A stretch of DNA of 64,000 nucleotides from Thermincola carboxydiphila (GTDB lineage: Bacteria > Bacillota > Thermincolia > Thermincolales > UBA2595), in the NCBI GenBank assembly GCA_016841325.1, contig JAENZJ010000019.1:1-64000 (forward strand), in the 5' to 3' direction. Every line of letters begins with the position of its first letter. Position 1 is the stretch's first letter. Positions 1 to 64,000 of the stretch are shown here, in pieces. Position numbers and translations under genes: made by a program. Under the pieces are notes generated by a model. It searched no databases. It was not told where the DNA came from and was given only the letters and a program-made list of their open reading frames with translations.

Positions 1-10
1 TGGTTATGAC

Positions 11-176
11 CGTATTATACGAACAACGGGCTAAATGGCTCCGCTTCGCTCCGACTCAACTTTCCCCGTCCTCGGCTGTCACGATTTTTGCGGTAAGTGG
101 GGAAGGGATGCAAGAGCAAAAAGCGCGCCAGCCCTGTGGGCGGGAAAGTTCATTTAGCCCCAATGCGTTATACGCC
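11..176 (+). repeat. Large nested palindrome, attC-like recombination site
   Basis: A GC-rich imperfect palindrome. GGGCTAAATG (28-37) pairs perfectly with CATTTAGCCC (151-160), and AACTTTCCC (58-66) pairs with GGGAAAGTT (142-150). The outer arms CGTATTATACG and GCGTTATACG are roughly complementary. The right arm ends in GTTATAC (167-173), which resembles a degenerate integron core site. It lies directly upstream of a single acetyltransferase gene that is followed by another palindrome of the same topology but different sequence. This is the pattern of integron attC sites. No integrase gene is in the window, so the call is an inference. Confidence 0.5.
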
Positions 177-236
177 ATGTTCTTTACTTATAAGCCGTCG
201 GCCGTCTTTGGCCGATGAATATGAAGGAGAAAAAAT

Positions 237-698
237 ATGATTATTACCTATCAAAACATGATTCCCGGTGAAGAAAAAGAAATATCAGAAATGATAAGCA
301 CCGTATTCCATAAATATATTGCCGCAGATTATTGTAATGAAGGCATACAAGAATTTACAAAATACATAGAGCCAAAATTAATATTAAAAAGATTCAATGA
401 AGGCAATATATTAATTACAGCAAAACATGAAGGGAAAATAGTTGGGGCAGTAGCAATTCAGGATAAAAAACATATATCTTTGCTGTTTGTATCAGAGCAG
501 TACCATCAAAAAGGAATAGCAAAGGAACTGGTCAAGAAAGCAATTGAAAAAGCAGAAAAAGAATATGGAATAACCGACATATCAGTTAATTCATCACCTT
601 ACGCAGTAGAAATATATGAAAAACTTGGATTTATCAAAACAGACAACAAACAAGAGCAAAATGGAATTAGATACATACCGATGACTAAGGAATTATAA
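237..698 (+). CDS. GNAT family N-acetyltransferase
   Basis: A 153-residue protein with the full-length Gcn5-related acetyltransferase fold, which moves an acetyl group from acetyl-CoA to an amine. The acetyl-CoA loop is visible near residues 88-100 (SEQYHQKGIAKELV, the Q/RxxGxG/A motif), preceded by the strand SLLFV and followed by the NSSPYAVEIYEKLGF segment typical of the C-terminal half. The ATG follows AAGGAG with good spacing. Base use is AT-rich compared with the housekeeping part of the window. The gene stands alone between two palindromes, as a cassette-borne gene would. The substrate cannot be told from sequence; small-molecule or antibiotic amines are possible. Confidence 0.85.
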   Translation: MIITYQNMIPGEEKEISEMISTVFHKYIAADYCNEGIQEFTKYIEPKLILKRFNEGNILITAKHEGKIVGAVAIQDKKHISLLFVSEQYHQKGIAKELVKKAIEKAEKEYGITDISVNSSPYAVEIYEKLGFIKTDNKQEQNGIRYIPMTKEL

Positions 699-719
699 AG
701 GATTACACAAATAAAAAAG

Positions 720-747
720 CCATTTCCGCCATCCGTGGCGGAAATGG
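720..747 (+). terminator. Perfect 12-bp hairpin after the acetyltransferase gene
   Basis: CCATTTCCGCCA (720-731) pairs perfectly with 736-747 around a TCCG loop. It lies 22 bases after the stop codon. There is no U-tract on the plus strand, though an A-rich run precedes it, so it would work better as a terminator on the minus strand. It may instead act as an RNA-stabilising hairpin. Confidence 0.45.
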
Positions 748-768
748 ATAAGCTTGGGTCAAATCGGC

Positions 769-913
769 GCATAACATTTTAGCCGTGTTTCCGCAGTTGA
801 GCATGCAGAAACACCGGCAAAGCAGTGCCCTACCGGTGTTTTAACCATTACTTAATATGCTCAATTGCGGTAACACGTGTTGGACGAAGCCGCGTGTCCA
901 GAAGCAGTTATGG
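769..913 (+). repeat. Second large nested palindrome, attC-like
   Basis: The outer arms CATAAC (770-775) and GTTATG (907-912) are exact complements. A 21-base arm at 784-804 pairs with 857-877 with two mismatches, and an inner stem AAACACCGG (809-817) pairs with 833-841. The topology of core-like boxes around a long imperfect hairpin matches integron attC sites, while the sequence is unrelated to the palindrome at 11-176. That combination is characteristic of cassette arrays. The DNA from about 167 to 907 would then be one 740-bp cassette. Confidence 0.5.
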
Positions 914-1061
914 GGATTCAAATTTTTGGAATCCCTGAATAAACTCTTGCTGACAGTAGAATGTTAATAGCTTTCATACATAAAACGTTATTTGTGATAT
1001 AATTTGGTAAAGCAATGGATGCACTTTCCCCCTCCCCAAAATGCGCAAAAAGTTTATGTAG

Positions 1062-1394
1062 TTAAGCCACAATGGGCGGGGAGCAGTTCTTGGGTTCAAG
1101 TTTCATCTTCTTTAGCATTTTGCCTTTACCACACTGTGGACATAGAGTGATATCCCTGCCAGTCAGTTTCAGGATTAATTCTGCAATTTCAGTGATTTTC
1201 GTCCTGGATATACTCAATTTAAACAGCTGTTTACAGGTATTCAGCTTGGTATTACGGTTTCTGTTGCTCAGGATTCCGTAGTGACGAATCTTGACGAACC
1301 TTTGTGGCAGAATATGCAGCAGGAACCGTCGAATGAACTCCTGGGCATAAGGCCTGACCTCCTTTGAAATATTTTGCAGGCAGCCAAAAAACAA
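1062..1394 (-). pseudogene. IS91-family transposase, C-terminal remnant
   Basis: The 110 readable residues match the C-terminal part of IS91-type Y2 rolling-circle transposases. The segment YAQEFIRRFLLHILP, then KIRHYGILSNRNR, and a terminal zinc-ribbon-like CPQCGKGKM are visible. The catalytic HUH and tyrosine region, which would lie several hundred residues upstream, is missing: the reading frame starts inside the conserved domain and only a weak TTG is available. This is a 5'-truncated relic. IS91/ISCR elements are known to mobilise neighbouring DNA by one-ended rolling-circle transfer, which fits an island of captured small genes. I see no intact copy nearby. Confidence 0.75.
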
Positions 1395-1611
1395 CCTGTC
1401 ACACTTGAAAGTGTAGTATGCGTCCTCAGAGGGAACAATTATTTATCCATCCAGGTTGTCGTCACATGGTTAGGCTCGGGTTTATCCCAGGATTGGATTC
1501 ACCAATCGTTACCTCGTGCTCTTAATGCTGCCTATAATATCATGATAAAGGAAGAACAAGACCTGTAAAAGAGGGGATAGCCCCCTTGTTTTTCATATAT
1601 TATTTTTGCCG

Positions 1612-1660
1612 CGAAGTTTACAGCGGCGCGGCATGGGGATGGTTAGGCGAAATGCGGCGA
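1612..1660 (+). repeat. 50-bp repeat, copy 1, with GTTAGGC core
   Basis: Nearly identical to 6764-6812 (about three mismatches in 49 bases). It contains the stem TGCCGCG/CGCGGCA and then ATGGGGATGGTTAGGC. GTTAGGC fits the integron core consensus GTTRRRY. A related inverted copy, GCCGCACATCGCCTAAAC, occurs at 2152-2169, so the cupin gene lies between inverted core-like sequences. Whether this is an active recombination site or a dispersed repeat cannot be decided here. Confidence 0.5.
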
Positions 1661-1719
1661 GCTCTAAGAAAAAGAAAAGGCCCTATTTTAAGAGCCTGAA
1701 GTAAGTTTATTAGGTTTTG

Positions 1720-2070
1720 CTATAAGTCAGCGTCAAGTGCGTATTGTTCGGAAGGCGGTGCAGGAGATATCGTGACATAGAGAATTAAGCTATCCTCTCC
1801 AGAATTGTTAATTGACATATTTTCTGGACCATCCAATTGAATCAAATCACCTTTCTCTGCAGAGATTGTTTTTTCGTTTGCATTTACCTTTGCTTTTCCT
1901 TGAATAACTTCTATCAACACTGTGCAGTCAAAATGAGTATGGTTGGGTAAGGATGACCCACTCGCTATATTTAGTATAAAAGCGATTACTTGATTATCCT
2001 TGTAAATCATCCTTTTAGCGATGTTTTTTTGTGGTTTAAGGATGTAGTCCTTTAGTTTAAATTGTTTCAT
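1720..2070 (-). CDS. Small cupin-domain protein
   Basis: A single-domain cupin of 116 residues. The first cupin motif is recognisable around residues 42-56 (LPNHTHFDCTVLIEVIQGKA, with the metal-ligand type HTH pair), and the second as GDLIQLDGPENMSINNSGED. The fold is a small beta-barrel that usually binds one metal ion, but the second-motif histidine appears to be replaced by Asn, so metal binding may be incomplete. The ATG is preceded by AGGAGG at a spacing of six. It is the only gene between the 50-bp repeat and the 115-bp repeat. No enzymatic role can be assigned; sensing or small-molecule binding are the usual alternatives. Confidence 0.75.
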   Translation of the reverse strand: MKQFKLKDYILKPQKNIAKRMIYKDNQVIAFILNIASGSSLPNHTHFDCTVLIEVIQGKAKVNANEKTISAEKGDLIQLDGPENMSINNSGEDSLILYVTISPAPPSEQYALDADL

Positions 2071-2150
2071 GAAACCTCCTACGACTATAGTTTTTGGTTG
2101 TAAGTAGTATTTAACAAAGGCTTTATTTTATACAAAAAGATTTCCTTGGT

Positions 2151-2270
2151 GCCGCACATCGCCTAAACCAGCTAAGAAACGTCAAGATTTATTTTAAAAA
2201 AACTTTTCTTGTTTAAAAAAGGTCATAGCAAAGCTAGCCTACCGGTGGTAGACTTAATAAAAGAGCTGCT
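2151..2270 (+). repeat. About 115-bp dispersed repeat, copy 1
   Basis: Shares a series of blocks with 3306-3425: ACATCGCCTAAACCAGCT, AAACGTCAAGA, a T/A-rich middle, CATAGCAAAGC, AGCCTACC and ACTTAA-AAAAG. The second half also matches 7745-7800. The left edge carries the inverted GTTTAGGC core seen in the 50-bp repeat. It lies between the cupin gene and the QueG-like gene. Confidence 0.6.
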
Positions 2271-2572
2271 GCCGAACCCTTGGGAAAAAGGGGATTTCAT
2301 ATACACCAAATAAGATGCTGGGAGAATACAGAATGAAGCAACTCTCTATAGCAGCATAAACAAAATTTTCTACCTTAGAGGGGGATGCTTTGAGACAATC
2401 GTGGAATAACCTGAATAGTTCGCCTTAAGGGCAAAGACCCTGTGCGTTAGCAACATGGTATTCGGAATTCAAAGTAACCAGGAGAAAACGGGAGAAATTT
2501 TGCTTTACTGAGAGAGACGAAATCTTCTAAATTGGCTTTCGGGTAATATTTGGGGTAGAAAGGATGATTAAA
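2271..2572 (+). other. Non-coding leader of the QueG-like gene
   Basis: About 300 bases with no supportable gene. The composition is mixed and several short stems can be drawn (for example GGGCAAAGACCC near 2429-2440), which would suit a structured RNA or the non-coding end of a lost insertion sequence. I could not match it to a riboswitch or intron consensus that I know. Confidence 0.3.
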
Positions 2573-3292
2573 ATGGGTTTAACCGAGCGGATAAAAGAAT
2601 TGGCACTTCAGAATGGTGTTACTTATTTTGGCGTTGCGGATTTATCAAAAGCAAAGCAAGCTATTCTTAATCAAGGTGGTTCGGAGATTGCGAGTTTTCC
2701 CTATTCTATTTCTTTAGGTATTTCGTTAATTAATCATATTGTTGATCAATTACCAAGAAGGTCTGAACGATCTGTGGCACTTAACTATAGGCACCATGCT
2801 TATGATGTTATTAATCAACGGTTAGACTTGGTTGCATCAAAAGTAAGTGGTTTCATACAACAACAGGGGTATACTGTACTTCCTATTCCAGCATCGAAGC
2901 GAATTGATGACGAGCGAATTTGTGCCGCTTTTTCTCATAAGATGGGAGCAAGTCTATCAGGACTGGGGTGGATAGGTAAGAGTTGCTTATTAATTACGCC
3001 TGATAGCGGACCTCGAGTAAGATGGGTATCAGTTTTAACGGATGCTCCAATTGAACCAACAGGACAATTAATGGAAGAGCAATGTGGCGATTGTACGGCT
3101 TGTATAGATGTATGTCCAATGAAAGCATTTACTGGTAAACCATTTCATGAAGAAGAGCCTCGAGAAGTAAAATATGACGCTAGAAAGTGTGAAAAATATT
3201 TTGAAACAATGAAGGCAAAAGGTCAGATAGACGTTTGTGGAATGTGTTTATATGTTTGCCCATATGGGAGGAAACAGGAAACCGGTATTTAA
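2573..3292 (+). CDS. QueG-like 4Fe-4S protein (epoxyqueuosine reductase family)
   Basis: A protein of about 239 residues related to epoxyqueuosine reductase QueG. The N-terminal half holds the cobalamin-binding-type domain (FGVADL near the start; GLGWIGKSCLLITPDSGPRVRW in the middle). The C-terminus holds two iron-sulfur motifs, CGDCTACIDVCP and, further on, CGMCLYVCP. QueG itself is longer and has a HEAT-like tail, which is absent here. This is a short form, found in anaerobes, with an unknown substrate. ATG 2573 is chosen because AGAAAGG ends directly against the earlier ATG 2564, leaving no spacer, but sits nine bases before 2573. The flanking 115-bp repeats suggest it was acquired as a unit. 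Confidence 0.8.
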   Translation: MGLTERIKELALQNGVTYFGVADLSKAKQAILNQGGSEIASFPYSISLGISLINHIVDQLPRRSERSVALNYRHHAYDVINQRLDLVASKVSGFIQQQGYTVLPIPASKRIDDERICAAFSHKMGASLSGLGWIGKSCLLITPDSGPRVRWVSVLTDAPIEPTGQLMEEQCGDCTACIDVCPMKAFTGKPFHEEEPREVKYDARKCEKYFETMKAKGQIDVCGMCLYVCPYGRKQETGI

Positions 3293-3305
3293 AAGACTTT
3301 CCAAT

Positions 3306-3425
3306 TTAGAAGACATCGTCTAAACCAGCTAGTAAACGTCAAGAGTTTTTAAAGAAATATTTTTTGCCCTTTTAAAAAGGCATAGCAAAGCAAGCCTACC
3401 AATGGTGACTTAAGAAAAGCAGTAA
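3306..3425 (+). repeat. About 115-bp dispersed repeat, copy 2
   Basis: Direct copy of 2151-2270 at roughly 75-80% identity by eye, with the same block order. It directly abuts the C-terminal end of the IS110 transposase relic, so part of it may be the right end of that element. Together with copy 1 it brackets the QueG-like gene. Confidence 0.6.
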
Positions 3426-3436
3426 CCGTGTTGATT

Positions 3437-3937
3437 CTAGGTCAGTTTAAAGGGTTCGTTTTTCCGCCACATACCATAGATAATTCTTAGCAGTTTGTTA
3501 GCTGTAGCAACCAAGGCTATCAGAAGCATCAAGGCCAGATAAGCTGTTAGCTGGTGGTCAGTAGAGAAGCGGTCTATATCTTCAATTTCTGCCAGGATAG
3601 TAGCAGCAGTAATATCTCCAATGCCGGGAATGGTCTTTAATAAAGAATAAAGCGATATGTCTTTGGCCGCCGCAACAATTTGAGCCCGTATGTCAGCCAG
3701 CTGAGTTTTTTGTGTCAAGAGTATGCCTATGTACTCGCGGAGAACACGGACATTGGACTGTTGGGAGACTTTGTAGGGCAAACTTGCCCTGGCGGCGGCC
3801 ATTAATTTAACATAGATATTTTCCGCCCATCCTTTTCTCTGGTATTGCGACTTAAGAAGAGCAAAGATATCTTCTCTAGCTAGAACTTCCCAGAATAACG
3901 GAAAGCCTCAAAACCAGTTAGAACTTGACTTTAGTTT
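3437..3937 (-). pseudogene. IS110-family transposase relic with internal deletion
   Basis: Readable sequence starts near 3935 in one frame (GFEAF), shifts past a TGA at 3915-3917, and continues as FPLFWEVLAREDIFALLKSQ and QRKGWAENIYVKLM into the open stretch ending at 3437. The conserved IS110 C-terminal helix-hairpin region (LLKTIPGIGDITAATILAEI) is present. It jumps from LTAYLAL directly to TANKLLRIIYGMW, so the segment with the catalytic serine and usual GTxxISKRG motifs is deleted. The N-terminal DEDD domain is also missing. The element cannot be active. IS1111-attC relatives are known to insert into integron attC sites, which fits the cassette-like surroundings. Confidence 0.8.
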
Positions 3938-3976
3938 TGTTTGATTTACGGAAGGCGAATATTCCTGAAGAGCCCG

Positions 3977-4050
3977 GTGCGGTAGTTCTGCACGCCGGGA
4001 TTTGAGCGGGGGACGTCGGGCAACCGGCGTTCCTACCGTGACGACAAAAT
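3977..4050 (+). repeat. Nested hairpin repeat, copy 1
   Basis: The last 43 bases (4008-4050) match 5197-5239 at about 36 of 43 positions, including AACCGGCGTTCCT and GACGAC. In this copy GCGGTAG pairs with CTACCGT and ACGCCGG pairs with CCGGCGT, which makes a nested palindrome. It lies just before the second acetyltransferase gene, so two genes are bracketed by this repeat pair. Confidence 0.55.
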
Positions 4051-4073
4051 GATGACACTAGGGGGTCGAAAAA

Positions 4074-4535
4074 GTGAATGTAGTAATAGCAGAAGACGAA
4101 GATTTTCCTTCCTGGCTTCATCTTGCAGAGGAGGTAGAAGGTCTTTTTGGACCAATGGTCTCTGATGAGTCATTTAAAGAAGCGTTAAGAAGGGTAATAT
4201 CTGATAAACAGTCTTTTTGCATAAGGGTTAAAAACGGAAAGGCCGGATCCAAATTAATAGGAGGAATCATTATTTCCTACGAGAAGAACGAAATCATGTG
4301 GTTTTCGGTTGCAAGTCAATATAGAAATCAAGGAGCAGGTCAAAAACTCATTGATCATGCAATGGATCATTTAGATAAGACTAGACCCATAACTGTTAGT
4401 ACATTTGATAAGACAGTAATAGAGGGTATTCCGGCAAGAAAATTATATCTTAGGAATGGATTTGCCGACATGGAGAGCAGGGGTGTTAATCCAGCTGGCA
4501 TACCGATAGTTTCAATGAGCAGAAAGCCGATTTAA
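4074..4535 (+). CDS. GNAT family N-acetyltransferase
   Basis: A complete 153-residue Gcn5-type acetyltransferase. The acetyl-CoA binding segment is VASQYRNQGAGQKLIDHAMD around residues 86-105, with the Q/RxxGxG-type turn. A beta-bulge region ITVSTFDK and the ending ARKLYLRNGFADME complete the fold. The GTG start follows AGGGGG with a six-base spacer. It differs clearly from the acetyltransferase at 237-698, so the two are not a recent duplication. It lies between two copies of a 43-bp repeat, which suggests that it was gained as part of a cassette-like unit. The substrate is unknown. Confidence 0.85.
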   Translation: MNVVIAEDEDFPSWLHLAEEVEGLFGPMVSDESFKEALRRVISDKQSFCIRVKNGKAGSKLIGGIIISYEKNEIMWFSVASQYRNQGAGQKLIDHAMDHLDKTRPITVSTFDKTVIEGIPARKLYLRNGFADMESRGVNPAGIPIVSMSRKPI

Positions 4536-4544
4536 ATTGTTAGG

Positions 4545-5015
4545 TTGGGGCCAGTCATCACTAACCTCCGGCAATTGGGACAATGCCTGTTGCAGAATTA
4601 TATAAAATTTTCACATGGAGTTGAATTTTGCTGGGACTGTAATAAGAGTAGTCAGTGTAAGAAGTGGAAAAAGCATAGAGATTCCGGCCGAAAAGTTGAT
4701 TCATTTAAGTGTTATCAAAAACTAGAAGATGATATCAATTTCATTCGGAGAAATGGCATTAAGGAATTTAAAAAGGAACAGTTGTATAGAGAGCGGTTAC
4801 TAAAAGAAATGTTAAATGAATTCAATGAGGGGCGGTCGAAAAGTTATTATTGTATTGCCGCAACCGTTTTAGAACTTTACGAGTTAGAAGATGCTTTAAA
4901 AAGGGCAAAAAAGGTTTCTTCTGGATTAACCATTAAAGAAAAATCTAAATTACTTCATTCGATCATTGATGAAACAGCCAAGCAAAAGAATTATCACTTA
5001 AAGTTGAGAAAGTGA
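4545..5015 (+). CDS. Small cysteine-containing protein, possibly 5'-truncated
   Basis: An open frame of 156 codons that starts at a TTG nine bases after the acetyltransferase stop. The recognisable part begins around residue 18 (NYIKFSHGVEFCWDCNKSSQCKKWKK), with cysteines arranged CxxC-x(5)-C, followed by a highly charged helical C-terminus. It resembles the DUF3795-like group of cysteine-rich proteins, but only loosely. There is no good ribosome-binding site and the first 15 residues look unlike the rest, so the gene may have lost its true 5' end when the upstream unit joined it. It could be translated by coupling to the acetyltransferase. The function is unknown. Confidence 0.5.
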   Translation: MGPVITNLRQLGQCLLQNYIKFSHGVEFCWDCNKSSQCKKWKKHRDSGRKVDSFKCYQKLEDDINFIRRNGIKEFKKEQLYRERLLKEMLNEFNEGRSKSYYCIAATVLELYELEDALKRAKKVSSGLTIKEKSKLLHSIIDETAKQKNYHLKLRK

Positions 5016-5196
5016 AAAATTGTAACTGCTCCTCCTCCATGTAAAGGCTTCCCCGTTGGGTGGCCTAAGCGGCCGGCGTTTAAGTCCTTCAATGGCTGCA
5101 TTCTCTATTGTTTCTTCAATAATTCTAAGACCAGAAAGATGCAACCCATTTTCTCGTAAAATCTTTCCAACTGGAGCATTATCACCTCTACTGTGC

Positions 5197-5239
5197 GGGG
5201 GGCGTTGGCTAACCGGCGTTCCTGCCGCGACGACGAAAT
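5197..5239 (+). repeat. 43-bp repeat, copy 2
   Basis: Partner of 4008-4050. It contains GGCTAACCGGCGTTCCTGCCGCGACGACG (two pieces joined here for orientation). The pairing left arm seen in copy 1 is missing. A related GC-rich patch, GGCCTAAGCGGCCGGCGTTTAAG, lies at 5060-5082. The 180 bases before it hold no supportable gene. Confidence 0.5.
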
Positions 5240-5257
5240 AACCCTTAAACCTTAAGA

Positions 5258-5719
5258 TTATTGAGTTTCCTTTATGGATAAGATTTTTTTCTGCAAGCTA
5301 TGTCCCATAGGTATAAATAATGCTGCTCTGATCCCATAACCATATAAAAGAGAGAGGAAAGCAACCGCAAGGGAGGGGCCTAGTTTGTCAGGAGTAGTTA
5401 GGCGTGATAAAACAAGAATCGTTGCCATTATTACTACAGTCCAAGACCAAAACATAGTGGCGGCTTCGAGGTTTTTGATTATTAGCAGTCCCTTATGATA
5501 GTTATTCAACTTATTTGAGCACTCGCCTTCCGAAAAAGAATCCTTAAATACATTAATAAGTTCTGCCATACTAAACGAGAATAACGTAGAGAATAGCACT
5601 CCTAAAAACATAACGATTATTACAGTAGGCCCGATTAGCTGGGACAGGGAACCTCCTTCAAGTATGAATACAGCCAAAAAAACTAACATTGATAATAGAA
5701 CCCAAAATAGTTTTTTCAT
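5258..5719 (-). CDS. Membrane protein, weakly MotA/ExbB-like
   Basis: 153 residues with an N-terminal membrane helix, a second helix pair around residues 32-55, and two helices near residues 88-106 and 115-135. The start of the protein (FILEGGSLSQLIGPTVIIV) recalls the N-terminus of MotA/TolQ/ExbB channel proteins, where an ILEGG-type turn precedes a long hydrophobic stretch. The later proton-channel helices are not convincingly present, so this is only a family resemblance. It is the last gene of a three-gene unit with an ECF sigma factor and a one-helix membrane protein, and may take part in the same signalling pathway. AAGGGTGAGG lies before the ATG. Confidence 0.6.
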   Translation of the reverse strand: MKKLFWVLLSMLVFLAVFILEGGSLSQLIGPTVIIVMFLGVLFSTLFSFSMAELINVFKDSFSEGECSNKLNNYHKGLLIIKNLEAATMFWSWTVVIMATILVLSRLTTPDKLGPSLAVAFLSLLYGYGIRAALFIPMGHSLQKKILSIKETQ

Positions 5720-5737
5720 TTACCTCACCCTTTCTTG

Positions 5738-6040
5738 TTATTTTTCTCCAGTGAATATAACCTTGGCTCCATAGGCCAATTGATCTGCTAAGGCAATTGT
5801 GTTGGAAGCTAGTCTAACACCGTTCCTAGATTCGATATCCCAATTCAGAAACCCTACAGTGATGATAATTGCAATAATTCCCATACAGGCGAACTTATAA
5901 GTTAGCTCCGATAACATTAATGGTGTACGTTTCGTTTTATCGAATCTGCATCTTTCAATAACATTGTACGTTAATTCTGGAGGTACCTCATAGGCCGGAA
6001 GCTTTTTAATTAAATTCAAATAGTCTTTATCATTAATCAT
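5738..6040 (-). CDS. Putative anti-sigma factor, single-pass membrane protein
   Basis: A protein of 100 residues with a charged cytoplasmic N-terminal half (LIKKLPAYEVPPELTYNVIE), one membrane helix (FACMGIIAIIITVGFL) and a short outer tail. The start ATG at 6040 overlaps the sigma-factor stop by eight bases and has AGGTGAT just upstream, so translation is coupled. A sigma gene followed by a coupled one-helix protein is the usual arrangement for ECF sigma and anti-sigma pairs. The zinc-anti-sigma HxxxCxxC motif is missing, so this would be a non-zinc type. The role is inferred from position and topology only. Confidence 0.65.
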   Translation of the reverse strand: MINDKDYLNLIKKLPAYEVPPELTYNVIERCRFDKTKRTPLMLSELTYKFACMGIIAIIITVGFLNWDIESRNGVRLASNTIALADQLAYGAKVIFTGEK

Positions 6041-6581
6041 AAAAATCACCTATCGTACTTCGAATTTTTAATCGTATGCCGTATAGACGAGATTTTACTG
6101 TTCCAACAGGCATATTGAATATTTTACTAACTTCATTATATTTAAAGCCCAAATAGTCCTTGAAGATTACTAGGGATCTGTCTTCGGGGGTTAGAGACTG
6201 GATTGCTTCGATAAGCTTTTGTAATTCTTCTCTGGCAAAATATTCGTCTTCTGTGGAATTGAGTTCAGAAGATGCTGCCAATTCATTGGAGGGGATTTCT
6301 CGGTAAGAATCTCTCATGCTATTAATACATGTGTTATGGGTTATCGTATAAATCCAGGTTGCTAGGGAGGCTTTTTGGCTGTTATATGAATGTATGTTCT
6401 GATAGGTTTTTATAAAAACTTCCTGAGTAAGCTCTTCAGCAAGGTGATAATTGTTAGTAACCCTAATGCAGTAATTAAATATCTTATTTTTATATTTATT
6501 TACTAGAGATTCAAAGGTTTGGATGTCGCCATCACGTATTTTTTTAGCTGTTATTTTATCTAATAGCCTCAATGTAATCAC
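6033..6581 (-). CDS. ECF-type RNA polymerase sigma factor
   Basis: 182 residues with the region 2 signature (FESLVNKYKNKIFNYCIRVTNN then AEELTQEVFIKTYQNI and the -10 recognition part ASLATWIYTITHNTCIN) and a region 4 helix-turn-helix (LTPEDRSLVIFKDYLGFKYN, then MPVGTVKSRLYGIR). It directs RNA polymerase to a small set of promoters. The start is taken as GTG 6581; TTG 6572 is an alternative. It is followed by a coupled membrane protein and a second membrane protein, which suggests control by an envelope signal. The gene is AT-rich and lies inside the accessory island. Confidence 0.88.
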   Translation of the reverse strand: MITLRLLDKITAKKIRDGDIQTFESLVNKYKNKIFNYCIRVTNNYHLAEELTQEVFIKTYQNIHSYNSQKASLATWIYTITHNTCINSMRDSYREIPSNELAASSELNSTEDEYFAREELQKLIEAIQSLTPEDRSLVIFKDYLGFKYNEVSKIFNMPVGTVKSRLYGIRLKIRSTIGDFYD

Positions 6582-6763
6582 TTGTCCTTTTGATTATCTT
6601 CACTAATATATACACAAATCGAGCAAAATGGTTCGACTGGTCATTATAAAATTTTCTCTTTTTCTACAAAAATGCCTTTATTCTGCGCAATTTCACAAGG
6701 ATAATTACCTGAAGCAGTTCTTCAGTGATTTCCTCTTTGGTGGGAAGAGCAAATATAATATTC

Positions 6764-6812
6764 ATGCCGCGAAGCTTACAGCGGCGCGGCATGGGGATGT
6801 TTAGGCGAAATA
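6764..6812 (+). repeat. 50-bp repeat, copy 2
   Basis: Almost identical to 1612-1660 in the same orientation; the core reads GTTTAGGC here instead of GGTTAGGC. It lies 50 bases upstream of the dienelactone-hydrolase-like gene. The two copies bracket about 5.1 kb containing the cupin, QueG-like, acetyltransferase and sigma genes. Confidence 0.55.
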
Positions 6813-6864
6813 CGTAGCTTAATGCATGTCAAAAACCTTTTAGACTTTTATGGGAGAACTATTT

Positions 6865-7470
6865 ATGCTCAAATATATTAACAATTTGGATTCAGCTGTT
6901 GTTGTTTTACATGAGATATATGGGATTAATGAACATATATCAAATTTGTGTAGTCATATCTCAAATTGCAATTTTGATGTTTATTGTCCGGACTTATTGA
7001 ATGGCATCGGTTCCTTCGATTATAGCGAGGAAGCAATAGCCTACACGAATTTTTATCGGAATGTGGGATTTGACAGGGCTGTTGGACAAGTTAAGGTCCT
7101 GTTGAAACAATGCCGTTCTAAATATAAGCATGTCTCTGTTGTAGGATACAGTGTTGGTGCTACCATTGCTTGGTTATGTAGTAAAGAAATAAATTCATGT
7201 GGTGGTGTTGTTGGATTCTATGGTTCTCGGATTCGGGATTATCTTGAAGTTAGACCTAAGTGCCCGGTGCTGCTTTTCTTCCCTACAGAGGAGATTTCAT
7301 TTAATGTTGGTTCCTTGGTTGAGAAACTATCATCTAGGGAAGAAATTCAGGTCAAAGTACTCCAAGGAAAGCATGGGTTTGCAGACCCTTTTTCAAGATA
7401 TTATGTAGAGGAATCGCATAAGAAATCCGAAGCCATGATGGTCAAATTTATCAAAGACGCCGCGGTTTAG
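6865..7470 (+). CDS. Dienelactone-hydrolase-like alpha/beta hydrolase
   Basis: About 201 residues with the dienelactone hydrolase layout: an N-terminal VVVLHEIYGINEHI segment with the conserved glutamate, the nucleophile elbow GYSVGA near residue 98 (Ser in place of the Cys of classical dienelactone hydrolase), FYGSRIRDY, a PTEE segment with an acid residue, and HGFADP carrying the catalytic histidine. A cytoplasmic esterase or hydrolase acting on a lactone or ester is likely. ATG 6865 follows GGGAGAA with proper spacing; ATG 6850 lacks a site. It is downstream of the 50-bp repeat, still in the AT-rich island. Confidence 0.8.
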   Translation: MLKYINNLDSAVVVLHEIYGINEHISNLCSHISNCNFDVYCPDLLNGIGSFDYSEEAIAYTNFYRNVGFDRAVGQVKVLLKQCRSKYKHVSVVGYSVGATIAWLCSKEINSCGGVVGFYGSRIRDYLEVRPKCPVLLFFPTEEISFNVGSLVEKLSSREEIQVKVLQGKHGFADPFSRYYVEESHKKSEAMMVKFIKDAAV

Positions 7471-7744
7471 CAGCCAAAAGTGAGGGAATTATGCTTAGTG
7501 CTTTACATTGTAGGAGCAACTGCAAAGCCACTGCCTAAAACAACAAGAGTTGTTCTGTGGCTTGAATTGCTTCCCCATTAAAACGTTTTGATCTTGGCAT
7601 CAACAATACCTGTGGCAACTTGGAATATTGACTGCCAGACAAGATGGGGACTGGATTGAATTAAATTTTCCTTCATAACTTTAGCCGGAAAAGCTACTAC
7701 AGTTATCAAAGGAGAGTTGACAAAACCATAAACCAATTTTTCAG

Positions 7745-7800
7745 TAAAAAAACATGGCAAAGAAAGCCAACCAGTGATAGACTTAAGAAAAGCGGTCAAT
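7745..7800 (+). repeat. Partial copy of the 115-bp repeat
   Basis: Matches only the second half of 2151-2270 and 3306-3425: CATGGCAAAGAAAGCC, CCAGTGATAGACTTAAGAAAAGC. It marks the right edge of the repeat-rich island. The stretch 7471-7744 holds no supportable gene. Confidence 0.5.
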
Positions 7801-7918
7801 ATAGTCGGGGAAAACAGGTAAAGGATTGACGTCCACAGAGCTCAGGTTGCTCCGTTCTCTCTGGGAAAATAAAATAATACAACTTTCGATCTCATTAATA
7901 GAAAAGGGGGAGATAGAT

Positions 7919-8350
7919 ATGAACGATGGACAATTTAAAGTTGCAGTCAGCTTAATTAACCAAAAAGTTCAATTTAAAGGGGTGTCCATGTCAAATTCGG
8001 AACGCCCGATACAATTTGATTTCAGTCCCCCGATCGGAGACGGTGATGGTTATGCCGGCCTGGAATTATTGCTGATGAGTTTTGCCGGGTGTGTTGCCAC
8101 TACTATAGTCCATTTGTTAAGGAAAATGGGAAAAGACATTTCCGGATTCAAAGTTAACGCGAGAGGGGTAAGAACAGCCCAGCCCCCATTAAAACTTGAA
8201 AGTATTTTTCTGGAATTCAATATAAGTTCCGGAGATGTTCAAGATGCGGACATTGAAAAAGCAATTCTGTTAGCAAAAGAGTCATTTTCACCCGTGTGGC
8301 AGATGTTGAAGGACAATGTAGAAGTAACAACTGAGTATAAATTTATCTGA
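7919..8350 (+). CDS. OsmC/Ohr family protein
   Basis: 143 residues with the OsmC fold. The helix LELLLMSFAGCVATTIVHLLRKMG carries the first conserved cysteine, and the C-terminal strand region is short. The usual second catalytic cysteine (in VSxxLxxxCPV) is replaced by FSPVWQMLK, so the protein has one peroxidatic-type cysteine only and is unlikely to act as a standard thiol peroxidase. The ATG at 7919 is chosen because GGGGGAG lies seven bases before it; an open extension to 7826 has no ribosome-binding site and no conserved sequence. The first gene to the right of the repeat island. Confidence 0.8.
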   Translation: MNDGQFKVAVSLINQKVQFKGVSMSNSERPIQFDFSPPIGDGDGYAGLELLLMSFAGCVATTIVHLLRKMGKDISGFKVNARGVRTAQPPLKLESIFLEFNISSGDVQDADIEKAILLAKESFSPVWQMLKDNVEVTTEYKFI

Positions 8351-8415
8351 ATAGGTGGTATCCACCAATACGTCGGATAAAATAGTGAAAAGTTATCTGG
8401 ACAAGGAGACTAAGA

Positions 8416-9225
8416 GTGAGCAAACGCGGTGACTATGTAATACAATTGAAACCCCTGATACAAAAAAATGCTTTTAGAGAACTGGAAGATATGCTGATTT
8501 CAAATTCTGATTTACCGGGTCCCAGGGGCAATTTAGAGCTGGCATATGCCTTTGGTGATTGTGTGAATGCTGTACAGTATGTTGATGATACTCTATGGAA
8601 CATCCTAACTGATTGGGCGTTAGTACCTGCTGCAGAGACGCCTCCGGACGGACCCGGAGAATTCATTCCCTTTTGTGCTGTACAGGCCCTGGGAGCTGTA
8701 TTTACGCTTACAGATGATCAGCAGAAAACAAGAATTATCGAAATATTTAAATCTGCCAGCAATGACCCAAAGTGGCGCATCAGAGAGGCTGTGGCAATGG
8801 GTCTGCAGTGGATTGAAGAAAAAGACTTTAGTGAATCAAAAGAAATATTTGTTAATTGGATTGACGAAGCCTCTCTTTTGGAAAGAAGAGCAATAATTGC
8901 TGCCCTGGCACATCCTCCGGTATTATATAATCGGGATAATGTCCGATTCTGCCTTGAAATTACCGGAAAAATATTAAATGATATAATTGATCTGGAAGCA
9001 GGTTTTCGAAAGACAGAAGAATTCCGTGTTTTAAGAAAAGGACTTGAATATGCCATAAGTGTATTTACAGCACATCTGCCTGATGAAGGATTTGAATTTA
9101 TGAAAAAGTGGGCTCTCAGTCATGACCCTGACATAAAGAAAATAATCAAGTCAAATTTAGGTAAGTCCAGATTAACCAAAAAATTTGGTCCCAGGGTCAG
9201 CGAATTATTAGCTATTATAAACTAA
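8416..9225 (+). CDS. HEAT-repeat-like protein
   Basis: 269 residues, soluble, built almost entirely of amphipathic helices. Segments such as WRIREAVAMGLQWI and LLERRAIIAALAHPPVL have the R-x-A/A-L spacing of HEAT-like repeats, and a second hydrophobic repeat AVQALGAVFTLTDDQQKTRII is visible. Proteins of this kind usually bind other proteins or act as DNA glycosylase-like (AlkD) scaffolds; no AlkD active-site residues can be identified. The GTG start follows AAGGAGA. Followed two bases later by a small DUF2164-like gene, probably in the same transcript. The exact role is unknown. Confidence 0.6.
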   Translation: MSKRGDYVIQLKPLIQKNAFRELEDMLISNSDLPGPRGNLELAYAFGDCVNAVQYVDDTLWNILTDWALVPAAETPPDGPGEFIPFCAVQALGAVFTLTDDQQKTRIIEIFKSASNDPKWRIREAVAMGLQWIEEKDFSESKEIFVNWIDEASLLERRAIIAALAHPPVLYNRDNVRFCLEITGKILNDIIDLEAGFRKTEEFRVLRKGLEYAISVFTAHLPDEGFEFMKKWALSHDPDIKKIIKSNLGKSRLTKKFGPRVSELLAIIN

Positions 9226-9238
9226 AATGGTGGTGTAC

Positions 9239-9469
9239 ATGAACAATAAAATTAAACTGTCAAGGGAAAAGCGGGAAGACATGATTGCTGCGATTCAGGC
9301 TTATTTCCTGCAAGAAAGAGATGAGGAGATCGGAGACCTGGCAGCAGGATTTTTGCTGGATTTCTTTATAGGACAGCTGGCCCCGGAATTTTATAACCAG
9401 GGTGTTTTAGATTCATACACCTATATGACTGGTAAAATCGAAGATTTACTGGAAATTCAGAAGCAATGA
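9239..9469 (+). CDS. DUF2164 family protein
   Basis: A small soluble protein of 76 residues. The pattern LSREKREDMIAAIQAYFLQERDEEIGDLAAGFLLDFF and IGQLAPEFYNQGVLDS closely matches the DUF2164 family, a widespread bacterial family of unknown function. ATG 9239 is favoured over ATG 9227 because GGTGGTG precedes it at a suitable distance. It starts just after the HEAT-like gene and likely shares its mRNA. Confidence 0.8.
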   Translation: MNNKIKLSREKREDMIAAIQAYFLQERDEEIGDLAAGFLLDFFIGQLAPEFYNQGVLDSYTYMTGKIEDLLEIQKQ

Positions 9470-9511
9470 AATCCGGGTGGAGACACACACCCGTTAACTG
9501 AGTTCCTTAGT

Positions 9512-9958
9512 TCACGTGGTCTTCAGGGTATCGAGAATCTTTAAAGAGTATGAGATAACAATTCCGAACAAGAGTGCCCCAATGAAAAAGAAGGCCACAG
9601 TCTCCGGATGTACCCCCATTATTACAGGTATTTTAAACATGGTTGCACTGGCCTTGATTAAATACCAGACAACCGCTCCATAAAGAAGTCCTTTTAAAGC
9701 ATAGTAACGGCTTGAAGTGTAGCTGATGATGTAGGCAAATATTACTCCAAGCATGATGTCCCAGACCAGGTGCCCCAGTAATCCCATCAAGTTTGACAGC
9801 AATCCCTGATAGTCGTGAATAGCCAGGACTATTTTGCCATAGCTGATGTATTGCGGACCCTTATAACCAAACAATGTGGCAGCAAAGGCATACAGATTTT
9901 GGACAATTGCTCCTGCTGTACCGGCGATGGCGCCGTATAGCATCCTGTCTTTAATCAT
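9512..9958 (-). CDS. Four-helix membrane protein of unknown function
   Basis: 148 residues, strongly hydrophobic, with helices near residues 5-28 (AIAGTAGAIVQNLYAFAATLF), 52-78, 85-105 and 118-140. The ATG follows AAGGAGC. It resembles small membrane proteins of the YqhR/DUF1440-like type only in size and topology; I do not recognise a diagnostic motif. It is transcribed away from the racemase-like gene, and the 110-bp gap between them could hold both promoters. Confidence 0.65.
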   Translation of the reverse strand: MIKDRMLYGAIAGTAGAIVQNLYAFAATLFGYKGPQYISYGKIVLAIHDYQGLLSNLMGLLGHLVWDIMLGVIFAYIISYTSSRYYALKGLLYGAVVWYLIKASATMFKIPVIMGVHPETVAFFFIGALLFGIVISYSLKILDTLKTT

Positions 9959-10072
9959 ATTTGATTATGCTCCTTTATTCATGATGTATCTGCTATTAAT
10001 TTGCCTGATTTGAAGGCAGGTTATTCAGTTTTATTGGTAGATCCAATCTCAACTTTGACGGGGGGAATTATA

Positions 10073-10771
10073 TTGAAAAAAATGGGGATCGTTGGAGGAA
10101 TTGGGCCTGAATCGACTGTTGACTATTATCGTCTGGTAATAAAAACATATCAGGAAATGACAGGTGACCGGAATTATCCGGAGGTGGTTATTAACAGCAT
10201 TAATATGACCAAAATGCTGCAGATGGTCTCCGACAGGGACTGGGACAGTCTGGTCGGTTATCTGGCCAGTGCCGTAAAAGAGCTTGAAAATGCAGGCGCT
10301 GCATATGCGGTAATGGCTTCAAACACACCACATATCGTTTTCGACGAGGTTCTGGCAGTATCAGGTATTCCGCTGTTAAGTATAGTTACCGAAACGTGTA
10401 AAAAGGCAAAAGAACTGGGGCTGCAAAGAGTTGGCTTGTTTGGCACCGGGTTTACGATGAAAGCAGATTATTATGCCAGGGTATTTGAAAAGGAAGGCAT
10501 TTCAGTAATCGTACCCGGTGAAAAGGAACAGGAGTACATTCATAACAGGATATTTTCAGAACTCCAGGCATTGGTGATCAGGAAAGAGACAAAAGAAGGC
10601 CTCCTGGCAATTGTACGGAAAATGATTCAGGAGTCCGGTATCGATGGCATTGTTCTGGGATGTACGGAACTGCCTTTAATACTGGATAAAGATGAATATG
10701 GGATTAAGTTTTTAAATACGTCTTTAATTCACATGGAAAGTGCACTTAAATACGGGTTATCTGAAACCTAA
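10073..10771 (+). CDS. Asp/Glu racemase-family protein, one catalytic Cys missing
   Basis: 232 residues with the racemase fold: IGIVGGIGPESTVDYY-type start (MGIVGGIGPEST), YPEVVINSINMTKM, and GCTELPLIL with the second catalytic cysteine. In the first active-site loop the usual CNT is replaced by SNT (MASNTPHIVFDE). Two opposed cysteines are needed for standard aspartate or glutamate racemisation, so this protein may work on one face only, as arylmalonate decarboxylase does, or use serine. The TTG start at 10073 has GGGGGG upstream; the open frame to 10001 has no site. It is 17 bases from the DUF2284 gene and likely co-transcribed. Confidence 0.8.
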   Translation: MKKMGIVGGIGPESTVDYYRLVIKTYQEMTGDRNYPEVVINSINMTKMLQMVSDRDWDSLVGYLASAVKELENAGAAYAVMASNTPHIVFDEVLAVSGIPLLSIVTETCKKAKELGLQRVGLFGTGFTMKADYYARVFEKEGISVIVPGEKEQEYIHNRIFSELQALVIRKETKEGLLAIVRKMIQESGIDGIVLGCTELPLILDKDEYGIKFLNTSLIHMESALKYGLSET

Positions 10772-10787
10772 TAAATCCGAGGTGGAT

Positions 10788-11300
10788 ATGATGCAGCAGG
10801 AATCAGTTTATGACAGTTTTATCAGGCGTGCCTATGAGCTCGGAGCCCTTGAAGCCAGGGTCATTGACCCAAGGAGCGTCAGGACAGGTGCCTGGGTAAG
10901 GATGAAGTGCCAGTTTGGATGCAGTGGTTATAACAGCAGCTGCTGCTGCCCGCCAAGGACGCCAACACCGGAGAAAATGCGCGAAATCCTTGACTGTTAC
11001 ACGACCGCTATTTTGATCCATGGTGATGACTACAGAATACAGAATAATTTAGTCGCCACCCTGGAACGGGAAATCTTCCTCTCCGGGTTTCATAAAGCTA
11101 TGGGACTGGGGGCCGGCCCATGTAAGTTATGCCAGAAATGCAATATCGAAAAATGCATCCGGCCTGAAACCGCCCGGCCTTCCATGGAGGCCTGTGGGAT
11201 TGATGTGTATGCAACAGCAGGATTAAACGGTTTTCCAATAGAAGTTGTAAAAGACCGGTCATGTGACCAAAACAGTTTTGGCTTGATCCTTGTAGAATAA
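10788..11300 (+). CDS. DUF2284 cysteine-rich metal-binding protein
   Basis: 170 residues with many cysteines in DUF2284 order: CQFGCSGYNSSCCCPPRTPTP near the N-terminus and CKLCQKCNIEKCIRPETARPSMEACGIDVY in the C-terminal part. These groups are thought to hold an iron-sulfur or other metal centre; the family is common in anaerobes, and no reaction is established. ATG 10788 is placed six bases after GAGGTGG. A second DUF2284 gene follows at 11339, and both may be part of one operon with the racemase-like gene upstream and the lipoprotein downstream. Confidence 0.8.
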   Translation: MMQQESVYDSFIRRAYELGALEARVIDPRSVRTGAWVRMKCQFGCSGYNSSCCCPPRTPTPEKMREILDCYTTAILIHGDDYRIQNNLVATLEREIFLSGFHKAMGLGAGPCKLCQKCNIEKCIRPETARPSMEACGIDVYATAGLNGFPIEVVKDRSCDQNSFGLILVE

Positions 11301-11338
11301 TCGGGAGCAGGACAGGCCTGCATTAAAAGGAGGTACAA

Positions 11339-11890
11339 ATGGCGGTTGATGAATTGATGCATATCTTAGGAGAGGAAATATCAGATTCCCGGGTTAGTTT
11401 CAGGCCCTTTGAGATATCAGATGTAAAAGTTGAGGAAAGTGTCCGTCTCAAATGTATGATTCCACCATGTCCTGACTATGGGCGGCGGAAGTTCTGCCCG
11501 CCCAATTTACCGGACCTGGATTTTATCCGTAAGGCTATTTCCCAATATCAGGGTGGTTTGCTGGTTACTTTGACCATTCCCTTCAGTAATGAGGCCGTGG
11601 TAGAGGTAAAACAATTTGAGCCGCATCTGCAGTTACTGAAAATAATCGGACAGTGTGAGAAAATTGCCTGTGAAAGAGTTAATCATCTGGCATTTGGACT
11701 CACTGTGGGCGGCTGCAACCTGTGCCCTGAGTGTACTCCGGCAGGTGAACCATGCAGGCATCCCCTGGAATCGCGTCCGGGAGCTGATGGGTTTGGCATT
11801 GATATTACCACACTGGCACGTAAGTTGGGTGTAAATATTGAATGGCCGGTTAAAACAGAATTAAATTTTCTGGGAATGATATTTGTATAA
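11339..11890 (+). CDS. DUF2284 cysteine-rich metal-binding protein, paralogue
   Basis: 183 residues with the same family pattern as the gene before it (CMIPPCPDYGRRKFCPPNLP; CNLCPECTPAGEPCRHPLESRPGADGFGID), but low overall similarity, so the pair is not a recent copy. The cysteine groups are spaced as in iron-sulfur or metal-binding proteins. The ATG follows AGGAGG. Tandem DUF2284 genes could encode two subunits of one complex; this is an inference from position only. Confidence 0.8.
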   Translation: MAVDELMHILGEEISDSRVSFRPFEISDVKVEESVRLKCMIPPCPDYGRRKFCPPNLPDLDFIRKAISQYQGGLLVTLTIPFSNEAVVEVKQFEPHLQLLKIIGQCEKIACERVNHLAFGLTVGGCNLCPECTPAGEPCRHPLESRPGADGFGIDITTLARKLGVNIEWPVKTELNFLGMIFV

Positions 11891-11920
11891 GTTCCAATAA
11901 TTAAACAGGAGGAATGGAAT

Positions 11921-12619
11921 GTGAAAAAAATATTGTTTCCAATACTTATAGTCATGCTGACACTGGTTTTTGCAGGTTGTACCGGTGCAGCGGACGATAA
12001 GGCCAAACAGCCCAATAACGAAAAAGGGGCTAAACAATCAGATAAGGGAAATGAGATAGGACAATCTGATAAAGGAAATGAGCAACCCAATGAAGAAAAC
12101 CAGGACCCGGAGGCTGTTATTGGTGCCAGGGCGCAGGAAGCGGTCCTGACACTTAAAAACGGCGACATGGAAAGACTGGCTGATTTAGTTCACCCTGTTA
12201 AGGGAGTAAGGTTTTCACCCTATGCTTATGTAAATACTGATACCGATGGAGGCAATCTTGTTTTCAGGGCGAACCAGGTCAGGGAGTTTCCCAATGATAA
12301 TAAAAAGTATACCTGGGGACATTACGACGGCACCGGTGAACCCATCATACTGACCCCTATGGAATATTTTAAGAAATTTGTCTATACCGCTGACTTTGCC
12401 AATGCTGAAAAGGTCAGCTATAATGAGACAATTGGGACCGGTAATGCCCTGGAAAACCAGTTTGAGGTATATCCTGATGCGATTATTGTGGAGTACTATT
12501 TTTCGGGTTTTGAAGAACAGTACCAGGGAATGGACTGGCAGAGCCTGCGGCTGGTTTTTGAAGAACTGGAAAACACCTGGTATCTGGCAGGGATCATTCA
12601 TAACCAGTGGACATCATAA
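11921..12619 (+). CDS. Secreted lipoprotein with NTF2-like domain
   Basis: 232 residues. The signal peptide ends with the lipobox LVFAGC (residues 15-20), so the protein is anchored to the outer face of the membrane by a lipidated cysteine. An acidic, Gln/Asn-rich linker with the repeat QSDKGNE follows to about residue 60, and then a domain with AVIGARAQEAVLTLKNGDMERLADLVHP and WQSLRLVFEELENTWYLAGIIHNQW, a pattern seen in NTF2-like proteins. GTG start with GGAGG upstream. No active site is visible; it may bind a ligand at the cell surface. Confidence 0.75.
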   Translation: MKKILFPILIVMLTLVFAGCTGAADDKAKQPNNEKGAKQSDKGNEIGQSDKGNEQPNEENQDPEAVIGARAQEAVLTLKNGDMERLADLVHPVKGVRFSPYAYVNTDTDGGNLVFRANQVREFPNDNKKYTWGHYDGTGEPIILTPMEYFKKFVYTADFANAEKVSYNETIGTGNALENQFEVYPDAIIVEYYFSGFEEQYQGMDWQSLRLVFEELENTWYLAGIIHNQWTS

Positions 12620-12641
12620 ATGAACAATAAGGAGAATAATT

Positions 12642-13535
12642 ATGGCCCAAATGACACTTGAACACCTGAGGGGGAATACTTACTATATCCCGGCTCCGGC
12701 TAATATAGGAGTTTTTGCAGCCAATGATAATGCTATCCTTATTGACAGCGGAAATGACAGGGAAGCAGGAAGGCAGATACTCCGCCTGTTAAACCAGCAG
12801 GGCTGGAATCTGAAAATGATCATAAACACACACTCCAATGCCGACCATATAGGTGGCAACGCGTTTTTGCAGGACAGGACGGGCTGCCGGATTGCAGCTC
12901 CTCTGGGGGAATGCGGGTTTATTAACACCCCGCTGCTTGAACCGGCGTTCCTTTATGGAGGCTTTCCGCATCAGGAAATGAGGAATAAATTCCTGATGGC
13001 AAAACCATCTGCTGTTACCGATATCATTTCTGCCCCGGGAGATATAGCTGATTCCGGCCTGCAAAGCATTCCACTGCCGGGACACTTTTTTGACATGGTG
13101 GGAGTGATGACACCTGACAATGTCTTTTTTATAGCAGACACTTTATTCCCGGAACATATAATCAAAAAATACCACCTTTTTTTCCTGTTTGATGTGAAGA
13201 CACACCTGGAGACCCTGGAACGGCTGAAGTCATTAGATGCAGAAGTCTATGTGCCCGGGCACGGTAAACCGCTCGATAATTTACAAATGCTTATAGAATT
13301 AAACAGAAATAAAGTATTGGAAATAATGGAGAACATCTTCGGCATCTGTGCGGACCCGGTTACTCCTGACGGAGTACTGGAAAAACTCTGCGGCATTTAT
13401 GGAATATCCCTTGATTTAAACCAATACCTGCTGCTGTCCAATACAATCCGTTCTTACCTGTCCTGCCTGTACGGTGACGGCAGGCTGGAATGTATCTTTT
13501 CCGGTAATCAGGTCAGGTGGAAACAGACAGGATAG
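12642..13535 (+). CDS. Metallo-beta-lactamase-fold hydrolase
   Basis: 297 residues with the metallo-beta-lactamase core: THSNADHIGGN (HxxxDH-type zinc ligands, with Asn in place of the usual first histidine-spaced H), LPGHFFDMVGV, FIADTLFP with the bridging Asp, and VPGHGKP with the last histidine. HSNADH still gives two His and one Asp, so one or two metals can bind. The C-terminal 90 residues are helical. It belongs to the broad glyoxalase II-like group; the substrate is not known. ATG after AAGGAG, 22 bases downstream of the lipoprotein. Confidence 0.85.
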   Translation: MAQMTLEHLRGNTYYIPAPANIGVFAANDNAILIDSGNDREAGRQILRLLNQQGWNLKMIINTHSNADHIGGNAFLQDRTGCRIAAPLGECGFINTPLLEPAFLYGGFPHQEMRNKFLMAKPSAVTDIISAPGDIADSGLQSIPLPGHFFDMVGVMTPDNVFFIADTLFPEHIIKKYHLFFLFDVKTHLETLERLKSLDAEVYVPGHGKPLDNLQMLIELNRNKVLEIMENIFGICADPVTPDGVLEKLCGIYGISLDLNQYLLLSNTIRSYLSCLYGDGRLECIFSGNQVRWKQTG

Positions 13536-13557
13536 AACATGATTGGGAGGGATATAA

Positions 13558-14070
13558 ATGCCCTGGTGTCCGAAATGCCGGAGATTTCAGGAGGAAGATG
13601 ACCTGTGTGCATACTGCTGGGTAGAGACAGTGCCCGAATTGGGCCCTGAGGCCGAAACACCGGAAAGTAAAACTCAGGAAGTGCTTTTGGTAACAGTTTC
13701 TGATGAGTATGAAGCTGACCTGATACAGGCACTGCTGGAATCCCATGACATACTGACCCTGCGGAAATACCGCGAAAGCGGGCAGTACCTTAAGGTGTAT
13801 ATGGGAGTTACCCGTCTTGGGATTGATATTTATGTACTGGAAAATCAGCTGCAGGAAGCAATGGAGCTTATTAACAGTGAAATTGCCGAGAGCAGCGGCA
13901 CCTGTGATGAAAATGGGATTAATGAAAAGACCAGGCTTCAGGAAGATAAACTGGAATTCCGCCGACAGATGGCCCAAAAACTGACCTGGGTAATACTTAT
14001 TCCTTTGTTAATCGGTATCTTAATATCCTTAGTATATCTGTTTCTTAATATCCCTGGTATTTCTGGCTAA
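13558..14070 (+). CDS. Zinc-ribbon, DUF2007-like, membrane-anchored protein
   Basis: 170 residues. Residues 4-20 form a small zinc ribbon (CPKCRRF and CAYCW), residues 40-100 resemble the DUF2007 fold (VTVSDEYEADLIQALLESHDI, then LKVYMGVTRLGIDIYVLENQ), and a C-terminal membrane helix (LTWVILIPLLIGILISLVYLF) anchors the protein with the ribbon inside the cell. DUF2007 proteins are described as putative signal-transducing proteins, without a defined role. The ATG follows GGGAGG, 22 bases after the metallo-hydrolase, so both are probably on one transcript. Confidence 0.7.
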   Translation: MPWCPKCRRFQEEDDLCAYCWVETVPELGPEAETPESKTQEVLLVTVSDEYEADLIQALLESHDILTLRKYRESGQYLKVYMGVTRLGIDIYVLENQLQEAMELINSEIAESSGTCDENGINEKTRLQEDKLEFRRQMAQKLTWVILIPLLIGILISLVYLFLNIPGISG

Positions 14071-14102
14071 GATGGCAGGATAACAGCAAAGGGGTTAGCA
14101 AT

Positions 14103-15278
14103 TTGTGCAGAATTATGCTGATCGATATGAATTCATTTTTTGCATCAGTACACCAAGCCCTTGACCCTGACTTAAGGGGTAAACCGGTAATTGTCTGTGG
14201 GGATCCGGACAGGCGGCATGGCATAGTGCTGGCTGCCTCTTATGAAGCCAAGAAGTATGGTGTCAAAACAACGATGCCTAAATGGGAGGCAGAAAGACTG
14301 GTCCCGAGTGCAATATTTCTCAGGCCGGACCATGAGAAATACCGGGTATTTTCCGGGATGATTATGGATATCATCAGAGAATTTTCTCCTCTTGTAGAGC
14401 AGTTCTCTATAGATGAGGCATTTGTTGACATGACCGGATGTATATCTCATGGTGATGTTATGGAAACAGCCAGATTAATAAAGAAAAGAATCCGGGAAGA
14501 AGTTGGGGTCTTGTGTTCAATCGGTATCGGCCCTAACAAGATTGTGGCCAAAATGGCAGCAGAGCTGGAGAAACCTGACGGGCTTAAATTGATTACCAAG
14601 AGTGATGTCCCGGCAAGACTGTGGCCGCTGCCTGTCAGGAAGTTATTTGGGGTGGGGAGGACAACAGAGAAGAAGCTGCGATCCCTGGGTATTTATACAA
14701 TTGGCGACCTGGCCGGTTTTCCCCCTGAGGTGCTGGAGAGGAGACTGGGAGCAGCAGGGCGGGTGCTTCACATGTCGGCAAACGGAGAAAGCGGCAGCCC
14801 GGTCAATCCCGGTTCTCATGATGAGACTAAATCAATAGGAAATCAGGTCACCCTGAGCAGGGACTGCATGGGTGACGAAATAAAAACAGTCATTGTGGAA
14901 ATAGCCGAAAAAATAGGTTACCGGGTCAGGCGGAGTGGGTATATGTGCAGAACCGTCACCCTGATAATCAGGGAAACAGATTTTACCAACCATACATGGT
15001 CATATACTTTAACTGAATATACAGATATTACAGAAGAGATCCGTGATACTGCTCTAAGGCTGTTTAAAACCAAATGGCCGCAGGACAAAAAAGTCCGGCT
15101 CATTGGGGTCAGTGTTTCCCACCTGGTGAAAAAACGATTTGAGCAGGTTGACCTGTTTAATGAAAAAGAAAAGCTGCGCCAACTGGACAGCGCCTGTGAT
15201 GAAATCAAGAAACGGTTTGGCTATAAAAGCATAGTCAGGGGTATCTCCCTGGCAAAACAGGAGGACAACCCTGACTAG
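14103..15278 (+). CDS. dinB: DNA polymerase IV (Y-family translesion polymerase)
   Basis: 391 residues with all parts of a Y-family polymerase: the palm start MLIDMNSFFASVHQA with the first catalytic Asp, YEAKKYGVKTTMP, the SIDEAFVD catalytic loop, GIGPNKIVAKMAAELEKPDG, the helix-hairpin-helix LPVRKLFGVGRTTEKKL, and a little-finger domain to the end. It copies past DNA lesions with low fidelity. TTG start with AAAGGGG upstream. The C-terminal beta-clamp motif appears as QVDLFNEKE. No LexA box is visible right before it, so SOS control is not evident here. Confidence 0.93.
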   Translation: MCRIMLIDMNSFFASVHQALDPDLRGKPVIVCGDPDRRHGIVLAASYEAKKYGVKTTMPKWEAERLVPSAIFLRPDHEKYRVFSGMIMDIIREFSPLVEQFSIDEAFVDMTGCISHGDVMETARLIKKRIREEVGVLCSIGIGPNKIVAKMAAELEKPDGLKLITKSDVPARLWPLPVRKLFGVGRTTEKKLRSLGIYTIGDLAGFPPEVLERRLGAAGRVLHMSANGESGSPVNPGSHDETKSIGNQVTLSRDCMGDEIKTVIVEIAEKIGYRVRRSGYMCRTVTLIIRETDFTNHTWSYTLTEYTDITEEIRDTALRLFKTKWPQDKKVRLIGVSVSHLVKKRFEQVDLFNEKEKLRQLDSACDEIKKRFGYKSIVRGISLAKQEDNPD

Positions 15279-15283
15279 GTCTG

Positions 15284-16387
15284 CTAGTTTTCTAACCCAA
15301 CTTCGGCAAAGAAATCATGGAGTTTGTTGGCCTTTTTAAACAGGCCCCTGTTTAACAGGAGCTGGCTCGAAATATACCTCTGTTTTTCCAGCCAGTTGTT
15401 TATGGGCATAAAAGGCCAGCGGCTGTCGGTTATCCTGATATACTGATTGTCTTTGAGCCATTCAAAAAACAGCCGGAATATTCTTTCCTGCTCAGATTTT
15501 GACTGCTCCCAGAATATACCCGGAGCTGTATAATCAAAGGTTTCAATCCACCGGCAAAAATCTCTTTGCTCTTTTTCTGTATCTGAGGCAATCCCAAAAG
15601 CCGGAAAAGGGTCAGTTACCCTTTTGATTACATTGTCATTAAGGAGAGCTGACCTGAAAGCCTTTACCGAATGCAGCCTGGTTTCCCTGATAAGTCCCAG
15701 TTCCCGGGCAAAGAGCTCCAGGTCAAAGAAACACTGCATGATCTCGGACTCGGTATCAATACCGTTTTTATCAATAACAAAAATGACCCCCCGGCACCAC
15801 TTGGCCAGCTGTACATCACGTTCACCGATTTCCTTCAGTTTGACCCTGGTGTAATTGGGGTCAATTGCATGTACAGAGACCATTGAAAGTAGAGCGCCAT
15901 ATGCGGGGTCTATTCTTGAGATTGGTTTCCCGTTAACATAAGAGTTAATCTGCTTATAAAGGTTTTCCGCCTTGTCATAACCGAGACATGCCTGTAAGTA
16001 GAACTCTATCAGGGCCCGGAAGAGGCTGATACCAAAAAAGCACAGTGTACCGCTGATAGCAGGCATAATCTGGTTTGCTATCTGGTAAGTTGTGTTTAGG
16101 GCCTGCCTGATCAGGAAAAGCACCATTAATTCGGCAATATGGTCTTCCCTGAAGTTATCCTGACGGATATAAATAATCAGGTGTCCGGATTCCTGATACA
16201 TAAAGGTGTCTTCAAGGTCATAACGAAAATGGACTTCGAAACCAAGCCTCTTTATTTTGCCCATTAGTTCATGCAGTTTTGGGGGAAGTAATGAAGCTAT
16301 TTCTTCTGTATTATTAAATCCCCTGTCAATAGTTTCTCTGTGAGTGATCATGGTCCTGGCCAGTGTGAGGCTCTTCACAGTTCCCAT
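15284..16387 (-). CDS. Conserved-looking protein of unknown function
   Basis: A 367-residue soluble protein I do not recognise. It has mixed alpha/beta composition, an N-terminal part with HLIIYIRQDNFREDHIAEL, a central helical part with a possible short hydrophobic stretch (GTLCFFGISLFRALIEFYLQ), and a C-terminal helical region rich in Trp and aromatic residues (FFEWLKDNQYIRITDSRWPF). The reading frame is open and the ATG has GGAGGTG upstream, so the gene is likely real. It faces the polymerase IV gene tail to tail (5-bp gap) and shares no operon with it. Confidence 0.6.
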   Translation of the reverse strand: MGTVKSLTLARTMITHRETIDRGFNNTEEIASLLPPKLHELMGKIKRLGFEVHFRYDLEDTFMYQESGHLIIYIRQDNFREDHIAELMVLFLIRQALNTTYQIANQIMPAISGTLCFFGISLFRALIEFYLQACLGYDKAENLYKQINSYVNGKPISRIDPAYGALLSMVSVHAIDPNYTRVKLKEIGERDVQLAKWCRGVIFVIDKNGIDTESEIMQCFFDLELFARELGLIRETRLHSVKAFRSALLNDNVIKRVTDPFPAFGIASDTEKEQRDFCRWIETFDYTAPGIFWEQSKSEQERIFRLFFEWLKDNQYIRITDSRWPFMPINNWLEKQRYISSQLLLNRGLFKKANKLHDFFAEVGLEN

Positions 16388-16569
16388 AACAGCACCTCCT
16401 GGAATTAGAATACACTCAGAGAGTAATTTTTATCCAAATCTAATATCATTATATACTTTTATATTGTTCCAGTCCAATGTGGTAAAAAGATTATGGTTAT
16501 AATTATTTTATGGAGATAAAGGAGAAATATCTTTAGAAAAATGGATGAAAAATAAGGAGGAGTTGTCTG

Positions 16570-16950
16570 ATGGGGAAAAAAACATTTACTGCTAAAGGAG
16601 CCATGTCTGTGGGACCTTATTCGCATGCAGTGGAATCAGGTGATTTCATCTTTCTTTCAGGACAAATACCCCTGGATTTTAAGACCGGAAAATTAATTGA
16701 AGGGGATATTGCCGCTCAGACGGAACAGTGCTTCAAAAACATCTCAAATATATTGCAGGCGGCAGGACTGTCTTTTGACAGTGTTGTTAAAGTAACAGTA
16801 TTTTTAACTAATATGGGCGACTTTGGGGTTATGAACTCAGTTTATGAAAAACAGTTTTCACCCCCCTTCCCGGCAAGGACAACAATCGGTGTGGCCCAGT
16901 TGCCGCTTGGGGCTAAGATTGAGATTGAAGTAACGGCAAACAGGGAATGA
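16570..16950 (+). CDS. ridA: RidA-family imine/enamine deaminase
   Basis: 126 residues, the usual length for the YjgF/RidA family. The motifs GPYSHAVESGDFIFLSGQIPLD and ARTTIGVAQLPLGAKIEIEVTA are clear, the latter containing the arginine that positions the substrate carboxylate. RidA hydrolyses reactive enamine/imine products released by PLP enzymes such as threonine dehydratase, and it forms trimers in the cytoplasm. The ATG follows AAGGAGG. It is a single gene, converging with spmB. Confidence 0.92.
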   Translation: MGKKTFTAKGAMSVGPYSHAVESGDFIFLSGQIPLDFKTGKLIEGDIAAQTEQCFKNISNILQAAGLSFDSVVKVTVFLTNMGDFGVMNSVYEKQFSPPFPARTTIGVAQLPLGAKIEIEVTANRE

Positions 16951-16966
16951 AACACTGCAAAGCTTC

Positions 16967-17503
16967 TCAGGAAAATATAATTTGACAAACCAGTAATGCT
17001 GTGACAAATCCGGCTATATCTGAAGTAAGGCCTACCGGGAGAGAATACCGGGGGTTTTTTACTCCTACTGAGGCAAAATATACAGCCAGGATGTATAAAG
17101 TGGTATCAGTGCTGCCATCAATTACAGAGGCTAACCGCCCAATATAGGAGTCAGGACCATATTTTTCAATAAGGTTAGCGGTTATCCCGAGAGCTGCCGG
17201 GCCGGATAGGGGGCGGACCACCATCAGTGGAATTACTTCTTCAGGTACTCCCAGGAACTTTAGTACCGGCCGGAATGGATAAAGCAGGATATCCATGGCT
17301 CCGGAATTTTCAAACAAACTGACGGCAACATAAATACCAACTACATAAGGTAAAAGTTTTACTGCCAGATTAAATCCTTCCCTGGCTCCTTCAATAAAGG
17401 TGTCATAGAGAGGGATTTTTTTATAACTGCCATGTAAAAAAACTGCCAGCAGAAAGATGGGAATAAACCAGTTGCTAAGTTTGTTTATCAACTGAATAAC
17501 CAT
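16967..17503 (-). CDS. spmB: Spore maturation protein B
   Basis: 178 residues, a nucleoside-recognition (Gate) domain membrane protein. The signature VVRPLSGPAALGITANLI and the following DSYIGRLASVIDGSTDTTLYILAVYF are typical of SpmB, which is needed with SpmA for spore core dehydration. The ATG at 17503 overlaps the spmA stop as TAATG, so the two are translationally coupled. An upstream in-frame ATG at 17539 would run into spmA and has no site. Multiple membrane helices are evident. Confidence 0.92.
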   Translation of the reverse strand: MVIQLINKLSNWFIPIFLLAVFLHGSYKKIPLYDTFIEGAREGFNLAVKLLPYVVGIYVAVSLFENSGAMDILLYPFRPVLKFLGVPEEVIPLMVVRPLSGPAALGITANLIEKYGPDSYIGRLASVIDGSTDTTLYILAVYFASVGVKNPRYSLPVGLTSDIAGFVTALLVCQIIFS

Positions 17504-18090
17504 TATAGCAGGCCCCTTTTCCGGTAAAAAAGGCGACACAGGAAGTCTGCATTAACAGCTACAAAAGTGGATACAAGGGTAGCCAGTATCATCGGTCCCA
17601 CTATTTCCGCCGGGTTTGCTGAATGGGCATTAACCCTGAGAGCAATTATGGTACTTGGGATAAGGGTGAGACTGGAAGTGTTAATAGCCAGAAATGTACA
17701 CATGGCCTCACTGGCTCTCTCGGAACGGTTGAGACTCTGGAGTTCCTTCATTGCCTTTAACCCAAAGGGAGTGGCAGCGCTGCCAAAGCCAAAGAGGTTA
17801 GCGCTAAAGTTCATCAGTATTGACCCCATGGCAGGGTGTCCTTTGGGGATGCTGGGAAAAAGCAGGCTTAGGAAGGGTTGCAGCAGTCTGGTAAATAATC
17901 CTAACAGCCCGGAACGTTCGGCAATTTTGGCTACTCCCAGCCACAGGGTAAGGATGCCGATAAGGCTGAAGACCCGGGTGACCCCTGCAGCCGCAGCGGA
18001 CATTGAATCTGCTGTTATAGTGCTAATTTTACCCGTAAGGACAGCGGCAATAATACTGGTGATGATTAAAAAACCAAAAGCCTTATTTAT
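17503..18090 (-). CDS. spmA: Spore maturation protein A, apparent ATA start
   Basis: 195 residues with the SpmA Gate domain: GILTLWLGVAKIAERSGLLG, FGSAATPFGLKAMKELQ and TSSLTLIPSTIIALRVNAHS. It acts with SpmB in the forespore/mother-cell membrane for core dehydration. The start is unclear. A strong AAAGGAGG (18098-18105) lies just after the transpeptidase stop, and the codons at its correct distance read GTT-ATA-AAT in frame, with no ATG/GTG/TTG. The N-terminus INKAFGFLIITS fits family length from ATA 18090. The nearest canonical in-frame start is ATG 18159, inside the upstream gene and without a site. The ATG at 18095 is out of frame. Confidence 0.85.
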   Translation of the reverse strand: MNKAFGFLIITSIIAAVLTGKISTITADSMSAAAAGVTRVFSLIGILTLWLGVAKIAERSGLLGLFTRLLQPFLSLLFPSIPKGHPAMGSILMNFSANLFGFGSAATPFGLKAMKELQSLNRSERASEAMCTFLAINTSSLTLIPSTIIALRVNAHSANPAEIVGPMILATLVSTFVAVNADFLCRLFYRKRGLL

Positions 18091-18107
18091 AACATAACCT
18101 CCTTTGG

Positions 18108-19481
18108 TTATAAGTGAATAATGACCAAAGTGCCCCCGGGGATATTCTGGTAGACCCATTTGGCGTCTTCTTCACTCAGCCGGATACAGCCATGGCTGGC
18201 CGGCAGTCCCAGTTTCTCATGCTCATCCTTCTTGATTTGCCATTTATGGTCCCGGGGAACAGAGTGTATCAGGATCTGACCGACGAGCCTGACCCAATAG
18301 GTAGCCCCTTCTCCAAACCTGGGTGACCAGAAGCTGTGGCCCCTGTCCTGGGTATAAAAGCTGCCCAACGGAGTAGGGGTTTCCGCGCGCCCTCCCGATG
18401 CCGGCATATGGCGGATTGGTTGGTCACCCTTATATACTGTGACAGTATGGGTTTTGCCCAGCTTAACATCCAGCCAGTATTTGCCATCCATCTTCATGGT
18501 AGTAAAGAAGAAATTATGGTTTTCCAGCACCTCATTGTTTTTGGCAGCAGCCCGTACCTCAACCTTGTATTGCCTTCCGGGTAAAAAGGCATGGTCAGGC
18601 TTAAAGACTATTTTATTGCCCTGAATCTCATGCACTCCGGGAATAATTTTATTTGTATTCAAATCGGTAATCTTTAAGGAACCCCTGATTATTTCCTGGT
18701 CAAAAACAGCCTCGACATTTTGATAAAGAGTTGTTCCTGTGCTCTGGTCAGCCGGACTGGTACTAAAGACCCGGACAGGAAGGGCTGTATGAAAAGTTAT
18801 TTTCTCTGCAGTATTGAGTTTGACACCGGTCTTGTTGCGCAGGCCGGGATTGATTAGAATTTGGTAGGAGGTATCGTTTTTTAAGGGATGGGACGGAATG
18901 TACTGCCAGCGGCTGTAGTCAGTGTAGCTGTTTCCCCGGTACACAGGCGTCAATGGCTCTATTTTCCCCGCAACAGGCAGTTTCACGTATTTCTTCATGT
19001 CTTCAGGATTTACCGGAGAATTGAATGAAATTGTTACCGGGCCTCTGGTACAGATGTTTTCCAGCTTTTTTTCCGACACCAAAGATACCGGGACCGGGGG
19101 CCTGAATCTGGTTTGGAAGCTCTTTTTTAAAAAGGGCAGTCTCGTGTGCGCCCGGTCAATTTTGACTGTCAGCAGCTGTCCATAGGGAAGTCCATCCTGC
19201 TTAAGTGTCAAAACTACGGTGGAACGGTTTTTCCACCTGATCTGATAAGTTATTTTAGTTGTCGGTATTTCCGGAATAACGGTTACTGCTGACTCCAGGT
19301 TATCCTGCTGCATCGGTAACAGAAAATTGACTGTCAGTGCTATTACGGCAGGGTTTGGGTGTTTGGAGACCTGGCTGGCAGAGTATAGAAAAATCCAGAA
19401 AAACAGTAAGGTGAAACAAGCTGTCAGCAGCAATAAAGTGATAAAACCTTTTCTTAACAGAAGAATCCTGGTTCCTGACAA
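18108..19481 (-). CDS. L,D-transpeptidase with Ig-like domains
   Basis: 457 residues: an N-terminal membrane anchor (residues 10-35), two Ig-like/Big_5-type domains (PVTISFNSPVNPEDMKKYV; AVFDQEIIRGSLKITD) and a C-terminal YkuD domain. The catalytic motif IHSVPRD and ASHGCIRLSEEDAKWV with the nucleophilic cysteine is intact. Such enzymes form 3-3 cross-links in peptidoglycan outside the membrane. It is directly upstream of spmA, with 17 bases between its stop and the spmA start, so the three genes form one unit; a role in spore cortex or coat-side peptidoglycan is inferred from that. Confidence 0.9.
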   Translation of the reverse strand: MSGTRILLLRKGFITLLLLTACFTLLFFWIFLYSASQVSKHPNPAVIALTVNFLLPMQQDNLESAVTVIPEIPTTKITYQIRWKNRSTVVLTLKQDGLPYGQLLTVKIDRAHTRLPFLKKSFQTRFRPPVPVSLVSEKKLENICTRGPVTISFNSPVNPEDMKKYVKLPVAGKIEPLTPVYRGNSYTDYSRWQYIPSHPLKNDTSYQILINPGLRNKTGVKLNTAEKITFHTALPVRVFSTSPADQSTGTTLYQNVEAVFDQEIIRGSLKITDLNTNKIIPGVHEIQGNKIVFKPDHAFLPGRQYKVEVRAAAKNNEVLENHNFFFTTMKMDGKYWLDVKLGKTHTVTVYKGDQPIRHMPASGGRAETPTPLGSFYTQDRGHSFWSPRFGEGATYWVRLVGQILIHSVPRDHKWQIKKDEHEKLGLPASHGCIRLSEEDAKWVYQNIPGGTLVIIHL

Positions 19482-19574
19482 TTAGTTACCTCCCGCAATT
19501 AAACGGATTTTTTTAACAGTTTTTTAGATAACTATATTGTCGGAACAGAAAAAAGATGCATCAAACGTCAGTCA

Positions 19575-19991
19575 TTATTCGCCAATTATCTTGATCAGGA
19601 CACGCTTTTTTCTTTTCCCGTCAAACTCACCATAAAAAATCTGTTCCCAGGGGCCCAGGTCCAGCCTGCCACCCGTCACAGCCACAACCACCTCACGACC
19701 CATAATAGTGCGCTTGAGGTGGGCATCAGCGTTATCCTCAAAGCCATTATGCCTGTACTGTTCATATGGTTTCTCCGGTGCCAGTGTCTCCAGCCAGATT
19801 TCAAAATCGTGATGCAGCCCGCTTTCATCATCATTAATAAAGACACTGGCAGTAATATGCATGGCATTACAGAGCAACAGGCCCTCATTGATGCCGCTCT
19901 CAGACAGTGCCTGTTCCACCTGTGGGGTGATATTAATTAATTTCCGGCGTTCCCTTGTTTCAAACCATAACTCTTTGCGGTAGCTTTTCAT
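19575..19991 (-). CDS. YjbQ/UPF0047 family protein
   Basis: 138 residues matching the YjbQ family: [38 protein letters not shown], then [35 protein letters not shown]. The conserved His/Glu/Gln residues surround a probable metal site. Members have been reported to have weak thiamin phosphate synthase activity, but the true role is not settled. The ATG follows GGAGGG. Single gene between the transpeptidase operon and the glycosyltransferases. Confidence 0.88.
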
Positions 19992-20208
19992 GTGTTATCC
20001 CTCCAATGATATAGGTTTTGGCTTTTATAGATTATTTTACCTTAAAAAAAATTTTAAATCCAACATTTGTTAAACATACAGAATCAAGTTCTTTTATACG
20101 CCCTGTCAGCAACTGATATGAGGGAACCGAGGGCTGCTGTTTTACATATTATATATATAATGTTACATACATGACGGTACCAACCGTGAAATATCTGGAG
20201 GAATGTTT

Positions 20209-21420
20209 ATGAAAGACACTCAGGTGGTATGGAGGGGGCCGGTTTTTGATGCCAGCGGATATGGTACGGCGAGCAGGGAGTATGTCTTTGCCTTGGACAG
20301 ACAAGGGGCCGATGTTAAAATTGAAACATGGTCATGGGGCCTTCATCTAAGGGAATGGAAACCGGGTGAAAAAGAAAAGATACACTACCTGATGAAAAAA
20401 CCTGATTCTTTATCAAAAAGGAGAATTTTGGTTTATCATTCCCCGCCAGTGAATATCGATATCAAAAAAGAAAGAAGTAAGTTTAACCGGATTATTTTGA
20501 ATACAGTATGGGAAACCACGAAACTTCCCGACAGTTGGATACCGGTTATTAATGGATTTGATGCAGTGTGTGTCCCTTCCCGTCACAATATCGAAGCCAT
20601 GATAAACAGTGGTGTGAAAATCCCATTGTTCCTGGTGCCTCATGGGATTGATACAAATAAGTTCAGACCGGGTAATTACAAACTATCCCCTGATTTAACA
20701 GATAAATTAACAGGTGATCCGAAAATTGAATCAACAGGTGAATCAGTAGGTGAATTAATAGATGGCAGGTTTGTTTTCATATCAGTCTTTGAATTCCAGC
20801 ATCGAAAAAATCCTGAGGCATTGTTAAGGGCCTATTGGGAGGAGTTTAATCGTAAAGACAATATAGCGCTGGTGATCAAAACCTACTGGGGTCGGCGCAA
20901 GAGCAGGGCTATTGTTGACAAGGTCCTTGAATATAAGAAAAGCCTGGGATTAGGTGATGATACAGCTCCGGTCTACATTATTTCCAAAATACTCGAAGAA
21001 AAGGAGTTAAGAAGTATTTACAGGCTTGGCCAGGCGTTTGTGCTGCCTACCAGGGGGGAGGGGGTAGGCCTGCCATTTATGGAGGCCCTGTCAAGTGGCA
21101 TTCCGGTAATAGCAACCGGCTGGGGAGGACAGATGGATTTTCTTAACCCACGGAATTCGTTCCTGGTGGATTATACCCTGAAAAACCCCGGTAACAGCAT
21201 GGGTGGTGAACAGGCCATATCACCTTTTTGGCGGGAACTTTTTGCAGAACAGGACCAGCTTTGGGCTGAGGTGGATATTCAGGACTTAAAATCAAAAATG
21301 AGAACAGCATATGAGAACCCGGAGCTCTGTAAACAAAAAGGCCGGCAGGGAAGGGAAGATATGCTCCGGTTGTCCTGGGACAAAGCCGGCATCGCATTAC
21401 AAAATGCAATATTTACCTGA
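20209..21420 (+). CDS. Glycosyltransferase, GT4-like
   Basis: 403 residues. The C-terminal half has the GT-B nucleotide-sugar site: RFVFISVFEFQHRKNPEALLRAY, a helical linker, and LPTRGEGVGLPFMEALSSGIPVIATGWGGQMDF, with the EX7E motif (GEGVGLPFMEA). The N-terminal domain starts with GPVFDASGYGTASREYVFAL, a glycine-rich loop seen in this subgroup. It moves a sugar from a nucleotide sugar to an acceptor in a cell-surface glycan. ATG 20209 is eight bases after GGAGG; ATG 20203 is too close. It converges with a GT2 gene by an eight-base overlap. Confidence 0.88.
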   Translation: MKDTQVVWRGPVFDASGYGTASREYVFALDRQGADVKIETWSWGLHLREWKPGEKEKIHYLMKKPDSLSKRRILVYHSPPVNIDIKKERSKFNRIILNTVWETTKLPDSWIPVINGFDAVCVPSRHNIEAMINSGVKIPLFLVPHGIDTNKFRPGNYKLSPDLTDKLTGDPKIESTGESVGELIDGRFVFISVFEFQHRKNPEALLRAYWEEFNRKDNIALVIKTYWGRRKSRAIVDKVLEYKKSLGLGDDTAPVYIISKILEEKELRSIYRLGQAFVLPTRGEGVGLPFMEALSSGIPVIATGWGGQMDFLNPRNSFLVDYTLKNPGNSMGGEQAISPFWRELFAEQDQLWAEVDIQDLKSKMRTAYENPELCKQKGRQGREDMLRLSWDKAGIALQNAIFT

Positions 21421-22432
21421 ACTTTTTCAGGAGAAACAGGTCCTTGTTCAGGGTCATCCCCTGGTATTTAAATTTCCTTATGATTGACTGCATGTGTTTA
21501 AAGTGACCAAGGAGTATAACTCCATTGATTTTTTTTTGTGTAAAAAGAGAAGAGGCCTGGTTTACCTTTTCATTATCTGTTTCTTCATCATTGGTATGCT
21601 CGAGACCTAATCTTACCTGGAGCCCGGTTTCCGGGCAGGTAATTCCGGTGAATTTCTCCAGGTCCTCCCGGGCAGCAAAGACGGCAAAGACAGGGCTTAT
21701 GTTATTTTTTTCATAGATTCTTCTGATATGGTTTGCTGAAACTGTTATCAGGGCTGCACGGGTCTCTGCAGGATTCTTCTTGGTGGTGGAGTAACGGTGA
21801 TACCGGTATTGATACAGCACCTCCGGAACCATAGCGATTTCCCCCAATTCCAGCAGGCGCAAGAAGAGGTCATAGTCTTCCCCAATCCTGTACCTGAGGT
21901 CATAACCTCCTGCCTTCATAAAAGCCGGGCGTAAAATAGCTGCCGAACCGTAACATAACCAGTAACAGCAATACCTCTCTTTTTTAATTCGATTTAAGGT
22001 GAGACAGGGGGATGTGAGGGACCATGAACCGAATGAGGAATTTTCACCTGGCGGTGTTGCGGCTTTGACTATCCGGAACCTTGAAAACACGGAGATCAGC
22101 TCCGGGTGGGCATTTAGGTAATTTAACTGTTCTTCAATTCTGTGAGGAAGACTTATGTCATCATCGTCCTGTAAAAAAACCCAGTCATATTGCGCCTTGG
22201 CGAATGCAAAATTCCGGGCATAGGATACGCCGTAGTTCTCTGCAAGGTGATAGACCCTTACTCTCGGGTCTTTGATGTTGTTTAAAATCCCTGGTGTCTG
22301 ATCCCGGGAACCATCATTGACAATAATGAATTCGAAATACGGATAAGTCTGTTTTAAAATACTGTCTATTGATTCTTCCAGATAGTCCTGACCATTGTAG
22401 GTGGCCATGACTACAGAAACCTTATCCTTCAC
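21413..22432 (-). CDS. Glycosyltransferase family 2
   Basis: 339 residues. The GT-A fold is clear from VSVVMATYNGQDYLEESIDSILKQTYPYFEFIIVNDGS, the DDDD metal site (VFLQDDDDISLPHRIEEQ), and GEDYDLFLRLLELGEI. The C-terminal ~100 residues are not conserved and may bind the acceptor. GTG start with GGAAGGGG upstream. With the neighbouring GT4 genes it forms a small glycan-synthesis cluster, although the genes are not all in one operon. Confidence 0.9.
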   Translation of the reverse strand: MKDKVSVVMATYNGQDYLEESIDSILKQTYPYFEFIIVNDGSRDQTPGILNNIKDPRVRVYHLAENYGVSYARNFAFAKAQYDWVFLQDDDDISLPHRIEEQLNYLNAHPELISVFSRFRIVKAATPPGENSSFGSWSLTSPCLTLNRIKKERYCCYWLCYGSAAILRPAFMKAGGYDLRYRIGEDYDLFLRLLELGEIAMVPEVLYQYRYHRYSTTKKNPAETRAALITVSANHIRRIYEKNNISPVFAVFAAREDLEKFTGITCPETGLQVRLGLEHTNDEETDNEKVNQASSLFTQKKINGVILLGHFKHMQSIIRKFKYQGMTLNKDLFLLKKFR

Positions 22433-22479
22433 TTTGAAATGCCCCTTCCAGGCTGGTCTTTTAAAAATTTTTTACAGAC

Positions 22480-23655
22480 TCATGTTATCATGGTATTGAT
22501 TTCTTTCTGTATATCATCTGCAATTTTGCTCCAGGAGTAATTTTCAATGATATAATTACGTCCACATGAAGCTATCTCTTTCAAGAGCTCACTCCTGTGG
22601 CTGAATTCATTTAGGATATCATGAAAATTCTCTGTTTCGGCTCTCAGATAGTGTTTTTTATCAAGAAGTTCTAACCCCCTGACCCCAAACTCAGTAGAAA
22701 ACAGGGGTATCCCGGCAGACAGGAATTCAAGGGTTTTGATATTTACTCCGGCCCCTGAAATTATGGGATTTACCGCTATATCCACAGTAGCAAACAGGTC
22801 CAGTTTTTTCCGGTTGTTCACTTTCCCCAATAACATGACATTGGGCAAATCCAGGTTGCTAAAAGGCAAGCAACACCCTCCGGCTATAAAAAAATCTATC
22901 TGAGGACATTTGTTTGCCAGGTGATTGACAATATAGTTAACAGCCTCGATGTTTGGGGGATAGTTAGCCCCGATGAAAAAAGCGGTTAACCTGTTGTTAG
23001 AAGTATCTTTTCGTTTTGACCATTCATCGGGGTTAATTCCATTTGGCGCAATTTTAACCTTATCTAGATTCAGGTCATACATGTCAATAAAGCTTTCTCT
23101 TTCCCTTTCTGATGTTGCGAAAACCAAATCTGCACACCGGGTTAGTTTTTTTTCAAGGTCATAGACCAGTTGAAGGTACTTTCTGGCCTTCTCATTGGCC
23201 CAGAGCTGCCGGGCTAAGACGAAGTCATGATTATGGCTGTTATATATCCTGGGTTTGCTGTCAGTGTCCAGGTGCCTGTCATAGCCGAGCATATAGGGTG
23301 ATTCATGGATTATGATATCACTGGTTTCATATAACCTGTCATATTGTTCCTGAAACTCAGTCGGGCAGTCGAATAGTTTAATATTTCTTATCAGGTTTAG
23401 TTCATAATTGAATCTGCCACATTGCAACTCCTTCATAAGGCTCCTGGTAATCTGCCTGTGCAGGGGACCTTTTGATGCCCTGAATTCCCTGAATGTACCT
23501 GAATACCTGATCACATCGCTGCGGTTTGCCTGAGACAGAAGAGTAATATCAAAGTATTTACTTAATTTATCATAAATATGGAAATATCTTAGCTGTCCTC
23601 CGGAAATGGGAGAATTTGAGGCAGGGAACAAATTCAGGACCAGTACTTTTTTCAC
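22480..23655 (-). CDS. Glycosyltransferase, GT4-like
   Basis: 391 residues with a GT-B fold. The N-terminus NLFPASNSPISGGQLRYFHIYDKLSKYFDITLL binds the acceptor side, and the C-terminal half has AFFIGANYPPNIEAVNYI, then VDIAVNPIISGAGVNIKTLEFLSAGIPLFSTEFGVRGLE, with the GAGxNxKxxE sugar-nucleotide signature typical of this subgroup. GTG start after GGAGGAGG. It lies 47 bases upstream of the GT2 gene on the same strand, so these two are likely co-transcribed. Confidence 0.88.
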   Translation of the reverse strand: MKKVLVLNLFPASNSPISGGQLRYFHIYDKLSKYFDITLLSQANRSDVIRYSGTFREFRASKGPLHRQITRSLMKELQCGRFNYELNLIRNIKLFDCPTEFQEQYDRLYETSDIIIHESPYMLGYDRHLDTDSKPRIYNSHNHDFVLARQLWANEKARKYLQLVYDLEKKLTRCADLVFATSERERESFIDMYDLNLDKVKIAPNGINPDEWSKRKDTSNNRLTAFFIGANYPPNIEAVNYIVNHLANKCPQIDFFIAGGCCLPFSNLDLPNVMLLGKVNNRKKLDLFATVDIAVNPIISGAGVNIKTLEFLSAGIPLFSTEFGVRGLELLDKKHYLRAETENFHDILNEFSHRSELLKEIASCGRNYIIENYSWSKIADDIQKEINTMIT

Positions 23656-23835
23656 CAGAACAGTCCTCCTCCTTGGTTTTTCCCTTCATTGTATGTAAAT
23701 TGATTTACTTATGTTAACAAACATATTATCATATACTATCAGGAAACAATTGGCTAACCGTACTACTTATGGTAAGATATATATAGATAAAAACATGAGG
23801 TGTACGGCTATGACAATGAGGAAAAATGCTGATAA

Positions 23836-23874
23836 AACAACCAACAACCCGGTTATGCCGGGTTGTTGGTTGTT
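23836..23874. terminator. Perfect 17-bp hairpin
   Basis: 23836-23852 pairs without mismatch with 23858-23874 around a five-base TTATG loop. A T-rich run follows on the minus-strand reading (GTTTTATC), none on the plus strand. There is no gene just upstream on the minus strand, so it may shield the Calx-beta gene promoter from antisense transcription or simply insulate the two divergent units. The rest of 23656-23943 shows no gene. Confidence 0.6.
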
Positions 23875-23943
23875 ATGTCTGTTAATACTTAACAAACTTA
23901 GTGATAATTGCTAACAACAGCAACTGGGGAGGGATGATGAATC

Positions 23944-26900
23944 ATGAATAAAAAAACAGGTATTATCCTTTTAACACTGATTCTGTTAGTATCTAGCATA
24001 TCTGTTTCTCCTGCTGCTGATACAGGTTTGGATAAAGGCAATGATAACCAGCAGTTGTCAGTTCTATCGTTTTTTAAGTTAATAACTAAACATTCCATCC
24101 ATGTATTCAAAAATATTGGTAAGAGTATTGACATTATTTTGGGTGGCCCATCCCTTCCGGGAGATCCGGCATTAAAACCAACCACTGTTAATTCAACTCC
24201 ACCTAAAAGGCAGGCTCCATCAGGTAATTCAAACACAATACCCGGACCGGAATTGACTTTTTCTGACCACGGAAAAACCTTTGATACTTCAAGTCCTTTG
24301 TTAAAGATAAATGTCAGTGCTTATACTGAGTTAAAAGAAGATGTCAAAATAAAAATCAACAAAAAGAATGTAAGTGGAGAGGTCCAATTTACAGATGGTA
24401 ACAAAAGGGCAACAATACTGGTCCGGCCTGAAGAATTAAATGACGGACTGAACGGTATTGAAGTCAAAGTAAAGGACATCTCCGGCAATCAATCAACCCG
24501 GGAATGGACTTTTAATATTTCGGAAAAACCTGTTATCATTGAGACCGTCCCTGCCGATGGGGGAACGATTGAAAGAAACGGGTCAATCACAATTAAACTT
24601 GCCGATAATGGAGGAATTGACCCGGACACAATCATATTAATGATTGACGGGATTCGTGTGGAACATTATTTTGACGAGACTACCGGCATTGTTTCCTGTG
24701 ATCTGAGCAATATTCAGTTTCCCCAACCTGCTGCAATGTTTGCTGTGCAGGCATCAGATTATCAACCCGTGGAAATTAACAGTTTATTGTATAGTACCAG
24801 TTCTCATACTGCCAGTATCACAGCTTCTGACCTGAATGGAAACATCCTGTCATCTTCATGGGGCTTTACTATCCTTTCTGCTGGGATGGGACCAAGCCTG
24901 AGCTTTAATTATGCCGGTGCTGACATTAACACAGGATCACCGGATTTATCAGTAACCGTGACATCAAACTCAGCAGAAAATATATCAAGTGCTTATGTAA
25001 TTAAAGTTGACGGTGTAATTGTGGATGCAGAACTCCGGTATAAAGGCCATTGGGAATCTGATTCCTGTTCCAGCTGGTGGGTAGTTGACAGCTATAAAGA
25101 GGCGACTATTATATACCAGGCCGCCGGTCTGAGCGATGGCCCACACACTATTGAAGTAACTGCCAAAGACAATGCAGGTAATATTACCACCCAATCATGG
25201 ACCTTTAATGTGGCCGAACTACCGGTCTTTTATAACAAGTATCCAACCAGAGTAACAAATGTTAACAATGCTGTTTCTGTCCAAATCAGTGACAACGACC
25301 CGGTGGATGCATCATCTATTGTATTAAAGGTAGATGGTTCTATAGTATCACACACATATGACAGCGCGGCAGGAAAAATAAGTTATCATCCGGAAACCCC
25401 GTTAGCTGACGGTTCCCATTCAGTCTGGGTTTCCGCAAAGGGGACCGGCAGCGGTGTTGCCGGTAGTACCAGCTGGAGCTATACAATTGAGACCTCAGGG
25501 CCGGAGTTAACTTTTGCCGGTGCCGGGACGACCTTTACCTCAAACTCGCCTAATCTGGTTGTTAATGCGAAAACCATTTACAATGATTTGGAAGAATACA
25601 GCATATTCAAAGTTGACGGTGTTGCCGTCTCAGCTGCTTTCAGTTTCCCTGGGCACTGGGAATCAGACAGCTGTAGTACCTGGTGGGTTGTTGACAGTTA
25701 CAGGGATGCAACATTAACTTATCAGGCTTCGGGACTGACGGACGGTACCCACACCCTGGAAGTCACCGCAAAAGATGTTGCCGGAAATATTACTGTTGAA
25801 GAATGGACATTTTTTGTAGACACTTCGGCCAGCCGTCCCGTGCGGTTCAGCACTACAAATTATACGGTTATGGAAGGTGATTCGGCTGTTATAACAGTTG
25901 AAAGGTCAGGTATCCTGACCACTTCGTCCACAGTCGTATTCAGTACTGCGGGCAATTCGGCTGTTGCGGCAGCAGACTACTCGCCATTGACACAAACAGT
26001 TTCCTTTGAGCCGGGAGAGACCACGAAAACTGTAATTGTCCCGACCATTGATGATAATTCATATGAAGGTCCGGAACGCTTTAAGGTTACCCTCAGCAGC
26101 CCGGGAGGTTGTATTTTGGGGAGTACTACCACAGCATTCATTAATATTTCAGACAATGATCCCATACCTGAGATATCATTTAGTACCGGGAGTTATACTG
26201 TCGATGAAGGGGATACGGTTACCGTTACCGTAGTCAGGTCAGGCGCGACAGGCGGCGCTTCTGCAGTAAATTATGCAACTTCTGAGGGTACTGCCAGTTT
26301 ATCTGATTTTGTGTCTTCAGCAGGAACTCTCAGTTTCGGACCGGGTGAGACTGTCAAAACATTTACGGTAACCATAAATACAGACATGGAAATAGAGGAG
26401 GACGAGGCACTTTACATCAATTTAAGTGACCCTGTTGATGCCGACCTGACCACACCAGCAGATGCGGTTTTAACTATTGTTGATACAACACCACTGCCCG
26501 TAATTGAACTGGACAGCATTACTTACAGTATGAATGAAGGGGGCAGTGTTAATATCACGCTTTCTCGCTCAGCCTTGGGGACTGTTTCAACTGTAAATTA
26601 TATTACGTCTGATGTGACAGCTGCCGGCGGAACTGATTATACTGCCGCTTCCGGGACAGTTGTTTTTGCAACGGGTGAATTAAGTAAAACTATTACATTG
26701 ACATCAATTGATGACACCACCTTTGAATCTGACGAAAGTTTCAGTTTAGCATTAAGTAACCCCACCGCTGCAGAACTTGGAGATAATACAAATACGGAGA
26801 TTAACATAATTGAAAACGATGCCCCGCCTATTATTGAGTTTGTTTCGGCAGCATACAGTGTGGCCGAGGATGCAGGCAGTGTTACTGTTACCGTCCGGAG

Positions 26901-29433
26901 GTCCACAGATGCTGCTGTACCGTCAACCGCAGCTTATGCGACCACTGACGGGACGGCAGAAGCAGGCTCTGATTTCGCCAGCTGGTCGGGAACTGTTACA
27001 TTTAATCCGGGTGAACTGGAAAAAAGCTTCGACATTGCTATACTTAATGATGCTTTTTATGAGTATGATGAGACCTTCTATATTGGCTTAAGTAATCCAA
27101 CAATGGCAGCTTTGGGCAGCCAGAGTAATACAGAAATTACTATAACTGATGATGACCCGGTGCCGGTAATTGAATTTGTATCATCACCGTATATGGTAAG
27201 CGAGGGGGATATTGCAGTAATAACCCTTGCCAGGTCAGGCGGTGACAGTATAACCTCAACGGTTGAGTATGCAACGGCTGACGGAACAGCAAATGCCTCG
27301 ACAGATTATACCCCGGTATCAGGCACAGTAACATTTGCTCCGGGTGAAAACGTTAAGACTATTAACATATCTGCCACAGAGGATATCTCCTTTGAAATTG
27401 ATGAAACCATTACTGTTAATCTGAGTAGTCCGGTTGACTGCCAGTTGCCGGATAGCCCGGTTACAAATGTGACTATCTTAAATGATGATACACCACCGGA
27501 TATTTACTTTATGGTCAACTCCGTCACGGCTGAAGAAGGAGAGGGGGCCACAGTTACCGTTATCAGGTCCGGTGATGCTGACTGTGTTTCCTCAATAAAT
27601 TATACATTATCTGACAATACAGCCACCGGTGGCAATGATTATGTTTTGTCTGCAGGGACGGTTACCTTTTCTGCCGGTGAGACCAGCAAAACCTTTACAG
27701 TAAATTTGCTGGAAGACAGTATATACGAAGGAACTGAGTCACTTACTGTCAATCTGCAAAACCCGGTAAATGCTGATTTGGGGTCGCCTTCAGCATTGGA
27801 ATTAAAGATATCAGATAATGACCCGGCACCTGTTTTGGAGTTTAATGCAGCTTCTTATTTTGTTGATGAATCGGCAGGCATAATAACAGTTCAGGTGAAT
27901 AAAACCGGTAATACCGCTGTAGAGGCAACAGCGGAGTATGCAACAGGTGATAATACTGCCGGTGCCGGCACTGACTATACTGCAGTTTCCGGAACACTGA
28001 CTTTTGCTCCGGCAGAAACAAGTAAAACTATTACTATTGAAATCCTTGATGATGCCGTGTTCGAGCCTGACGAGAGCTTTATAATCAGCTTAAATGACCC
28101 AATTAATGCGGTGACGGGCATCCGGTCAGACACAGTGGTAACTGTTGCCGACAATGACCCGGTACCCTTTGTGCAGTTTGACTCAGGTACATTCAGTGTT
28201 AATGAGGGTGGTACCGGGACAATCACTGTCAAGCGCACCGGAGACATCAGTAATCCGTCATCCGCAGACTACTATATATCAGACGGTTCGGCTGCTGCAG
28301 GGGAAGACTACGTATCAGCCGCAGGGATACTTAACTTTGCTGCAGGTGAAGGGTTAAAAACCTTCACCATAGACACAATTGATGATTTCCTGTATGAAGG
28401 TGATGAGGATTTAACTTTAACCCTGAGCAATCCCAGTAATGCAGTTCTGGGGTCACAGGAAAGGGCAGAACTGATTATTGTTGATGATGATCCGCCACCC
28501 GTGATAGAATTTACAGTGACTCTTAGCAATATTGAAGAAGGTTCTTCGGCAGCTATCACAGTGCAGAGAACCGGTTCATTAGGCGGTACATCGTCAGTTG
28601 ATTACTTCTCCGGTGACATTACCGCTGTTGAAGGGCAGGATTATACTCCTGTAAACGGCAGAATAACATTTGCCCCGGGAGAAAGTACCAAGGTAATTAG
28701 TGTTAATATCCTCGATGACAGTTTATATGAAAATGATGAAACCTTTAATATTACTCTGTCTCACATAACCGGAGCTCATTTGGGTCCAAATGATGTGACC
28801 CGGGTCATAATAAATGATAATGAATTATCACTTATTGCCTTCTCACCAGGTTTATTTGAGGTTGCCGAAGGGGACAGCGTTACCGTTACGGTAGCAAGAA
28901 CAGGGGATACCGCTAACATTGCTGTGGTGAGTTATGCTGCTACAGGCGCGGGGACAGCACAAGCCGGTTTTGATTATACACCTGTTTCAGGGACCCTGAC
29001 CTTCAACCCCGGTGAAACAGCTAAAACGTTCTCTGTCAGTACTATCCACGATAATATAGCTGAATATAATGAACGTATCAACATAGAACTGCAAAGCTGC
29101 ACCGGAAGCACATTGGAAGGTTTAGGAGCCCAAAAGCTGACCACTGTTACCATCCTTGATGATGACACCCCTTCCGGAGACATAGTGGAGCTGGAGTTCA
29201 GTTCACCATACTTTGTTGCAGTACCACTGGGAACAACCACAGAAACCTACCTGTACGGAATAAGCAATGATGGAGAGCGGACTGATGTTACCCAAATATC
29301 AACATGGAACTCATCAAATCCTGAGGTGGCAACTGTGAATACAGGCAGAATAACCGGCCGTGGAGTCGGGACCACTGTAGTAAGCGCAAAATACAATAGC
29401 CTTGTAAAGGAGATTACTGTAGTGGTCAGATAG
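23944..29433 (+). CDS. Giant secreted Calx-beta repeat protein
   Basis: 1829 residues. A signal peptide (KKTGIILLTLILLVSSISVSPAA) is followed by Ig-like domains to about residue 630, including two near-identical modules with HWESDSC-S/T-WWVVDSY. Ten Calx-beta domains follow (residues ~632-1745), each with a start like VIEFxxxxYxVxEGDxxVTVxRSG, a middle DYTxxSGTxTFxPGE, and an acidic end LSNPxxAxLG...DNDP. Calx-beta domains bind calcium and build extended rods. The last ~80 residues form a bacterial Ig-like (Big_2) domain (NPEVATVNTGRITGRGVGTTVVSA). No LPxTG, SLH or membrane anchor is visible, so it is secreted or non-covalently held. ATG with GGGAGGG upstream. A surface adhesin is likely. Confidence 0.9.
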   Translation: MNKKTGIILLTLILLVSSISVSPAADTGLDKGNDNQQLSVLSFFKLITKHSIHVFKNIGKSIDIILGGPSLPGDPALKPTTVNSTPPKRQAPSGNSNTIPGPELTFSDHGKTFDTSSPLLKINVSAYTELKEDVKIKINKKNVSGEVQFTDGNKRATILVRPEELNDGLNGIEVKVKDISGNQSTREWTFNISEKPVIIETVPADGGTIERNGSITIKLADNGGIDPDTIILMIDGIRVEHYFDETTGIVSCDLSNIQFPQPAAMFAVQASDYQPVEINSLLYSTSSHTASITASDLNGNILSSSWGFTILSAGMGPSLSFNYAGADINTGSPDLSVTVTSNSAENISSAYVIKVDGVIVDAELRYKGHWESDSCSSWWVVDSYKEATIIYQAAGLSDGPHTIEVTAKDNAGNITTQSWTFNVAELPVFYNKYPTRVTNVNNAVSVQISDNDPVDASSIVLKVDGSIVSHTYDSAAGKISYHPETPLADGSHSVWVSAKGTGSGVAGSTSWSYTIETSGPELTFAGAGTTFTSNSPNLVVNAKTIYNDLEEYSIFKVDGVAVSAAFSFPGHWESDSCSTWWVVDSYRDATLTYQASGLTDGTHTLEVTAKDVAGNITVEEWTFFVDTSASRPVRFSTTNYTVMEGDSAVITVERSGILTTSSTVVFSTAGNSAVAAADYSPLTQTVSFEPGETTKTVIVPTIDDNSYEGPERFKVTLSSPGGCILGSTTTAFINISDNDPIPEISFSTGSYTVDEGDTVTVTVVRSGATGGASAVNYATSEGTASLSDFVSSAGTLSFGPGETVKTFTVTINTDMEIEEDEALYINLSDPVDADLTTPADAVLTIVDTTPLPVIELDSITYSMNEGGSVNITLSRSALGTVSTVNYITSDVTAAGGTDYTAASGTVVFATGELSKTITLTSIDDTTFESDESFSLALSNPTAAELGDNTNTEINIIENDAPPIIEFVSAAYSVAEDAGSVTVTVRRSTDAAVPSTAAYATTDGTAEAGSDFASWSGTVTFNPGELEKSFDIAILNDAFYEYDETFYIGLSNPTMAALGSQSNTEITITDDDPVPVIEFVSSPYMVSEGDIAVITLARSGGDSITSTVEYATADGTANASTDYTPVSGTVTFAPGENVKTINISATEDISFEIDETITVNLSSPVDCQLPDSPVTNVTILNDDTPPDIYFMVNSVTAEEGEGATVTVIRSGDADCVSSINYTLSDNTATGGNDYVLSAGTVTFSAGETSKTFTVNLLEDSIYEGTESLTVNLQNPVNADLGSPSALELKISDNDPAPVLEFNAASYFVDESAGIITVQVNKTGNTAVEATAEYATGDNTAGAGTDYTAVSGTLTFAPAETSKTITIEILDDAVFEPDESFIISLNDPINAVTGIRSDTVVTVADNDPVPFVQFDSGTFSVNEGGTGTITVKRTGDISNPSSADYYISDGSAAAGEDYVSAAGILNFAAGEGLKTFTIDTIDDFLYEGDEDLTLTLSNPSNAVLGSQERAELIIVDDDPPPVIEFTVTLSNIEEGSSAAITVQRTGSLGGTSSVDYFSGDITAVEGQDYTPVNGRITFAPGESTKVISVNILDDSLYENDETFNITLSHITGAHLGPNDVTRVIINDNELSLIAFSPGLFEVAEGDSVTVTVARTGDTANIAVVSYAATGAGTAQAGFDYTPVSGTLTFNPGETAKTFSVSTIHDNIAEYNERINIELQSCTGSTLEGLGAQKLTTVTILDDDTPSGDIVELEFSSPYFVAVPLGTTTETYLYGISNDGERTDVTQISTWNSSNPEVATVNTGRITGRGVGTTVVSAKYNSLVKEITVVVR

Positions 29434-29479
29434 GTACTTTACCTGAGAGGCTTATTGCATCCAGCCCGGGATTAACAAT

Positions 29480-30649
29480 TTAACGAGCCCTGATTCCAAT
29501 TAACCTGCTTAAGATAAAAGCAATAGGAGCAGCGCTGATGCTTAGTAAAGCTCCCATTTTTGCGGCACTCTGCAGGTATGTATCCGTAAAGGCGGCTCCA
29601 GAAATGAGGAGGGCTACTGTTAGTCCCATTGCAGCAATTAAACCAGCCATTATAAGGTCTTTTTTTTGCATACCGGAGGGCAGGGGAAATCCTAAAATAT
29701 TTGCAATAGATGAAAACATACTGATTCCTATTGTTTTTCCCATCAGCAGACTAAAGAGTACCAGCCACGTTACCGTATCAAATAAAAACAAATTTATACC
29801 AGCATTGGTTAAGCCAAACATAAACAATCCGAAATCAACCAGGACATCCCATTGATGTTTAAATCGTTCCAAAGTCGATCGGGAAATATGCTTTAACAAA
29901 GGTTGGCTGCAATTACTGGGATGTGGCAAAAAAGGTATGATGAAAAATAATGCTAACGAAGGATGGAGGTATGCATGGTATAATCCGATCCAGCTTACTA
30001 CACCGGCAGTTAAAACATAAACCCAATAATTTTGAACCCTTATTTTTCTCAAAAAGAATGCTATTCCCATAGCAGCAGGTATTAACAGGAGATATACCGG
30101 TTGCACCGGATGCAGCGGTTCAGGATAAAATACTGAAATTATAAACAGGCCTATTATATCATCTGCGACTGTTAACAGAAGCAAAAACTTTACTGCTGAA
30201 TGAGTTGCTCCGAAGATTAATTTGGCTGCAAGCCAGGCCAATGCAATGTCTGTAGCTGTAGGAATACCCCAACCCCTAAGTAGATCCGGTGACCCAAATA
30301 AGCTGTTAAAAACAAGAAAAAAAATAATCGGGCCAATCACCCCGCCAAGAGACCCAATCAAAGGGTTAATTGCCTTCCTGACGGGATTAAGAGGTCCTCC
30401 CGGCATTAGGCTCTGAACCAGTTCAGCACCTGCCAAGCCAAAGAAAAAAGCCATAAATATGTCATTAACAAAAAAATAAAGATTATGGCCCATTATCAAA
30501 TCTGATTTAATAAATATATTATAGCTTCGGGGTGCTGTATTTGCCCAGATCAATGCAGTGATGACACCCATTATCAGTGGCACAGAAAACTTCCTAAGGA
30601 AGTTGATCGTTTTATAAAGGTTATTCTTTTTTCTTTTAATCCCAAACAT
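29480..30649 (-). CDS. nhaA: Na+/H+ antiporter NhaA family
   Basis: 389 residues, about 11-12 membrane helices. Core motifs are present: FFFGLAGAELVQ (family: GLEIKRE, here changed), GWGIPTATDIALAWLA, and LLTVADDIIGLFIISVFY with the paired aspartates that carry the ions. The loop after helix II lacks the usual Glu-Lys-Arg pH sensor sequence, so regulation may differ. It exchanges sodium for protons across the membrane. The gene stands alone; ATG with a weak upstream site. Confidence 0.88.
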   Translation of the reverse strand: MFGIKRKKNNLYKTINFLRKFSVPLIMGVITALIWANTAPRSYNIFIKSDLIMGHNLYFFVNDIFMAFFFGLAGAELVQSLMPGGPLNPVRKAINPLIGSLGGVIGPIIFFLVFNSLFGSPDLLRGWGIPTATDIALAWLAAKLIFGATHSAVKFLLLLTVADDIIGLFIISVFYPEPLHPVQPVYLLLIPAAMGIAFFLRKIRVQNYWVYVLTAGVVSWIGLYHAYLHPSLALFFIIPFLPHPSNCSQPLLKHISRSTLERFKHQWDVLVDFGLFMFGLTNAGINLFLFDTVTWLVLFSLLMGKTIGISMFSSIANILGFPLPSGMQKKDLIMAGLIAAMGLTVALLISGAAFTDTYLQSAAKMGALLSISAAPIAFILSRLIGIRAR

Positions 30650-30919
30650 AACTTAATTTATTATTACAGAGCCATTTTTATGACAAACTGCGCCAGTTTA
30701 AACATATCATGGATAATATGGCACATTCCGTATTTAAATGAGAAAATGACTACAAACCGCGAAAATAAGGGTTTTCTCCTAGATGGGGAAAATGACAGGA
30801 TGCTGGCACTGGCTTTTTGGTCCGAGAAATTGGATGGCCGGTTTTTAGAGGCCCATGCACCAATAAATTCTAGGCATATGTTATTATTTCAGGCTGATAA
30901 TAATCATTGAGGTGATAAC

Positions 30920-31069
30920 ATGAAAAACAAAACGGACATTTTGCATACAAAAAACCAGAGAAACCAAAGTTTATTTAATTTAGATGATAATATCATAGAA
31001 ACAGGTCCAGAACCAAAACTGGGTGACGAACATTATAAAGACGAAGATGGTCGTGATTATGCAGGTTAA
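30920..31069 (+). CDS. Small hydrophilic protein, 49 aa
   Basis: A short open frame with ATG after GAGGTG at six bases' spacing. The product is charged and polar (ends GDEHYKDEDGRDYAG). I do not recognise it. A hydrophobic small protein frame overlaps its 3' end. Together they are the only supportable coding signals in the 30650-31486 gap. Confidence 0.4.
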   Translation: MKNKTDILHTKNQRNQSLFNLDDNIIETGPEPKLGDEHYKDEDGRDYAG

Positions 31070-31220
31070 CAACAAAAACATCCCAGAACAACTATTGGGC
31101 TCTGGGATAATTTCTTTCTCTCTGCTAGTTTACATAATTATTATTATAGGAAGTTATCAAAATATTAAATTAGATGTACCTTCTAGAAACAACCATTCTG
31201 ACCCGGTTTTCCTCTTTTAA
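31059..31220 (+). CDS. Possible small single-pass membrane protein
   Basis: 53 residues from ATG 31059, overlapping the end of the preceding small gene in another frame. One clear helix, SFSLLVYIIIIIGSY, lies at residues 17-31. An earlier ATG at 31047 is possible. The ribosome-binding site is weak, so expression would rely on coupling. The frame ends just before an intrinsic terminator, which supports transcription through here. Confidence 0.3.
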   Translation: MQVNNKNIPEQLLGSGIISFSLLVYIIIIIGSYQNIKLDVPSRNNHSDPVFLF

Positions 31221-31249
31221 AGACCTGTATTTTTTCTCTGGTCTTTTTT
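31219..31249 (+). terminator. Intrinsic terminator
   Basis: AAAGACC (31219-31225) pairs with GGTCTTT (31240-31246), followed by further T residues. It ends the small plus-strand unit at 30920-31220. Confidence 0.65.
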
Positions 31250-31486
31250 CCTTCACTTGAGCATTATATATTGAAGTGGCCTAATTCTGGCAGAGTATAT
31301 TCTGTCTCTTATGTATTCTCTTGTATTCTCTGAAAATCTATTGATTTCTCTGAAAAAACGAAGCCTCAGATTGCCCTGTAGGCCGTCATAACAAGCTGCT
31401 TAAGGTATTTATACCCGCCAGTTTTCCTGATTGTACTTAATGACACAAAAAATGAAGGTTCAATATATATAACCTTCATTTAACAT

Positions 31487-31696
31487 TTATTTTTGTTTAA
31501 AAATTTTTGTATCAATTATTTTTAATTTTCTCCTGAGGTCTTCGGCAATAATAACATCATCGATTTCGCGAAAGATTGCTCCGAAATCTATACATTTAGC
31601 GCAATTATCACATATCTTATTAGGATCAAGATCACACGTATGACACTCCAGGCAGTTATCACAGATCTTGTTTTCTTCCAGCATACATTTTTTCAT
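31487..31696 (-). CDS. Small cysteine-rich protein
   Basis: 69 residues with two repeated cysteine groups: ICDNCLECHTCDLDP and KICDNCAKCIDF, eight cysteines in CxxCxxC spacing, before a charged tail. This resembles small metal- or iron-sulfur-binding proteins found beside metabolic genes in Clostridia; I do not know a function. ATG 31696 is chosen since GTGGGG precedes it and the cysteine repeat starts just after; a longer frame to 31762 adds unrelated residues. No neighbours share its direction closely; the malic-enzyme gene starts 1.6 kb upstream on the same strand. Confidence 0.65.
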   Translation of the reverse strand: MKKCMLEENKICDNCLECHTCDLDPNKICDNCAKCIDFGAIFREIDDVIIAEDLRRKLKIIDTKIFKQK

Positions 31697-31827
31697 GATG
31701 CCCCACTTCCTTTTGCTCACTGAGTCAAAGGAACTGCCCATAAATGCTAGTTTACATAACATAAAACAGAGGGGGCACTAAGATAATAAAATTGCCTGAA
31801 CAGCAAAATTATTACCATTCCTTTGAT

Positions 31828-31974
31828 CTAATGAAAAATTAATGTTGCTATTGTGGTTAGCAGCGCCAACAGAAATGTTGACATGCGCGCCGCTTGGACT
31901 GCTTTCAGTTCATGACCAGTTATTGCGAATGAGTCAGTGTTCGGTAGAACGTTGGATTCTGACAATGGTTGCAT
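31828..31974 (-). CDS. Possible small tail-anchored protein, 48 aa
   Basis: A short frame with ATG 31974 and stop 31828-31830. The last 18 residues are a hydrophobic helix (MSTFLLALLTTIATLIF). The upstream GGGTCGAG is a weak ribosome-binding site. This is the only coding hint in the 395-base gap 31763-32157, which otherwise shows nothing; it could be chance. Confidence 0.22.
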   Translation of the reverse strand: MQPLSESNVLPNTDSFAITGHELKAVQAARMSTFLLALLTTIATLIFH

Positions 31975-32157
31975 GTGTCTCGACCCACTTTCGGCTCGTA
32001 ATTCTTATAAAGTTGTTCTAACTACATTTTAATATAGTGAGCAAAACTGGGCATTATTATTCTGCCCAATAGGAAAAACTCGTTATTTAACGGTTAACTG
32101 GTAAATTAAATGGTTATTTTGTGTACAAAATAGCAATTCAAAGAACACTTATTCATA

Positions 32158-33348
32158 TTAATATTCGGGAACAGTCTTAATACCCGCAACCCCCTCTATA
32201 ATGGCAGTTTTTGCCACTTCTCTGGCAACAGCAGAGGCCACTTTGTCATTAAACGGGTCTGGAACAATATAGTCAGGATTAAGCTCTGCAGAGGTAACCA
32301 GACCTGATATGGCACTGGAGGCTGCCATTTTCATACCTTCAGATATTAACCTTGCGCGTACATCAAGTGCTCCTCTGAATATTCCCGGAAAAGCCAATAC
32401 ATTATTAATCTGGTTTGGAAAATCAGATCTTCCTGTTGCAATTATGTAAGCACCGGCTTTTTTGGCTTCAGTGGGCATAATTTCAGGAACAGGGTTTGCC
32501 ATGGCAAATATAATTGGTTTCTCTGCCATAGACTTAATATGCTCACACTTTAGTGCACCGGGCCCCGAAACCCCGATAAAAACATCAGCTCCACTAAGCG
32601 CATCCTTAAGAGTTCCGGAAATGTTCTCTTTATTGGTTATAATGGAAATATCTTTTTGGGCCTTATTTAGCCAATCAGCATCCTGTTGAACTATTCCTTT
32701 AAGATCACACATAATGATGTTGGTTATGCCAGCATTCAGTAGTAATCTGGCAATTGCTATTCCTGCTGACCCAGTACCGTTTATAACCACCTTAACGGAA
32801 TCTTTACTCTTTCCAGTAAGTTTAAGGGCATTAAGAAGTCCTGCCAGGACAACAATAGCAGTACCATGCTGGTCATCATGGAAGACCGGGATATTTAATA
32901 ATTCTCTTAAACGCGATTCTATTTCAAAACATTTTGGAGCTGCTATATCTTCAAGGTTAATCCCGCCAAAGGTCGGCTCCAGATATTTTATTAGACTTAC
33001 TATTTCATCAGTATTTTTTGTTGCGATACAGATTGGGAAGGCATCAACTCCTGCAAACTGCTTAAACAAAATAGCTTTTCCTTCCATTACCGGAAGGGCA
33101 GCTTCAGGACCGATGTCTCCGAGTCCGAGAACCGCTGTCCCATCAGAAACAACGGCCACAGTATTCCACTTGGAAGTATAATTATAGACAGCCTCCCTGT
33201 CCTTAGCAATTTCTTTACAAGCTTCTGCAACACCGGGGGTATATGCAAGACTGAGACTGTGCTTGTCATTAACAGGCACTTTACTGCATACCTCGAGTTT
33301 ACCCCTGTGTTTTAAGTGAAATAAAAGGGCTTCATTTTGGGTTGCCAA
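32158..33348 (-). CDS. NAD(P)-dependent malic enzyme
   Basis: 396 residues, the short bacterial form. Visible: SLAYTPGVAEACKEIAKD with the catalytic Tyr, GLGDIGPEAALPVMEGKAILFKQFAGVDAFPI with the catalytic Lys, NLEDIAAPKCFEIE with metal-binding acids, FHDDQHGTAIV, and the Rossmann loop NGTGSAGIAIARLL. It decarboxylates malate to pyruvate with NAD(P)+. TTG start with AAGGAGG upstream. The gene is directly downstream (20 bases) of a predicted sensory regulator on the same strand, so that regulator likely controls it. Confidence 0.93.
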   Translation of the reverse strand: MATQNEALLFHLKHRGKLEVCSKVPVNDKHSLSLAYTPGVAEACKEIAKDREAVYNYTSKWNTVAVVSDGTAVLGLGDIGPEAALPVMEGKAILFKQFAGVDAFPICIATKNTDEIVSLIKYLEPTFGGINLEDIAAPKCFEIESRLRELLNIPVFHDDQHGTAIVVLAGLLNALKLTGKSKDSVKVVINGTGSAGIAIARLLLNAGITNIIMCDLKGIVQQDADWLNKAQKDISIITNKENISGTLKDALSGADVFIGVSGPGALKCEHIKSMAEKPIIFAMANPVPEIMPTEAKKAGAYIIATGRSDFPNQINNVLAFPGIFRGALDVRARLISEGMKMAASSAISGLVTSAELNPDYIVPDPFNDKVASAVAREVAKTAIIEGVAGIKTVPEY

Positions 33349-33368
33349 ATTATGTCCTCCTTGATGTC

Positions 33369-34274
33369 CTAATTGATCTGATACTTTTTCAGTTTATTAT
33401 ATAGTGTTGCCAGCGATATGTTAAGAGCTTTGGCAGCTTTTTTCTTTCCTTCCACAGAGCACCCGAACCTTGTCAGGGCATGTTTAAGCATAATCCGTTC
33501 CATTTTATCAATGGCCATAACATCCGAAATATTCAGTTCGTCAAGACCGTTTATTTGTCCCAGCCTGTCATAGAGGCCTTCAATAATAGAAGTTGATCGC
33601 TGTAATTCTTCCATTAGACGGAAAATATCAGGACTCAGCCTGAAAACTCCGATAACACCGTCAAGGGATTCTCTTAACATTATTGGGGTAACTGTATAAC
33701 TGAATTCTTTATTATCATTACCAAAAGAATACTTATGGCCTGATATTGACTGCCCACACCTGGCACAGTGTTCCAGGGGATTGCCGGGATATTTGTCAAA
33801 GATATTTATATTTAAAAATTCATCAGGACAAATTCCTAAATATCTTTCAAATGTTTTGTTAATAAATTTAACAAAGCCCTGGTTATCTGTGATTATGAGT
33901 GCATCCTGAACAGAACTAAGCAGAGATAGCAATTTTACTTCTGTTTTTTCCTTATTATCAATAAGGGTAACCAGAAGTTCAATACCCGGTGAACCAATAA
34001 CTCTTGTATTATTTCTCTTTAGACTGTCAATTTGTTCTGAAATTAAAGGATTATTGGTAGCATCAATGATTAAGTCTATATCCGTGATGTCAGATAATTG
34101 TTCAAGAGATTTAAAAACCATGACGTCATTTAATAATCCATTTGAAATAATATCAGTAACATTTTCTACATCAACTAAACCGATGATATTAAAATTGGGA
34201 TTGTCACGAAAGCAATAATAAATAGAGGTCCCTTCACTGCCTGCACCAACAATGACCAGCTTTATTTGGTTCAC
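33369..34274 (-). CDS. Rossmann-PAS-HTH regulator
   Basis: 301 residues in three parts. Residues 1-100: a Rossmann nucleotide-binding domain (LVIVGAGSEGTSIYYCF, IDLIIDATNNP). Residues 110-225: a PAS domain (SVQDALIITDNQGFVKFINKTFERYLGICPDE) with a CARCG pair. Residues 250-301: a Fis-type helix-turn-helix (GCSVEGKKKAAKALNISLATLYNKLKKYQI). The architecture is that of a sigma-54 activator, but the AAA+ ATPase domain that should lie between PAS and HTH is missing, so it cannot remodel sigma-54 polymerase. It probably senses a nucleotide or redox ligand and controls the malic-enzyme gene 20 bases downstream. GTG start after GGGGGATG. Confidence 0.75.
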   Translation of the reverse strand: MNQIKLVIVGAGSEGTSIYYCFRDNPNFNIIGLVDVENVTDIISNGLLNDVMVFKSLEQLSDITDIDLIIDATNNPLISEQIDSLKRNNTRVIGSPGIELLVTLIDNKEKTEVKLLSLLSSVQDALIITDNQGFVKFINKTFERYLGICPDEFLNINIFDKYPGNPLEHCARCGQSISGHKYSFGNDNKEFSYTVTPIMLRESLDGVIGVFRLSPDIFRLMEELQRSTSIIEGLYDRLGQINGLDELNISDVMAIDKMERIMLKHALTRFGCSVEGKKKAAKALNISLATLYNKLKKYQIN

Positions 34275-34361
34275 ATCCCCCAGCCCCTTAGGAATATTTT
34301 CTTAATATTGTTTATTATTTGACAAATCTTGCATTTATCCTTCGAGCGGAGGAAAAAAATT

Positions 34362-34691
34362 CTAAAAGTTTATGGGAATTTTAATTTTTTGCCCTGGATA
34401 GATACCTGAATGCTCCAGGTTGTTGATTTTTTTTATCTCATGTATCACCTTTTGGATATTTTCATTATTTGAACAGTTTTTTGATATTTCCCACAAGGTA
34501 TCCCCGCGTTGTACAGTAACTACTTTGTATTCATCACCTGTAAAACCACTGGCAGTTGTCTTGAAAAACAGTGACATCATAGATAATAGTACCAGAGTCA
34601 GGCAAATCATCCTAATGAACTTAAAGGAATTAAACCTAATTCTTTTCCTGTTTTCTTTAGGAACCCCTTTTTTAGTATTACCGGTATTCAT
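34362..34691 (-). CDS. yneA: YneA-like SOS cell-division inhibitor (LysM protein)
   Basis: 109 residues: a cytoplasmic basic N-terminus, one membrane helix ([19 protein letters not shown]), and a C-terminal LysM domain ([19 protein letters not shown], then [19 protein letters not shown]). The layout and the divergent position next to lexA match YneA of Bacillus, which blocks cell division during the SOS response. Three LexA boxes lie in the shared promoter region. ATG 34691 is used; a longer frame to 34724 runs through the LexA box. Confidence 0.82.
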
Positions 34692-34704
34692 CAACACAAC
34701 CCCC

Positions 34705-34718
34705 CGAACACTTGTTTG
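34705..34718. promoter_or_regulatory. LexA (SOS) box 1
   Basis: CGAACACTTGTTTG matches the Bacillus-type operator CGAACN4GTTYG exactly. It lies 14 bases upstream of the yneA start. Confidence 0.85.
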
Positions 34719-34732
34719 CAACAACTATATCA

Positions 34733-34746
34733 CGAACAGTTGTTCT
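34733..34746. promoter_or_regulatory. LexA (SOS) box 2
   Basis: CGAACAGTTGTTCT matches the operator except for the last base. It lies between the yneA and lexA promoters. Confidence 0.75.
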
Positions 34747-34791
34747 GTGTCAACTGTTTACGCAAAAAAAGGGCAAACATGGCAAAATATA

Positions 34792-34805
34792 CGAACAGAT
34801 GTTTG
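34792..34805. promoter_or_regulatory. LexA (SOS) box 3
   Basis: CGAACAGATGTTTG matches the operator exactly and overlaps the lexA -35 element, which fits autorepression. Confidence 0.87.
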
Positions 34806-34831
34806 CGTTATTTACTAAGAAATGCTATAAT
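34803..34831 (+). promoter_or_regulatory. lexA promoter
   Basis: TTGCGT (34803-34808) and TATAAT (34826-34831) with a 17-base spacer form a sigma-A promoter; the -35 box overlaps LexA box 3. The lexA ribosome-binding site follows 20 bases later. Confidence 0.75.
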
Positions 34832-34862
34832 AGTAATAAATATAATTTGGGGGTGTCTTTTA

Positions 34863-35477
34863 TTGTATTCAGATCTTAACGAACGGCAGGCAGCAATTCT
34901 TAATTTTATAAAGAAAGAACTTCAAAAAAAGGGGTATCCCCCTTCGGTCAGGGAAATCGGCAAGGCTGTTGGGCTCAGTTCCAGTTCTACAGTACACGGT
35001 CATTTGGCCCAGTTGGAAAAGAGAGGTTACATCAGACGTGACCCGACTAAGCCCAGGGCTATAGAGGTTATCGAGGGCGAAGGCAATTTTGTCCGTAAGG
35101 AGATTGTAAATGTTCCTGTTGTCGGCAGAGTAACGGCAGGGGAACCAATATTGGCAGTTGAAAATATTGAAGATACCTTCCCGCTTCCCATAGATTTTGT
35201 TAACAATGATAATGTTTTTATCCTGTCTGTTCGGGGGGAAAGTATGATTAATGCCGGGATTCTTGACGGGGATTATGTTGTAGTCCGGCAGCAGTCTGTT
35301 GCCCGAAACGGTGACATAGTTGTTGCCCTGCTCGAAGATGAAGCTACCGTAAAAACTTTCTACAAAGAAAAAGATTACATCAGGTTGCAGCCTGAAAACC
35401 CGTATATGGATCCTATCTATGCTACTGATGTAAAGATCTTGGGAAAAGTAACCGGGGTATTCAGGCGCATTCCGTAA
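34863..35477 (+). CDS. lexA: LexA repressor
   Basis: 204 residues, the usual LexA length. The N-terminal winged helix ([44 protein letters not shown]) binds SOS boxes; the Ala-Gly autocleavage site lies in [12 protein letters not shown]; the catalytic Ser is in RGESMINAG and the Lys in [10 protein letters not shown]. RecA filaments trigger self-cleavage after DNA damage. TTG 34863 is the start: GGGGGTG lies upstream, and a longer open frame to 34716 would run through the promoter and LexA boxes. Confidence 0.95.
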
Positions 35478-35530
35478 TTCCATCGATATTACCGGAAGAG
35501 CATAGTATTTACTGATATTGTCATATAATA

Positions 35531-35558
35531 AAACCCAGGCTGTTTAAAGCCTGGGTTT
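35531..35558 (+). terminator. Terminator-like hairpin after lexA
   Basis: AAACCCAGGC (35531-35540) pairs perfectly with GCCTGGGTTT (35549-35558) across an eight-base loop. The following T-run is short. Confidence 0.6.
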
Positions 35559-35631
35559 GGTTCTCTGACACCAAAATTTTGAATCATGATAAGTAACTAA
35601 AAAGAAAGTTTTGCTGCTACTGTCAGGTTAA

Positions 35632-36087
35632 TCAGTTAACCCATCTTAATATATTGGTATGGGTCCCTTCTTCCTCCAGAAAATTACATTCAGTCCTGTT
35701 GTGGTGCTCTGTTTTCAGGAATTCAATCATATCATCAATGGTTTGGAAAAGCTGCTCCTTACCGTATGGTGTGACACTGGCAATCTTAAACTGCTCCCTG
35801 TGTAGACCAAATACGGGGAGAATATCTTTTATAATTTCCCGTCTCTTCATAATTGCCTTATTTTCTGGACAACAACAGGCATCCCTGGGACAGGCTACAA
35901 CCAACCCATCACAGCTCTTCCTGAGTAATTTAACGAAAACAAACGGATCCAATTCTGACGGACAGGAAACAGCCATAACCCTGACGTTTTCCGCAAAACG
36001 GAACTGGACCTCAGGAAGCAGTTTCTCTGACATACCTTTACAACTACTGCACATTAGCAGAAGTACCAGCGGGTTTCCAGTGTTCAT
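35632..36087 (-). CDS. MvhD/FlpD-family hydrogenase iron-sulfur subunit
   Basis: 151 residues with the MvhD signature: MCSSCKGMSEKL at the N-terminus, AVSCPSELDPFVFVKLLRKSCDGLVVACPRDACCCPENKA, then KRREIIKDILPVFGLHREQFKIASVTPYG. The cysteines hold a [2Fe-2S] cluster. In methanogens and many Clostridia MvhD links hydrogenase or formate dehydrogenase to heterodisulfide-reductase-like HdrA. No HdrA or hydrogenase gene is next to it, so this is an orphan copy whose partner must be elsewhere. ATG 36087 has GGGGGGAG upstream. Confidence 0.85.
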   Translation of the reverse strand: MNTGNPLVLLLMCSSCKGMSEKLLPEVQFRFAENVRVMAVSCPSELDPFVFVKLLRKSCDGLVVACPRDACCCPENKAIMKRREIIKDILPVFGLHREQFKIASVTPYGKEQLFQTIDDMIEFLKTEHHNRTECNFLEEEGTHTNILRWVN

Positions 36088-36136
36088 CTTTCTCCCCCCT
36101 ACCGGACTGGTTCGCACCCCTTAGTGTGATCAAACA

Positions 36137-36240
36137 GATTTCTAATCGTCAGGTGGAGTTTGAACTCCATCTGACGATTAGAAATCGTTATCCAGGAGCT
36201 TAGCGCGCTTATCTCCCACCTGACGAGGGGGGAGATAAGC
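36137..36240. repeat. Pair of strong adjacent hairpins
   Basis: 36137-36160 pairs with 36163-36186 (24 bp, one G:T) around a two-base loop, forming an almost perfect palindrome with the GTCAG-GTGGAG arms. Next to it, GCTTATCTCCC (36207-36217) pairs with 36230-36240; the loop repeats the ACCTGACGA of the first stem. The pair fills most of the 310-base gap 36088-36396 and does not look like a simple terminator. A small mobile palindromic repeat or a double-sided terminator are possible. Confidence 0.55.
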
Positions 36241-36396
36241 AGCGGTTAGCTATCGGAAAAAGTGTCAAAATATACATGTAAATTCAAATCTTCTTATAAT
36301 TAATTATAAAACACAGTCTTAGAAAATTCATGCAGTTTTCCGCTAATCAACCTATTTAAAGGTTTAACGGTCTGTGTTGAAAGTTACCGGAAATCA

Positions 36397-36876
36397 TCAG
36401 ATAACCCCGGAAATAAAAATCATAACCATGGCAACAGCAAAGATTACTTTGAATAATGCCCCTCCGGCCAGGCCAATCACACTGCCCACGCCAACTTTTA
36501 CTGCTTCATCTGCCTTACGGCCGCCCAACAGTTCACCGGCAACAGCTCCCACAAAAGGGCCCAGCAAAAGGCCGGGGATACTGAAAAAAATAATGCCTGC
36601 GATTCCGCCAATAAAGGACCCCCAGGTGCCGTATTTTGTCGCACCGTATTTTTTGGCTCCAAGGACTCCGGCAACATAATCAATTAACAAGGTTATGACC
36701 ATCAGTCCAAATATTATTCCAAGTATCAGTGGTGTTATTTGGTTAAAGCCCTCATAATACCCGTATCCAAGTGCTGCCAGAAAAATTATCGGAGTACCCG
36801 GAACTACCGGCAGAAAGGTACCAAGTATGCCTACGACCATAACCAGCAAGGCCACCCAAAATGCTGCATTTGTCAA
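36397..36876 (-). CDS. DUF456 membrane protein
   Basis: 159 residues, mostly hydrophobic and glycine-rich. The pattern FLPVVPGTPIIFLAALGYGYYEGF, then GAKKYGATKYGTWGSFIGGIAGIIFF and GLLLGPFVGAVAGELLGGRKADEAVKVG is diagnostic of DUF456, a family of unknown function with glycine-zipper-like helices. TTG start with GGGGTGG upstream. It follows the response-regulator gene by 20 bases and may be co-transcribed with it. Confidence 0.85.
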   Translation of the reverse strand: MTNAAFWVALLVMVVGILGTFLPVVPGTPIIFLAALGYGYYEGFNQITPLILGIIFGLMVITLLIDYVAGVLGAKKYGATKYGTWGSFIGGIAGIIFFSIPGLLLGPFVGAVAGELLGGRKADEAVKVGVGSVIGLAGGALFKVIFAVAMVMIFISGVI

Positions 36877-36896
36877 GTCAATCCACCCCTGATTTA

Positions 36897-37838
36897 TTAT
36901 CTGTTTCTCCTGTCCTTAACATACACACTGCCTTGTTTGGATTTTGCATATTTTTTCATCTCTGCGGCAATTTCCGCTACCTGCCAATGGCTGTTAATGA
37001 ACCTTTTTTCATTGGACACAATGGCGATAGAAAGAGTCATCAGGGGGTATTTTATCTCATTATTTGTCCTGTCCATGGTAATGATATAACCTCTTCTACG
37101 GTCTTCAGAAGAATAAAACAACGGTATGGTACTGTCAAACTGGCCTATAATAGACTTACAGATCTTATCTATATTACCCGGCAGGGTTATAGCGATAAAG
37201 TCGTCCCCGCCGATGTGTCCCACAAAGTCTTCAGGATTACCGTGTTCCTTAATATTTTTGTTAAGGAGATGGGCAACAAATTTGATAACTTCATCACCTT
37301 TGAGGAATCCATAAACGTCATTATAGGCCTTAAAATTGTCCAGGTCAAGATAGAGTACTGCAAAAACCGACCCGTCCTTTAACCTGTGCTTAATTTCTTC
37401 TTCAATAAGGATATTTCCGGGAAGTCCGGTCAACGGATTAAATGATTTTTCCTGTTTTGCCCGGCGCAGGTGAGTTTTCACTCTGGCTACCAGCTCAAGA
37501 GTATCAAAGGGTTTGGTAATATAGTCATCTGCTCCGGCTTCCAGTCCGGCCACTTTGTCCTCAACCTGAACCTTCGAAGTAAGCATAATAATCGGGACAT
37601 GGCTCGTCCTGGTATCATTCCTGAGCAGTCTGCAGATCTCATATCCGTTTAGTTTGGGGAGTACAACATCAAGCAGAATAATATCGGGGGTATACTGATA
37701 GATTTTGTCCATCGCTGAATTAAAATCCGTAGCAGCATCAACACAAAAACCTTCTTTTTGAAGGCAGTCTTCAATGACTCTTAACATAAATCTGTCATCA
37801 TCCACAACAAGAACTTTGGCATTTTGAATGTTTTGCAC
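36897..37838 (-). CDS. Response regulator with degenerate GGDEF domain
   Basis: 313 residues. Residues 8-125 form a receiver domain with VVDDDRFML, the phosphorylatable Asp in ILLDVVLPKLNG, and the Thr/Lys pair (MLTSK; ITKPFD). Residues 140-310 form a GGDEF domain, FAVLYLDLDNFKAYNDVYG then HIGGDDFIAI. The signature is GGDDF and the inhibitory RxxD site is replaced by NPED, so diguanylate cyclase activity is doubtful. It may bind GTP/c-di-GMP or still be weakly active. GTG 37838 is used because GGGGGG sits six bases before it; an upstream ATG has no site. Confidence 0.85.
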   Translation of the reverse strand: MQNIQNAKVLVVDDDRFMLRVIEDCLQKEGFCVDAATDFNSAMDKIYQYTPDIILLDVVLPKLNGYEICRLLRNDTRTSHVPIIMLTSKVQVEDKVAGLEAGADDYITKPFDTLELVARVKTHLRRAKQEKSFNPLTGLPGNILIEEEIKHRLKDGSVFAVLYLDLDNFKAYNDVYGFLKGDEVIKFVAHLLNKNIKEHGNPEDFVGHIGGDDFIAITLPGNIDKICKSIIGQFDSTIPLFYSSEDRRRGYIITMDRTNNEIKYPLMTLSIAIVSNEKRFINSHWQVAEIAAEMKKYAKSKQGSVYVKDRRNR

Positions 37839-37910
37839 TACCCACCCCCCTTTATCCATAAATAATTTATAAAATCTATATTCGACTTTAAGCTACTAAT
37901 TCCTCCCATA

Positions 37911-39182
37911 CTATCGACATAATTTAGTTTTTTCAGCGATACATTCCCTGGCAGCAGAAATCAAACCAAGCTTAACATAGTCACGGGAAATACCTCCCTG
38001 CATGTAGATGGCATAGGGTTCCCTGATTGGGCCGTCGGCGCTTAGTTCTATGGTTGAGCCTGATATAAAGGTACCTCCTGCCATTACAACTCTGTCTGTG
38101 TAACCGGGCATCGGTACAGGCTCTGGAACAACATATCCATCAAGTGGTGAGCCTTTTTGAAGTCCGCGGCAGAAGGCTACCATCTGGGCCTCATTTTCAA
38201 AACAGATACCCTGGACGATATCAGACCGTGTTTCATGATACTTAGGCGATACGGAAAAGCCCATTTTTTCAAAAAGTGCAGAGGCGAACACCGCACCCTT
38301 CAAGGCCTCACAGACTATATGGGGAGCCGAAAAAATCCCCTGGAGAAACATCCGGTTGAAGTCCAGGGTGGCCCCCACTTCCCTTCCTATTCCAGGGGCA
38401 GTGAGGCGGTGTGCGGCCATTTCTACCAGATCTGCCTTCCCTACTATATATCCACCAGTGGCAGCAATACCACCACCCATGTTTTTAATCAGGGAACCTG
38501 CTGCAAGGTCTGCACCTGCTTCAATGGGTTCAAGCTCTTCCACAAACTCCCCGTAACAGTTATCAACAAAAATAATGATTTTGTCACTAACACTCCCGAC
38601 CAGCTCACAGGCCTCTGATATTTGTGCTATACTGAGGGACGGGCGCCATTGATACCCCCTCGAGCGTTGTATCAGGACCATCCTGGTATTTTCATTTATT
38701 GCGGAAACTATGCCCTCCCTGTCAAGCCCACCTTCCGGAAGGAAGTCAACCTCCCGGTATTTGATCCCCCATTCGGCAAGGTTACCGGGTGCGTTTTCCC
38801 TGATGCCCAACACCTCCTGAAGGGTATCATATGGTGTGCCTGATATTGAAAGCACTTCATCACCCGGCCTGAGAATACCAAACAGGCATAGTGTAATGGC
38901 ATGGGTCCCTGATACGATCTGTCCCCTTACAAGTGCGGCTTCGGCTCCAAAAACCGATGCAAATACACTCTCAACAGCATCCCTGCCGGCATCGCCGTAA
39001 CCATAGCCTGTGGATCCTTTCAGGTGGAATTCGCTTACCCTGGCTTTGTGAAAAGCCCTGAGGACTTTACTGTGGTTATGCAGAGAAATGTGGTCAAGTT
39101 TTCTGTATACGGGGGTAATCAGGTCTTCAACTTCCCCGACAATATCTTCGAGGCTAAGTTCGTTTAAATCAGGTTTATCCAT
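37911..39182 (-). CDS. PLP-dependent lyase, 'aluminium resistance' family
   Basis: 423 residues of the methionine gamma-lyase-like family called 'aluminium resistance protein' (YnbB). Key parts: [47 protein letters not shown] with the Asp that contacts PLP, and [20 protein letters not shown] with the PLP lysine. It probably cleaves or exchanges a C-S bond in an amino acid; the physiological reaction is uncertain. The ATG overlaps the hflX stop by eight bases. The order spoVK-hflX-this gene is the same as in Bacillus. Confidence 0.88.
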
Positions 39183-41037
39183 GGGGGGTACCTCCGTCCA
39201 AAATATCTGGCACCAAAAAATCTTTAGCCAGCGCCTTTGTCTTTTCATCAACATCTATAGTAATCCGGATATATTCGTCAAGGTAAATCTGCTCAACTAC
39301 TCTGGCCCTGTCATGTAACAGGGATATTAAAGCCCCGTGGGAATAGGGAATCATGTAAGTGGCCCGGGACCTTTGGCCTGGCAGGTTCAGGGAAATCAAT
39401 TCCAGCAGCTTGTCTATCCCCTGTCCTGTCCTGGCCGAGATAAAAACACTGTCCGGTAACCTGTTGTACCGGAATTGTGCCAGGCGGGTCACATCGGCCT
39501 GGTCAAGTTTATCAATTTTATTAAAAACAGTAACCACCGGTTTGTCATAAACCCCAAGGTCAGCCAGAAGCCTGTTTACTGATTCCATTTGCATGTCCAT
39601 GGCCTGATGGCTTATATCCACCACATGCAGCAGTACGTCGGATTCGGTCACTTCCTCAAGGGTTCCCCTGAAGGCAGCAATCAGGTGGTGAGGTATTTTA
39701 TTTATGAATCCCACTGTGTCTGATATCAGGGCTGTCCTGTTGTCAGGCAGTTTCAGTTGCCTTGTTGTGGGGTCAAGAGTGGCAAAAAGCTTGTCCTCGG
39801 CAAGTATCCCGGCATCTGTCAGCCTGTTAAGCAGAGTAGATTTCCCTGAATTTGTATAGCCACATATGGATACCACGGGAATAGAGCTTTTTTTTCGGGC
39901 TGCCCTCTGGAGGTTTCTGTTTTTTCGGACTGCTTCCAGTTCCTTTTTTAAATCGTTTATTCTCTTCCGGATTCTTCTGCGGTCAACTTCAAGTTTTGTT
40001 TCCCCGGGCCCTCTGGTACCGATTCCGCCTCCCAGTCTTGACAAAACCAATCCTTTGCCTGTAAGCCTGGGCAGCAGGTAGCTTAACTGTGCCAGCTCAA
40101 CCTGAAGCTTACCTTCCAAAGTCCTTGCCCGCTGTGCAAAAATATCCAGGATCAGAGTTGTCCTGTCAACAGTTTTGATTCCGGTTATCTCCTCAAGGTT
40201 TCTCTGCTGTGCGGGGCTCAGTTCATCATCAAGAATCAACAAATCTGCCTTCAGGACCTGTGCCTTAAGACCAATTTCCCGGGCCTTGCCCTTGCCGATA
40301 TATGTCGCTATATCAGGACGTACCCTGGACTGGACTGTCTGGTACAAAACATTAACTCCCGCAGTATCAGCCAGCTGGGCCAGTTCAGCAAGTGATTCGT
40401 TTACCTGTTCATCAGAGTCATTTTGTTTCCTTATTCCTGCAAGAATAGCCCTTTCCCGGTGCTGTTCGGCATCGGACGGAAGTGCCGCCGCTTTTGACGC
40501 CAACTGTTTTTCTGCTATCAGAATAGTGTCCATCAGATTGCTATTGGATATCGTAGTAACGCTATACGGCCCATAGATAATATAATTCCCGGAGTGGTCA
40601 CTGTGAGCCGGACCGGCATGACTCCTCATTCCCACATATATTTCAGGTTCTTGGTCTGTGGCAAATCCAATGGATGCGATGGCATCCAGGTTAAGGGCAT
40701 CTAATGCGGACAGGTCAACATCACTGGGCAGTGCACTACCCCCCGGGTGGGTATGAACACACCTCACACCGCTAAACCCCCTCTGAGCACGCCGGTTTTT
40801 TATTTCTCCCAGACTGACAGTTGCTTTGTCCCCAACCGCAACATTGAGGATACGGCCTTTCCTGTTGATATATACAGAAATCTCCCTGTTTATTTCTGCA
40901 GATACGGCCGTAATCAGGGCAACAATATCCCCGGTAATAAATTCACAGTGTCCGGTGGTCATCGTATATAACTTTTCCAACTGCAGCAACTGGCTGTTTT
41001 TTAGGCCGGCTATGTTACCACTTACACTTTGGGTCAT
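39175..41037 (-). CDS. hflX: HflX ribosome-associated GTPase with N-terminal JAMM-like domain
   Basis: 620 residues, about 200 more than usual. Residues ~200-380 are the HflX N-terminal domain ([44 protein letters not shown]), residues ~390-560 the GTPase ([24 protein letters not shown]). HflX splits stalled or hibernating ribosomes. Residues 1-180 form an extra domain with [14 protein letters not shown], matching the JAMM metal motif HxHPx(6)SxxD in spacing. This suggests a zinc peptidase or a degenerate MPN domain. The ATG lies 65 bases after spoVK. Confidence 0.9.
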
Positions 41038-41102
41038 TTCCCAGGACTCCTTTGTGATCTATAATAATTCCTGAAAATATAGACGTTATCTCTTATTCGT
41101 TG

Positions 41103-42077
41103 TCATAAATAATTCTCCTTCTTTGTAAACTGATTAACCCTGAGGACTTCATGTGCCTTCTCAATGTCGTCATCCGTGATCTGCATCAGGTCGGCAACGG
41201 TAATTTCATCTCTGCCTATCAGCCGGACTGCCTGCCGCCTCATGGCTTTCTCGATCAGGTTCCTTACCAGCCGGGCATTTCCTGAATGTTCATATCCCTT
41301 TCCTGTCCTTAGTTCGATGATACGTTTTAGGGCATCTCTGGCCGCAGGAGTCAGCTGATACTGTCGTTTCTCGAGCATCAGGTCAGCAATTTGCAGCAGT
41401 TCTTTAATGGTATAATCAGGAAAATCAATGTGGATCGGAAACCTGGACTTTAATCCGGGGTTTGTTTTGATAAACTCATTCATCTCCTGATTATAACCGG
41501 CCAGAATCAGAATGAGGTTATCTTTTTGGTCCTCCATGGCCTTGACCAGGGTATCAATAGCCTCTTTGCCGAAGTCCTTCTCCCCTCCTCTTGCCAGGGA
41601 ATATGCCTCATCTATAAAAAGAATGCCCCCTGAGGCCTTCTTCAGCTGTTCCCTGGTTTTTTGGGCCGTATGTCCAATGTACTCACCTACCAGGTCAGCC
41701 CGTTCTATTTCAACCAGGTGTCCTTTGGACAATACATTCATTTCCCTGAAGAGTTTCCCAAGGATACGGGCCACGGTAGTCTTTCCTGTCCCCGGATTCC
41801 CCCTGAAGATCATGTGCAGGACCAGAGGTTCGGAAACAAGTTTCTCCTGCTGTCTTCTCTTTTGTATTTCGATAAAGGCGCTTATTTCAAAGACCAGCTT
41901 TTTCACCGAGTGTAACCCAACCAGGTCATTAAGTTCATTCATTATGTTTTTCAACTGCTCTCTGCCGACCGGCGTAATCGGCAGCTCTTTGCGGCCGGTA
42001 TCATGCGTTTTTTCGACATGATCCGCGGTACTCCTTCTGGCAGCTTTGCTTCCGGGGCGGACAATTCTTATTTCCAA
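41103..42077 (-). CDS. spoVK: Stage V sporulation protein K, AAA+ ATPase
   Basis: 324 residues. An AAA+ module of the CbbX/SpoVK type: NELNDLVGLHSVKKLVFEI, Walker A GNPGTGKTTVARIL, Walker B ILFIDEAYSLARGG, sensor segment ILILAGYNQEMNEF with NPGLKSRFP, and the lid ending GNARLVRNLIEKA. It is needed for late spore maturation. TTG 42077 is chosen because GGGGGAAGG lies just upstream; ATG 42098 has no site. First of a group with hflX and the PLP lyase. Confidence 0.92.
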   Translation of the reverse strand: MEIRIVRPGSKAARRSTADHVEKTHDTGRKELPITPVGREQLKNIMNELNDLVGLHSVKKLVFEISAFIEIQKRRQQEKLVSEPLVLHMIFRGNPGTGKTTVARILGKLFREMNVLSKGHLVEIERADLVGEYIGHTAQKTREQLKKASGGILFIDEAYSLARGGEKDFGKEAIDTLVKAMEDQKDNLILILAGYNQEMNEFIKTNPGLKSRFPIHIDFPDYTIKELLQIADLMLEKRQYQLTPAARDALKRIIELRTGKGYEHSGNARLVRNLIEKAMRRQAVRLIGRDEITVADLMQITDDDIEKAHEVLRVNQFTKKENYL

Positions 42078-42242
42078 AAGCCTTCCCCCTTTTTGCACAC
42101 TGTTTTACCCTATTATTATACGCACAATTACATTATCTGTGACATGAAATTAAAAACCTTGTTATAATATGGATATAATTGCAGGAATTTCAGAACTCAT
42201 GTAGAATAGATATTATCGTAATTAGTAATTAGCTCTGATAAA

Positions 42243-42309
42243 GGCAAACTTTTCGCAAGAAAAGGACGCAAAACTACAGGGTCCTAAATAATGGGACAGC
42301 CAGTTGCCG
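42243..42309 (+). promoter_or_regulatory. c-di-GMP-I (GEMM) riboswitch upstream of HU
   Basis: The full GEMM-I core is visible: GGCAAAC at the 5' side, stem P2 CTTTTC-GCAA-GAAAAG with a GNRA loop, the conserved GACGCAAAACTACAGGGTCC, the P3 stem closed by GGGACAGCCAG, and GTTGCC pairing with GGCAA. It lies 180 bases before the HU gene on the same strand. A weak stem followed by ATTTTTTA at 42435-42456 could be the terminator of the expression platform. The leader between them holds no gene. Confidence 0.88.
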
Positions 42310-42434
42310 TATTTAAAGCAATTTTCCTGCTGGGCAATGGCTTGGCAGGTGTTTTTGTGGCGGGATATTTAAAGGTCTGCTGTTCCGCGATGGAATAGGT
42401 CGACCTGTCTTAAAACACTCGAAGGGAGGGTTTA

Positions 42435-42457
42435 GTTCTTCAAGAACGTGATTTTTT
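42435..42457 (+). terminator. Possible riboswitch expression-platform terminator
   Basis: GTTCTtcAAGAAC is a short self-complementary segment followed within three bases by ATTTTTTA. The stem is weak, so it is only a candidate for the on/off element of the c-di-GMP riboswitch. Confidence 0.35.
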
Positions 42458-42492
42458 ACTTCAATTAACCCATTATATTAAAGGAGGTTTTC

Positions 42493-42771
42493 TTGTTGAC
42501 CAAAACTGATCTCGTTGCTCAAGTTGCAGAGAAGGTAACTCTCAAGAAAAAAGATGTTGAAAAAGCTGTTAGTGCTGTATTTGAAAGTATCCAGGATGCT
42601 CTTGCAAAGGGAGAAAAAGCCCAGTTTATCGGTTTCGGAACTTTTGAGGTGAAACAGCGCAAGGCCAGAAAGGGCCGTAATCCTCAAACCGGAAAAGTTA
42701 TCAATATTCCTGCTGCGAAAGTTCCTGTTTTCAAGGCAGGTAAAGCCCTTAAGAGTAAAGTGGCAAAATAA
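42493..42771 (+). CDS. hup: HU-family DNA-binding protein
   Basis: 92 residues, the complete HU fold: [28 protein letters not shown], then [42 protein letters not shown], with the RxGRNPxTG arm that bends DNA. It shapes the nucleoid. TTG start after AAGGAGG (a second TTG follows one codon later). It is transcribed from a leader carrying a c-di-GMP-I riboswitch, an unusual control for HU. Confidence 0.95.
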
Positions 42772-42774
42772 ATA

Positions 42775-42806
42775 AAAAGAGGGTGTCTCCAGGGACATCC
42801 TCTTTT
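42775..42806. terminator. Bidirectional terminator between HU and hfq
   Basis: AAAAGAGG pairs with CCTCTTTT, with an inner TGTC/GACA stem. A-run and T-run flank both sides, so it can end both HU (+) and hfq (-). Confidence 0.8.
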
Positions 42807-42829
42807 ACGTTTCTGAGGCATGTTTGATA

Positions 42830-43072
42830 TTATGATTTTAATTGTTCACCCATGTTAGTGGTAATCGCCTTAAAAGGAGTTATTGTTGAAATGGCATGTT
42901 TATAAACCATTTGCTGTTTTCCTTCATATTCAAGAATAACAGTAAAATTGTCAAATCCCCGGACGATTCCTTTTAATTGAAAACCGTTGACCAGATATAT
43001 AGTAACGGGAATATTCTCCTTCCTAACCTGGTTCAAAAAAGAATCCTGTAAATTTATCTGCGTCTTTGTCAT
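42830..43072 (-). CDS. hfq: RNA chaperone Hfq
   Basis: 80 residues with the Sm-fold: [42 protein letters not shown] and the second Sm motif [10 protein letters not shown]. It forms a hexamer that binds small RNAs and A-rich mRNA. ATG 43072 follows GGAGGGA; a longer frame has no site. It ends the miaB-mutS-mutL-miaA-hfq operon, as in other Firmicutes. Confidence 0.95.
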
Positions 43073-43108
43073 TCTGTTCCCTCCAAATTTCAATTTTTCT
43101 TTCCTATT

Positions 43109-44059
43109 CTACGTTTTACCAAATTGTCCTTCCGATTCATGTACTATTTCGTTCGCAATTTCATCAAAATTGCTGTAGCTTTCGACAGCTTTCCACCTGA
43201 TTCTGGGATCCTGCCGGAACCATGTCAACTGCCTTTTTGCAAATCTGCGGGTATTTCGTTTGATTAATTCCACCGCTTCTTCAAGAGTGTACAGGCCGTT
43301 TAAGTAATCAATGATTTCCTTATAACCGATCGCCTGCATTGAAGTAAGGTGAGCCCCATAACCCATGTCCATTAGTTTTTTTACCTCATCAACCAGCCCC
43401 CTTGAAATCATGGCATCAACTCTTTTTTCTATTCTCAGGTATAATTGTTCCCTGTCCATTGCCAACCCGAAATATGCGAGGTTATATTTTGGCGGCAGCC
43501 GCTCAGAATGATACTGGAATGCGGAAATTGGCCTTCCGGTGGCATAATATACTTCCAGTGCCCTGATAAGGCGCCTTGTATCATTGGGATGAATCCTTCC
43601 CGCTGAAACCGGGTCAATTCTTTCAAGCATTTTCACCAGAGGTTCGTTCCCCTGCTCGTCAGACAATCTCTTAAGTTCCTCTCTCCTGGCCGGATCTTCA
43701 CCCGGTGGAGTGAAATCGTAATGATCAATAACAGACCTGATATAAAGTCCGGTACCTCCGACAATGATAGGTAACTTGCCTTTATTATGTATGTAAACCA
43801 GGTATTTTTCAACGAAATTTTGAAAAACAGCAACATTAAATTCTTCATCCGGTTCAATGGAATCAATCAGGTAATGTGGGATACCCCCCATCTCTTCGCG
43901 GGTAGGTTTGGCAGTACCAATATCCATAAATTTATAAACCTGCATAGAATCTCCTGAAATAACTTCACCATCTATCTTTTGGGCCACCTTAACTCCAGTC
44001 TCAGTTTTGCCGACTGCAGTAGGTCCTACTATTACTATCAAAGGCAGTAATTTATTCAT
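43109..44059 (-). CDS. miaA: tRNA dimethylallyltransferase
   Basis: 316 residues. Walker-type GPTAVGKTETG at the N-terminus binds the substrate diphosphate; SGDSMQVYKFMDIGTAKP, GGTGLYIRSVIDHYDF and the C-terminal KRNTRRFAKRQLTWFR complete the family signature. It adds dimethylallyl to A37 of tRNAs that read UNN codons; MiaB, encoded in the same operon, then adds the methylthio group. ATG 44059 overlaps the upstream methyltransferase gene by eight bases. Confidence 0.95.
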   Translation of the reverse strand: MNKLLPLIVIVGPTAVGKTETGVKVAQKIDGEVISGDSMQVYKFMDIGTAKPTREEMGGIPHYLIDSIEPDEEFNVAVFQNFVEKYLVYIHNKGKLPIIVGGTGLYIRSVIDHYDFTPPGEDPARREELKRLSDEQGNEPLVKMLERIDPVSAGRIHPNDTRRLIRALEVYYATGRPISAFQYHSERLPPKYNLAYFGLAMDREQLYLRIEKRVDAMISRGLVDEVKKLMDMGYGAHLTSMQAIGYKEIIDYLNGLYTLEEAVELIKRNTRRFAKRQLTWFRQDPRIRWKAVESYSNFDEIANEIVHESEGQFGKT

Positions 44060-44849
44060 AATCCTGGCCCCTTTTTTCGATAACCCCAAATGCAACGGGA
44101 CTGTACCTGCCTCCAACAATACTGTTGAATCCCAGCCTGGCAAATTCCTTGCTGAAGCTGTTTTCTTTCATAACAACACGTTTTCCGGCAACCCTGATGG
44201 CCTCCCTGACCGCATCCGGTGATAAAGGGTCGTCTTTTACTATTCCCCTCAATGGCTCCATCGAACTTGACTTCATCCTGGGATGCCTGAACATAGGGTC
44301 AAAATACACAATATCAAATGCCTGGTCAGGAAGTCCGGCCAGGTACTGCTCATAAAGGGCACATTCCACCTGAATCCTTACCATGGCTGATTTCAGCGGC
44401 TGTGATTCTGTCCGGAAATTTGCCATCCCGTGTTTTACAATCAATGCTATTTCAGGTACAGCTTCAATGCCTGTGACCTGTCCTTCAGGACCCGCAATAA
44501 AGCTGGCAACAATAGCGTCAGAGCCCAGACCTAGAGTACAGTCAAGAACACTGTCACCGGGTTGTAAAGCCATGGCTGCAACCATGTGGTCACTTTTTCC
44601 CTGTCTGATGGCTTTTATACGGGGTACACTCATGCTCGGATGAAAAAAGTATTCACCCCGCGAGCTGTAAAGTTTGATGTCACCATTGGCCACTACCATG
44701 ATATTATCTGTATTGCACTTAATTTTCAGGTCATCAAGAGACATCCTGCTGCGATCAACAAATTCTGTGTTTAAAACTTCAGCGGCCCACCCGGCTATAG
44801 CCACAGAACGGGGATCAGGTTTGTGAGAGGTGGTTACTATTGTCCGCAT
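44052..44849 (-). CDS. RsmJ-like SAM-dependent methyltransferase
   Basis: 265 residues. The SAM fold shows in SVLDCTLGLGSDAIVASFIAG (motif I), VTGIEAVPEIALIV and DIVYFDPMFRHP, where the FDPMF loop is the N-methyltransferase (NPPY-like) motif of the RsmJ family, which methylates 16S rRNA G1516. The substrate here is inferred. It starts two bases after the mutL stop and ends overlapping miaA, so it belongs to the operon. Confidence 0.85.
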   Translation of the reverse strand: MRTIVTTSHKPDPRSVAIAGWAAEVLNTEFVDRSRMSLDDLKIKCNTDNIMVVANGDIKLYSSRGEYFFHPSMSVPRIKAIRQGKSDHMVAAMALQPGDSVLDCTLGLGSDAIVASFIAGPEGQVTGIEAVPEIALIVKHGMANFRTESQPLKSAMVRIQVECALYEQYLAGLPDQAFDIVYFDPMFRHPRMKSSSMEPLRGIVKDDPLSPDAVREAIRVAGKRVVMKENSFSKEFARLGFNSIVGGRYSPVAFGVIEKRGQDYE

Positions 44850-44851
44850 AA

Positions 44852-46720
44852 TTATAAAACCCGTTTAAACATTTTTTCCAGGTCATAACCTGAAAAATGT
44901 ATCAATGTAGGCCGGCCGTGAGGGCATGTATAAGGATTCCTGGTTGTTGCCAGTTGTTCCAGGAGTGACTCCATTTCCGGCATCCCCAGCCTGTCATTTG
45001 CTTTAATGGCACTCTTACAGGCCATTGTTATCAGCAGTTTCTCTTTAAGGGCCTTACCTGATATTTTGTACCGGTTATGGGAAAAATAATCCAGCAAATC
45101 TAAAAATATTTCTTTAGCACCATATTTTACGGTAGCAGCTGGAATTGCCCGGATAATAAACGAGTCCCCTCCGAAATGCTCCACTATAAACCCCAGGTCG
45201 GCCAGGGTTACGATGTTGTCATTAAGCACCTGGACTTCCTGATGTGTAAGCTCCAATGTTACCGGAAAGAGAAGCTGTTCACTCACTGTAAACTCTTCAG
45301 GCCTTTCCATGAATTTCTCGTAAAGAATCCTTTCATGGGCGGCATGCTGGTCGATGAGATACATCCCGTCCGTTCCCCTGGCAGCAATAAATGTGGCATT
45401 AATCTGGCCCAGCGGCCTGAGCCAGGGGAAAACCGGTTCCGGGTCAACGACAGTGTCCCTGGCGGCAGTTTCCGGTTCAACTGCTGCTTCAGGTTCAGCT
45501 GCTGTTTCCGGTTCAAGTACTGTTTCCGGTTCTGTGGCGGTTTTTGGTTCTGCCGGAGTAAGGGGTATAGATGCAGCAGCTTCAGCCCTGTATTCCAATT
45601 CAGGTATCTCAGAGATTTTCCCCGGGTCAGCAGCAGGTGTTGTGTATTCAGGTTCCCAGGATGCTTGAAACGGTGTCTCTGGCTTAATGCCTGCAGGAGA
45701 TTTCCTGGATATTACTGCAGCCGGTATAAGCCTGTTTGAGCCCAGAACCCGGGACACCTCTTCTGTAATAAACCCCGGTAAATCCAGTCGATCAAGCAGT
45801 CGCACCTCCGTTTTGGCAGGGTGGACATTTACATCGACTTCTGACGGATTCAGGGTAATCCTGATTACAAACACAGGATGCCTTCCGTTCATCAGCATAC
45901 CGTGATATGCCTTTTCAACTGCTTCACAGATTATCCGGTTCCGGACAAATCTGCCATTAATATAAACTGTTTGATGACTGCGTGAAGCCCTTGACAGTGA
46001 AGGTTTGCCGATATAGCCCTGTAGTGTGGTGATCCCCTTTGATGCTTCCAGTGCCAGCATATTTCTGGCCATATCAGTGCCATAAACTGAAGCAATACTG
46101 TCCCTCAGGCTCCCATTGACCGTTGTCTTTAGAATAATCCTGCCATTACTTTTTAGCTGAAAAGATATCCCGGGATAGCCCATGGCAAATTTATTGACAA
46201 CATCACTGACATGTCCTGCCTCCACATTTGGTGTTCTCATGTGCTTTTTTCTTGCCGGAGTGTTAAAAAAAAGGTCTTTTACAGTTATCTGGGTACCCTG
46301 AGGGGCACCGGTTTCGTAACATTCCAGCATATTTCCCCCTTCGATGACAAGACCGGTACCGGAGATAGAACCGGCAGTCCGGGTCCTCAGGGTCAGGCGT
46401 GAAACAGCAGCAATACTTGGTAGGGCCTCTCCCCTGAAACCCAGTGTTGTTATATTTTCCAGGTCAGCAGCATTACTGATTTTACTGGTGGCGTGTCGTT
46501 CAAAGGCTATGACGGCATCGTCAGGATCCATGCCGCTGCCGTTGTCAGAAACGGTTATTTCCGACAGGCCGCCATCTATCACAGATATTTCGATACGGGT
46601 ACTGCCGGCATCTATAGAGTTTTCCACAAGTTCCTTAACGATTGACGCCGGTCTTTCGACTACTTCCCCGGCTGCTATTTGATTGGCAACATGTTCCTCA
46701 AGCAAGACAATTTTGCCCAT
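44852..46720 (-). CDS. mutL: DNA mismatch repair protein MutL
   Basis: 622 residues. The N-terminal GHKL ATPase domain shows IAAGEVVERPASIVKELVENSIDAG, DNGSGM and GFRGEALPSIAAVS. The linker (residues ~350-440) is Pro/Glu/Ala-rich with repeats such as EPETAAEPEAAVEPET. The C-terminal domain has the endonuclease motif DQHAAHERILYE and CPHGRPT, so this MutL nicks DNA itself, as expected without MutH. ATG 46720 follows GGTG; ATG 46744 is less likely. Directly downstream of the HDAC-like gene. Confidence 0.95.
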   Translation of the reverse strand: MGKIVLLEEHVANQIAAGEVVERPASIVKELVENSIDAGSTRIEISVIDGGLSEITVSDNGSGMDPDDAVIAFERHATSKISNAADLENITTLGFRGEALPSIAAVSRLTLRTRTAGSISGTGLVIEGGNMLECYETGAPQGTQITVKDLFFNTPARKKHMRTPNVEAGHVSDVVNKFAMGYPGISFQLKSNGRIILKTTVNGSLRDSIASVYGTDMARNMLALEASKGITTLQGYIGKPSLSRASRSHQTVYINGRFVRNRIICEAVEKAYHGMLMNGRHPVFVIRITLNPSEVDVNVHPAKTEVRLLDRLDLPGFITEEVSRVLGSNRLIPAAVISRKSPAGIKPETPFQASWEPEYTTPAADPGKISEIPELEYRAEAAASIPLTPAEPKTATEPETVLEPETAAEPEAAVEPETAARDTVVDPEPVFPWLRPLGQINATFIAARGTDGMYLIDQHAAHERILYEKFMERPEEFTVSEQLLFPVTLELTHQEVQVLNDNIVTLADLGFIVEHFGGDSFIIRAIPAATVKYGAKEIFLDLLDYFSHNRYKISGKALKEKLLITMACKSAIKANDRLGMPEMESLLEQLATTRNPYTCPHGRPTLIHFSGYDLEKMFKRVL

Positions 46721-46809
46721 TATTTTCACCTGACCTGTATTCAAACTTTCCTAAATATTTGGTTCACCTTATATGCCAACGGTCATTTCCGGGATTCTTT
46801 TATGTCTGG

Positions 46810-48180
46810 CTACACTTCTTCCCACTCCTGGTCCTTTTCCCTGGAATAACACCGGTACGTATCTGAAACCCTGTCCTGAAAGTACACGTAGTCATAGTCT
46901 TTTTTGTCTATCCCAACCTCATATTCAGAGTATGCCTCTTCCCTGCATTCATGACAACCATTGAAGGGTATACTGAGTGCCAGGATGTTTTGTGGTGCTC
47001 CGTGATAATGATATGCCTGTGATACTATGGAAAGGTATCCTCCGCAATCGGGGCACAGCCTCAGCCTTTCGGTCTGCTGTTCATTTATCCCGTCAGTATC
47101 GTAAAATATGGTTTTTTGCCTGCTGAAAAAATCGTTCTTAGCCCTCAGGGCTGCGAGGTCAATGGTATTCCTGTGGTCCCACAGAGTTCTGACCTCATGT
47201 ACAAGTTCTATAATCAGGGCCATCTTTTCTTCACTCATCTTAAGCATTCCTGGCCTGTAATCGGGTTCGACAACATTACTGTAATCCATTCCGGCCATAG
47301 CCAGGATAATTCCGGTGTTCAGGTATGGAAGGGCAGTTTCAATAGCATAGCCACCTTCCAGTACTGCCAGGTCAGGGCTGAGTTTTTCGTTCAGTCTCGC
47401 ATAGCCCTGGGTGGTAACCTTCATATTGGCCAGGGGGTCGGAAAAGTGATTGTCCTGTCCTGCGGAGTTTATTATCAGGTCAGGTTGAAACTCTTCCAGC
47501 ACCGGCAGGATAAGGTTGTCAAGTATGTAATGAATGCCTTCGTCAGTTGTACCTACCGGCATAGGCACATTCAGGGTCCTGCCAAAGGCAGCCGGCCCTC
47601 CGGCCTCATTGGTAAAACCTGTGCCCGGGAAAAGGGTCCGCCCGTCCTGATGAAAAGAAATAAACAGTACATCAGGGTCATGGTAAAAGATGTCCTGGGT
47701 CCCGTCACCGTGATGCACATCTGTATCGACAATAACAATTTTTTTCAGTCTGTAATGTTTCCTCAGGTAATCCACCAGTATTGCTTCATTATTAATATTA
47801 CAGAACCCCCTGTTGCCATGTACAACCCTCATGGCATGGTGTCCCGGGGGTCTGATCATGGCAAAACCGTTCCTGATTTCTCCGGCCATCAGGGCATCGG
47901 CCAGGGTAAGGGCCCCACCTGCTGAAATCAGGTGTGCTTCAGTAACCTGGTCCCTGACACCGGGGACACAGATGTGTGTCCTGGCAATATCTTTAAATGA
48001 TGCCATACGCGGCTTGTATTCCCTTATTTGGGGCAGATCCATTATTCCTTCCTCAAATATCTGGTCCCTGGTATAAAGAAGTCTTTCCTCACGTTCCGGA
48101 TGGGTCGGGGTGATCCGCCAGTCAAAAGCCGGAAAAAAGACCAGTCCGGTCTGTTCGCTCTTTTTGCAGTTTCTGTTCAT
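46810..48180 (-). CDS. Histone-deacetylase-family protein with C-terminal zinc ribbon
   Basis: 456 residues. The deacetylase domain (residues 1-330) has MIRPPGHHAM with the catalytic histidines, VIVDTDVHHGDGTQDIFY with the zinc-binding Asp/His, and VLEGGYAI. Residues 375-430 carry four cysteines (CPDCGG, CHEC), a likely zinc ribbon. Bacterial relatives (AcuC/HDAC) remove acyl groups from lysine side chains or from polyamines. It starts seven bases after the hydantoinase gene and sits between mutS and mutL in the miaB-hfq operon, an insertion relative to Bacillus. Confidence 0.85.
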   Translation of the reverse strand: MNRNCKKSEQTGLVFFPAFDWRITPTHPEREERLLYTRDQIFEEGIMDLPQIREYKPRMASFKDIARTHICVPGVRDQVTEAHLISAGGALTLADALMAGEIRNGFAMIRPPGHHAMRVVHGNRGFCNINNEAILVDYLRKHYRLKKIVIVDTDVHHGDGTQDIFYHDPDVLFISFHQDGRTLFPGTGFTNEAGGPAAFGRTLNVPMPVGTTDEGIHYILDNLILPVLEEFQPDLIINSAGQDNHFSDPLANMKVTTQGYARLNEKLSPDLAVLEGGYAIETALPYLNTGIILAMAGMDYSNVVEPDYRPGMLKMSEEKMALIIELVHEVRTLWDHRNTIDLAALRAKNDFFSRQKTIFYDTDGINEQQTERLRLCPDCGGYLSIVSQAYHYHGAPQNILALSIPFNGCHECREEAYSEYEVGIDKKDYDYVYFQDRVSDTYRCYSREKDQEWEEV

Positions 48181-48186
48181 ATTTTT

Positions 48187-49857
48187 TCATTGCTCCTGTC
48201 CCAGGTAGAATAAAATATCTCTTGGCGTCTGGACAGAGATATCAAATATTTTCCCTGTTGTTGTCCAGTTGCGTACCATGTTAAAGACCTCGCTGTGGAT
48301 TACCTCCGGTCTCCTGACATATTCCTTCACTCCAAGTCTTTCAGCCCTGTCAAAAAGTGCATCTTTGGCCAGTCTGACAGCATCTTCCTCAGTAAATTTC
48401 CTGCCATGAGGTAATTTTCCTGAGTATCCGTCTTCAACAACGGTATAAGTCCCCTGTTCAGTGTCAATACGTACATTGACTGTTACCGTTGGTTGAGCAG
48501 CCGCTGCTCCCAGTGCATTGGCAACCTCAGCGTGTTCAGGAATAATAGCATTGCAGTTCATCAGGGCCGCAACCTCCGGAATAAGTCCTTTGGCAGCTCC
48601 GCCAACACCAACCACATTGTTGGGCCGGATTCTTTTCCTTTGCTTAAATTCCCAGATTCTATATGCGGGTTCCTGCTCCCAGTTATTAAACATTTGCTCA
48701 ATAGATTTAATAATGATTCGGGCTGCCTCTGAAACTATTTCCTGAGCAAGTACTTCAGGGGCTTTTTCTGCCTCAGCTGCTTTTCTGTTAATTATATGAG
48801 CGGCCCTGGATAAATCGCCGACATCGGTTTTGTTTAAAAATCTCAGGGCATCGGTAGGGGTAAGCCCCGGCCCACCCATACAATAGGCGGGGCCGTTTCT
48901 CCTGGGCAGTATTTGCACCTTTTCCCTGGTGACTTCAACTGTACTGTCACCTCCAAGGGGTACCGACCTGACGGCAAATGACCTGACATGGGTCAGGTAA
49001 TCCTCCACTACAGCCCCTTTGGATGCTAGAAGTGGTTGGCCCGAAAGGATCAGGGCCAGATCGGTTGTTGTCCCTCCGATGTCTGCCACAACAGAGGTCT
49101 GGTCTTTTGGTGAAAGTGACATCGCCCCCAGGACACTGGCTGCAGGGCCTGAAAAAATGGTTTCCACCGGTATCCTGAGAGCGGAATCAGGTGGCAGTGT
49201 CCCTCCGTCTGCTTTTAAAATGAAGACCGGGGCCGTAATGTTGCGGTTTTTCAGGGAAGTTTTGACTGCACCCAGAAATGCAGAAAAAACCCCTTTGGTA
49301 GCAGCAGTCAGCATGGTGGTGGCAATCCGCCTGGGATAATTGAGGCGGCCGGAAACCAGGTGTCCCATTTCAACTTCAAGGTCATTATCCAGGAAATCCT
49401 TGATGAGAATTTCGTGACTGTTATTCCGGTTGGAAAATTTGCCGACAACAGCTGCAATACCGTAACCCTGTGCCTTAATGTCCTGTCCGGCCCTCACAAC
49501 TTCCTCCCTGTCTACAGGCGCTATTTCCCTGCCCCTGTAATCAATGGCTCCTGATACAATGTGTGTCATGGTCCGAAAACGATACTCGCTGTGGCCCAGC
49601 CCGGGACCGGGGGACAAGATGAGGGCCACCGGAGGTGTCTTGTTTTCTGCAATTACATTGGTCACCAGTGTAGTACTCAAAACAATCCTGCTGACAGCAG
49701 AAACATTTACATCCATGGTTACTGCATCAAGGGCATTAACCAGGCTTTCCAGCAGGTTTTCATGCCTGGTTGGGGTTTTGTGTTTGGCAATAATCCGGTT
49801 TCCATCTGTAAGCACCGCATCAGTATATGTTCCACCGACATCGATTCCGATAAACAA
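48187..49857 (-). CDS. Hydantoinase/oxoprolinase family protein
   Basis: 556 residues, HyuA-like, with the ASKHA ATPase fold: GIDVGGTYTDAVLTDG (phosphate 1), VVADIGGTTTDLALIL (phosphate 2), and GVGGAAKGLIPEVA. The second, HyuB-like, subunit needed for 5-oxoproline or hydantoin hydrolysis is not present nearby, so the reaction is unknown. TTG start after AAGGTGAT. It lies 27 bases after mutS and seven before the deacetylase gene, so both are co-transcribed with the repair genes. Confidence 0.85.
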   Translation of the reverse strand: MFIGIDVGGTYTDAVLTDGNRIIAKHKTPTRHENLLESLVNALDAVTMDVNVSAVSRIVLSTTLVTNVIAENKTPPVALILSPGPGLGHSEYRFRTMTHIVSGAIDYRGREIAPVDREEVVRAGQDIKAQGYGIAAVVGKFSNRNNSHEILIKDFLDNDLEVEMGHLVSGRLNYPRRIATTMLTAATKGVFSAFLGAVKTSLKNRNITAPVFILKADGGTLPPDSALRIPVETIFSGPAASVLGAMSLSPKDQTSVVADIGGTTTDLALILSGQPLLASKGAVVEDYLTHVRSFAVRSVPLGGDSTVEVTREKVQILPRRNGPAYCMGGPGLTPTDALRFLNKTDVGDLSRAAHIINRKAAEAEKAPEVLAQEIVSEAARIIIKSIEQMFNNWEQEPAYRIWEFKQRKRIRPNNVVGVGGAAKGLIPEVAALMNCNAIIPEHAEVANALGAAAAQPTVTVNVRIDTEQGTYTVVEDGYSGKLPHGRKFTEEDAVRLAKDALFDRAERLGVKEYVRRPEVIHSEVFNMVRNWTTTGKIFDISVQTPRDILFYLGQEQ

Positions 49858-49883
49858 GATATCACCTTCACTTTACGCAAGGT

Positions 49884-52523
49884 TTATTCTTCCCTGAGCT
49901 TAAGATGAAGTTTATAAAGCAAATTAAGTGCTTCTATCGGGGTCAGGTTAAGAATATCCAGTTTTTTGATTTCATCAAGAACAGGGTTAGTATTTCCAGT
50001 TTCACCAAACATGCTTAGCTGCAGGCGTTCATCGGGCTGGGCATGCTTCTTTCGCCCCGCTGCTGCCTCACGTTGTCCTTTGGCCAGGTCTTCAGTGGTT
50101 TCCAGGGTAGCCAGGATCTCCCTGGCCCTGGTAAGCACCTCACCGGGAAGGCCTGCCAGTCTGGCCACCTGAATGCCATAACTCCTGTCGGCACCCCCGG
50201 GGACTATTTTCCTGAGGAATATTATGTCTTCACCCTTTTCTCTCACCGCTATGCTGTGGTTTTGCACCCCGGGAAATATATCGGCAAGCTCGGTAAGCTC
50301 ATGATAGTGGGTGGCAAACAGGGTCTTAGCCCCTATTTTCCCGGTATCCAGGATATATTCGGCGACTGCCCAGGCAATGCTCAACCCGTCAAAGGTACTG
50401 GTACCACGGCCTATTTCGTCAAGGATAACCAGGCTCTTAGAAGTGGCATTATTCAAAATGTTGGCTACCTCATTCATTTCCACCATAAAGGTTGACTGTC
50501 CCGTAGCCAGGTCATCAGATGCCCCAACCCTGGTAAATATCCGGTCCACAATACCGATTTTGACATATTCGGCCGGGACAAACATCCCGGTCTGTGCCAT
50601 CAGGCAAATCAGGGCCACCTGCCTCATGTAGGTGCTTTTTCCGGCCATATTGGGCCCGGTAATGATATCAAGCCGGTAACCCGCCCCGTCAAGATAAGTA
50701 TCGTTAGGTACAAAGGGCTCATCAGCCAGCATTTTTTCCACAACAGGGTGCCTGCCCTCTTTTATTTCCAACACATCACCGTCATTGACCACTGGTTTGG
50801 AATAATTGTTCCTGACAGCTGCTTCTGCATGAGACTGATATACATCAAGAGCTGCCAACAGGGATGCACACTTCTGAATCCGCGGTACTTCCCTGTTTAT
50901 TTTTTCACGTATTTCACAGAAAAGGTCGTACTCCAACTGGGTTACCCTGTCTTCAGCACCCATTATCAGGTTTTCGTATTCCTTTAACTGTGGTGTAATA
51001 TAACGTTCCGCATTGGCCAGGGTCTGTTTCCTGGTATATTCATCGGGCACCATGGCCAGATTTGATCTGGTGACTTCTATATAATAGCCAAACACCTTAT
51101 TAAAACCAACCTTGAGAGACTTTATCCCTGTACGCTCCTTTTCCCGGGCTTCAAGGGAGGCAATCCACTGTTTCCCTTCCCGGGAAGCAGTCCTCAGTTT
51201 ATCAACTTCGGAATTAAAACCGATTTTAATGATATTTCCGTCTCTCACTGAGAGAGGCGGTTCCTCATGAATGGAATCCCGGATCAGGCAGACGACATCA
51301 TCCATGCAGTCAAGGGTTTCGTAAATTCCGGCCAGGCCGGGAGAATAAGAGTCCCTGAGCAGTTCACAAATCTGTGGCAATACCTCCAGGGAACATTTTA
51401 GTGCTATCAGGTCCCTGGCATTAGCAGAACCGTAAGCAATCTTTCCTGCCAGGCGCTCAAGGTCATATACATTGTCAAGGAGTTTCCTGAGGTCACTCCT
51501 CATGATAGCATTATTGGTCAGCTCTTCCACTGCATCAAGGCGTTCCGAGATCGCGGCAATATCTAACAGGGGCTGTTCCAGCCAAAGTTTCAGGAGCCTG
51601 GCCCCCATCGCGGTAACGGTATGGTCAATGACCCACAAAAGAGAACCCTTTTTATGGCCATCCCTGATGGTCTGGGTCAGTTCCAGGTTTCTGCGGGTGG
51701 CATTGTCCAGCAGCATATAAAAGTCGGTAGTATATGGCACGATCTTATTAATATGTGTCAGGGCATTTTTCTGAGTCTCTTTAAGGAAGGCCAGAATACC
51801 TCCGGCAGCCCTGATTCCCAGCACCAACCCTTCACAACCGAAACCCTCCAGGGAACATGTCCCGAAATGCTCCAGCAGGGCCTTATATGAGTTACTGTAG
51901 GAAAAGGTTTTTTGTACAAAATGATTTATGGCCAGATCCCGGAATGAGGATAATTTAATCTGCAGTTCCCGGTTCTCTTTTAGTTCATCAGGCAGGATGC
52001 ATTCCACCGGTTTCAGGCGGGAAATTTCATCAAGCAGCCTGGTCAGCGCCATTGGCCCGGTAATTTCAGTCATGGCAAAGTAACCTGTAGATACCTCAGC
52101 AACAGCAACTCCATATCCCAGGTCATCCCTGACAATACCAATCAGAAAATTATACCTGGTTTCATCCAGCATACTGGTTTCAGTAACCGTGCCGGGAGTA
52201 ATAATCCGGGTAACTTCCCGCTTAACAATTCCCTTGGCTGTCCTGGGGTCTTCTACCTGCTCACAGATAGCCACCCTGAAACCCTTGTCGATAAGACGGG
52301 CAATATATGATTCAGCGGCATGATAAGGCACGCCGCACATGGGTGCTTTTTTCCCGTTACCGCAGTCACGTGCGGTGAGGGTGATTTCCAGGGCTTTAGA
52401 GGCAACCTCGGCATCATCAAAAAACATTTCATAAAAGTCTCCCAGCCGAAAGAAAAGGATGGTATCCGGGTGCTGTTCTTTGATATCAAAATACTGTTTC
52501 ATCATTGGAGTAAGTCCTGTCAA
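49884..52523 (-). CDS. mutS: DNA mismatch repair protein MutS
   Basis: 879 residues. The mismatch-binding domain has the F-x-E motif in RLGDFYEMFFDDA; the ATPase has Walker A TGPNMAGKSTYMRQ, Walker B LVILDEIGRGTSTFDG and the signature FATHYHELTELA. It recognises mismatches and recruits MutL. TTG start with GGAGGG upstream. The C-terminal tail contains QLSMFGE, a probable beta-clamp contact. In the same operon as miaB, the RicA-like gene, mutL, miaA and hfq. Confidence 0.96.
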   Translation of the reverse strand: MTGLTPMMKQYFDIKEQHPDTILFFRLGDFYEMFFDDAEVASKALEITLTARDCGNGKKAPMCGVPYHAAESYIARLIDKGFRVAICEQVEDPRTAKGIVKREVTRIITPGTVTETSMLDETRYNFLIGIVRDDLGYGVAVAEVSTGYFAMTEITGPMALTRLLDEISRLKPVECILPDELKENRELQIKLSSFRDLAINHFVQKTFSYSNSYKALLEHFGTCSLEGFGCEGLVLGIRAAGGILAFLKETQKNALTHINKIVPYTTDFYMLLDNATRRNLELTQTIRDGHKKGSLLWVIDHTVTAMGARLLKLWLEQPLLDIAAISERLDAVEELTNNAIMRSDLRKLLDNVYDLERLAGKIAYGSANARDLIALKCSLEVLPQICELLRDSYSPGLAGIYETLDCMDDVVCLIRDSIHEEPPLSVRDGNIIKIGFNSEVDKLRTASREGKQWIASLEAREKERTGIKSLKVGFNKVFGYYIEVTRSNLAMVPDEYTRKQTLANAERYITPQLKEYENLIMGAEDRVTQLEYDLFCEIREKINREVPRIQKCASLLAALDVYQSHAEAAVRNNYSKPVVNDGDVLEIKEGRHPVVEKMLADEPFVPNDTYLDGAGYRLDIITGPNMAGKSTYMRQVALICLMAQTGMFVPAEYVKIGIVDRIFTRVGASDDLATGQSTFMVEMNEVANILNNATSKSLVILDEIGRGTSTFDGLSIAWAVAEYILDTGKIGAKTLFATHYHELTELADIFPGVQNHSIAVREKGEDIIFLRKIVPGGADRSYGIQVARLAGLPGEVLTRAREILATLETTEDLAKGQREAAAGRKKHAQPDERLQLSMFGETGNTNPVLDEIKKLDILNLTPIEALNLLYKLHLKLREE

Positions 52524-52667
52524 GGTTTTCCCTCCCTGTCACATCTATGCCCTGTCTATATAATAATACCATAATCTGGCCCTGAGAACAAAAGATAGTT
52601 GAAGTAAAGAGAGTGCCTCAGATGAGACACTCCATGTCCTTTACACAAATATCAAAGCATTTGAAAT

Positions 52668-53066
52668 TTAACTGCAGCTGCAGCCGGAATCACAGGAAGG
52701 TCCGCATTCAGCTGACCCGCAGTCACAGGCCTGATTTCCCGACAGGGCTTTTGTAATAATAAGGTTTACACTCCTCAGGAGATTTTCAAAACTCTGGGAA
52801 GCATCAATATAAGCTTTAATAGCGGGATTGCCGTTCATCTTTTCTTCCATTTCAGAAACATTCTTCTTATCCTCATCACTAAGTTCCTGCCCGCTCATCT
52901 GTTTCCTGTAAATGTCTTCCTGAATTTTTTGAAATTCACTTACAATCCTGACAGCCTCCGGGTCTTGATTCATGCCTGATTCTTTTTCCCTCATGTTTTC
53001 GAGTTCGGCGCTGTTTGCAATCAGTTCGGCCAGTTCATTGGCCTTTTCCATAATTGCTGCTGACAT
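52668..53066 (-). CDS. YlbF/YmcA (RicA/RicF)-like protein with Cys-rich tail
   Basis: 132 residues. Residues 1-108 form the helical YlbF/YmcA domain (MEKANELAELIANSAELENMR, RIVSEFQKIQEDIYRKQMSGQELS). In Bacillus RicA, RicF and RicT form an iron-sulfur complex that promotes RNA processing, biofilm formation and sporulation, and ricA follows miaB as here. The last 20 residues hold seven cysteines (CDCGSAECGPSCDSGCSCS). This extra metal-binding-like tail is not typical. ATG 53066 follows GGAGGTGA. Confidence 0.82.
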   Translation of the reverse strand: MSAAIMEKANELAELIANSAELENMREKESGMNQDPEAVRIVSEFQKIQEDIYRKQMSGQELSDEDKKNVSEMEEKMNGNPAIKAYIDASQSFENLLRSVNLIITKALSGNQACDCGSAECGPSCDSGCSCS

Positions 53067-53183
53067 CTGACTCACCTCCAATATATATTATCTTCGACAT
53101 TAGGATATAAATACCTTTTTGTGAATGCTCCCCCAGCTACGATTAACGCTGCCAAACACCAGTTTGGTCTATTTGTTTCACAC

Positions 53184-54536
53184 CTAAAGAGGAGGGAGAC
53201 TTCTTGACGATTTGCTTAAATCAAGTTCCCCATCAAGATGCCAGGTCCCGGATTCGGTAATCCTGACCTTCAGTAACTTTCCTGTCATTTCCGGAGTACC
53301 CCCGAAAAGCACCAGCTTATTAGTCCTGGTACGTCCCTCCATCAGGTCCGGATTGCCGCTGTTGACCCCTTCAACCAGTATTTCGTGGGTTTTGCCCAGC
53401 TGGGCCAGATTATTTTCCTGGCTGATCCTGTTCTGCAGGGTAATCAGTTGCTGTATTCGTTCTTTTTTTACCTGGTCATGGACCTGTCCGGACATTTCAG
53501 CTGCAGGGGTCCCGGAACGCTTATTGTAAATAAAGGTAAAGGCAGCATCAAACCTGACCTGTTCCAGTAAATCAAGGGTCTCCCTGAAATCATCATCTGT
53601 TTCCCCCGGGAACCCCACAATAAGGTCGGTAGTAATACTGGCATGGGGTATTTTGGCCCTTATCTTTCCCACCAGCTCCAAATATGATTCTTTGGTATAT
53701 CCCCTGTTCATTTTTTTCAGGACCTCATTGCTGCCGGCCTGTACAGGAAGGTGGAAGTGTTCACAAACCTTTTCTGATGCAGCAATCACATCTATAAGCC
53801 TGTCATTGAAGTCCCTGGGATGTGAGGTCATATACCTGATTCTTGCCAGTCCGTCAACAATGTCCAGTTTCTGAAGCAGGTCGGCAAACTCGGTCCCGGG
53901 TTCCAGGTCCTTTCCATAGGAATTGACATTCTGACCCAGGAGCATTACTTCCTTGTAGCCTTCACTTACAAGTTCGGCAACTTCACGGGTTATGTCTTCC
54001 GGATGACGGCTTCGCTCCCTCCCGCGTACATAAGGAACGATACAATATGTACAGAAATTATTGCACCCATACATGATAGTTACATAAGCCCTGACACCTT
54101 CAATCCGCTTTGAAGGCAGGTTTTCGACTATACTCCCCTCCGTTTCCCAGATATCGACAACTGCCTGGCGTTCTTCCTTTATTTTGCCAACAAGTTCTGG
54201 CAGCCGGTGCACATTATGGGTCCCGAAAACCAGTTCCACATGAGGTGCGCGTCTCCTAACCTTTGCGGCCATTTCAGGCTGCTGTGTCATGCAGCCACAG
54301 ATCCCGATAATAAGGTCCGGATTTTCGCTTTTTAGGGCCTTTAGTTCCCCGATTCTTCCCCAGACCTTATTCTCGGCAGTTTCCCTGACACAGCAGGTAT
54401 TTAGCAGGATAATGTCAGCCCGGTTTACTTCAGCAGTTGGCTGGTACCCCATCTCCTGGAGCATTCCGGCAAGGATTTCCGAATCGCGTTCATTCATCTG
54501 GCATCCAAATGTCATTATGTGGTATTTTGGGGTCAT
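53184..54536 (-). CDS. miaB: tRNA-2-methylthio-N6-dimethylallyladenosine synthase
   Basis: 450 residues: the MTTase N-terminal domain (TFGCQMNERDSEILAGML, NTCCVRETAENK, GICGCM) holding one 4Fe-4S cluster; the radical SAM domain with CNNFCTYCIVPYVRGRERSR; and a C-terminal TRAM domain. It adds the methylthio group to i6A37 made by MiaA. ATG with GGAGG upstream. It is the first gene of the long repair/tRNA-modification operon that ends in hfq. Confidence 0.96.
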   Translation of the reverse strand: MTPKYHIMTFGCQMNERDSEILAGMLQEMGYQPTAEVNRADIILLNTCCVRETAENKVWGRIGELKALKSENPDLIIGICGCMTQQPEMAAKVRRRAPHVELVFGTHNVHRLPELVGKIKEERQAVVDIWETEGSIVENLPSKRIEGVRAYVTIMYGCNNFCTYCIVPYVRGRERSRHPEDITREVAELVSEGYKEVMLLGQNVNSYGKDLEPGTEFADLLQKLDIVDGLARIRYMTSHPRDFNDRLIDVIAASEKVCEHFHLPVQAGSNEVLKKMNRGYTKESYLELVGKIRAKIPHASITTDLIVGFPGETDDDFRETLDLLEQVRFDAAFTFIYNKRSGTPAAEMSGQVHDQVKKERIQQLITLQNRISQENNLAQLGKTHEILVEGVNSGNPDLMEGRTRTNKLVLFGGTPEMTGKLLKVRITESGTWHLDGELDLSKSSRSLPPL

Positions 54537-54754
54537 TTTGTTATTCCTCCATAGAAATCTTTTATTATTATATCACAATGGAGGAAAATATAGCAAAATT
54601 TCCTGCTACTGCGATCCTGATTATGTTACTTACCGCAAGCACTATTATTTCCTGAACCGAGGCGAAAATATATTATGTATTGACTAACATAACGTGTTAC
54701 TGTATATTTTTATTTAAGAAATATTGATTTACATTACTCCATAAAGGGGTTGGT

Positions 54755-55183
54755 TTGTTTGGGAACGAGGTAAAACTTCTCAGGATTGGTGAACTGGCCC
54801 GTTTAGCAGGGGTCACTTCCCGAACCATAGACTATTACACCCAAATGGGCATAATTAGTGAAGCAGCCCGGTCCCCCGGCAAACACCGGCTGTATTCTCA
54901 GGAAGCGCTGAAAACCATAAAAATTATCAAGGAATTACAAAAGCAGCACTATTCTCTGCAAGAGATCTATGCAATATTTAAAGAAAATAAAGATAGCGAC
55001 TTATTGGAAAAAACCGCAAATATCGGGAGGTATTTGGACAATTTACAAAAAGAAGTAGCCGGGCTCTATCCTGCTATCCGTCTCTGCGGGTCAGATGAAC
55101 AATTTAAATCAGTTTCATCGGATATAATAAACAAAAGCTTATTGGTTATGCAGTCATTAATTTTTATGATCAATAACCTTTAG
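54755..55183 (+). CDS. MerR-family transcriptional regulator
   Basis: 142 residues. The N-terminal winged helix is clear: LRIGELARLAGVTSRTIDYYTQMGII, then GKHRLYSQEALKTIKIIKELQKQHYSLQEI. The C-terminal half is helical and short with a single cysteine, so it is not a typical metal-responsive MerR; the effector is unknown. TTG start after AAAGGGG. It is divergent from miaB (218 bases) and 70 bases upstream of the CNNM transporter gene, which it may regulate. Confidence 0.88.
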   Translation: MFGNEVKLLRIGELARLAGVTSRTIDYYTQMGIISEAARSPGKHRLYSQEALKTIKIIKELQKQHYSLQEIYAIFKENKDSDLLEKTANIGRYLDNLQKEVAGLYPAIRLCGSDEQFKSVSSDIINKSLLVMQSLIFMINNL

Positions 55184-55233
55184 GTTAAAATTGGTTTATT
55201 AATTTTTAAAATTGAAAAAGGAGATGTTTTCCA

Positions 55234-56571
55234 ATAGAAAGTGTTATCTGGAGTTTGTTTAAAATATTTCTGGCATTATTCCTGGTACTGTTAAATGCAT
55301 TCTTTGTGGCAGCAGAGTTTTCTCTGGTTAAGGTCAGGAAGACCCGCCTGGCCGAACTCGAGGAAGGTGGTTCGAAAAGTGCAGCTGTCGCGCTTGAGGT
55401 TACTTCCAAACTGGATGCTTATCTTTCGGCGTGCCAACTGGGAATTACCCTCGCTTCCCTTGGACTGGGCTGGCTGGGCGAACCGGCCATTGCTTCCCTG
55501 CTGGAGCCCTTGTTTTCCGGTATAGTTGGCTGGTCGCCGGTTTACACACATACCGTTGCTGTAATTATTGCCTTTCTGATTATCACATTCCTCCATATTG
55601 TTCTGGGAGAATTGGTGCCTAAGTCACTGGCAATACAAAGCGCGGAAAAAACTGCCCTGGGGACAGCCGGACTGCTAAAACTGTTTTACCGCTTTTTCTA
55701 TCCGGCCATTTTTCTGCTTAACGGCCTGGCCAATTCTATTTTGAGGTTGTTTGGGATAACACCGGCGAATGAAGCAGACCTTGCCCATACTGAAGAAGAA
55801 CTGCGGATGCTGGTAGATGCCAGTGAACGCCATGGATACCTGGACAAAATGGAAAGTACACTCCTGGATAATGTCTTTGAGTTTTCCGACCGGATAGCCG
55901 GTGAAGTCATGGTTCCCAGACAAGACATGGTATGCCTTTATATTCAGGATTCGCTTGAAGAAGCATTGGATGTAATCAGGGATTACGGGCATACCAGGTA
56001 TCCCCTGTGTGATGGTGATAAAGATAATGTCATCGGTATGATCCATGTCAGGGATATGATTTCAGTCAGAGACAATCCGGTAAAAGAGATTTCACAGTTA
56101 AAGCGTGATATTTTAATCGTGCCCGAAGGTGTACCGATTTCCCACCTGGTCCAGAAGATGCGCAGCCAGCGAACTCATATGGCTGTGGTTGCCGACGAGT
56201 TCGGTGGTACTGCGGGTCTGGTCACAATCGAGGACCTGCTGGAAGAACTGGTTGGAGAGATTTATGATGAATTTGACCGGGAACAACCTCATGTAAAAAA
56301 GATTAATGATACTGATTATGAGGTTAATGGTCGGGTCCTGCTGGAGGATATCTCCGAGATTCTCGATATCGACATTGATGTGGAAGGTATCACAACCATT
56401 GGAGGATACATTTTCACCCACATAGGCCGGAAACCCAGGGCAGGTGATGAGGTTGAATTTGATGGTTATGTATTTCAAGCCTCAGAGGTTGTGTGTTCCA
56501 GAATATTAAAAGTGAAGATAATCAAAAAAAAGAAAACAGATAAACAGGCAGAAGTTAAGGAGGGATTATGA
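55234..56571 (+). CDS. CNNM/CorC (hemolysin C) family membrane protein, possible ATA start
   Basis: About 445 residues. A DUF21/CNNM membrane domain (LFLVLLNAFFVAAEFSLVKVRKTRLAELEEGG; GITLASLGLGWLGEPA) of 3-4 helices is followed by two CBS domains (VMVPRQDMVCLYIQDSLEEAL; VVADEFGGTAGLVTIEDLLEELVGEI) and a CorC_HlyC domain. Such proteins are thought to export or sense Mg2+. The start is uncertain: TTG 55255 has GGAG only one base before it, while AAGGAG (55218-55223) sits ten bases before in-frame ATA 55234. The gene overlaps htpX by four bases. Confidence 0.87.
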   Translation: MESVIWSLFKIFLALFLVLLNAFFVAAEFSLVKVRKTRLAELEEGGSKSAAVALEVTSKLDAYLSACQLGITLASLGLGWLGEPAIASLLEPLFSGIVGWSPVYTHTVAVIIAFLIITFLHIVLGELVPKSLAIQSAEKTALGTAGLLKLFYRFFYPAIFLLNGLANSILRLFGITPANEADLAHTEEELRMLVDASERHGYLDKMESTLLDNVFEFSDRIAGEVMVPRQDMVCLYIQDSLEEALDVIRDYGHTRYPLCDGDKDNVIGMIHVRDMISVRDNPVKEISQLKRDILIVPEGVPISHLVQKMRSQRTHMAVVADEFGGTAGLVTIEDLLEELVGEIYDEFDREQPHVKKINDTDYEVNGRVLLEDISEILDIDIDVEGITTIGGYIFTHIGRKPRAGDEVEFDGYVFQASEVVCSRILKVKIIKKKKTDKQAEVKEGL

Positions 56572-57422
56572 TGAGTAGCTTTGGAAATCAACTGAAAACC
56601 GCAATGTTTATGGGTCTTTTAACCATAATCGTTATTCTGGCAGGCGGCGCCCTGGGAGGTAAATCAGGATTAATTTTTGCATTAGTGATTGCGCTGGTAA
56701 TGAACGGGATAAGTTATTGGTACAGTGACAAGATAGTCATCAAAATGACAGGTTCAAAGCCACTGACCAGGCAGGATAACCCCAAACTGTACGAAATTGT
56801 TGAGTCCCTGGCATATAAAGCAGGTATACCTACACCTAAAATATATCTAACCCCTTCTGCCCAGCCCAATGCCTTTGCTACAGGACGCAATCCGGCACAC
56901 GGTGTAATCGCGGTTACCCATGGTTTGCTCCAATTATTAACTACTGAGGAACTTAAAGGGGTAATTGCCCACGAACTTGCCCACATTAAGAATCGCGATA
57001 TCCTGGTTGGCACTGTCGCTGCAGTGATGGCAGGTATTATTACCACTCTGGCCAATCTGGCCCAGTGGGCTTTGATGTTTGGCGGCCTTGGCGGTGATGA
57101 CGACGGTGAAGGTTCAGTACTGGCTGCCCTTCCCCTGATTATCCTGGGACCCATTGCCGCCCTCCTGATTCAAATGGCCATATCGCGTTCCCGTGAATAT
57201 CTTGCAGACTCTACCGGAGCTGCAATTTGCGGCAGCAGTGACGGCCTGGCCCAGGCATTGTTGAAACTTGAGCAGGGTGCCCGCTTAAGGCCTATGCAGG
57301 TTAACCCGGCAACCAGCCACATGTTTATTGTGAATCCATTATCGGGTCAACGCTTGATAAATCTTTTCAGTACCCACCCCCCTATTGCCGAACGCATCAA
57401 ACGCCTGAGAGACTTTAGATAA
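56568..57422 (+). CDS. htpX: HtpX-family membrane zinc metalloprotease
   Basis: 284 residues. Two N-terminal membrane helices, the zinc site HELAHIKNRD near residue 137 with a downstream glutamate in SREYLADSTGA, and two further helices (GTVAAVMAGIITTLANLAQWAL; LPLIILGPIAALLIQMAI). HtpX degrades damaged membrane proteins. The ATG overlaps the CNNM stop (ATGATG), so the two genes are coupled. A double-hairpin terminator follows. Confidence 0.95.
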   Translation: MMSSFGNQLKTAMFMGLLTIIVILAGGALGGKSGLIFALVIALVMNGISYWYSDKIVIKMTGSKPLTRQDNPKLYEIVESLAYKAGIPTPKIYLTPSAQPNAFATGRNPAHGVIAVTHGLLQLLTTEELKGVIAHELAHIKNRDILVGTVAAVMAGIITTLANLAQWALMFGGLGGDDDGEGSVLAALPLIILGPIAALLIQMAISRSREYLADSTGAAICGSSDGLAQALLKLEQGARLRPMQVNPATSHMFIVNPLSGQRLINLFSTHPPIAERIKRLRDFR

Positions 57423-57439
57423 TTAACATCATAAAAAAA

Positions 57440-57497
57440 GAACGGTTCTACACCGTTCCCGGCTGCTGTTAATACTCAGCAGCCTTTCGTTTTTTAT
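57440..57497 (+). terminator. Two-hairpin terminator after htpX
   Basis: GAACGG/CCGTTC and then GGCTGCTG (57461-57468)/CAGCAGCC (57477-57484) followed by TTTCGTTTTTT. The second stem with its T-run is a good intrinsic terminator. Confidence 0.82.
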
Positions 57498-57589
57498 GGT
57501 TTAAGCGCAGCCGTTTTGTGCCTGGCCTAAATAAAAAATTCTAATTAAGGGAAACTTATTAGTGGGAGCATTCGAAAGGGATGTAGCAA

Positions 57590-58993
57590 ATGATGAACAG
57601 CAAGTCATCCGGGAAATTATTAATATATTCCCTGGCTTCTATCCTTGGTTACCAGGCTGTAAAGTTTTTAGGCAGGCGAATGTTTAGGGATGTTGTAACT
57701 GATGCTGCCAAAACAATAATGACTGACCTGTATGATGAGAACCTGTGGGAACTGGTTTCGGCAGTAACAAAGTACACGCCTCAGGTGATCACCGAGACAA
57801 ACCTACGCGCCCAGGAAGGTAAGGTCATAAAACGCCCCCTGGGTTCGCCAAGGAAGTTTCCGGGTCTTGACCAATTAATGTTTAATATTAGTCAGCTGCA
57901 TACAATGCCGACTCCATTGGAAACTCCTGTGGACACAAAAATTATCATCGGTAAGGCCTGTAAACGTCCCCTGATAATTGATTTGCCGGTTATGGTAGCG
58001 GGAATGGCTTATGGTGCTGCACTTTCAGAAAAGGCTAAGGTTGCCCTTGCCAAGGGAGCCACATTGGCAGGAACTGCAACCAATACCGGTGAAGGGCCGT
58101 TTCTTCCCAGTGAGAGAAAGGCTGCTAAAAAACTAATTTTACAGTATAACCGCGGCAGTTGGAATAAATCCGATAACATCATTAAACAGGCAGATGCTGT
58201 AGAAATACAGTTTGGGCAAGGAGCAACCGGGGGAACGGGTCATAAAAACAATATAGGTTTTTTTGATATAAAGCTGCAAAAAGGCTTTGGAGTGGGACTG
58301 GGCAAGGATGCTGTCCTTCATGCCCGCCATGCTGAAGTTCCCCATCCTTCCCAAATACCCCGGCTGGTCAGCAAATTGAAGAGTATTGCCGGGGATATTC
58401 CTGTAGGTGCCAAAATAGGCGCAGGTAAGTATCTTGAAGGTGATATGGAGTGGCTGGTTAATGGTGGTGTGGATTTTATTACAATTGACGGTGCAGAAGC
58501 TGCCACCAAAGGCTCAGCCCCTATTTTACAGGACGATTTCGGGGTACCTACGGTCTTTGCTGTTGACCGGGCAGCAGAATTCCTGCACAAAAAAGGGCTG
58601 AATAATCAGGTGTCTTTAATAGCATCTGGGAAAATCCAAACTCCGGGAGATATTCTGAAGGTGCTTGCATTAGGCGCTGATGCTGCTTATATAGGCGGAA
58701 TATCCTTATTCGCCTTGTCACATACCCAGGTATTAAAGGCTCTGCCTTTTGAACCACCTACACAGGTCGTCTGGTATGACGGAAAATTTTCCGATAAGTT
58801 CGACGTGGCCACCGGGGCGCAGCACCTGTTTAAATATCTGAAATCCTGTAAAGAAGAAATCGAGGAAGGAGTCAGGGCATTAGGCAAGACATCTCTGTCC
58901 CAGGTTAACAAGGATGACCTATTTGCCCTGGATGAACCAATAGCTAAAGGTTTAGGTATTGCGATGGCATATACGCCATATATCCCCGATTAG
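57590..58993 (+). CDS. FMN-binding glutamate-synthase-like protein
   Basis: 467 residues resembling the central FMN domain of glutamate synthase (GltB domain 2). Motifs: VMVAGMAYGAALSEKAKVALAKGA, EIQFGQGATGGTGHKNN, FITIDGAEAATKGSAPI, and DILKVLALGADAAYIGG. The three cysteines that hold the [3Fe-4S] cluster in true GltS are absent, and there is no amidotransferase domain, so it is not a complete glutamate synthase; it may be an FMN oxidoreductase. It has an N-terminal hydrophobic helix (LLIYSLASILGYQAVKFL). A ferritin-like gene follows 17 bases later. Confidence 0.85.
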   Translation: MMNSKSSGKLLIYSLASILGYQAVKFLGRRMFRDVVTDAAKTIMTDLYDENLWELVSAVTKYTPQVITETNLRAQEGKVIKRPLGSPRKFPGLDQLMFNISQLHTMPTPLETPVDTKIIIGKACKRPLIIDLPVMVAGMAYGAALSEKAKVALAKGATLAGTATNTGEGPFLPSERKAAKKLILQYNRGSWNKSDNIIKQADAVEIQFGQGATGGTGHKNNIGFFDIKLQKGFGVGLGKDAVLHARHAEVPHPSQIPRLVSKLKSIAGDIPVGAKIGAGKYLEGDMEWLVNGGVDFITIDGAEAATKGSAPILQDDFGVPTVFAVDRAAEFLHKKGLNNQVSLIASGKIQTPGDILKVLALGADAAYIGGISLFALSHTQVLKALPFEPPTQVVWYDGKFSDKFDVATGAQHLFKYLKSCKEEIEEGVRALGKTSLSQVNKDDLFALDEPIAKGLGIAMAYTPYIPD

Positions 58994-59010
58994 GAAGGAG
59001 GCAGCACCTG

Positions 59011-59460
59011 ATGAAAGACCAGGAACTGATCAGAGAATTAAATAAGATCTTAACTCTGGAACATGGTCACCTCGGTATGTATGAAAATTTGTTGAATCAC
59101 CGGGATAAGGATATCCGCAGAACCTTCAGGCGGTTCATGGAAATTGAAAAAGAACATATAAACAAAATAACTGGAGTAATTTTAAACCTGGGTGGAAAGA
59201 CGTCCATTCTTGTGGAAGGCGGTGATATAATCGGACAAATTTTTGGGATTACTGTAAATGCCACCAGTGACCGGGACCTTATCAAGGCTTACAGTTTTAT
59301 TGAAAAGAAATCCCACCAGGGTTATGCGGACTTTGTTGCCAGACTTGAAAGCGACCCTGAAATCAGGAACCAATTCATTGCAGAAATAGCAAGTTCCAAT
59401 ATGATAGAAGCACAATTAATGCACCTTTGGCTGGAAGACAAATTAAAAAATTTAAATTAA
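59011..59460 (+). CDS. Ferritin-like domain protein
   Basis: 149 residues in a four-helix pattern with EHGHLGMYENLL and EIEKEHINKI near residues 17-55, then a second pair (SFIEKKSHQGYADFV; NMIEAQLMHLWLED). The ExxH-type residues fit a di-iron or metal-binding ferritin-like fold similar to DUF2383/rubrerythrin-related proteins. It starts 17 bases after the FMN-protein gene with GGAGG upstream, so the two may be an oxidative-stress or electron-transfer pair. Confidence 0.8.
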   Translation: MKDQELIRELNKILTLEHGHLGMYENLLNHRDKDIRRTFRRFMEIEKEHINKITGVILNLGGKTSILVEGGDIIGQIFGITVNATSDRDLIKAYSFIEKKSHQGYADFVARLESDPEIRNQFIAEIASSNMIEAQLMHLWLEDKLKNLN

Positions 59461-59496
59461 TGGCTGTCTGTTTATCCAAAACAGATTTTCTTAGCC

Positions 59497-59952
59497 TCAG
59501 CCGCCGCCGGACTGATTGTTATTCCCGGCCTCTGTCATCGGCGGATTTTCTGTTGCGGTTTCAGGTGGTGCATCACAAATTTCTATACCGGTTATCCTGA
59601 TCTTATTTTGCTGTGCCAGCCTGCTGACAAAGAATATAACACTGTCCTTGCTAATCTTTAATTGGTCGGCAATTGCATCAGGCGCAACCTGTTTATTTGC
59701 CTTGACAAGGTTCAGGATATCCTTTTCTACTTCTGTAACCCAGTCCTCAAATAGTGCTCTTACCTCAGGTGTAGCATAACTTCCCATTTCAGCTGCTTTG
59801 GTTACGGCAGATGTCATCTGACGGCACATTTCCGCGGGGTTAAAACCGGGTCCGGCCATTTTTCCCATCATCTCCTGGCCTTTTTTCATCATATCCGGGC
59901 CACAACCCATTTGTCCCATTGGACCCATTTTACCCATCATTCCCATCATCAC
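59497..59952 (-). CDS. Met/Gly-rich protein with winged-helix-like domain
   Basis: 151 residues. The first 35 are methionine- and glycine-rich (MMMGMMGKMGPMGQMG), a pattern seen in copper- or other soft-metal-binding proteins. Residues 60-130 look like a winged helix (VEKDILNLVKANKQVAPDAIADQLKISKDSVIFFVSRLAQQNKI). The C-terminal tail is acidic and glycine-rich. It lies 55 bases downstream of an ArsR gene on the same strand, so it is probably controlled by ArsR, perhaps in response to metal. The exact role is unknown. Confidence 0.65.
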   Translation of the reverse strand: MMMGMMGKMGPMGQMGCGPDMMKKGQEMMGKMAGPGFNPAEMCRQMTSAVTKAAEMGSYATPEVRALFEDWVTEVEKDILNLVKANKQVAPDAIADQLKISKDSVIFFVSRLAQQNKIRITGIEICDAPPETATENPPMTEAGNNNQSGGG

Positions 59953-60007
59953 ATTAATCCCTCCTCTGATTTTTATAATCTTTCTGAAAAAGAAGTTCCC
60001 ATTTAAA

Positions 60008-60352
60008 TTATTTTTTCAGAAACCAGGGTTGACAGGAGCAAAATGCCTGCGGTCCTTCAATTTCACCATCATCAGCAGAGGTGTATGTTTCACAGGCAGA
60101 GAGCAGTTCAGTCAGGCCCCTGTCCTTTATCCGGTAATAAATAAAAGCTCCCTTACGTTCGGCCTCGACAAGTCCGGCTTCACGAAGCACCCTGAGGTGA
60201 AAAGATACCAGTGTCTGAGGCAGTCCGGTATCATTCATTATTCCGGAAACAGAGCACTCTTCATTTCCAATTGCTGAAATTATCCTTAAACGGTTTGCAT
60301 CAGCCAATATCTTAAGGAATTTTGCAATCCTTTCGATAGCCTCCAAACCCAT
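60008..60352 (-). CDS. ArsR-family transcriptional regulator
   Basis: 114 residues with the ArsR winged helix: LKILADANRLRIISAIGNEECSVSGIMNDTGLPQTLVSFHLRVLREAGLVEAERKGAFIYYRI. Cysteines at the alpha3 helix (EECSV) and near the end (CETY, FCSCQPW) could bind metal, for example arsenic or cadmium. ATG with GGGTGG upstream. It represses its own gene and the Met-rich gene that follows. Confidence 0.9.
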   Translation of the reverse strand: MGLEAIERIAKFLKILADANRLRIISAIGNEECSVSGIMNDTGLPQTLVSFHLRVLREAGLVEAERKGAFIYYRIKDRGLTELLSACETYTSADDGEIEGPQAFCSCQPWFLKK

Positions 60353-60530
60353 TTGATCACCACCCTTTAATTACCACAGTTCATGAGCTGTGAACCGGCA
60401 TATATGAGCCAATATTTATATTTATCTTTATTCATATAATAAACCTGAAGACATTAAGTGTCAATAGTTTCGCTGTCAAAAAACTCTGATATGCTTTCCT
60501 AAATATTAAAATAACCCCCCGTCAGGGGGG

Positions 60531-60797
60531 TTACCGGAAACTTAATGGTATGCGCAGTTTTTGGCCGGGATAGATGTTAGGACCATCAAGGTTATTCATC
60601 TTAATGATTCTTGAGACCACCTTTTGAATGTTCTCTCCATTGACATTATCTCTGGAAATGTCCCATAAAGTATCACCCGGCAAAACTACTACTTCAGTGA
60701 ACCTATTTTCTTTACTGTTATCTAATGCTGGTTTAAGAATCAGTGATAGTACCATAATTATAAGCAGAACCCATAATATTGTTTTTCCTGACTTCAT
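60531..60797 (-). CDS. Second YneA-like LysM protein
   Basis: 88 residues: one N-terminal membrane helix (TILWVLLIIMVLSLIL), a short linker, then a LysM domain (VVVLPGDTLWDISRDNVNGENIQKVVSRI, LDGPNIYPGQKLRIPL). It is very like the yneA product at 34362-34691 (same VxxGDTLWxIS and YPGQKxxIP). ATG 60797 follows GGAGG. A LexA-like half-match AACAAATGTTC (60844-60854) lies just upstream. It may be a second SOS division inhibitor or a spore/cell-wall LysM protein. Confidence 0.75.
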   Translation of the reverse strand: MKSGKTILWVLLIIMVLSLILKPALDNSKENRFTEVVVLPGDTLWDISRDNVNGENIQKVVSRIIKMNNLDGPNIYPGQKLRIPLSFR

Positions 60798-60908
60798 GTC
60801 CTCAGTACCTCCTGAACATTCGTACGGTATCCAATGGAACGATAACAAATGTTCTGCTGTCATATTTTGTATAACCTATCGGTCAGGAACCCGGATATTA
60901 TTAACTTT

Positions 60909-62534
60909 TTACAAAAATAATTTTTGTTTATTTTCTCTTTTACCCTTATCTGACTGAATGTCTAAAACATCGCTTTCATCATCATTACCTTCATCATCAT
61001 CTTCTTCATCCTCGTCATCCTCGTCTTCGTCATCACCTTCATCATCCGGGTCAGTTATCTGGGTTGGCATCGAATATGCCTTAATGGTTGTTACCTCATT
61101 TTCGTTATTAAGAGTCAGGATGACAATATCCCCTGCCTCCAGGTCGGCAAGTTCTGCAGTTTCACCGTTGAGGGTAATAGTTGCATCATCTGTGACTGAA
61201 TATTCTACAGGGTCTGCAGCAAGGGCATTTGTCTCATTAATGTTTTGTTCCTGTTCCTGCTCAATAGGCTGTTCGCCTGTTTTTTTGGAATTTTTAAGAT
61301 ATCCCTTTAACTTATTGGTGTTCCTGTTGCGTTCTTTTTCCTGTCCCCAGGTTTTTTCCACGATTTGCAGCGTGCTGTTATCTGCATCAACTGAATAGAC
61401 AACTCCTTTTACTGTTGCCGGCGCTACTTCGATGTAAACAGCAACCCCACTGTTGTCAATTACCAGTTTTGCTGTTGTGCCAACTTCGACATCACCAAGT
61501 TCAGCTTCCTGGTTATAAACATATATGAGCGCATCATCAGCTACCGGATATGTAACCACACCTGATTCCTCATCTTCGTCTTCATCTTCGTCTTCATCTT
61601 CGTCCTCATCTTCTTCTTCGTCTACATCTTCATCTTCATCTTCGTCCTCATCCTCATCTTCGTCCTCATCCTCATCTTCGTCTTCATCTTCATCTTCGTC
61701 TTCATCTTCATCTTCGTCTTCATCTTCATCTTCGTCTACGTCTTCGTCGCCGATATCAAGTGTTATGGTACCCTGGCAGTAAATTGTTTCGGTAACAGAG
61801 TCATCAATAGTTGTATCATCAGTTGAGACCTCAACTACTGTACCGTCAATGTAAGTCTTGAGCTGCCCCGGGATGGGAAGTTCATCTGTGGAGGCCCCCA
61901 GCATAACTGCTATCTGAGCCCTGGTTACAGGTTTGTTGGGCTGGAATGTTCCATCAGGAAAACCGTTTATAATATTGTTTTTCATTGCTGAGGCTACATA
62001 ACCGGTATCAGAGATTTCAGCAGTATCCTTGAAAGGCAGGAGCACATTCTGCATCTCTGCTGCATCTTCTTCCAGACCCAGTGCTTTTATGATCAGTTTG
62101 ACAACCCATTCTCTGCTGGCTGCCTTATTTGACTGGAAGTTTCCGGAAGCAGACATTTCCAGGTAACCGTTTTTATATGCATATGCCACATGCTTTTTAG
62201 CCCACGCCGGAATCTTGTCTGCATCTTTATAAGGCAGTACAACTGAACCTAAATCCAGGTCTGCAACCTCTTCTTCAAGTCCTGCTGCCCTAAGGGTTAA
62301 GACCACAGCCTCTGCATGGGTGACAGGTTTATTGGGCTGGAATGTTCCGTCAGGATATCCTGTGATAATATTTTGGGCCTTCATTTTGTAGACGTGTTTA
62401 AAAGCCCATTTGGCCTGATCCATGTCCTTAAAATCAAAACCGCCAGTACCTTTTTTTGCAACAGCTCCTGTGGTTGCAGTCATAAGGAGAAACACGGTAA
62501 CCATCAAGATTGCCACTATTTTATTTTTTTTCAA
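60909..62534 (-). CDS. S-layer-homology protein with long Asp/Glu repeat
   Basis: 541 residues. After a signal peptide (KIVAILMVTVFLLMTATTGAVA) come three SLH domains (residues ~35-215: NIITGYPDGTFQPNKPVTHAEAV; NGYLEMSASGNFQSNKAASREW; NIINGFPDGTFQPNKPVTRAQIA), which bind cell-wall polymer. Residues ~260-345 are almost pure Asp-Glu (DE repeats), then a beta-rich part and a second acidic stretch at the C-terminus. Such stretches bind cations. The gene is controlled by a c-di-GMP-I riboswitch in its leader, so the protein is likely a regulated surface component. ATG with GGAGGG upstream. Confidence 0.9.
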   Translation of the reverse strand: MKKNKIVAILMVTVFLLMTATTGAVAKKGTGGFDFKDMDQAKWAFKHVYKMKAQNIITGYPDGTFQPNKPVTHAEAVVLTLRAAGLEEEVADLDLGSVVLPYKDADKIPAWAKKHVAYAYKNGYLEMSASGNFQSNKAASREWVVKLIIKALGLEEDAAEMQNVLLPFKDTAEISDTGYVASAMKNNIINGFPDGTFQPNKPVTRAQIAVMLGASTDELPIPGQLKTYIDGTVVEVSTDDTTIDDSVTETIYCQGTITLDIGDEDVDEDEDEDEDEDEDEDEDEDEDEDEDEDEDEDEDEDEDVDEEEDEDEDEDEDEDEDEESGVVTYPVADDALIYVYNQEAELGDVEVGTTAKLVIDNSGVAVYIEVAPATVKGVVYSVDADNSTLQIVEKTWGQEKERNRNTNKLKGYLKNSKKTGEQPIEQEQEQNINETNALAADPVEYSVTDDATITLNGETAELADLEAGDIVILTLNNENEVTTIKAYSMPTQITDPDDEGDDEDEDDEDEEDDDEGNDDESDVLDIQSDKGKRENKQKLFL

Positions 62535-62611
62535 TTCAATCCCTCCCTAAATTACTAATGGTGCAAAAATAAGATCAGGTTAGAAAACATCCCCCCTCTC
62601 CAATTTTACCA

Positions 62612-62650
62612 ACAGAAAACCCTTCACTATAACATCTGGTAACTGAAGGG
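62612..62650 (-). terminator. Riboswitch expression-platform terminator
   Basis: On the minus strand CCCTTCA and TGAAGGG form a stem followed by TTTTCTG. It is placed between the c-di-GMP riboswitch and the SLH gene, so ligand-dependent termination is plausible. Confidence 0.65.
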
Positions 62651-62670
62651 CTGCATTTGAAATGTTCACT

Positions 62671-62745
62671 GGCAGCCTGGCAGTCATGGCAATATTGCCT
62701 TAGACCCATAGCTTTGCGTCCCCGGCTTTCACCGGGTTTGCCCCT
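62671..62745 (-). promoter_or_regulatory. c-di-GMP-I (GEMM) riboswitch upstream of the SLH gene
   Basis: On the minus strand: GGGGCAAAC, a P2 stem CCGG-TGAAAG-CCGG with a GAAA loop, the conserved GGACGCAAAGCTATGGGTCTAA, then GCAATATTGC, and CATGACTGCCAGGCTGCC. This fits the GEMM-I consensus very well, including the GACGCAAAG core. It lies about 140 bases before the SLH gene on the same strand, with a terminator between. The rest of 62535-62868 holds no gene. Confidence 0.93.
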
Positions 62746-62868
62746 GCAGATTCATATTGGGTTTTCTTAGTCTTTGGGTTTTCTATCTATTGAATACGTA
62801 GGCCTGAGTCTTTTTTGTACCGTTTCTGTTGAGGCAACAGTACATTTTACAACATGTTAAATATTTGT

Positions 62869-63117
62869 TTACTTTTTGTTCACATCTTCCCGTATATTCT
62901 TTGCCGATACAGTCTTTTCCAGCCGGGCACCCAGGAAATTAAACTGGAATCTGGCGCTGTCAGACTCCGGAGCCTGCGGATAAGCCAGGAATTCATCCGC
63001 AAATTCCTCATCGGTAATTCCGCCACTGATATTACTTATATCAGCTGAGTTTGCTTTAATACAGAGGTTGTCCACTTCCCTGACATGTTCTTCATGTTTA
63101 TTATTTTTTTTAGGCAC
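62869..63117 (-). CDS. Small hydrophilic protein of unknown function
   Basis: 82 residues. It is charged, with no membrane helix and no motif that I recognise; GGITDEEFADEFLAYPQAP is its most distinctive part. GTG start with GGGAGGGG upstream, a strong site that supports a real gene. It is upstream of the SLH riboswitch leader and probably has its own promoter. Confidence 0.55.
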   Translation of the reverse strand: MPKKNNKHEEHVREVDNLCIKANSADISNISGGITDEEFADEFLAYPQAPESDSARFQFNFLGARLEKTVSAKNIREDVNKK

Positions 63118-63218
63118 AAATATCCCCTCCCAGTAAAATGTTAAACTGTTAAACCGTTAAATATCATTTATATTCTGATTCCGGCAGTATTGTTTATGTA
63201 TGGCAAAAAGTGGTTTAT

Positions 63219-63497
63219 TCAGCGCCCTTTGGATACTCCGATAAATATCAGGATTACCCCGGCAAGTATGATCCCGAATTTAACGGGAGAAACCCGTCCG
63301 CTGAGGCCGGCCAGCCCCATTGCCATTACTATTGTCATGATGGTGGGGCCGATTAAGGCCAGGACTGCATTTATTTTTAATGCAGTCTGGATGCTGTCAA
63401 ATTTGATGAAGAGCAAGGCAGCCGCAAGTTCTATCAGACAGGATAAAATCCGCATCATTGCCATCCCGAACACAATCTTATCTTTTACAAAAAACAT
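63219..63497 (-). CDS. YqhV-family (DUF2619) membrane protein
   Basis: 92 residues with three hydrophobic helices: MAMMRILSCLIELAAALLFIKF, LKINAVLALIGPTIMTIVMAMG and SPVKFGIILAGVILIFIGV. The pattern R-x-L-S-x-x-I-E and INAxLALxGPxIMxxVMxxGLAGLxGxVSPxK is that of YqhV, which in Bacillus lies next to spoIIIA genes. The function is not known. ATG with AGGAGG upstream. Confidence 0.85.
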   Translation of the reverse strand: MFFVKDKIVFGMAMMRILSCLIELAAALLFIKFDSIQTALKINAVLALIGPTIMTIVMAMGLAGLSGRVSPVKFGIILAGVILIFIGVSKGR

Positions 63498-63647
63498 TTA
63501 ATCCTCCTGAAAACAAAGAATATATGAATTATTTATGCAGAGTTGCGATTAATTAGACATCGGCCTGTGAACCTGCTTCTCCTGTTTTGGAATATGAAGG
63601 CCGAATTGTGGAAAAATAAGTTTTGCAGACGAAAGGAGAAATGGAAA

Positions 63648-64000
63648 TTGAAGGCAAAAACCATTCCGATTCTGGCAGCTCTGGGAGCGGTACCCTTTAT
63701 AATGGTCCTGGGGAATTCGATGTTAATACCGGTTCTGCCCGAGATGCAGAAACAATTGGGAATTACTCAGTTTCAAACGAGCCTGGTTATCTCTATGTTT
63801 TCTATTCCTGCAGGTTTGGCAATACCCTTTGCCGGATTTTTGTCAGACCGCCTGGGGCGGAAAAAAATCATTGCCCCGGCATTGCTTATTTATGGGATAG
63901 GCGGACTTATTGCCGGTATTGCCGCCCTTTGTCTGGACAGGTGTTACTGGCTGATCATTTCTGGCAGGATTGTCCAGGGCATAGGGGCCGCCGGCACGGC
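63648..64000 (+). CDS. MFS transporter, 3' end beyond the window
   Basis: At least 117 residues, cut off by the end of the window. Helix 1 (ILAALGAVPFIMVLGNSMLIPVLPEM), helix 2 (SLVISMFSIPAGLAIPFAGFL) and the MFS signature loop GFLSDRLGRKKII between helices 2 and 3, then LLIYGIGGLIAGIAAL and IISGRIVQGIGAAG. It is a drug:H+ antiporter-like family member. The TTG start at 63648 follows AAGGAG; an ATG at 63641 is out of frame. Confidence 0.88.
   Translation, partial: MKAKTIPILAALGAVPFIMVLGNSMLIPVLPEMQKQLGITQFQTSLVISMFSIPAGLAIPFAGFLSDRLGRKKIIAPALLIYGIGGLIAGIAALCLDRCYWLIISGRIVQGIGAAGT

Follow-up and report, generated by a model that had tools for sequence, protein, structure and literature searches.

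A decayed gene cassette of Thermincola carboxydiphila belongs to a non-canonical, integron-like family of cassette arrays in Firmicutes

At the left end of a contig of Thermincola carboxydiphila, a single gene encoding a GNAT acetyltransferase lies between two large palindromes, and the first-pass annotation proposed that it is an integron-type gene cassette. The locus raises the question of whether a cassette system operates in Firmicutes, a phylum in which IntegronFinder 2.0 found only one complete integron, that of Limnochorda pilosa, and few CALINs, a near-total lack that was called intriguing (PMC9024848); the open-licence papers covered in our literature search contain no description of Thermincola, Desulfotomaculum or Firmicutes integron-like arrays. 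The window analyzed here, i.e., the whole stretch of 64,000 nucleotides, covers the first 64 kb of the 78.9-kb contig 7 in a genome of 3.43 Mb and 49 contigs, and because its base 1 is also base 1 of the contig, the left side has been cut by an assembly break. From left to right, its features read as an IS110 end, an attC site, the GNAT cassette, an IS91-like remnant, a cupin cassette and an IS110-associated repeat. An Rfam search at E ≤ 0.1 gave no match. As described below, the window contains two decayed cassettes of a chromosomal integron-like array, whose copy in this genome has been disrupted by insertions of IS110-like and IS91-like elements and is scattered across contigs 3, 7 and 10, and the GNAT cassette belongs to a widespread, little-noticed family of such arrays in Firmicutes. 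From sequence comparison, we assign a probability of about 0.85 to the main reading, that the cassette array works like an integron and is served by a tyrosine recombinase other than IntI.

The window opens with the end of an IS110-like element (1–21, unstranded; the remainder lies beyond the contig start), inserted at the R'' box of an attC. This attC, assigned to a preceding, lost cassette by comparison with array copies in relatives, occupies 22–169 (+) with the arrangement AAC-AAC-GGGCTAAATG ... CATTTAGCCC-CAATGC-GTT. It corresponds to the first palindrome (~22–169), which terminates in GCGTTATAC, the GTT being at 167–169, and which is far beyond chance. We regard it as a true attC because its close relatives recur in co-oriented arrays of one-gene cassettes in related genomes; ~150-bp elements of this kind (72–95% identity) form same-strand, spaced arrays in relatives, and on contig 55 (11.4 kb) of one of them (G003; the letters G and L designate the compared genomes and loci), where eight copies were reported, such elements separate about a dozen single-gene units. 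The shared stretch runs from AAC (22) to GTT (167–169), the positions of R'' and R' in attC; the 10-bp L''/L' stem (GGGCTAAATG/CATTTAGCCC), with unpaired spacers of different lengths, and R' are intact, and the IS end stands in place of the R'' box.

The R' core GTTATACGCC (167–176, +), in which complementarity places the putative G|TT crossover at 167/168, is the start of the GNAT cassette, which extends over 168–775. It carries one gene, that of the acetyltransferase (237–698, +; PF13673, E 3.9e-41), and closes with the R'' box GGCGCATAAC (766–775, +), including a confirmed CATAAC at 770–775; in relatives, the corresponding box ahead of the IS is CATCRYYTAAC. The R' core is complementary to the cassette's own R'' at 9 of 10 bases, and the G|TT boundary is that of all the arrays; the outer arm (see below) is weak, and the attC is missing. 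Its identity as an integron-type cassette, as proposed at first pass, is supported by the arrays, by the covariation of R'' and cassette start and by the attI junction described below.

The missing attC is replaced by an internally deleted IS91-like element (776–1641, unstranded), recognized by its identity to a T. ferriacetica locus (L053) and containing the second palindrome (776–913). The window sequence at 768–1653 is 89–91% identical to pieces of this T. ferriacetica element (L053 4797–6897), a 2.1-kb copy with a Y2 transposase and an inserted IS110 gene, and includes a remnant of the Y2 (IS91-type) transposase (1062–1394, −; PF04986, Y2_Tnp, E 8.1e-10). An R'' box, in most cases CATCRYYTAAC, immediately precedes the copies of the element, and copies whose right end is available terminate just ahead of the cassette start GTTRRRYGAAAT; with R'' before it and a cassette start after it, the element occupies the expected place of attC. 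The second palindrome is accordingly ruled out as a second type of attC. The first-pass reading of both palindromes as attC sites therefore stands for the first one and fails for the second, and with it falls the description of the interval as one gene plus one attC, since the second palindrome is an insertion-sequence end. The complementarity of CATAAC and GTTATG, which had been taken as a mark of attC, is incidental, because in three of four relatives the first base of GTTATGG at 907 is C or A (CTTATGG, ATTATGG). IS91-like elements that replace attC behind R'' boxes were seen at 776–1641 of the window, L053 4797–6897, L055 873–1049 and L019 1044–1217, a pattern as if these elements were targeting cassette sites.

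A second cassette follows at 1643–2168. It begins with G|TTAGGCGAAAT (1642–1653, +), an exact match to the cassette-start consensus GTTRRRYGAAAT, carries a small cupin-like gene in reverse orientation (1720–2070, −; PF07883, E 5.5e-4, below the gathering score), and ends with the R'' box TCGCCTAAAC (2159–2168, +), complementary to its own start GTTAGGCGA. This box aligns with the varying R'' boxes (TCAC/TCGC/TCGTCTAA) found with the same element in L056 of T. ferriacetica and on contig 3. The right end of the array is an attC-like, IS110-associated repeat (2169–2210, unstranded) with 98% identity to the end of contig 3 over 52 bp. At the opposite end, the sequence of window 1–24 also closes IS110 (PF02371/PF01548) copies at attC-like sites in L056. 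IS110-like elements at attC R'' boxes are thus located at 1–21 and 2169–2210 of the window and at 6198–7549 and 9136–10487 of L056, and such insertions may lead to array decay. Another remnant of an IS110-type transposase lies outside the array (3437–3802).

Where the first-pass annotation suggested that an integrase may lie upstream, the genome has an array-type recombinase, which is not an IntI. Encoded on contig 3 (860–2029), this intact protein of 389 residues is followed, 36 bp behind its stop codon, by the perfect cassette start GTTAGGCGAAAT of a first cassette carrying a PemK-type toxin gene, and it is the likely candidate enzyme for the window cassettes. Two subfamilies adjoin the arrays. 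Subtype A (285–290 residues; G003, G004 and G005) is divergent from the array, has the attI side AGTTCAnATATAAnAGTG|TT with minor differences among the three genomes, and has a LexA-type box (GAACATATGTTC or GAACAAATGTTC) upstream of its gene; type B, a second subfamily in Thermincola of ~380 residues, is followed by its attI and array. For both, the best-matching profile is that of IntI (TIGR02249), with 231 and 223 bits, below the cut-off of 265, and among PDB structures they match IntI4 (2a3v) best, in an alignment split at the IntI-specific domain. Between the motifs flanking this domain there are 58–60 residues (63 in two), versus 99–101 in IntI and 65 in Xer, and the array recombinases are accordingly classified, by their sequences, as Xer-like enzymes without the ~40-residue IntI-specific domain. 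In the phylogenetic tree, the IntI clade (100/99) excludes both subfamilies, and type B is sister to a Bacteroidota group including a recombinase of the rAID type (84/91). An AlphaFold2 model of the G004 recombinase computed with no alignment was unusable (pLDDT 35.5).

IntI-type integrases were found neither in the source genome nor in the best 20 of 398 genomes matching its recombinase, and none exceeded the curated cut-off in 61 relatives. Over this cut-off, IntI is present in 2 of 398 phylum genomes (G129 and G309), neither of which has the new array type; G309 (single contig, 3.8 Mb) has two IntI copies, and the IntI loci of the two genomes are L160–L164. A small, home-made covariance model of class 1 attC likewise found no match in the window or in the new arrays, although it detects the controls (class 1/2 sites and the attC sites of the array beside IntI in G309); this suggests how the new sites could escape standard searches. 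Both checks proposed at first pass, for attC by covariance model and for an integrase in the genome, were thus negative, and they do not refute the cassette, since it belongs to a non-canonical integron family.

Cassettes in the arrays start with G|TTRRRYGAAAT and end with CATCRYYYAAC immediately before attC, and the two ends of one cassette are complementary, the first 9 bases and a cassette-specific outer arm matching its own R'' side. Forty cassettes picked only on the 9-bp core constitute an unbiased set for the outer arm; at positions 13–17, own pairs are complementary in fractions of 0.88–1.0, versus 0.25–0.28 with the ends of other cassettes, hence the arm is cassette-specific. In this set, complementarity is absent at positions 10–11, and T is nearly constant at position 12. 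For L140, L141 and L048, which are long new arrays, a likewise unbiased choice of chains on a 7-bp core alone gave 0.73–0.92 at positions 12–14. For 42 type-B cassettes, outer-arm values are inflated because the scan demanded an outer-arm threshold, and complementarity is 0.02 at position 11, which lies outside the selection; the mean folding z score of the type-B attC sites is −4.15 relative to mononucleotide shuffles of the bottom strand. This mismatch at position 11 from the crossover, between neighbors that pair, is conserved with few or no exceptions in all 82 cassettes of the new type. Canonical cassettes (10 of class 1 and the seven-cassette IntI array of G309) have 8–12 bp of complementarity followed by background; own-end complementarity was therefore rejected as a unique trait of the new arrays, the outer arm alone being distinctive.

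Among the longest ORFs in the arrays, 38 of 43 are co-oriented with the array, and the cargo is of the kind usual in chromosomal integrons, with GNAT, toxin–antitoxin, DNA repair, nuclease and methylase genes. Four successive cassettes with reverse-oriented genes, including the toxin–antitoxin genes ParE and HicB, were observed at L049 4324–8101 (G005). The source genome and G002 share ~81% identity through the recombinase to the attI/cassette junction and are unrelated beyond it, the first cassette at attI being PemK in the former and GNAT in the latter, so that cassette turnover at attI is visible between Thermincola species. Furthermore, a single G003 cassette adjoins attI on contig 64, and its copies on other contigs follow two distinct attC sites, and duplicated cassettes (88% and 91%) occur inside the arrays of G341 and G256.

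Type-B matches (E ≤ 1.5e-114) were obtained in 20 of 398 phylum genomes. A blind structural scan placed the first cassette 78–199 bp behind the matched recombinase domain at 12 loci, with up to eight or more cassettes downstream, some of the genomes being single-contig (G334 and G185). When counted within 240 bp behind the recombinase stop, the cassette-start motif was present in 16 of 21 loci, at distances of 36–198 bp, versus 0.62 expected; the scan background in first-order Markov sequence was 20 hits per 668,572 bp. Short IS-type recombinases used as controls (G361, G244, G192, G346 and G358) yielded one stray hit. Several cassettes were also seen ~4.4 kb from a control IS-type recombinase in the single-contig genome G130 (L146 7538–11778). 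In another single-contig genome, G229, an array of ~10 cassettes behind a truncated recombinase match (L152) is an integrase-less relic. The same attC family and cassette rule appear at L066 3270–3435, on a 5.8-kb contig of a Kapabacteria MAG (CALBDO010000033.1) for which misbinning is possible, and a pattern match in Rheinheimera (L068), which sits in a housekeeping region, was rejected as due to chance.

In the predicted mechanism, the recombinase would excise one-gene cassettes as circles and insert them at the attI beside its own gene, with the crossover at G|TT. Once circularized, a cassette would have its R'' paired with its own start (9 bp), and beyond the constant mismatch, the cassette-specific outer arm of 5–9 bp would lengthen the hairpin. 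Within the array, this arm faces the start of another cassette; it would flank its own attC only in the circle. Such extension of the hairpin by the own-end arm points to recognition of a folded strand. We infer all three elements of this scheme, i.e., the adjacent recombinase as the enzyme, single-strand recombination and the circular intermediate. The outer arm may help the incoming circle to form its hairpin, or it may be a side effect of the way in which cassettes originate. It seems fairly probable, from the comparisons above, that Firmicutes have their own phylum-wide integron class, using Xer-like recombinases without the additional domain of IntI and folded attC stems lengthened in the circle by the outer arm.

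The array of the window and the recombinase are on separate contigs, with no physical join in the assembly; since two unrelated subfamilies (A and B) are found beside arrays with alike ends, the enzyme could, in principle, act in trans. In a genome of 49 contigs with the array cut at contig ends, an IntI might instead be hidden in an assembly gap or act from elsewhere on a canonical integron (or CALIN), a reading with which the integron-like core R''/R' logic and G|TT crossover agree. However, the arrays adjoin non-IntI recombinases even in the single-contig genomes (G334 and G185), the distribution of IntI over the cut-off leaves out all 61 relatives and every one of the 398 genomes except G129 and G309, canonical arrays have no outer arms, and the canonical attC model, which recovers its class 1/2 and G309 controls, misses every one of the new arrays, all of which makes a concealed IntI improbable. 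Still harder to sustain is the view that dispersed palindromic repeats or MITE-like elements flank genes by chance with no cassette recombination. Thermincola is indeed rich in palindromic and IS-derived repeats, among them the second palindrome, but the complementarity joins the ends of the same cassette and varies cassette by cassette, one-gene spacing is strict, the genes are co-oriented as counted above, and one and the same cassette follows different sites; we consider this view very improbable.

A further possibility, which bears on whether the system is active today and in part agrees with our preferred reading, is that the array is real and now immobile in Thermincola, a relic from another lineage, the contig 3 recombinase being unrelated to the window cassettes. 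The window cassettes are full of IS, the R'' and start of the GNAT cassette differ at 1 of 10 positions and have no good outer arm, and the sites on contig 10 are degenerate. Against this stand the perfect cassette start close behind the intact recombinase on contig 3 and the 52-bp array-end repeat common to contigs 3 and 7, and we judge an immobile relic rather unlikely.

With canonical integrons, the new arrays share one-gene co-oriented cassettes, the G|TT crossover, R''/R' complementarity, an attI beside the recombinase, folded attC sites and, upstream of the subtype-A recombinase, a LexA box. They differ in the recombinase, which lies outside the IntI clade and is without its specific domain, a domain reported to be necessary for IntI activity (Messier and Roy 2001, as represented in citing papers), in the cassette-specific outer arm and constant mismatch, in the position of the type-B attI 3' of the gene, and in attC sites unmatched by the small class 1 model. 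By a definition based on IntI, the arrays fall outside the integrons on both the clade or domain of the enzyme and the canonical attC model, whereas in the functional sense they have a single-gene array in one orientation, own-start/R'' complementarity with G|TT, and attI by the recombinase, and cassette excision and integration by this enzyme would fit the turnover seen in genome comparisons; they constitute a non-canonical integron family. The Limnochorda pilosa integron, from the same phylum and with integron parts, differs in being IntI-based.

Another known system comprises the recombinase-associated acquired interbacterial defence (rAID) clusters of Bacteroidales (PMC12247911, citing Ross 2019), in which a Xer-like recombinase without the IntI domain likewise precedes co-oriented short genes with conserved intergenic motifs. 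A plasmid of Bacteroides ovatus carries such an array with genes of the immunity type (L168 5698–12777, NZ_CP081918.1), and seven of its eight cassettes follow the own-start/R'' rule. In contrast to the new arrays in Firmicutes, rAID clusters belong to Bacteroidales, carry orphan type VI immunity genes, and have the crossover sequence CA|TTA and shorter intergenic hairpins that lack the outer arm. If our reading is true, the new arrays and rAID together would extend cassette capture beyond IntI to at least one further large group of recombinases. If the arrays beside domain-less recombinases are functional, an entire branch would escape the current integron definition and search tools, an explanation would emerge for some cassette clusters that lack an integrase, and compact natural enzymes would allow tests of how Xer-like recombinases evolved single-strand recombination.

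The IS110-like insertions resemble a known group. The IS1111-attC group belongs to the IS110 family, and the IS110-like elements described here are similarly placed, at the R'' boxes of attC sites, with the difference that their target is the new attC family. An IS110-like element also sits in a class 1 cassette array.
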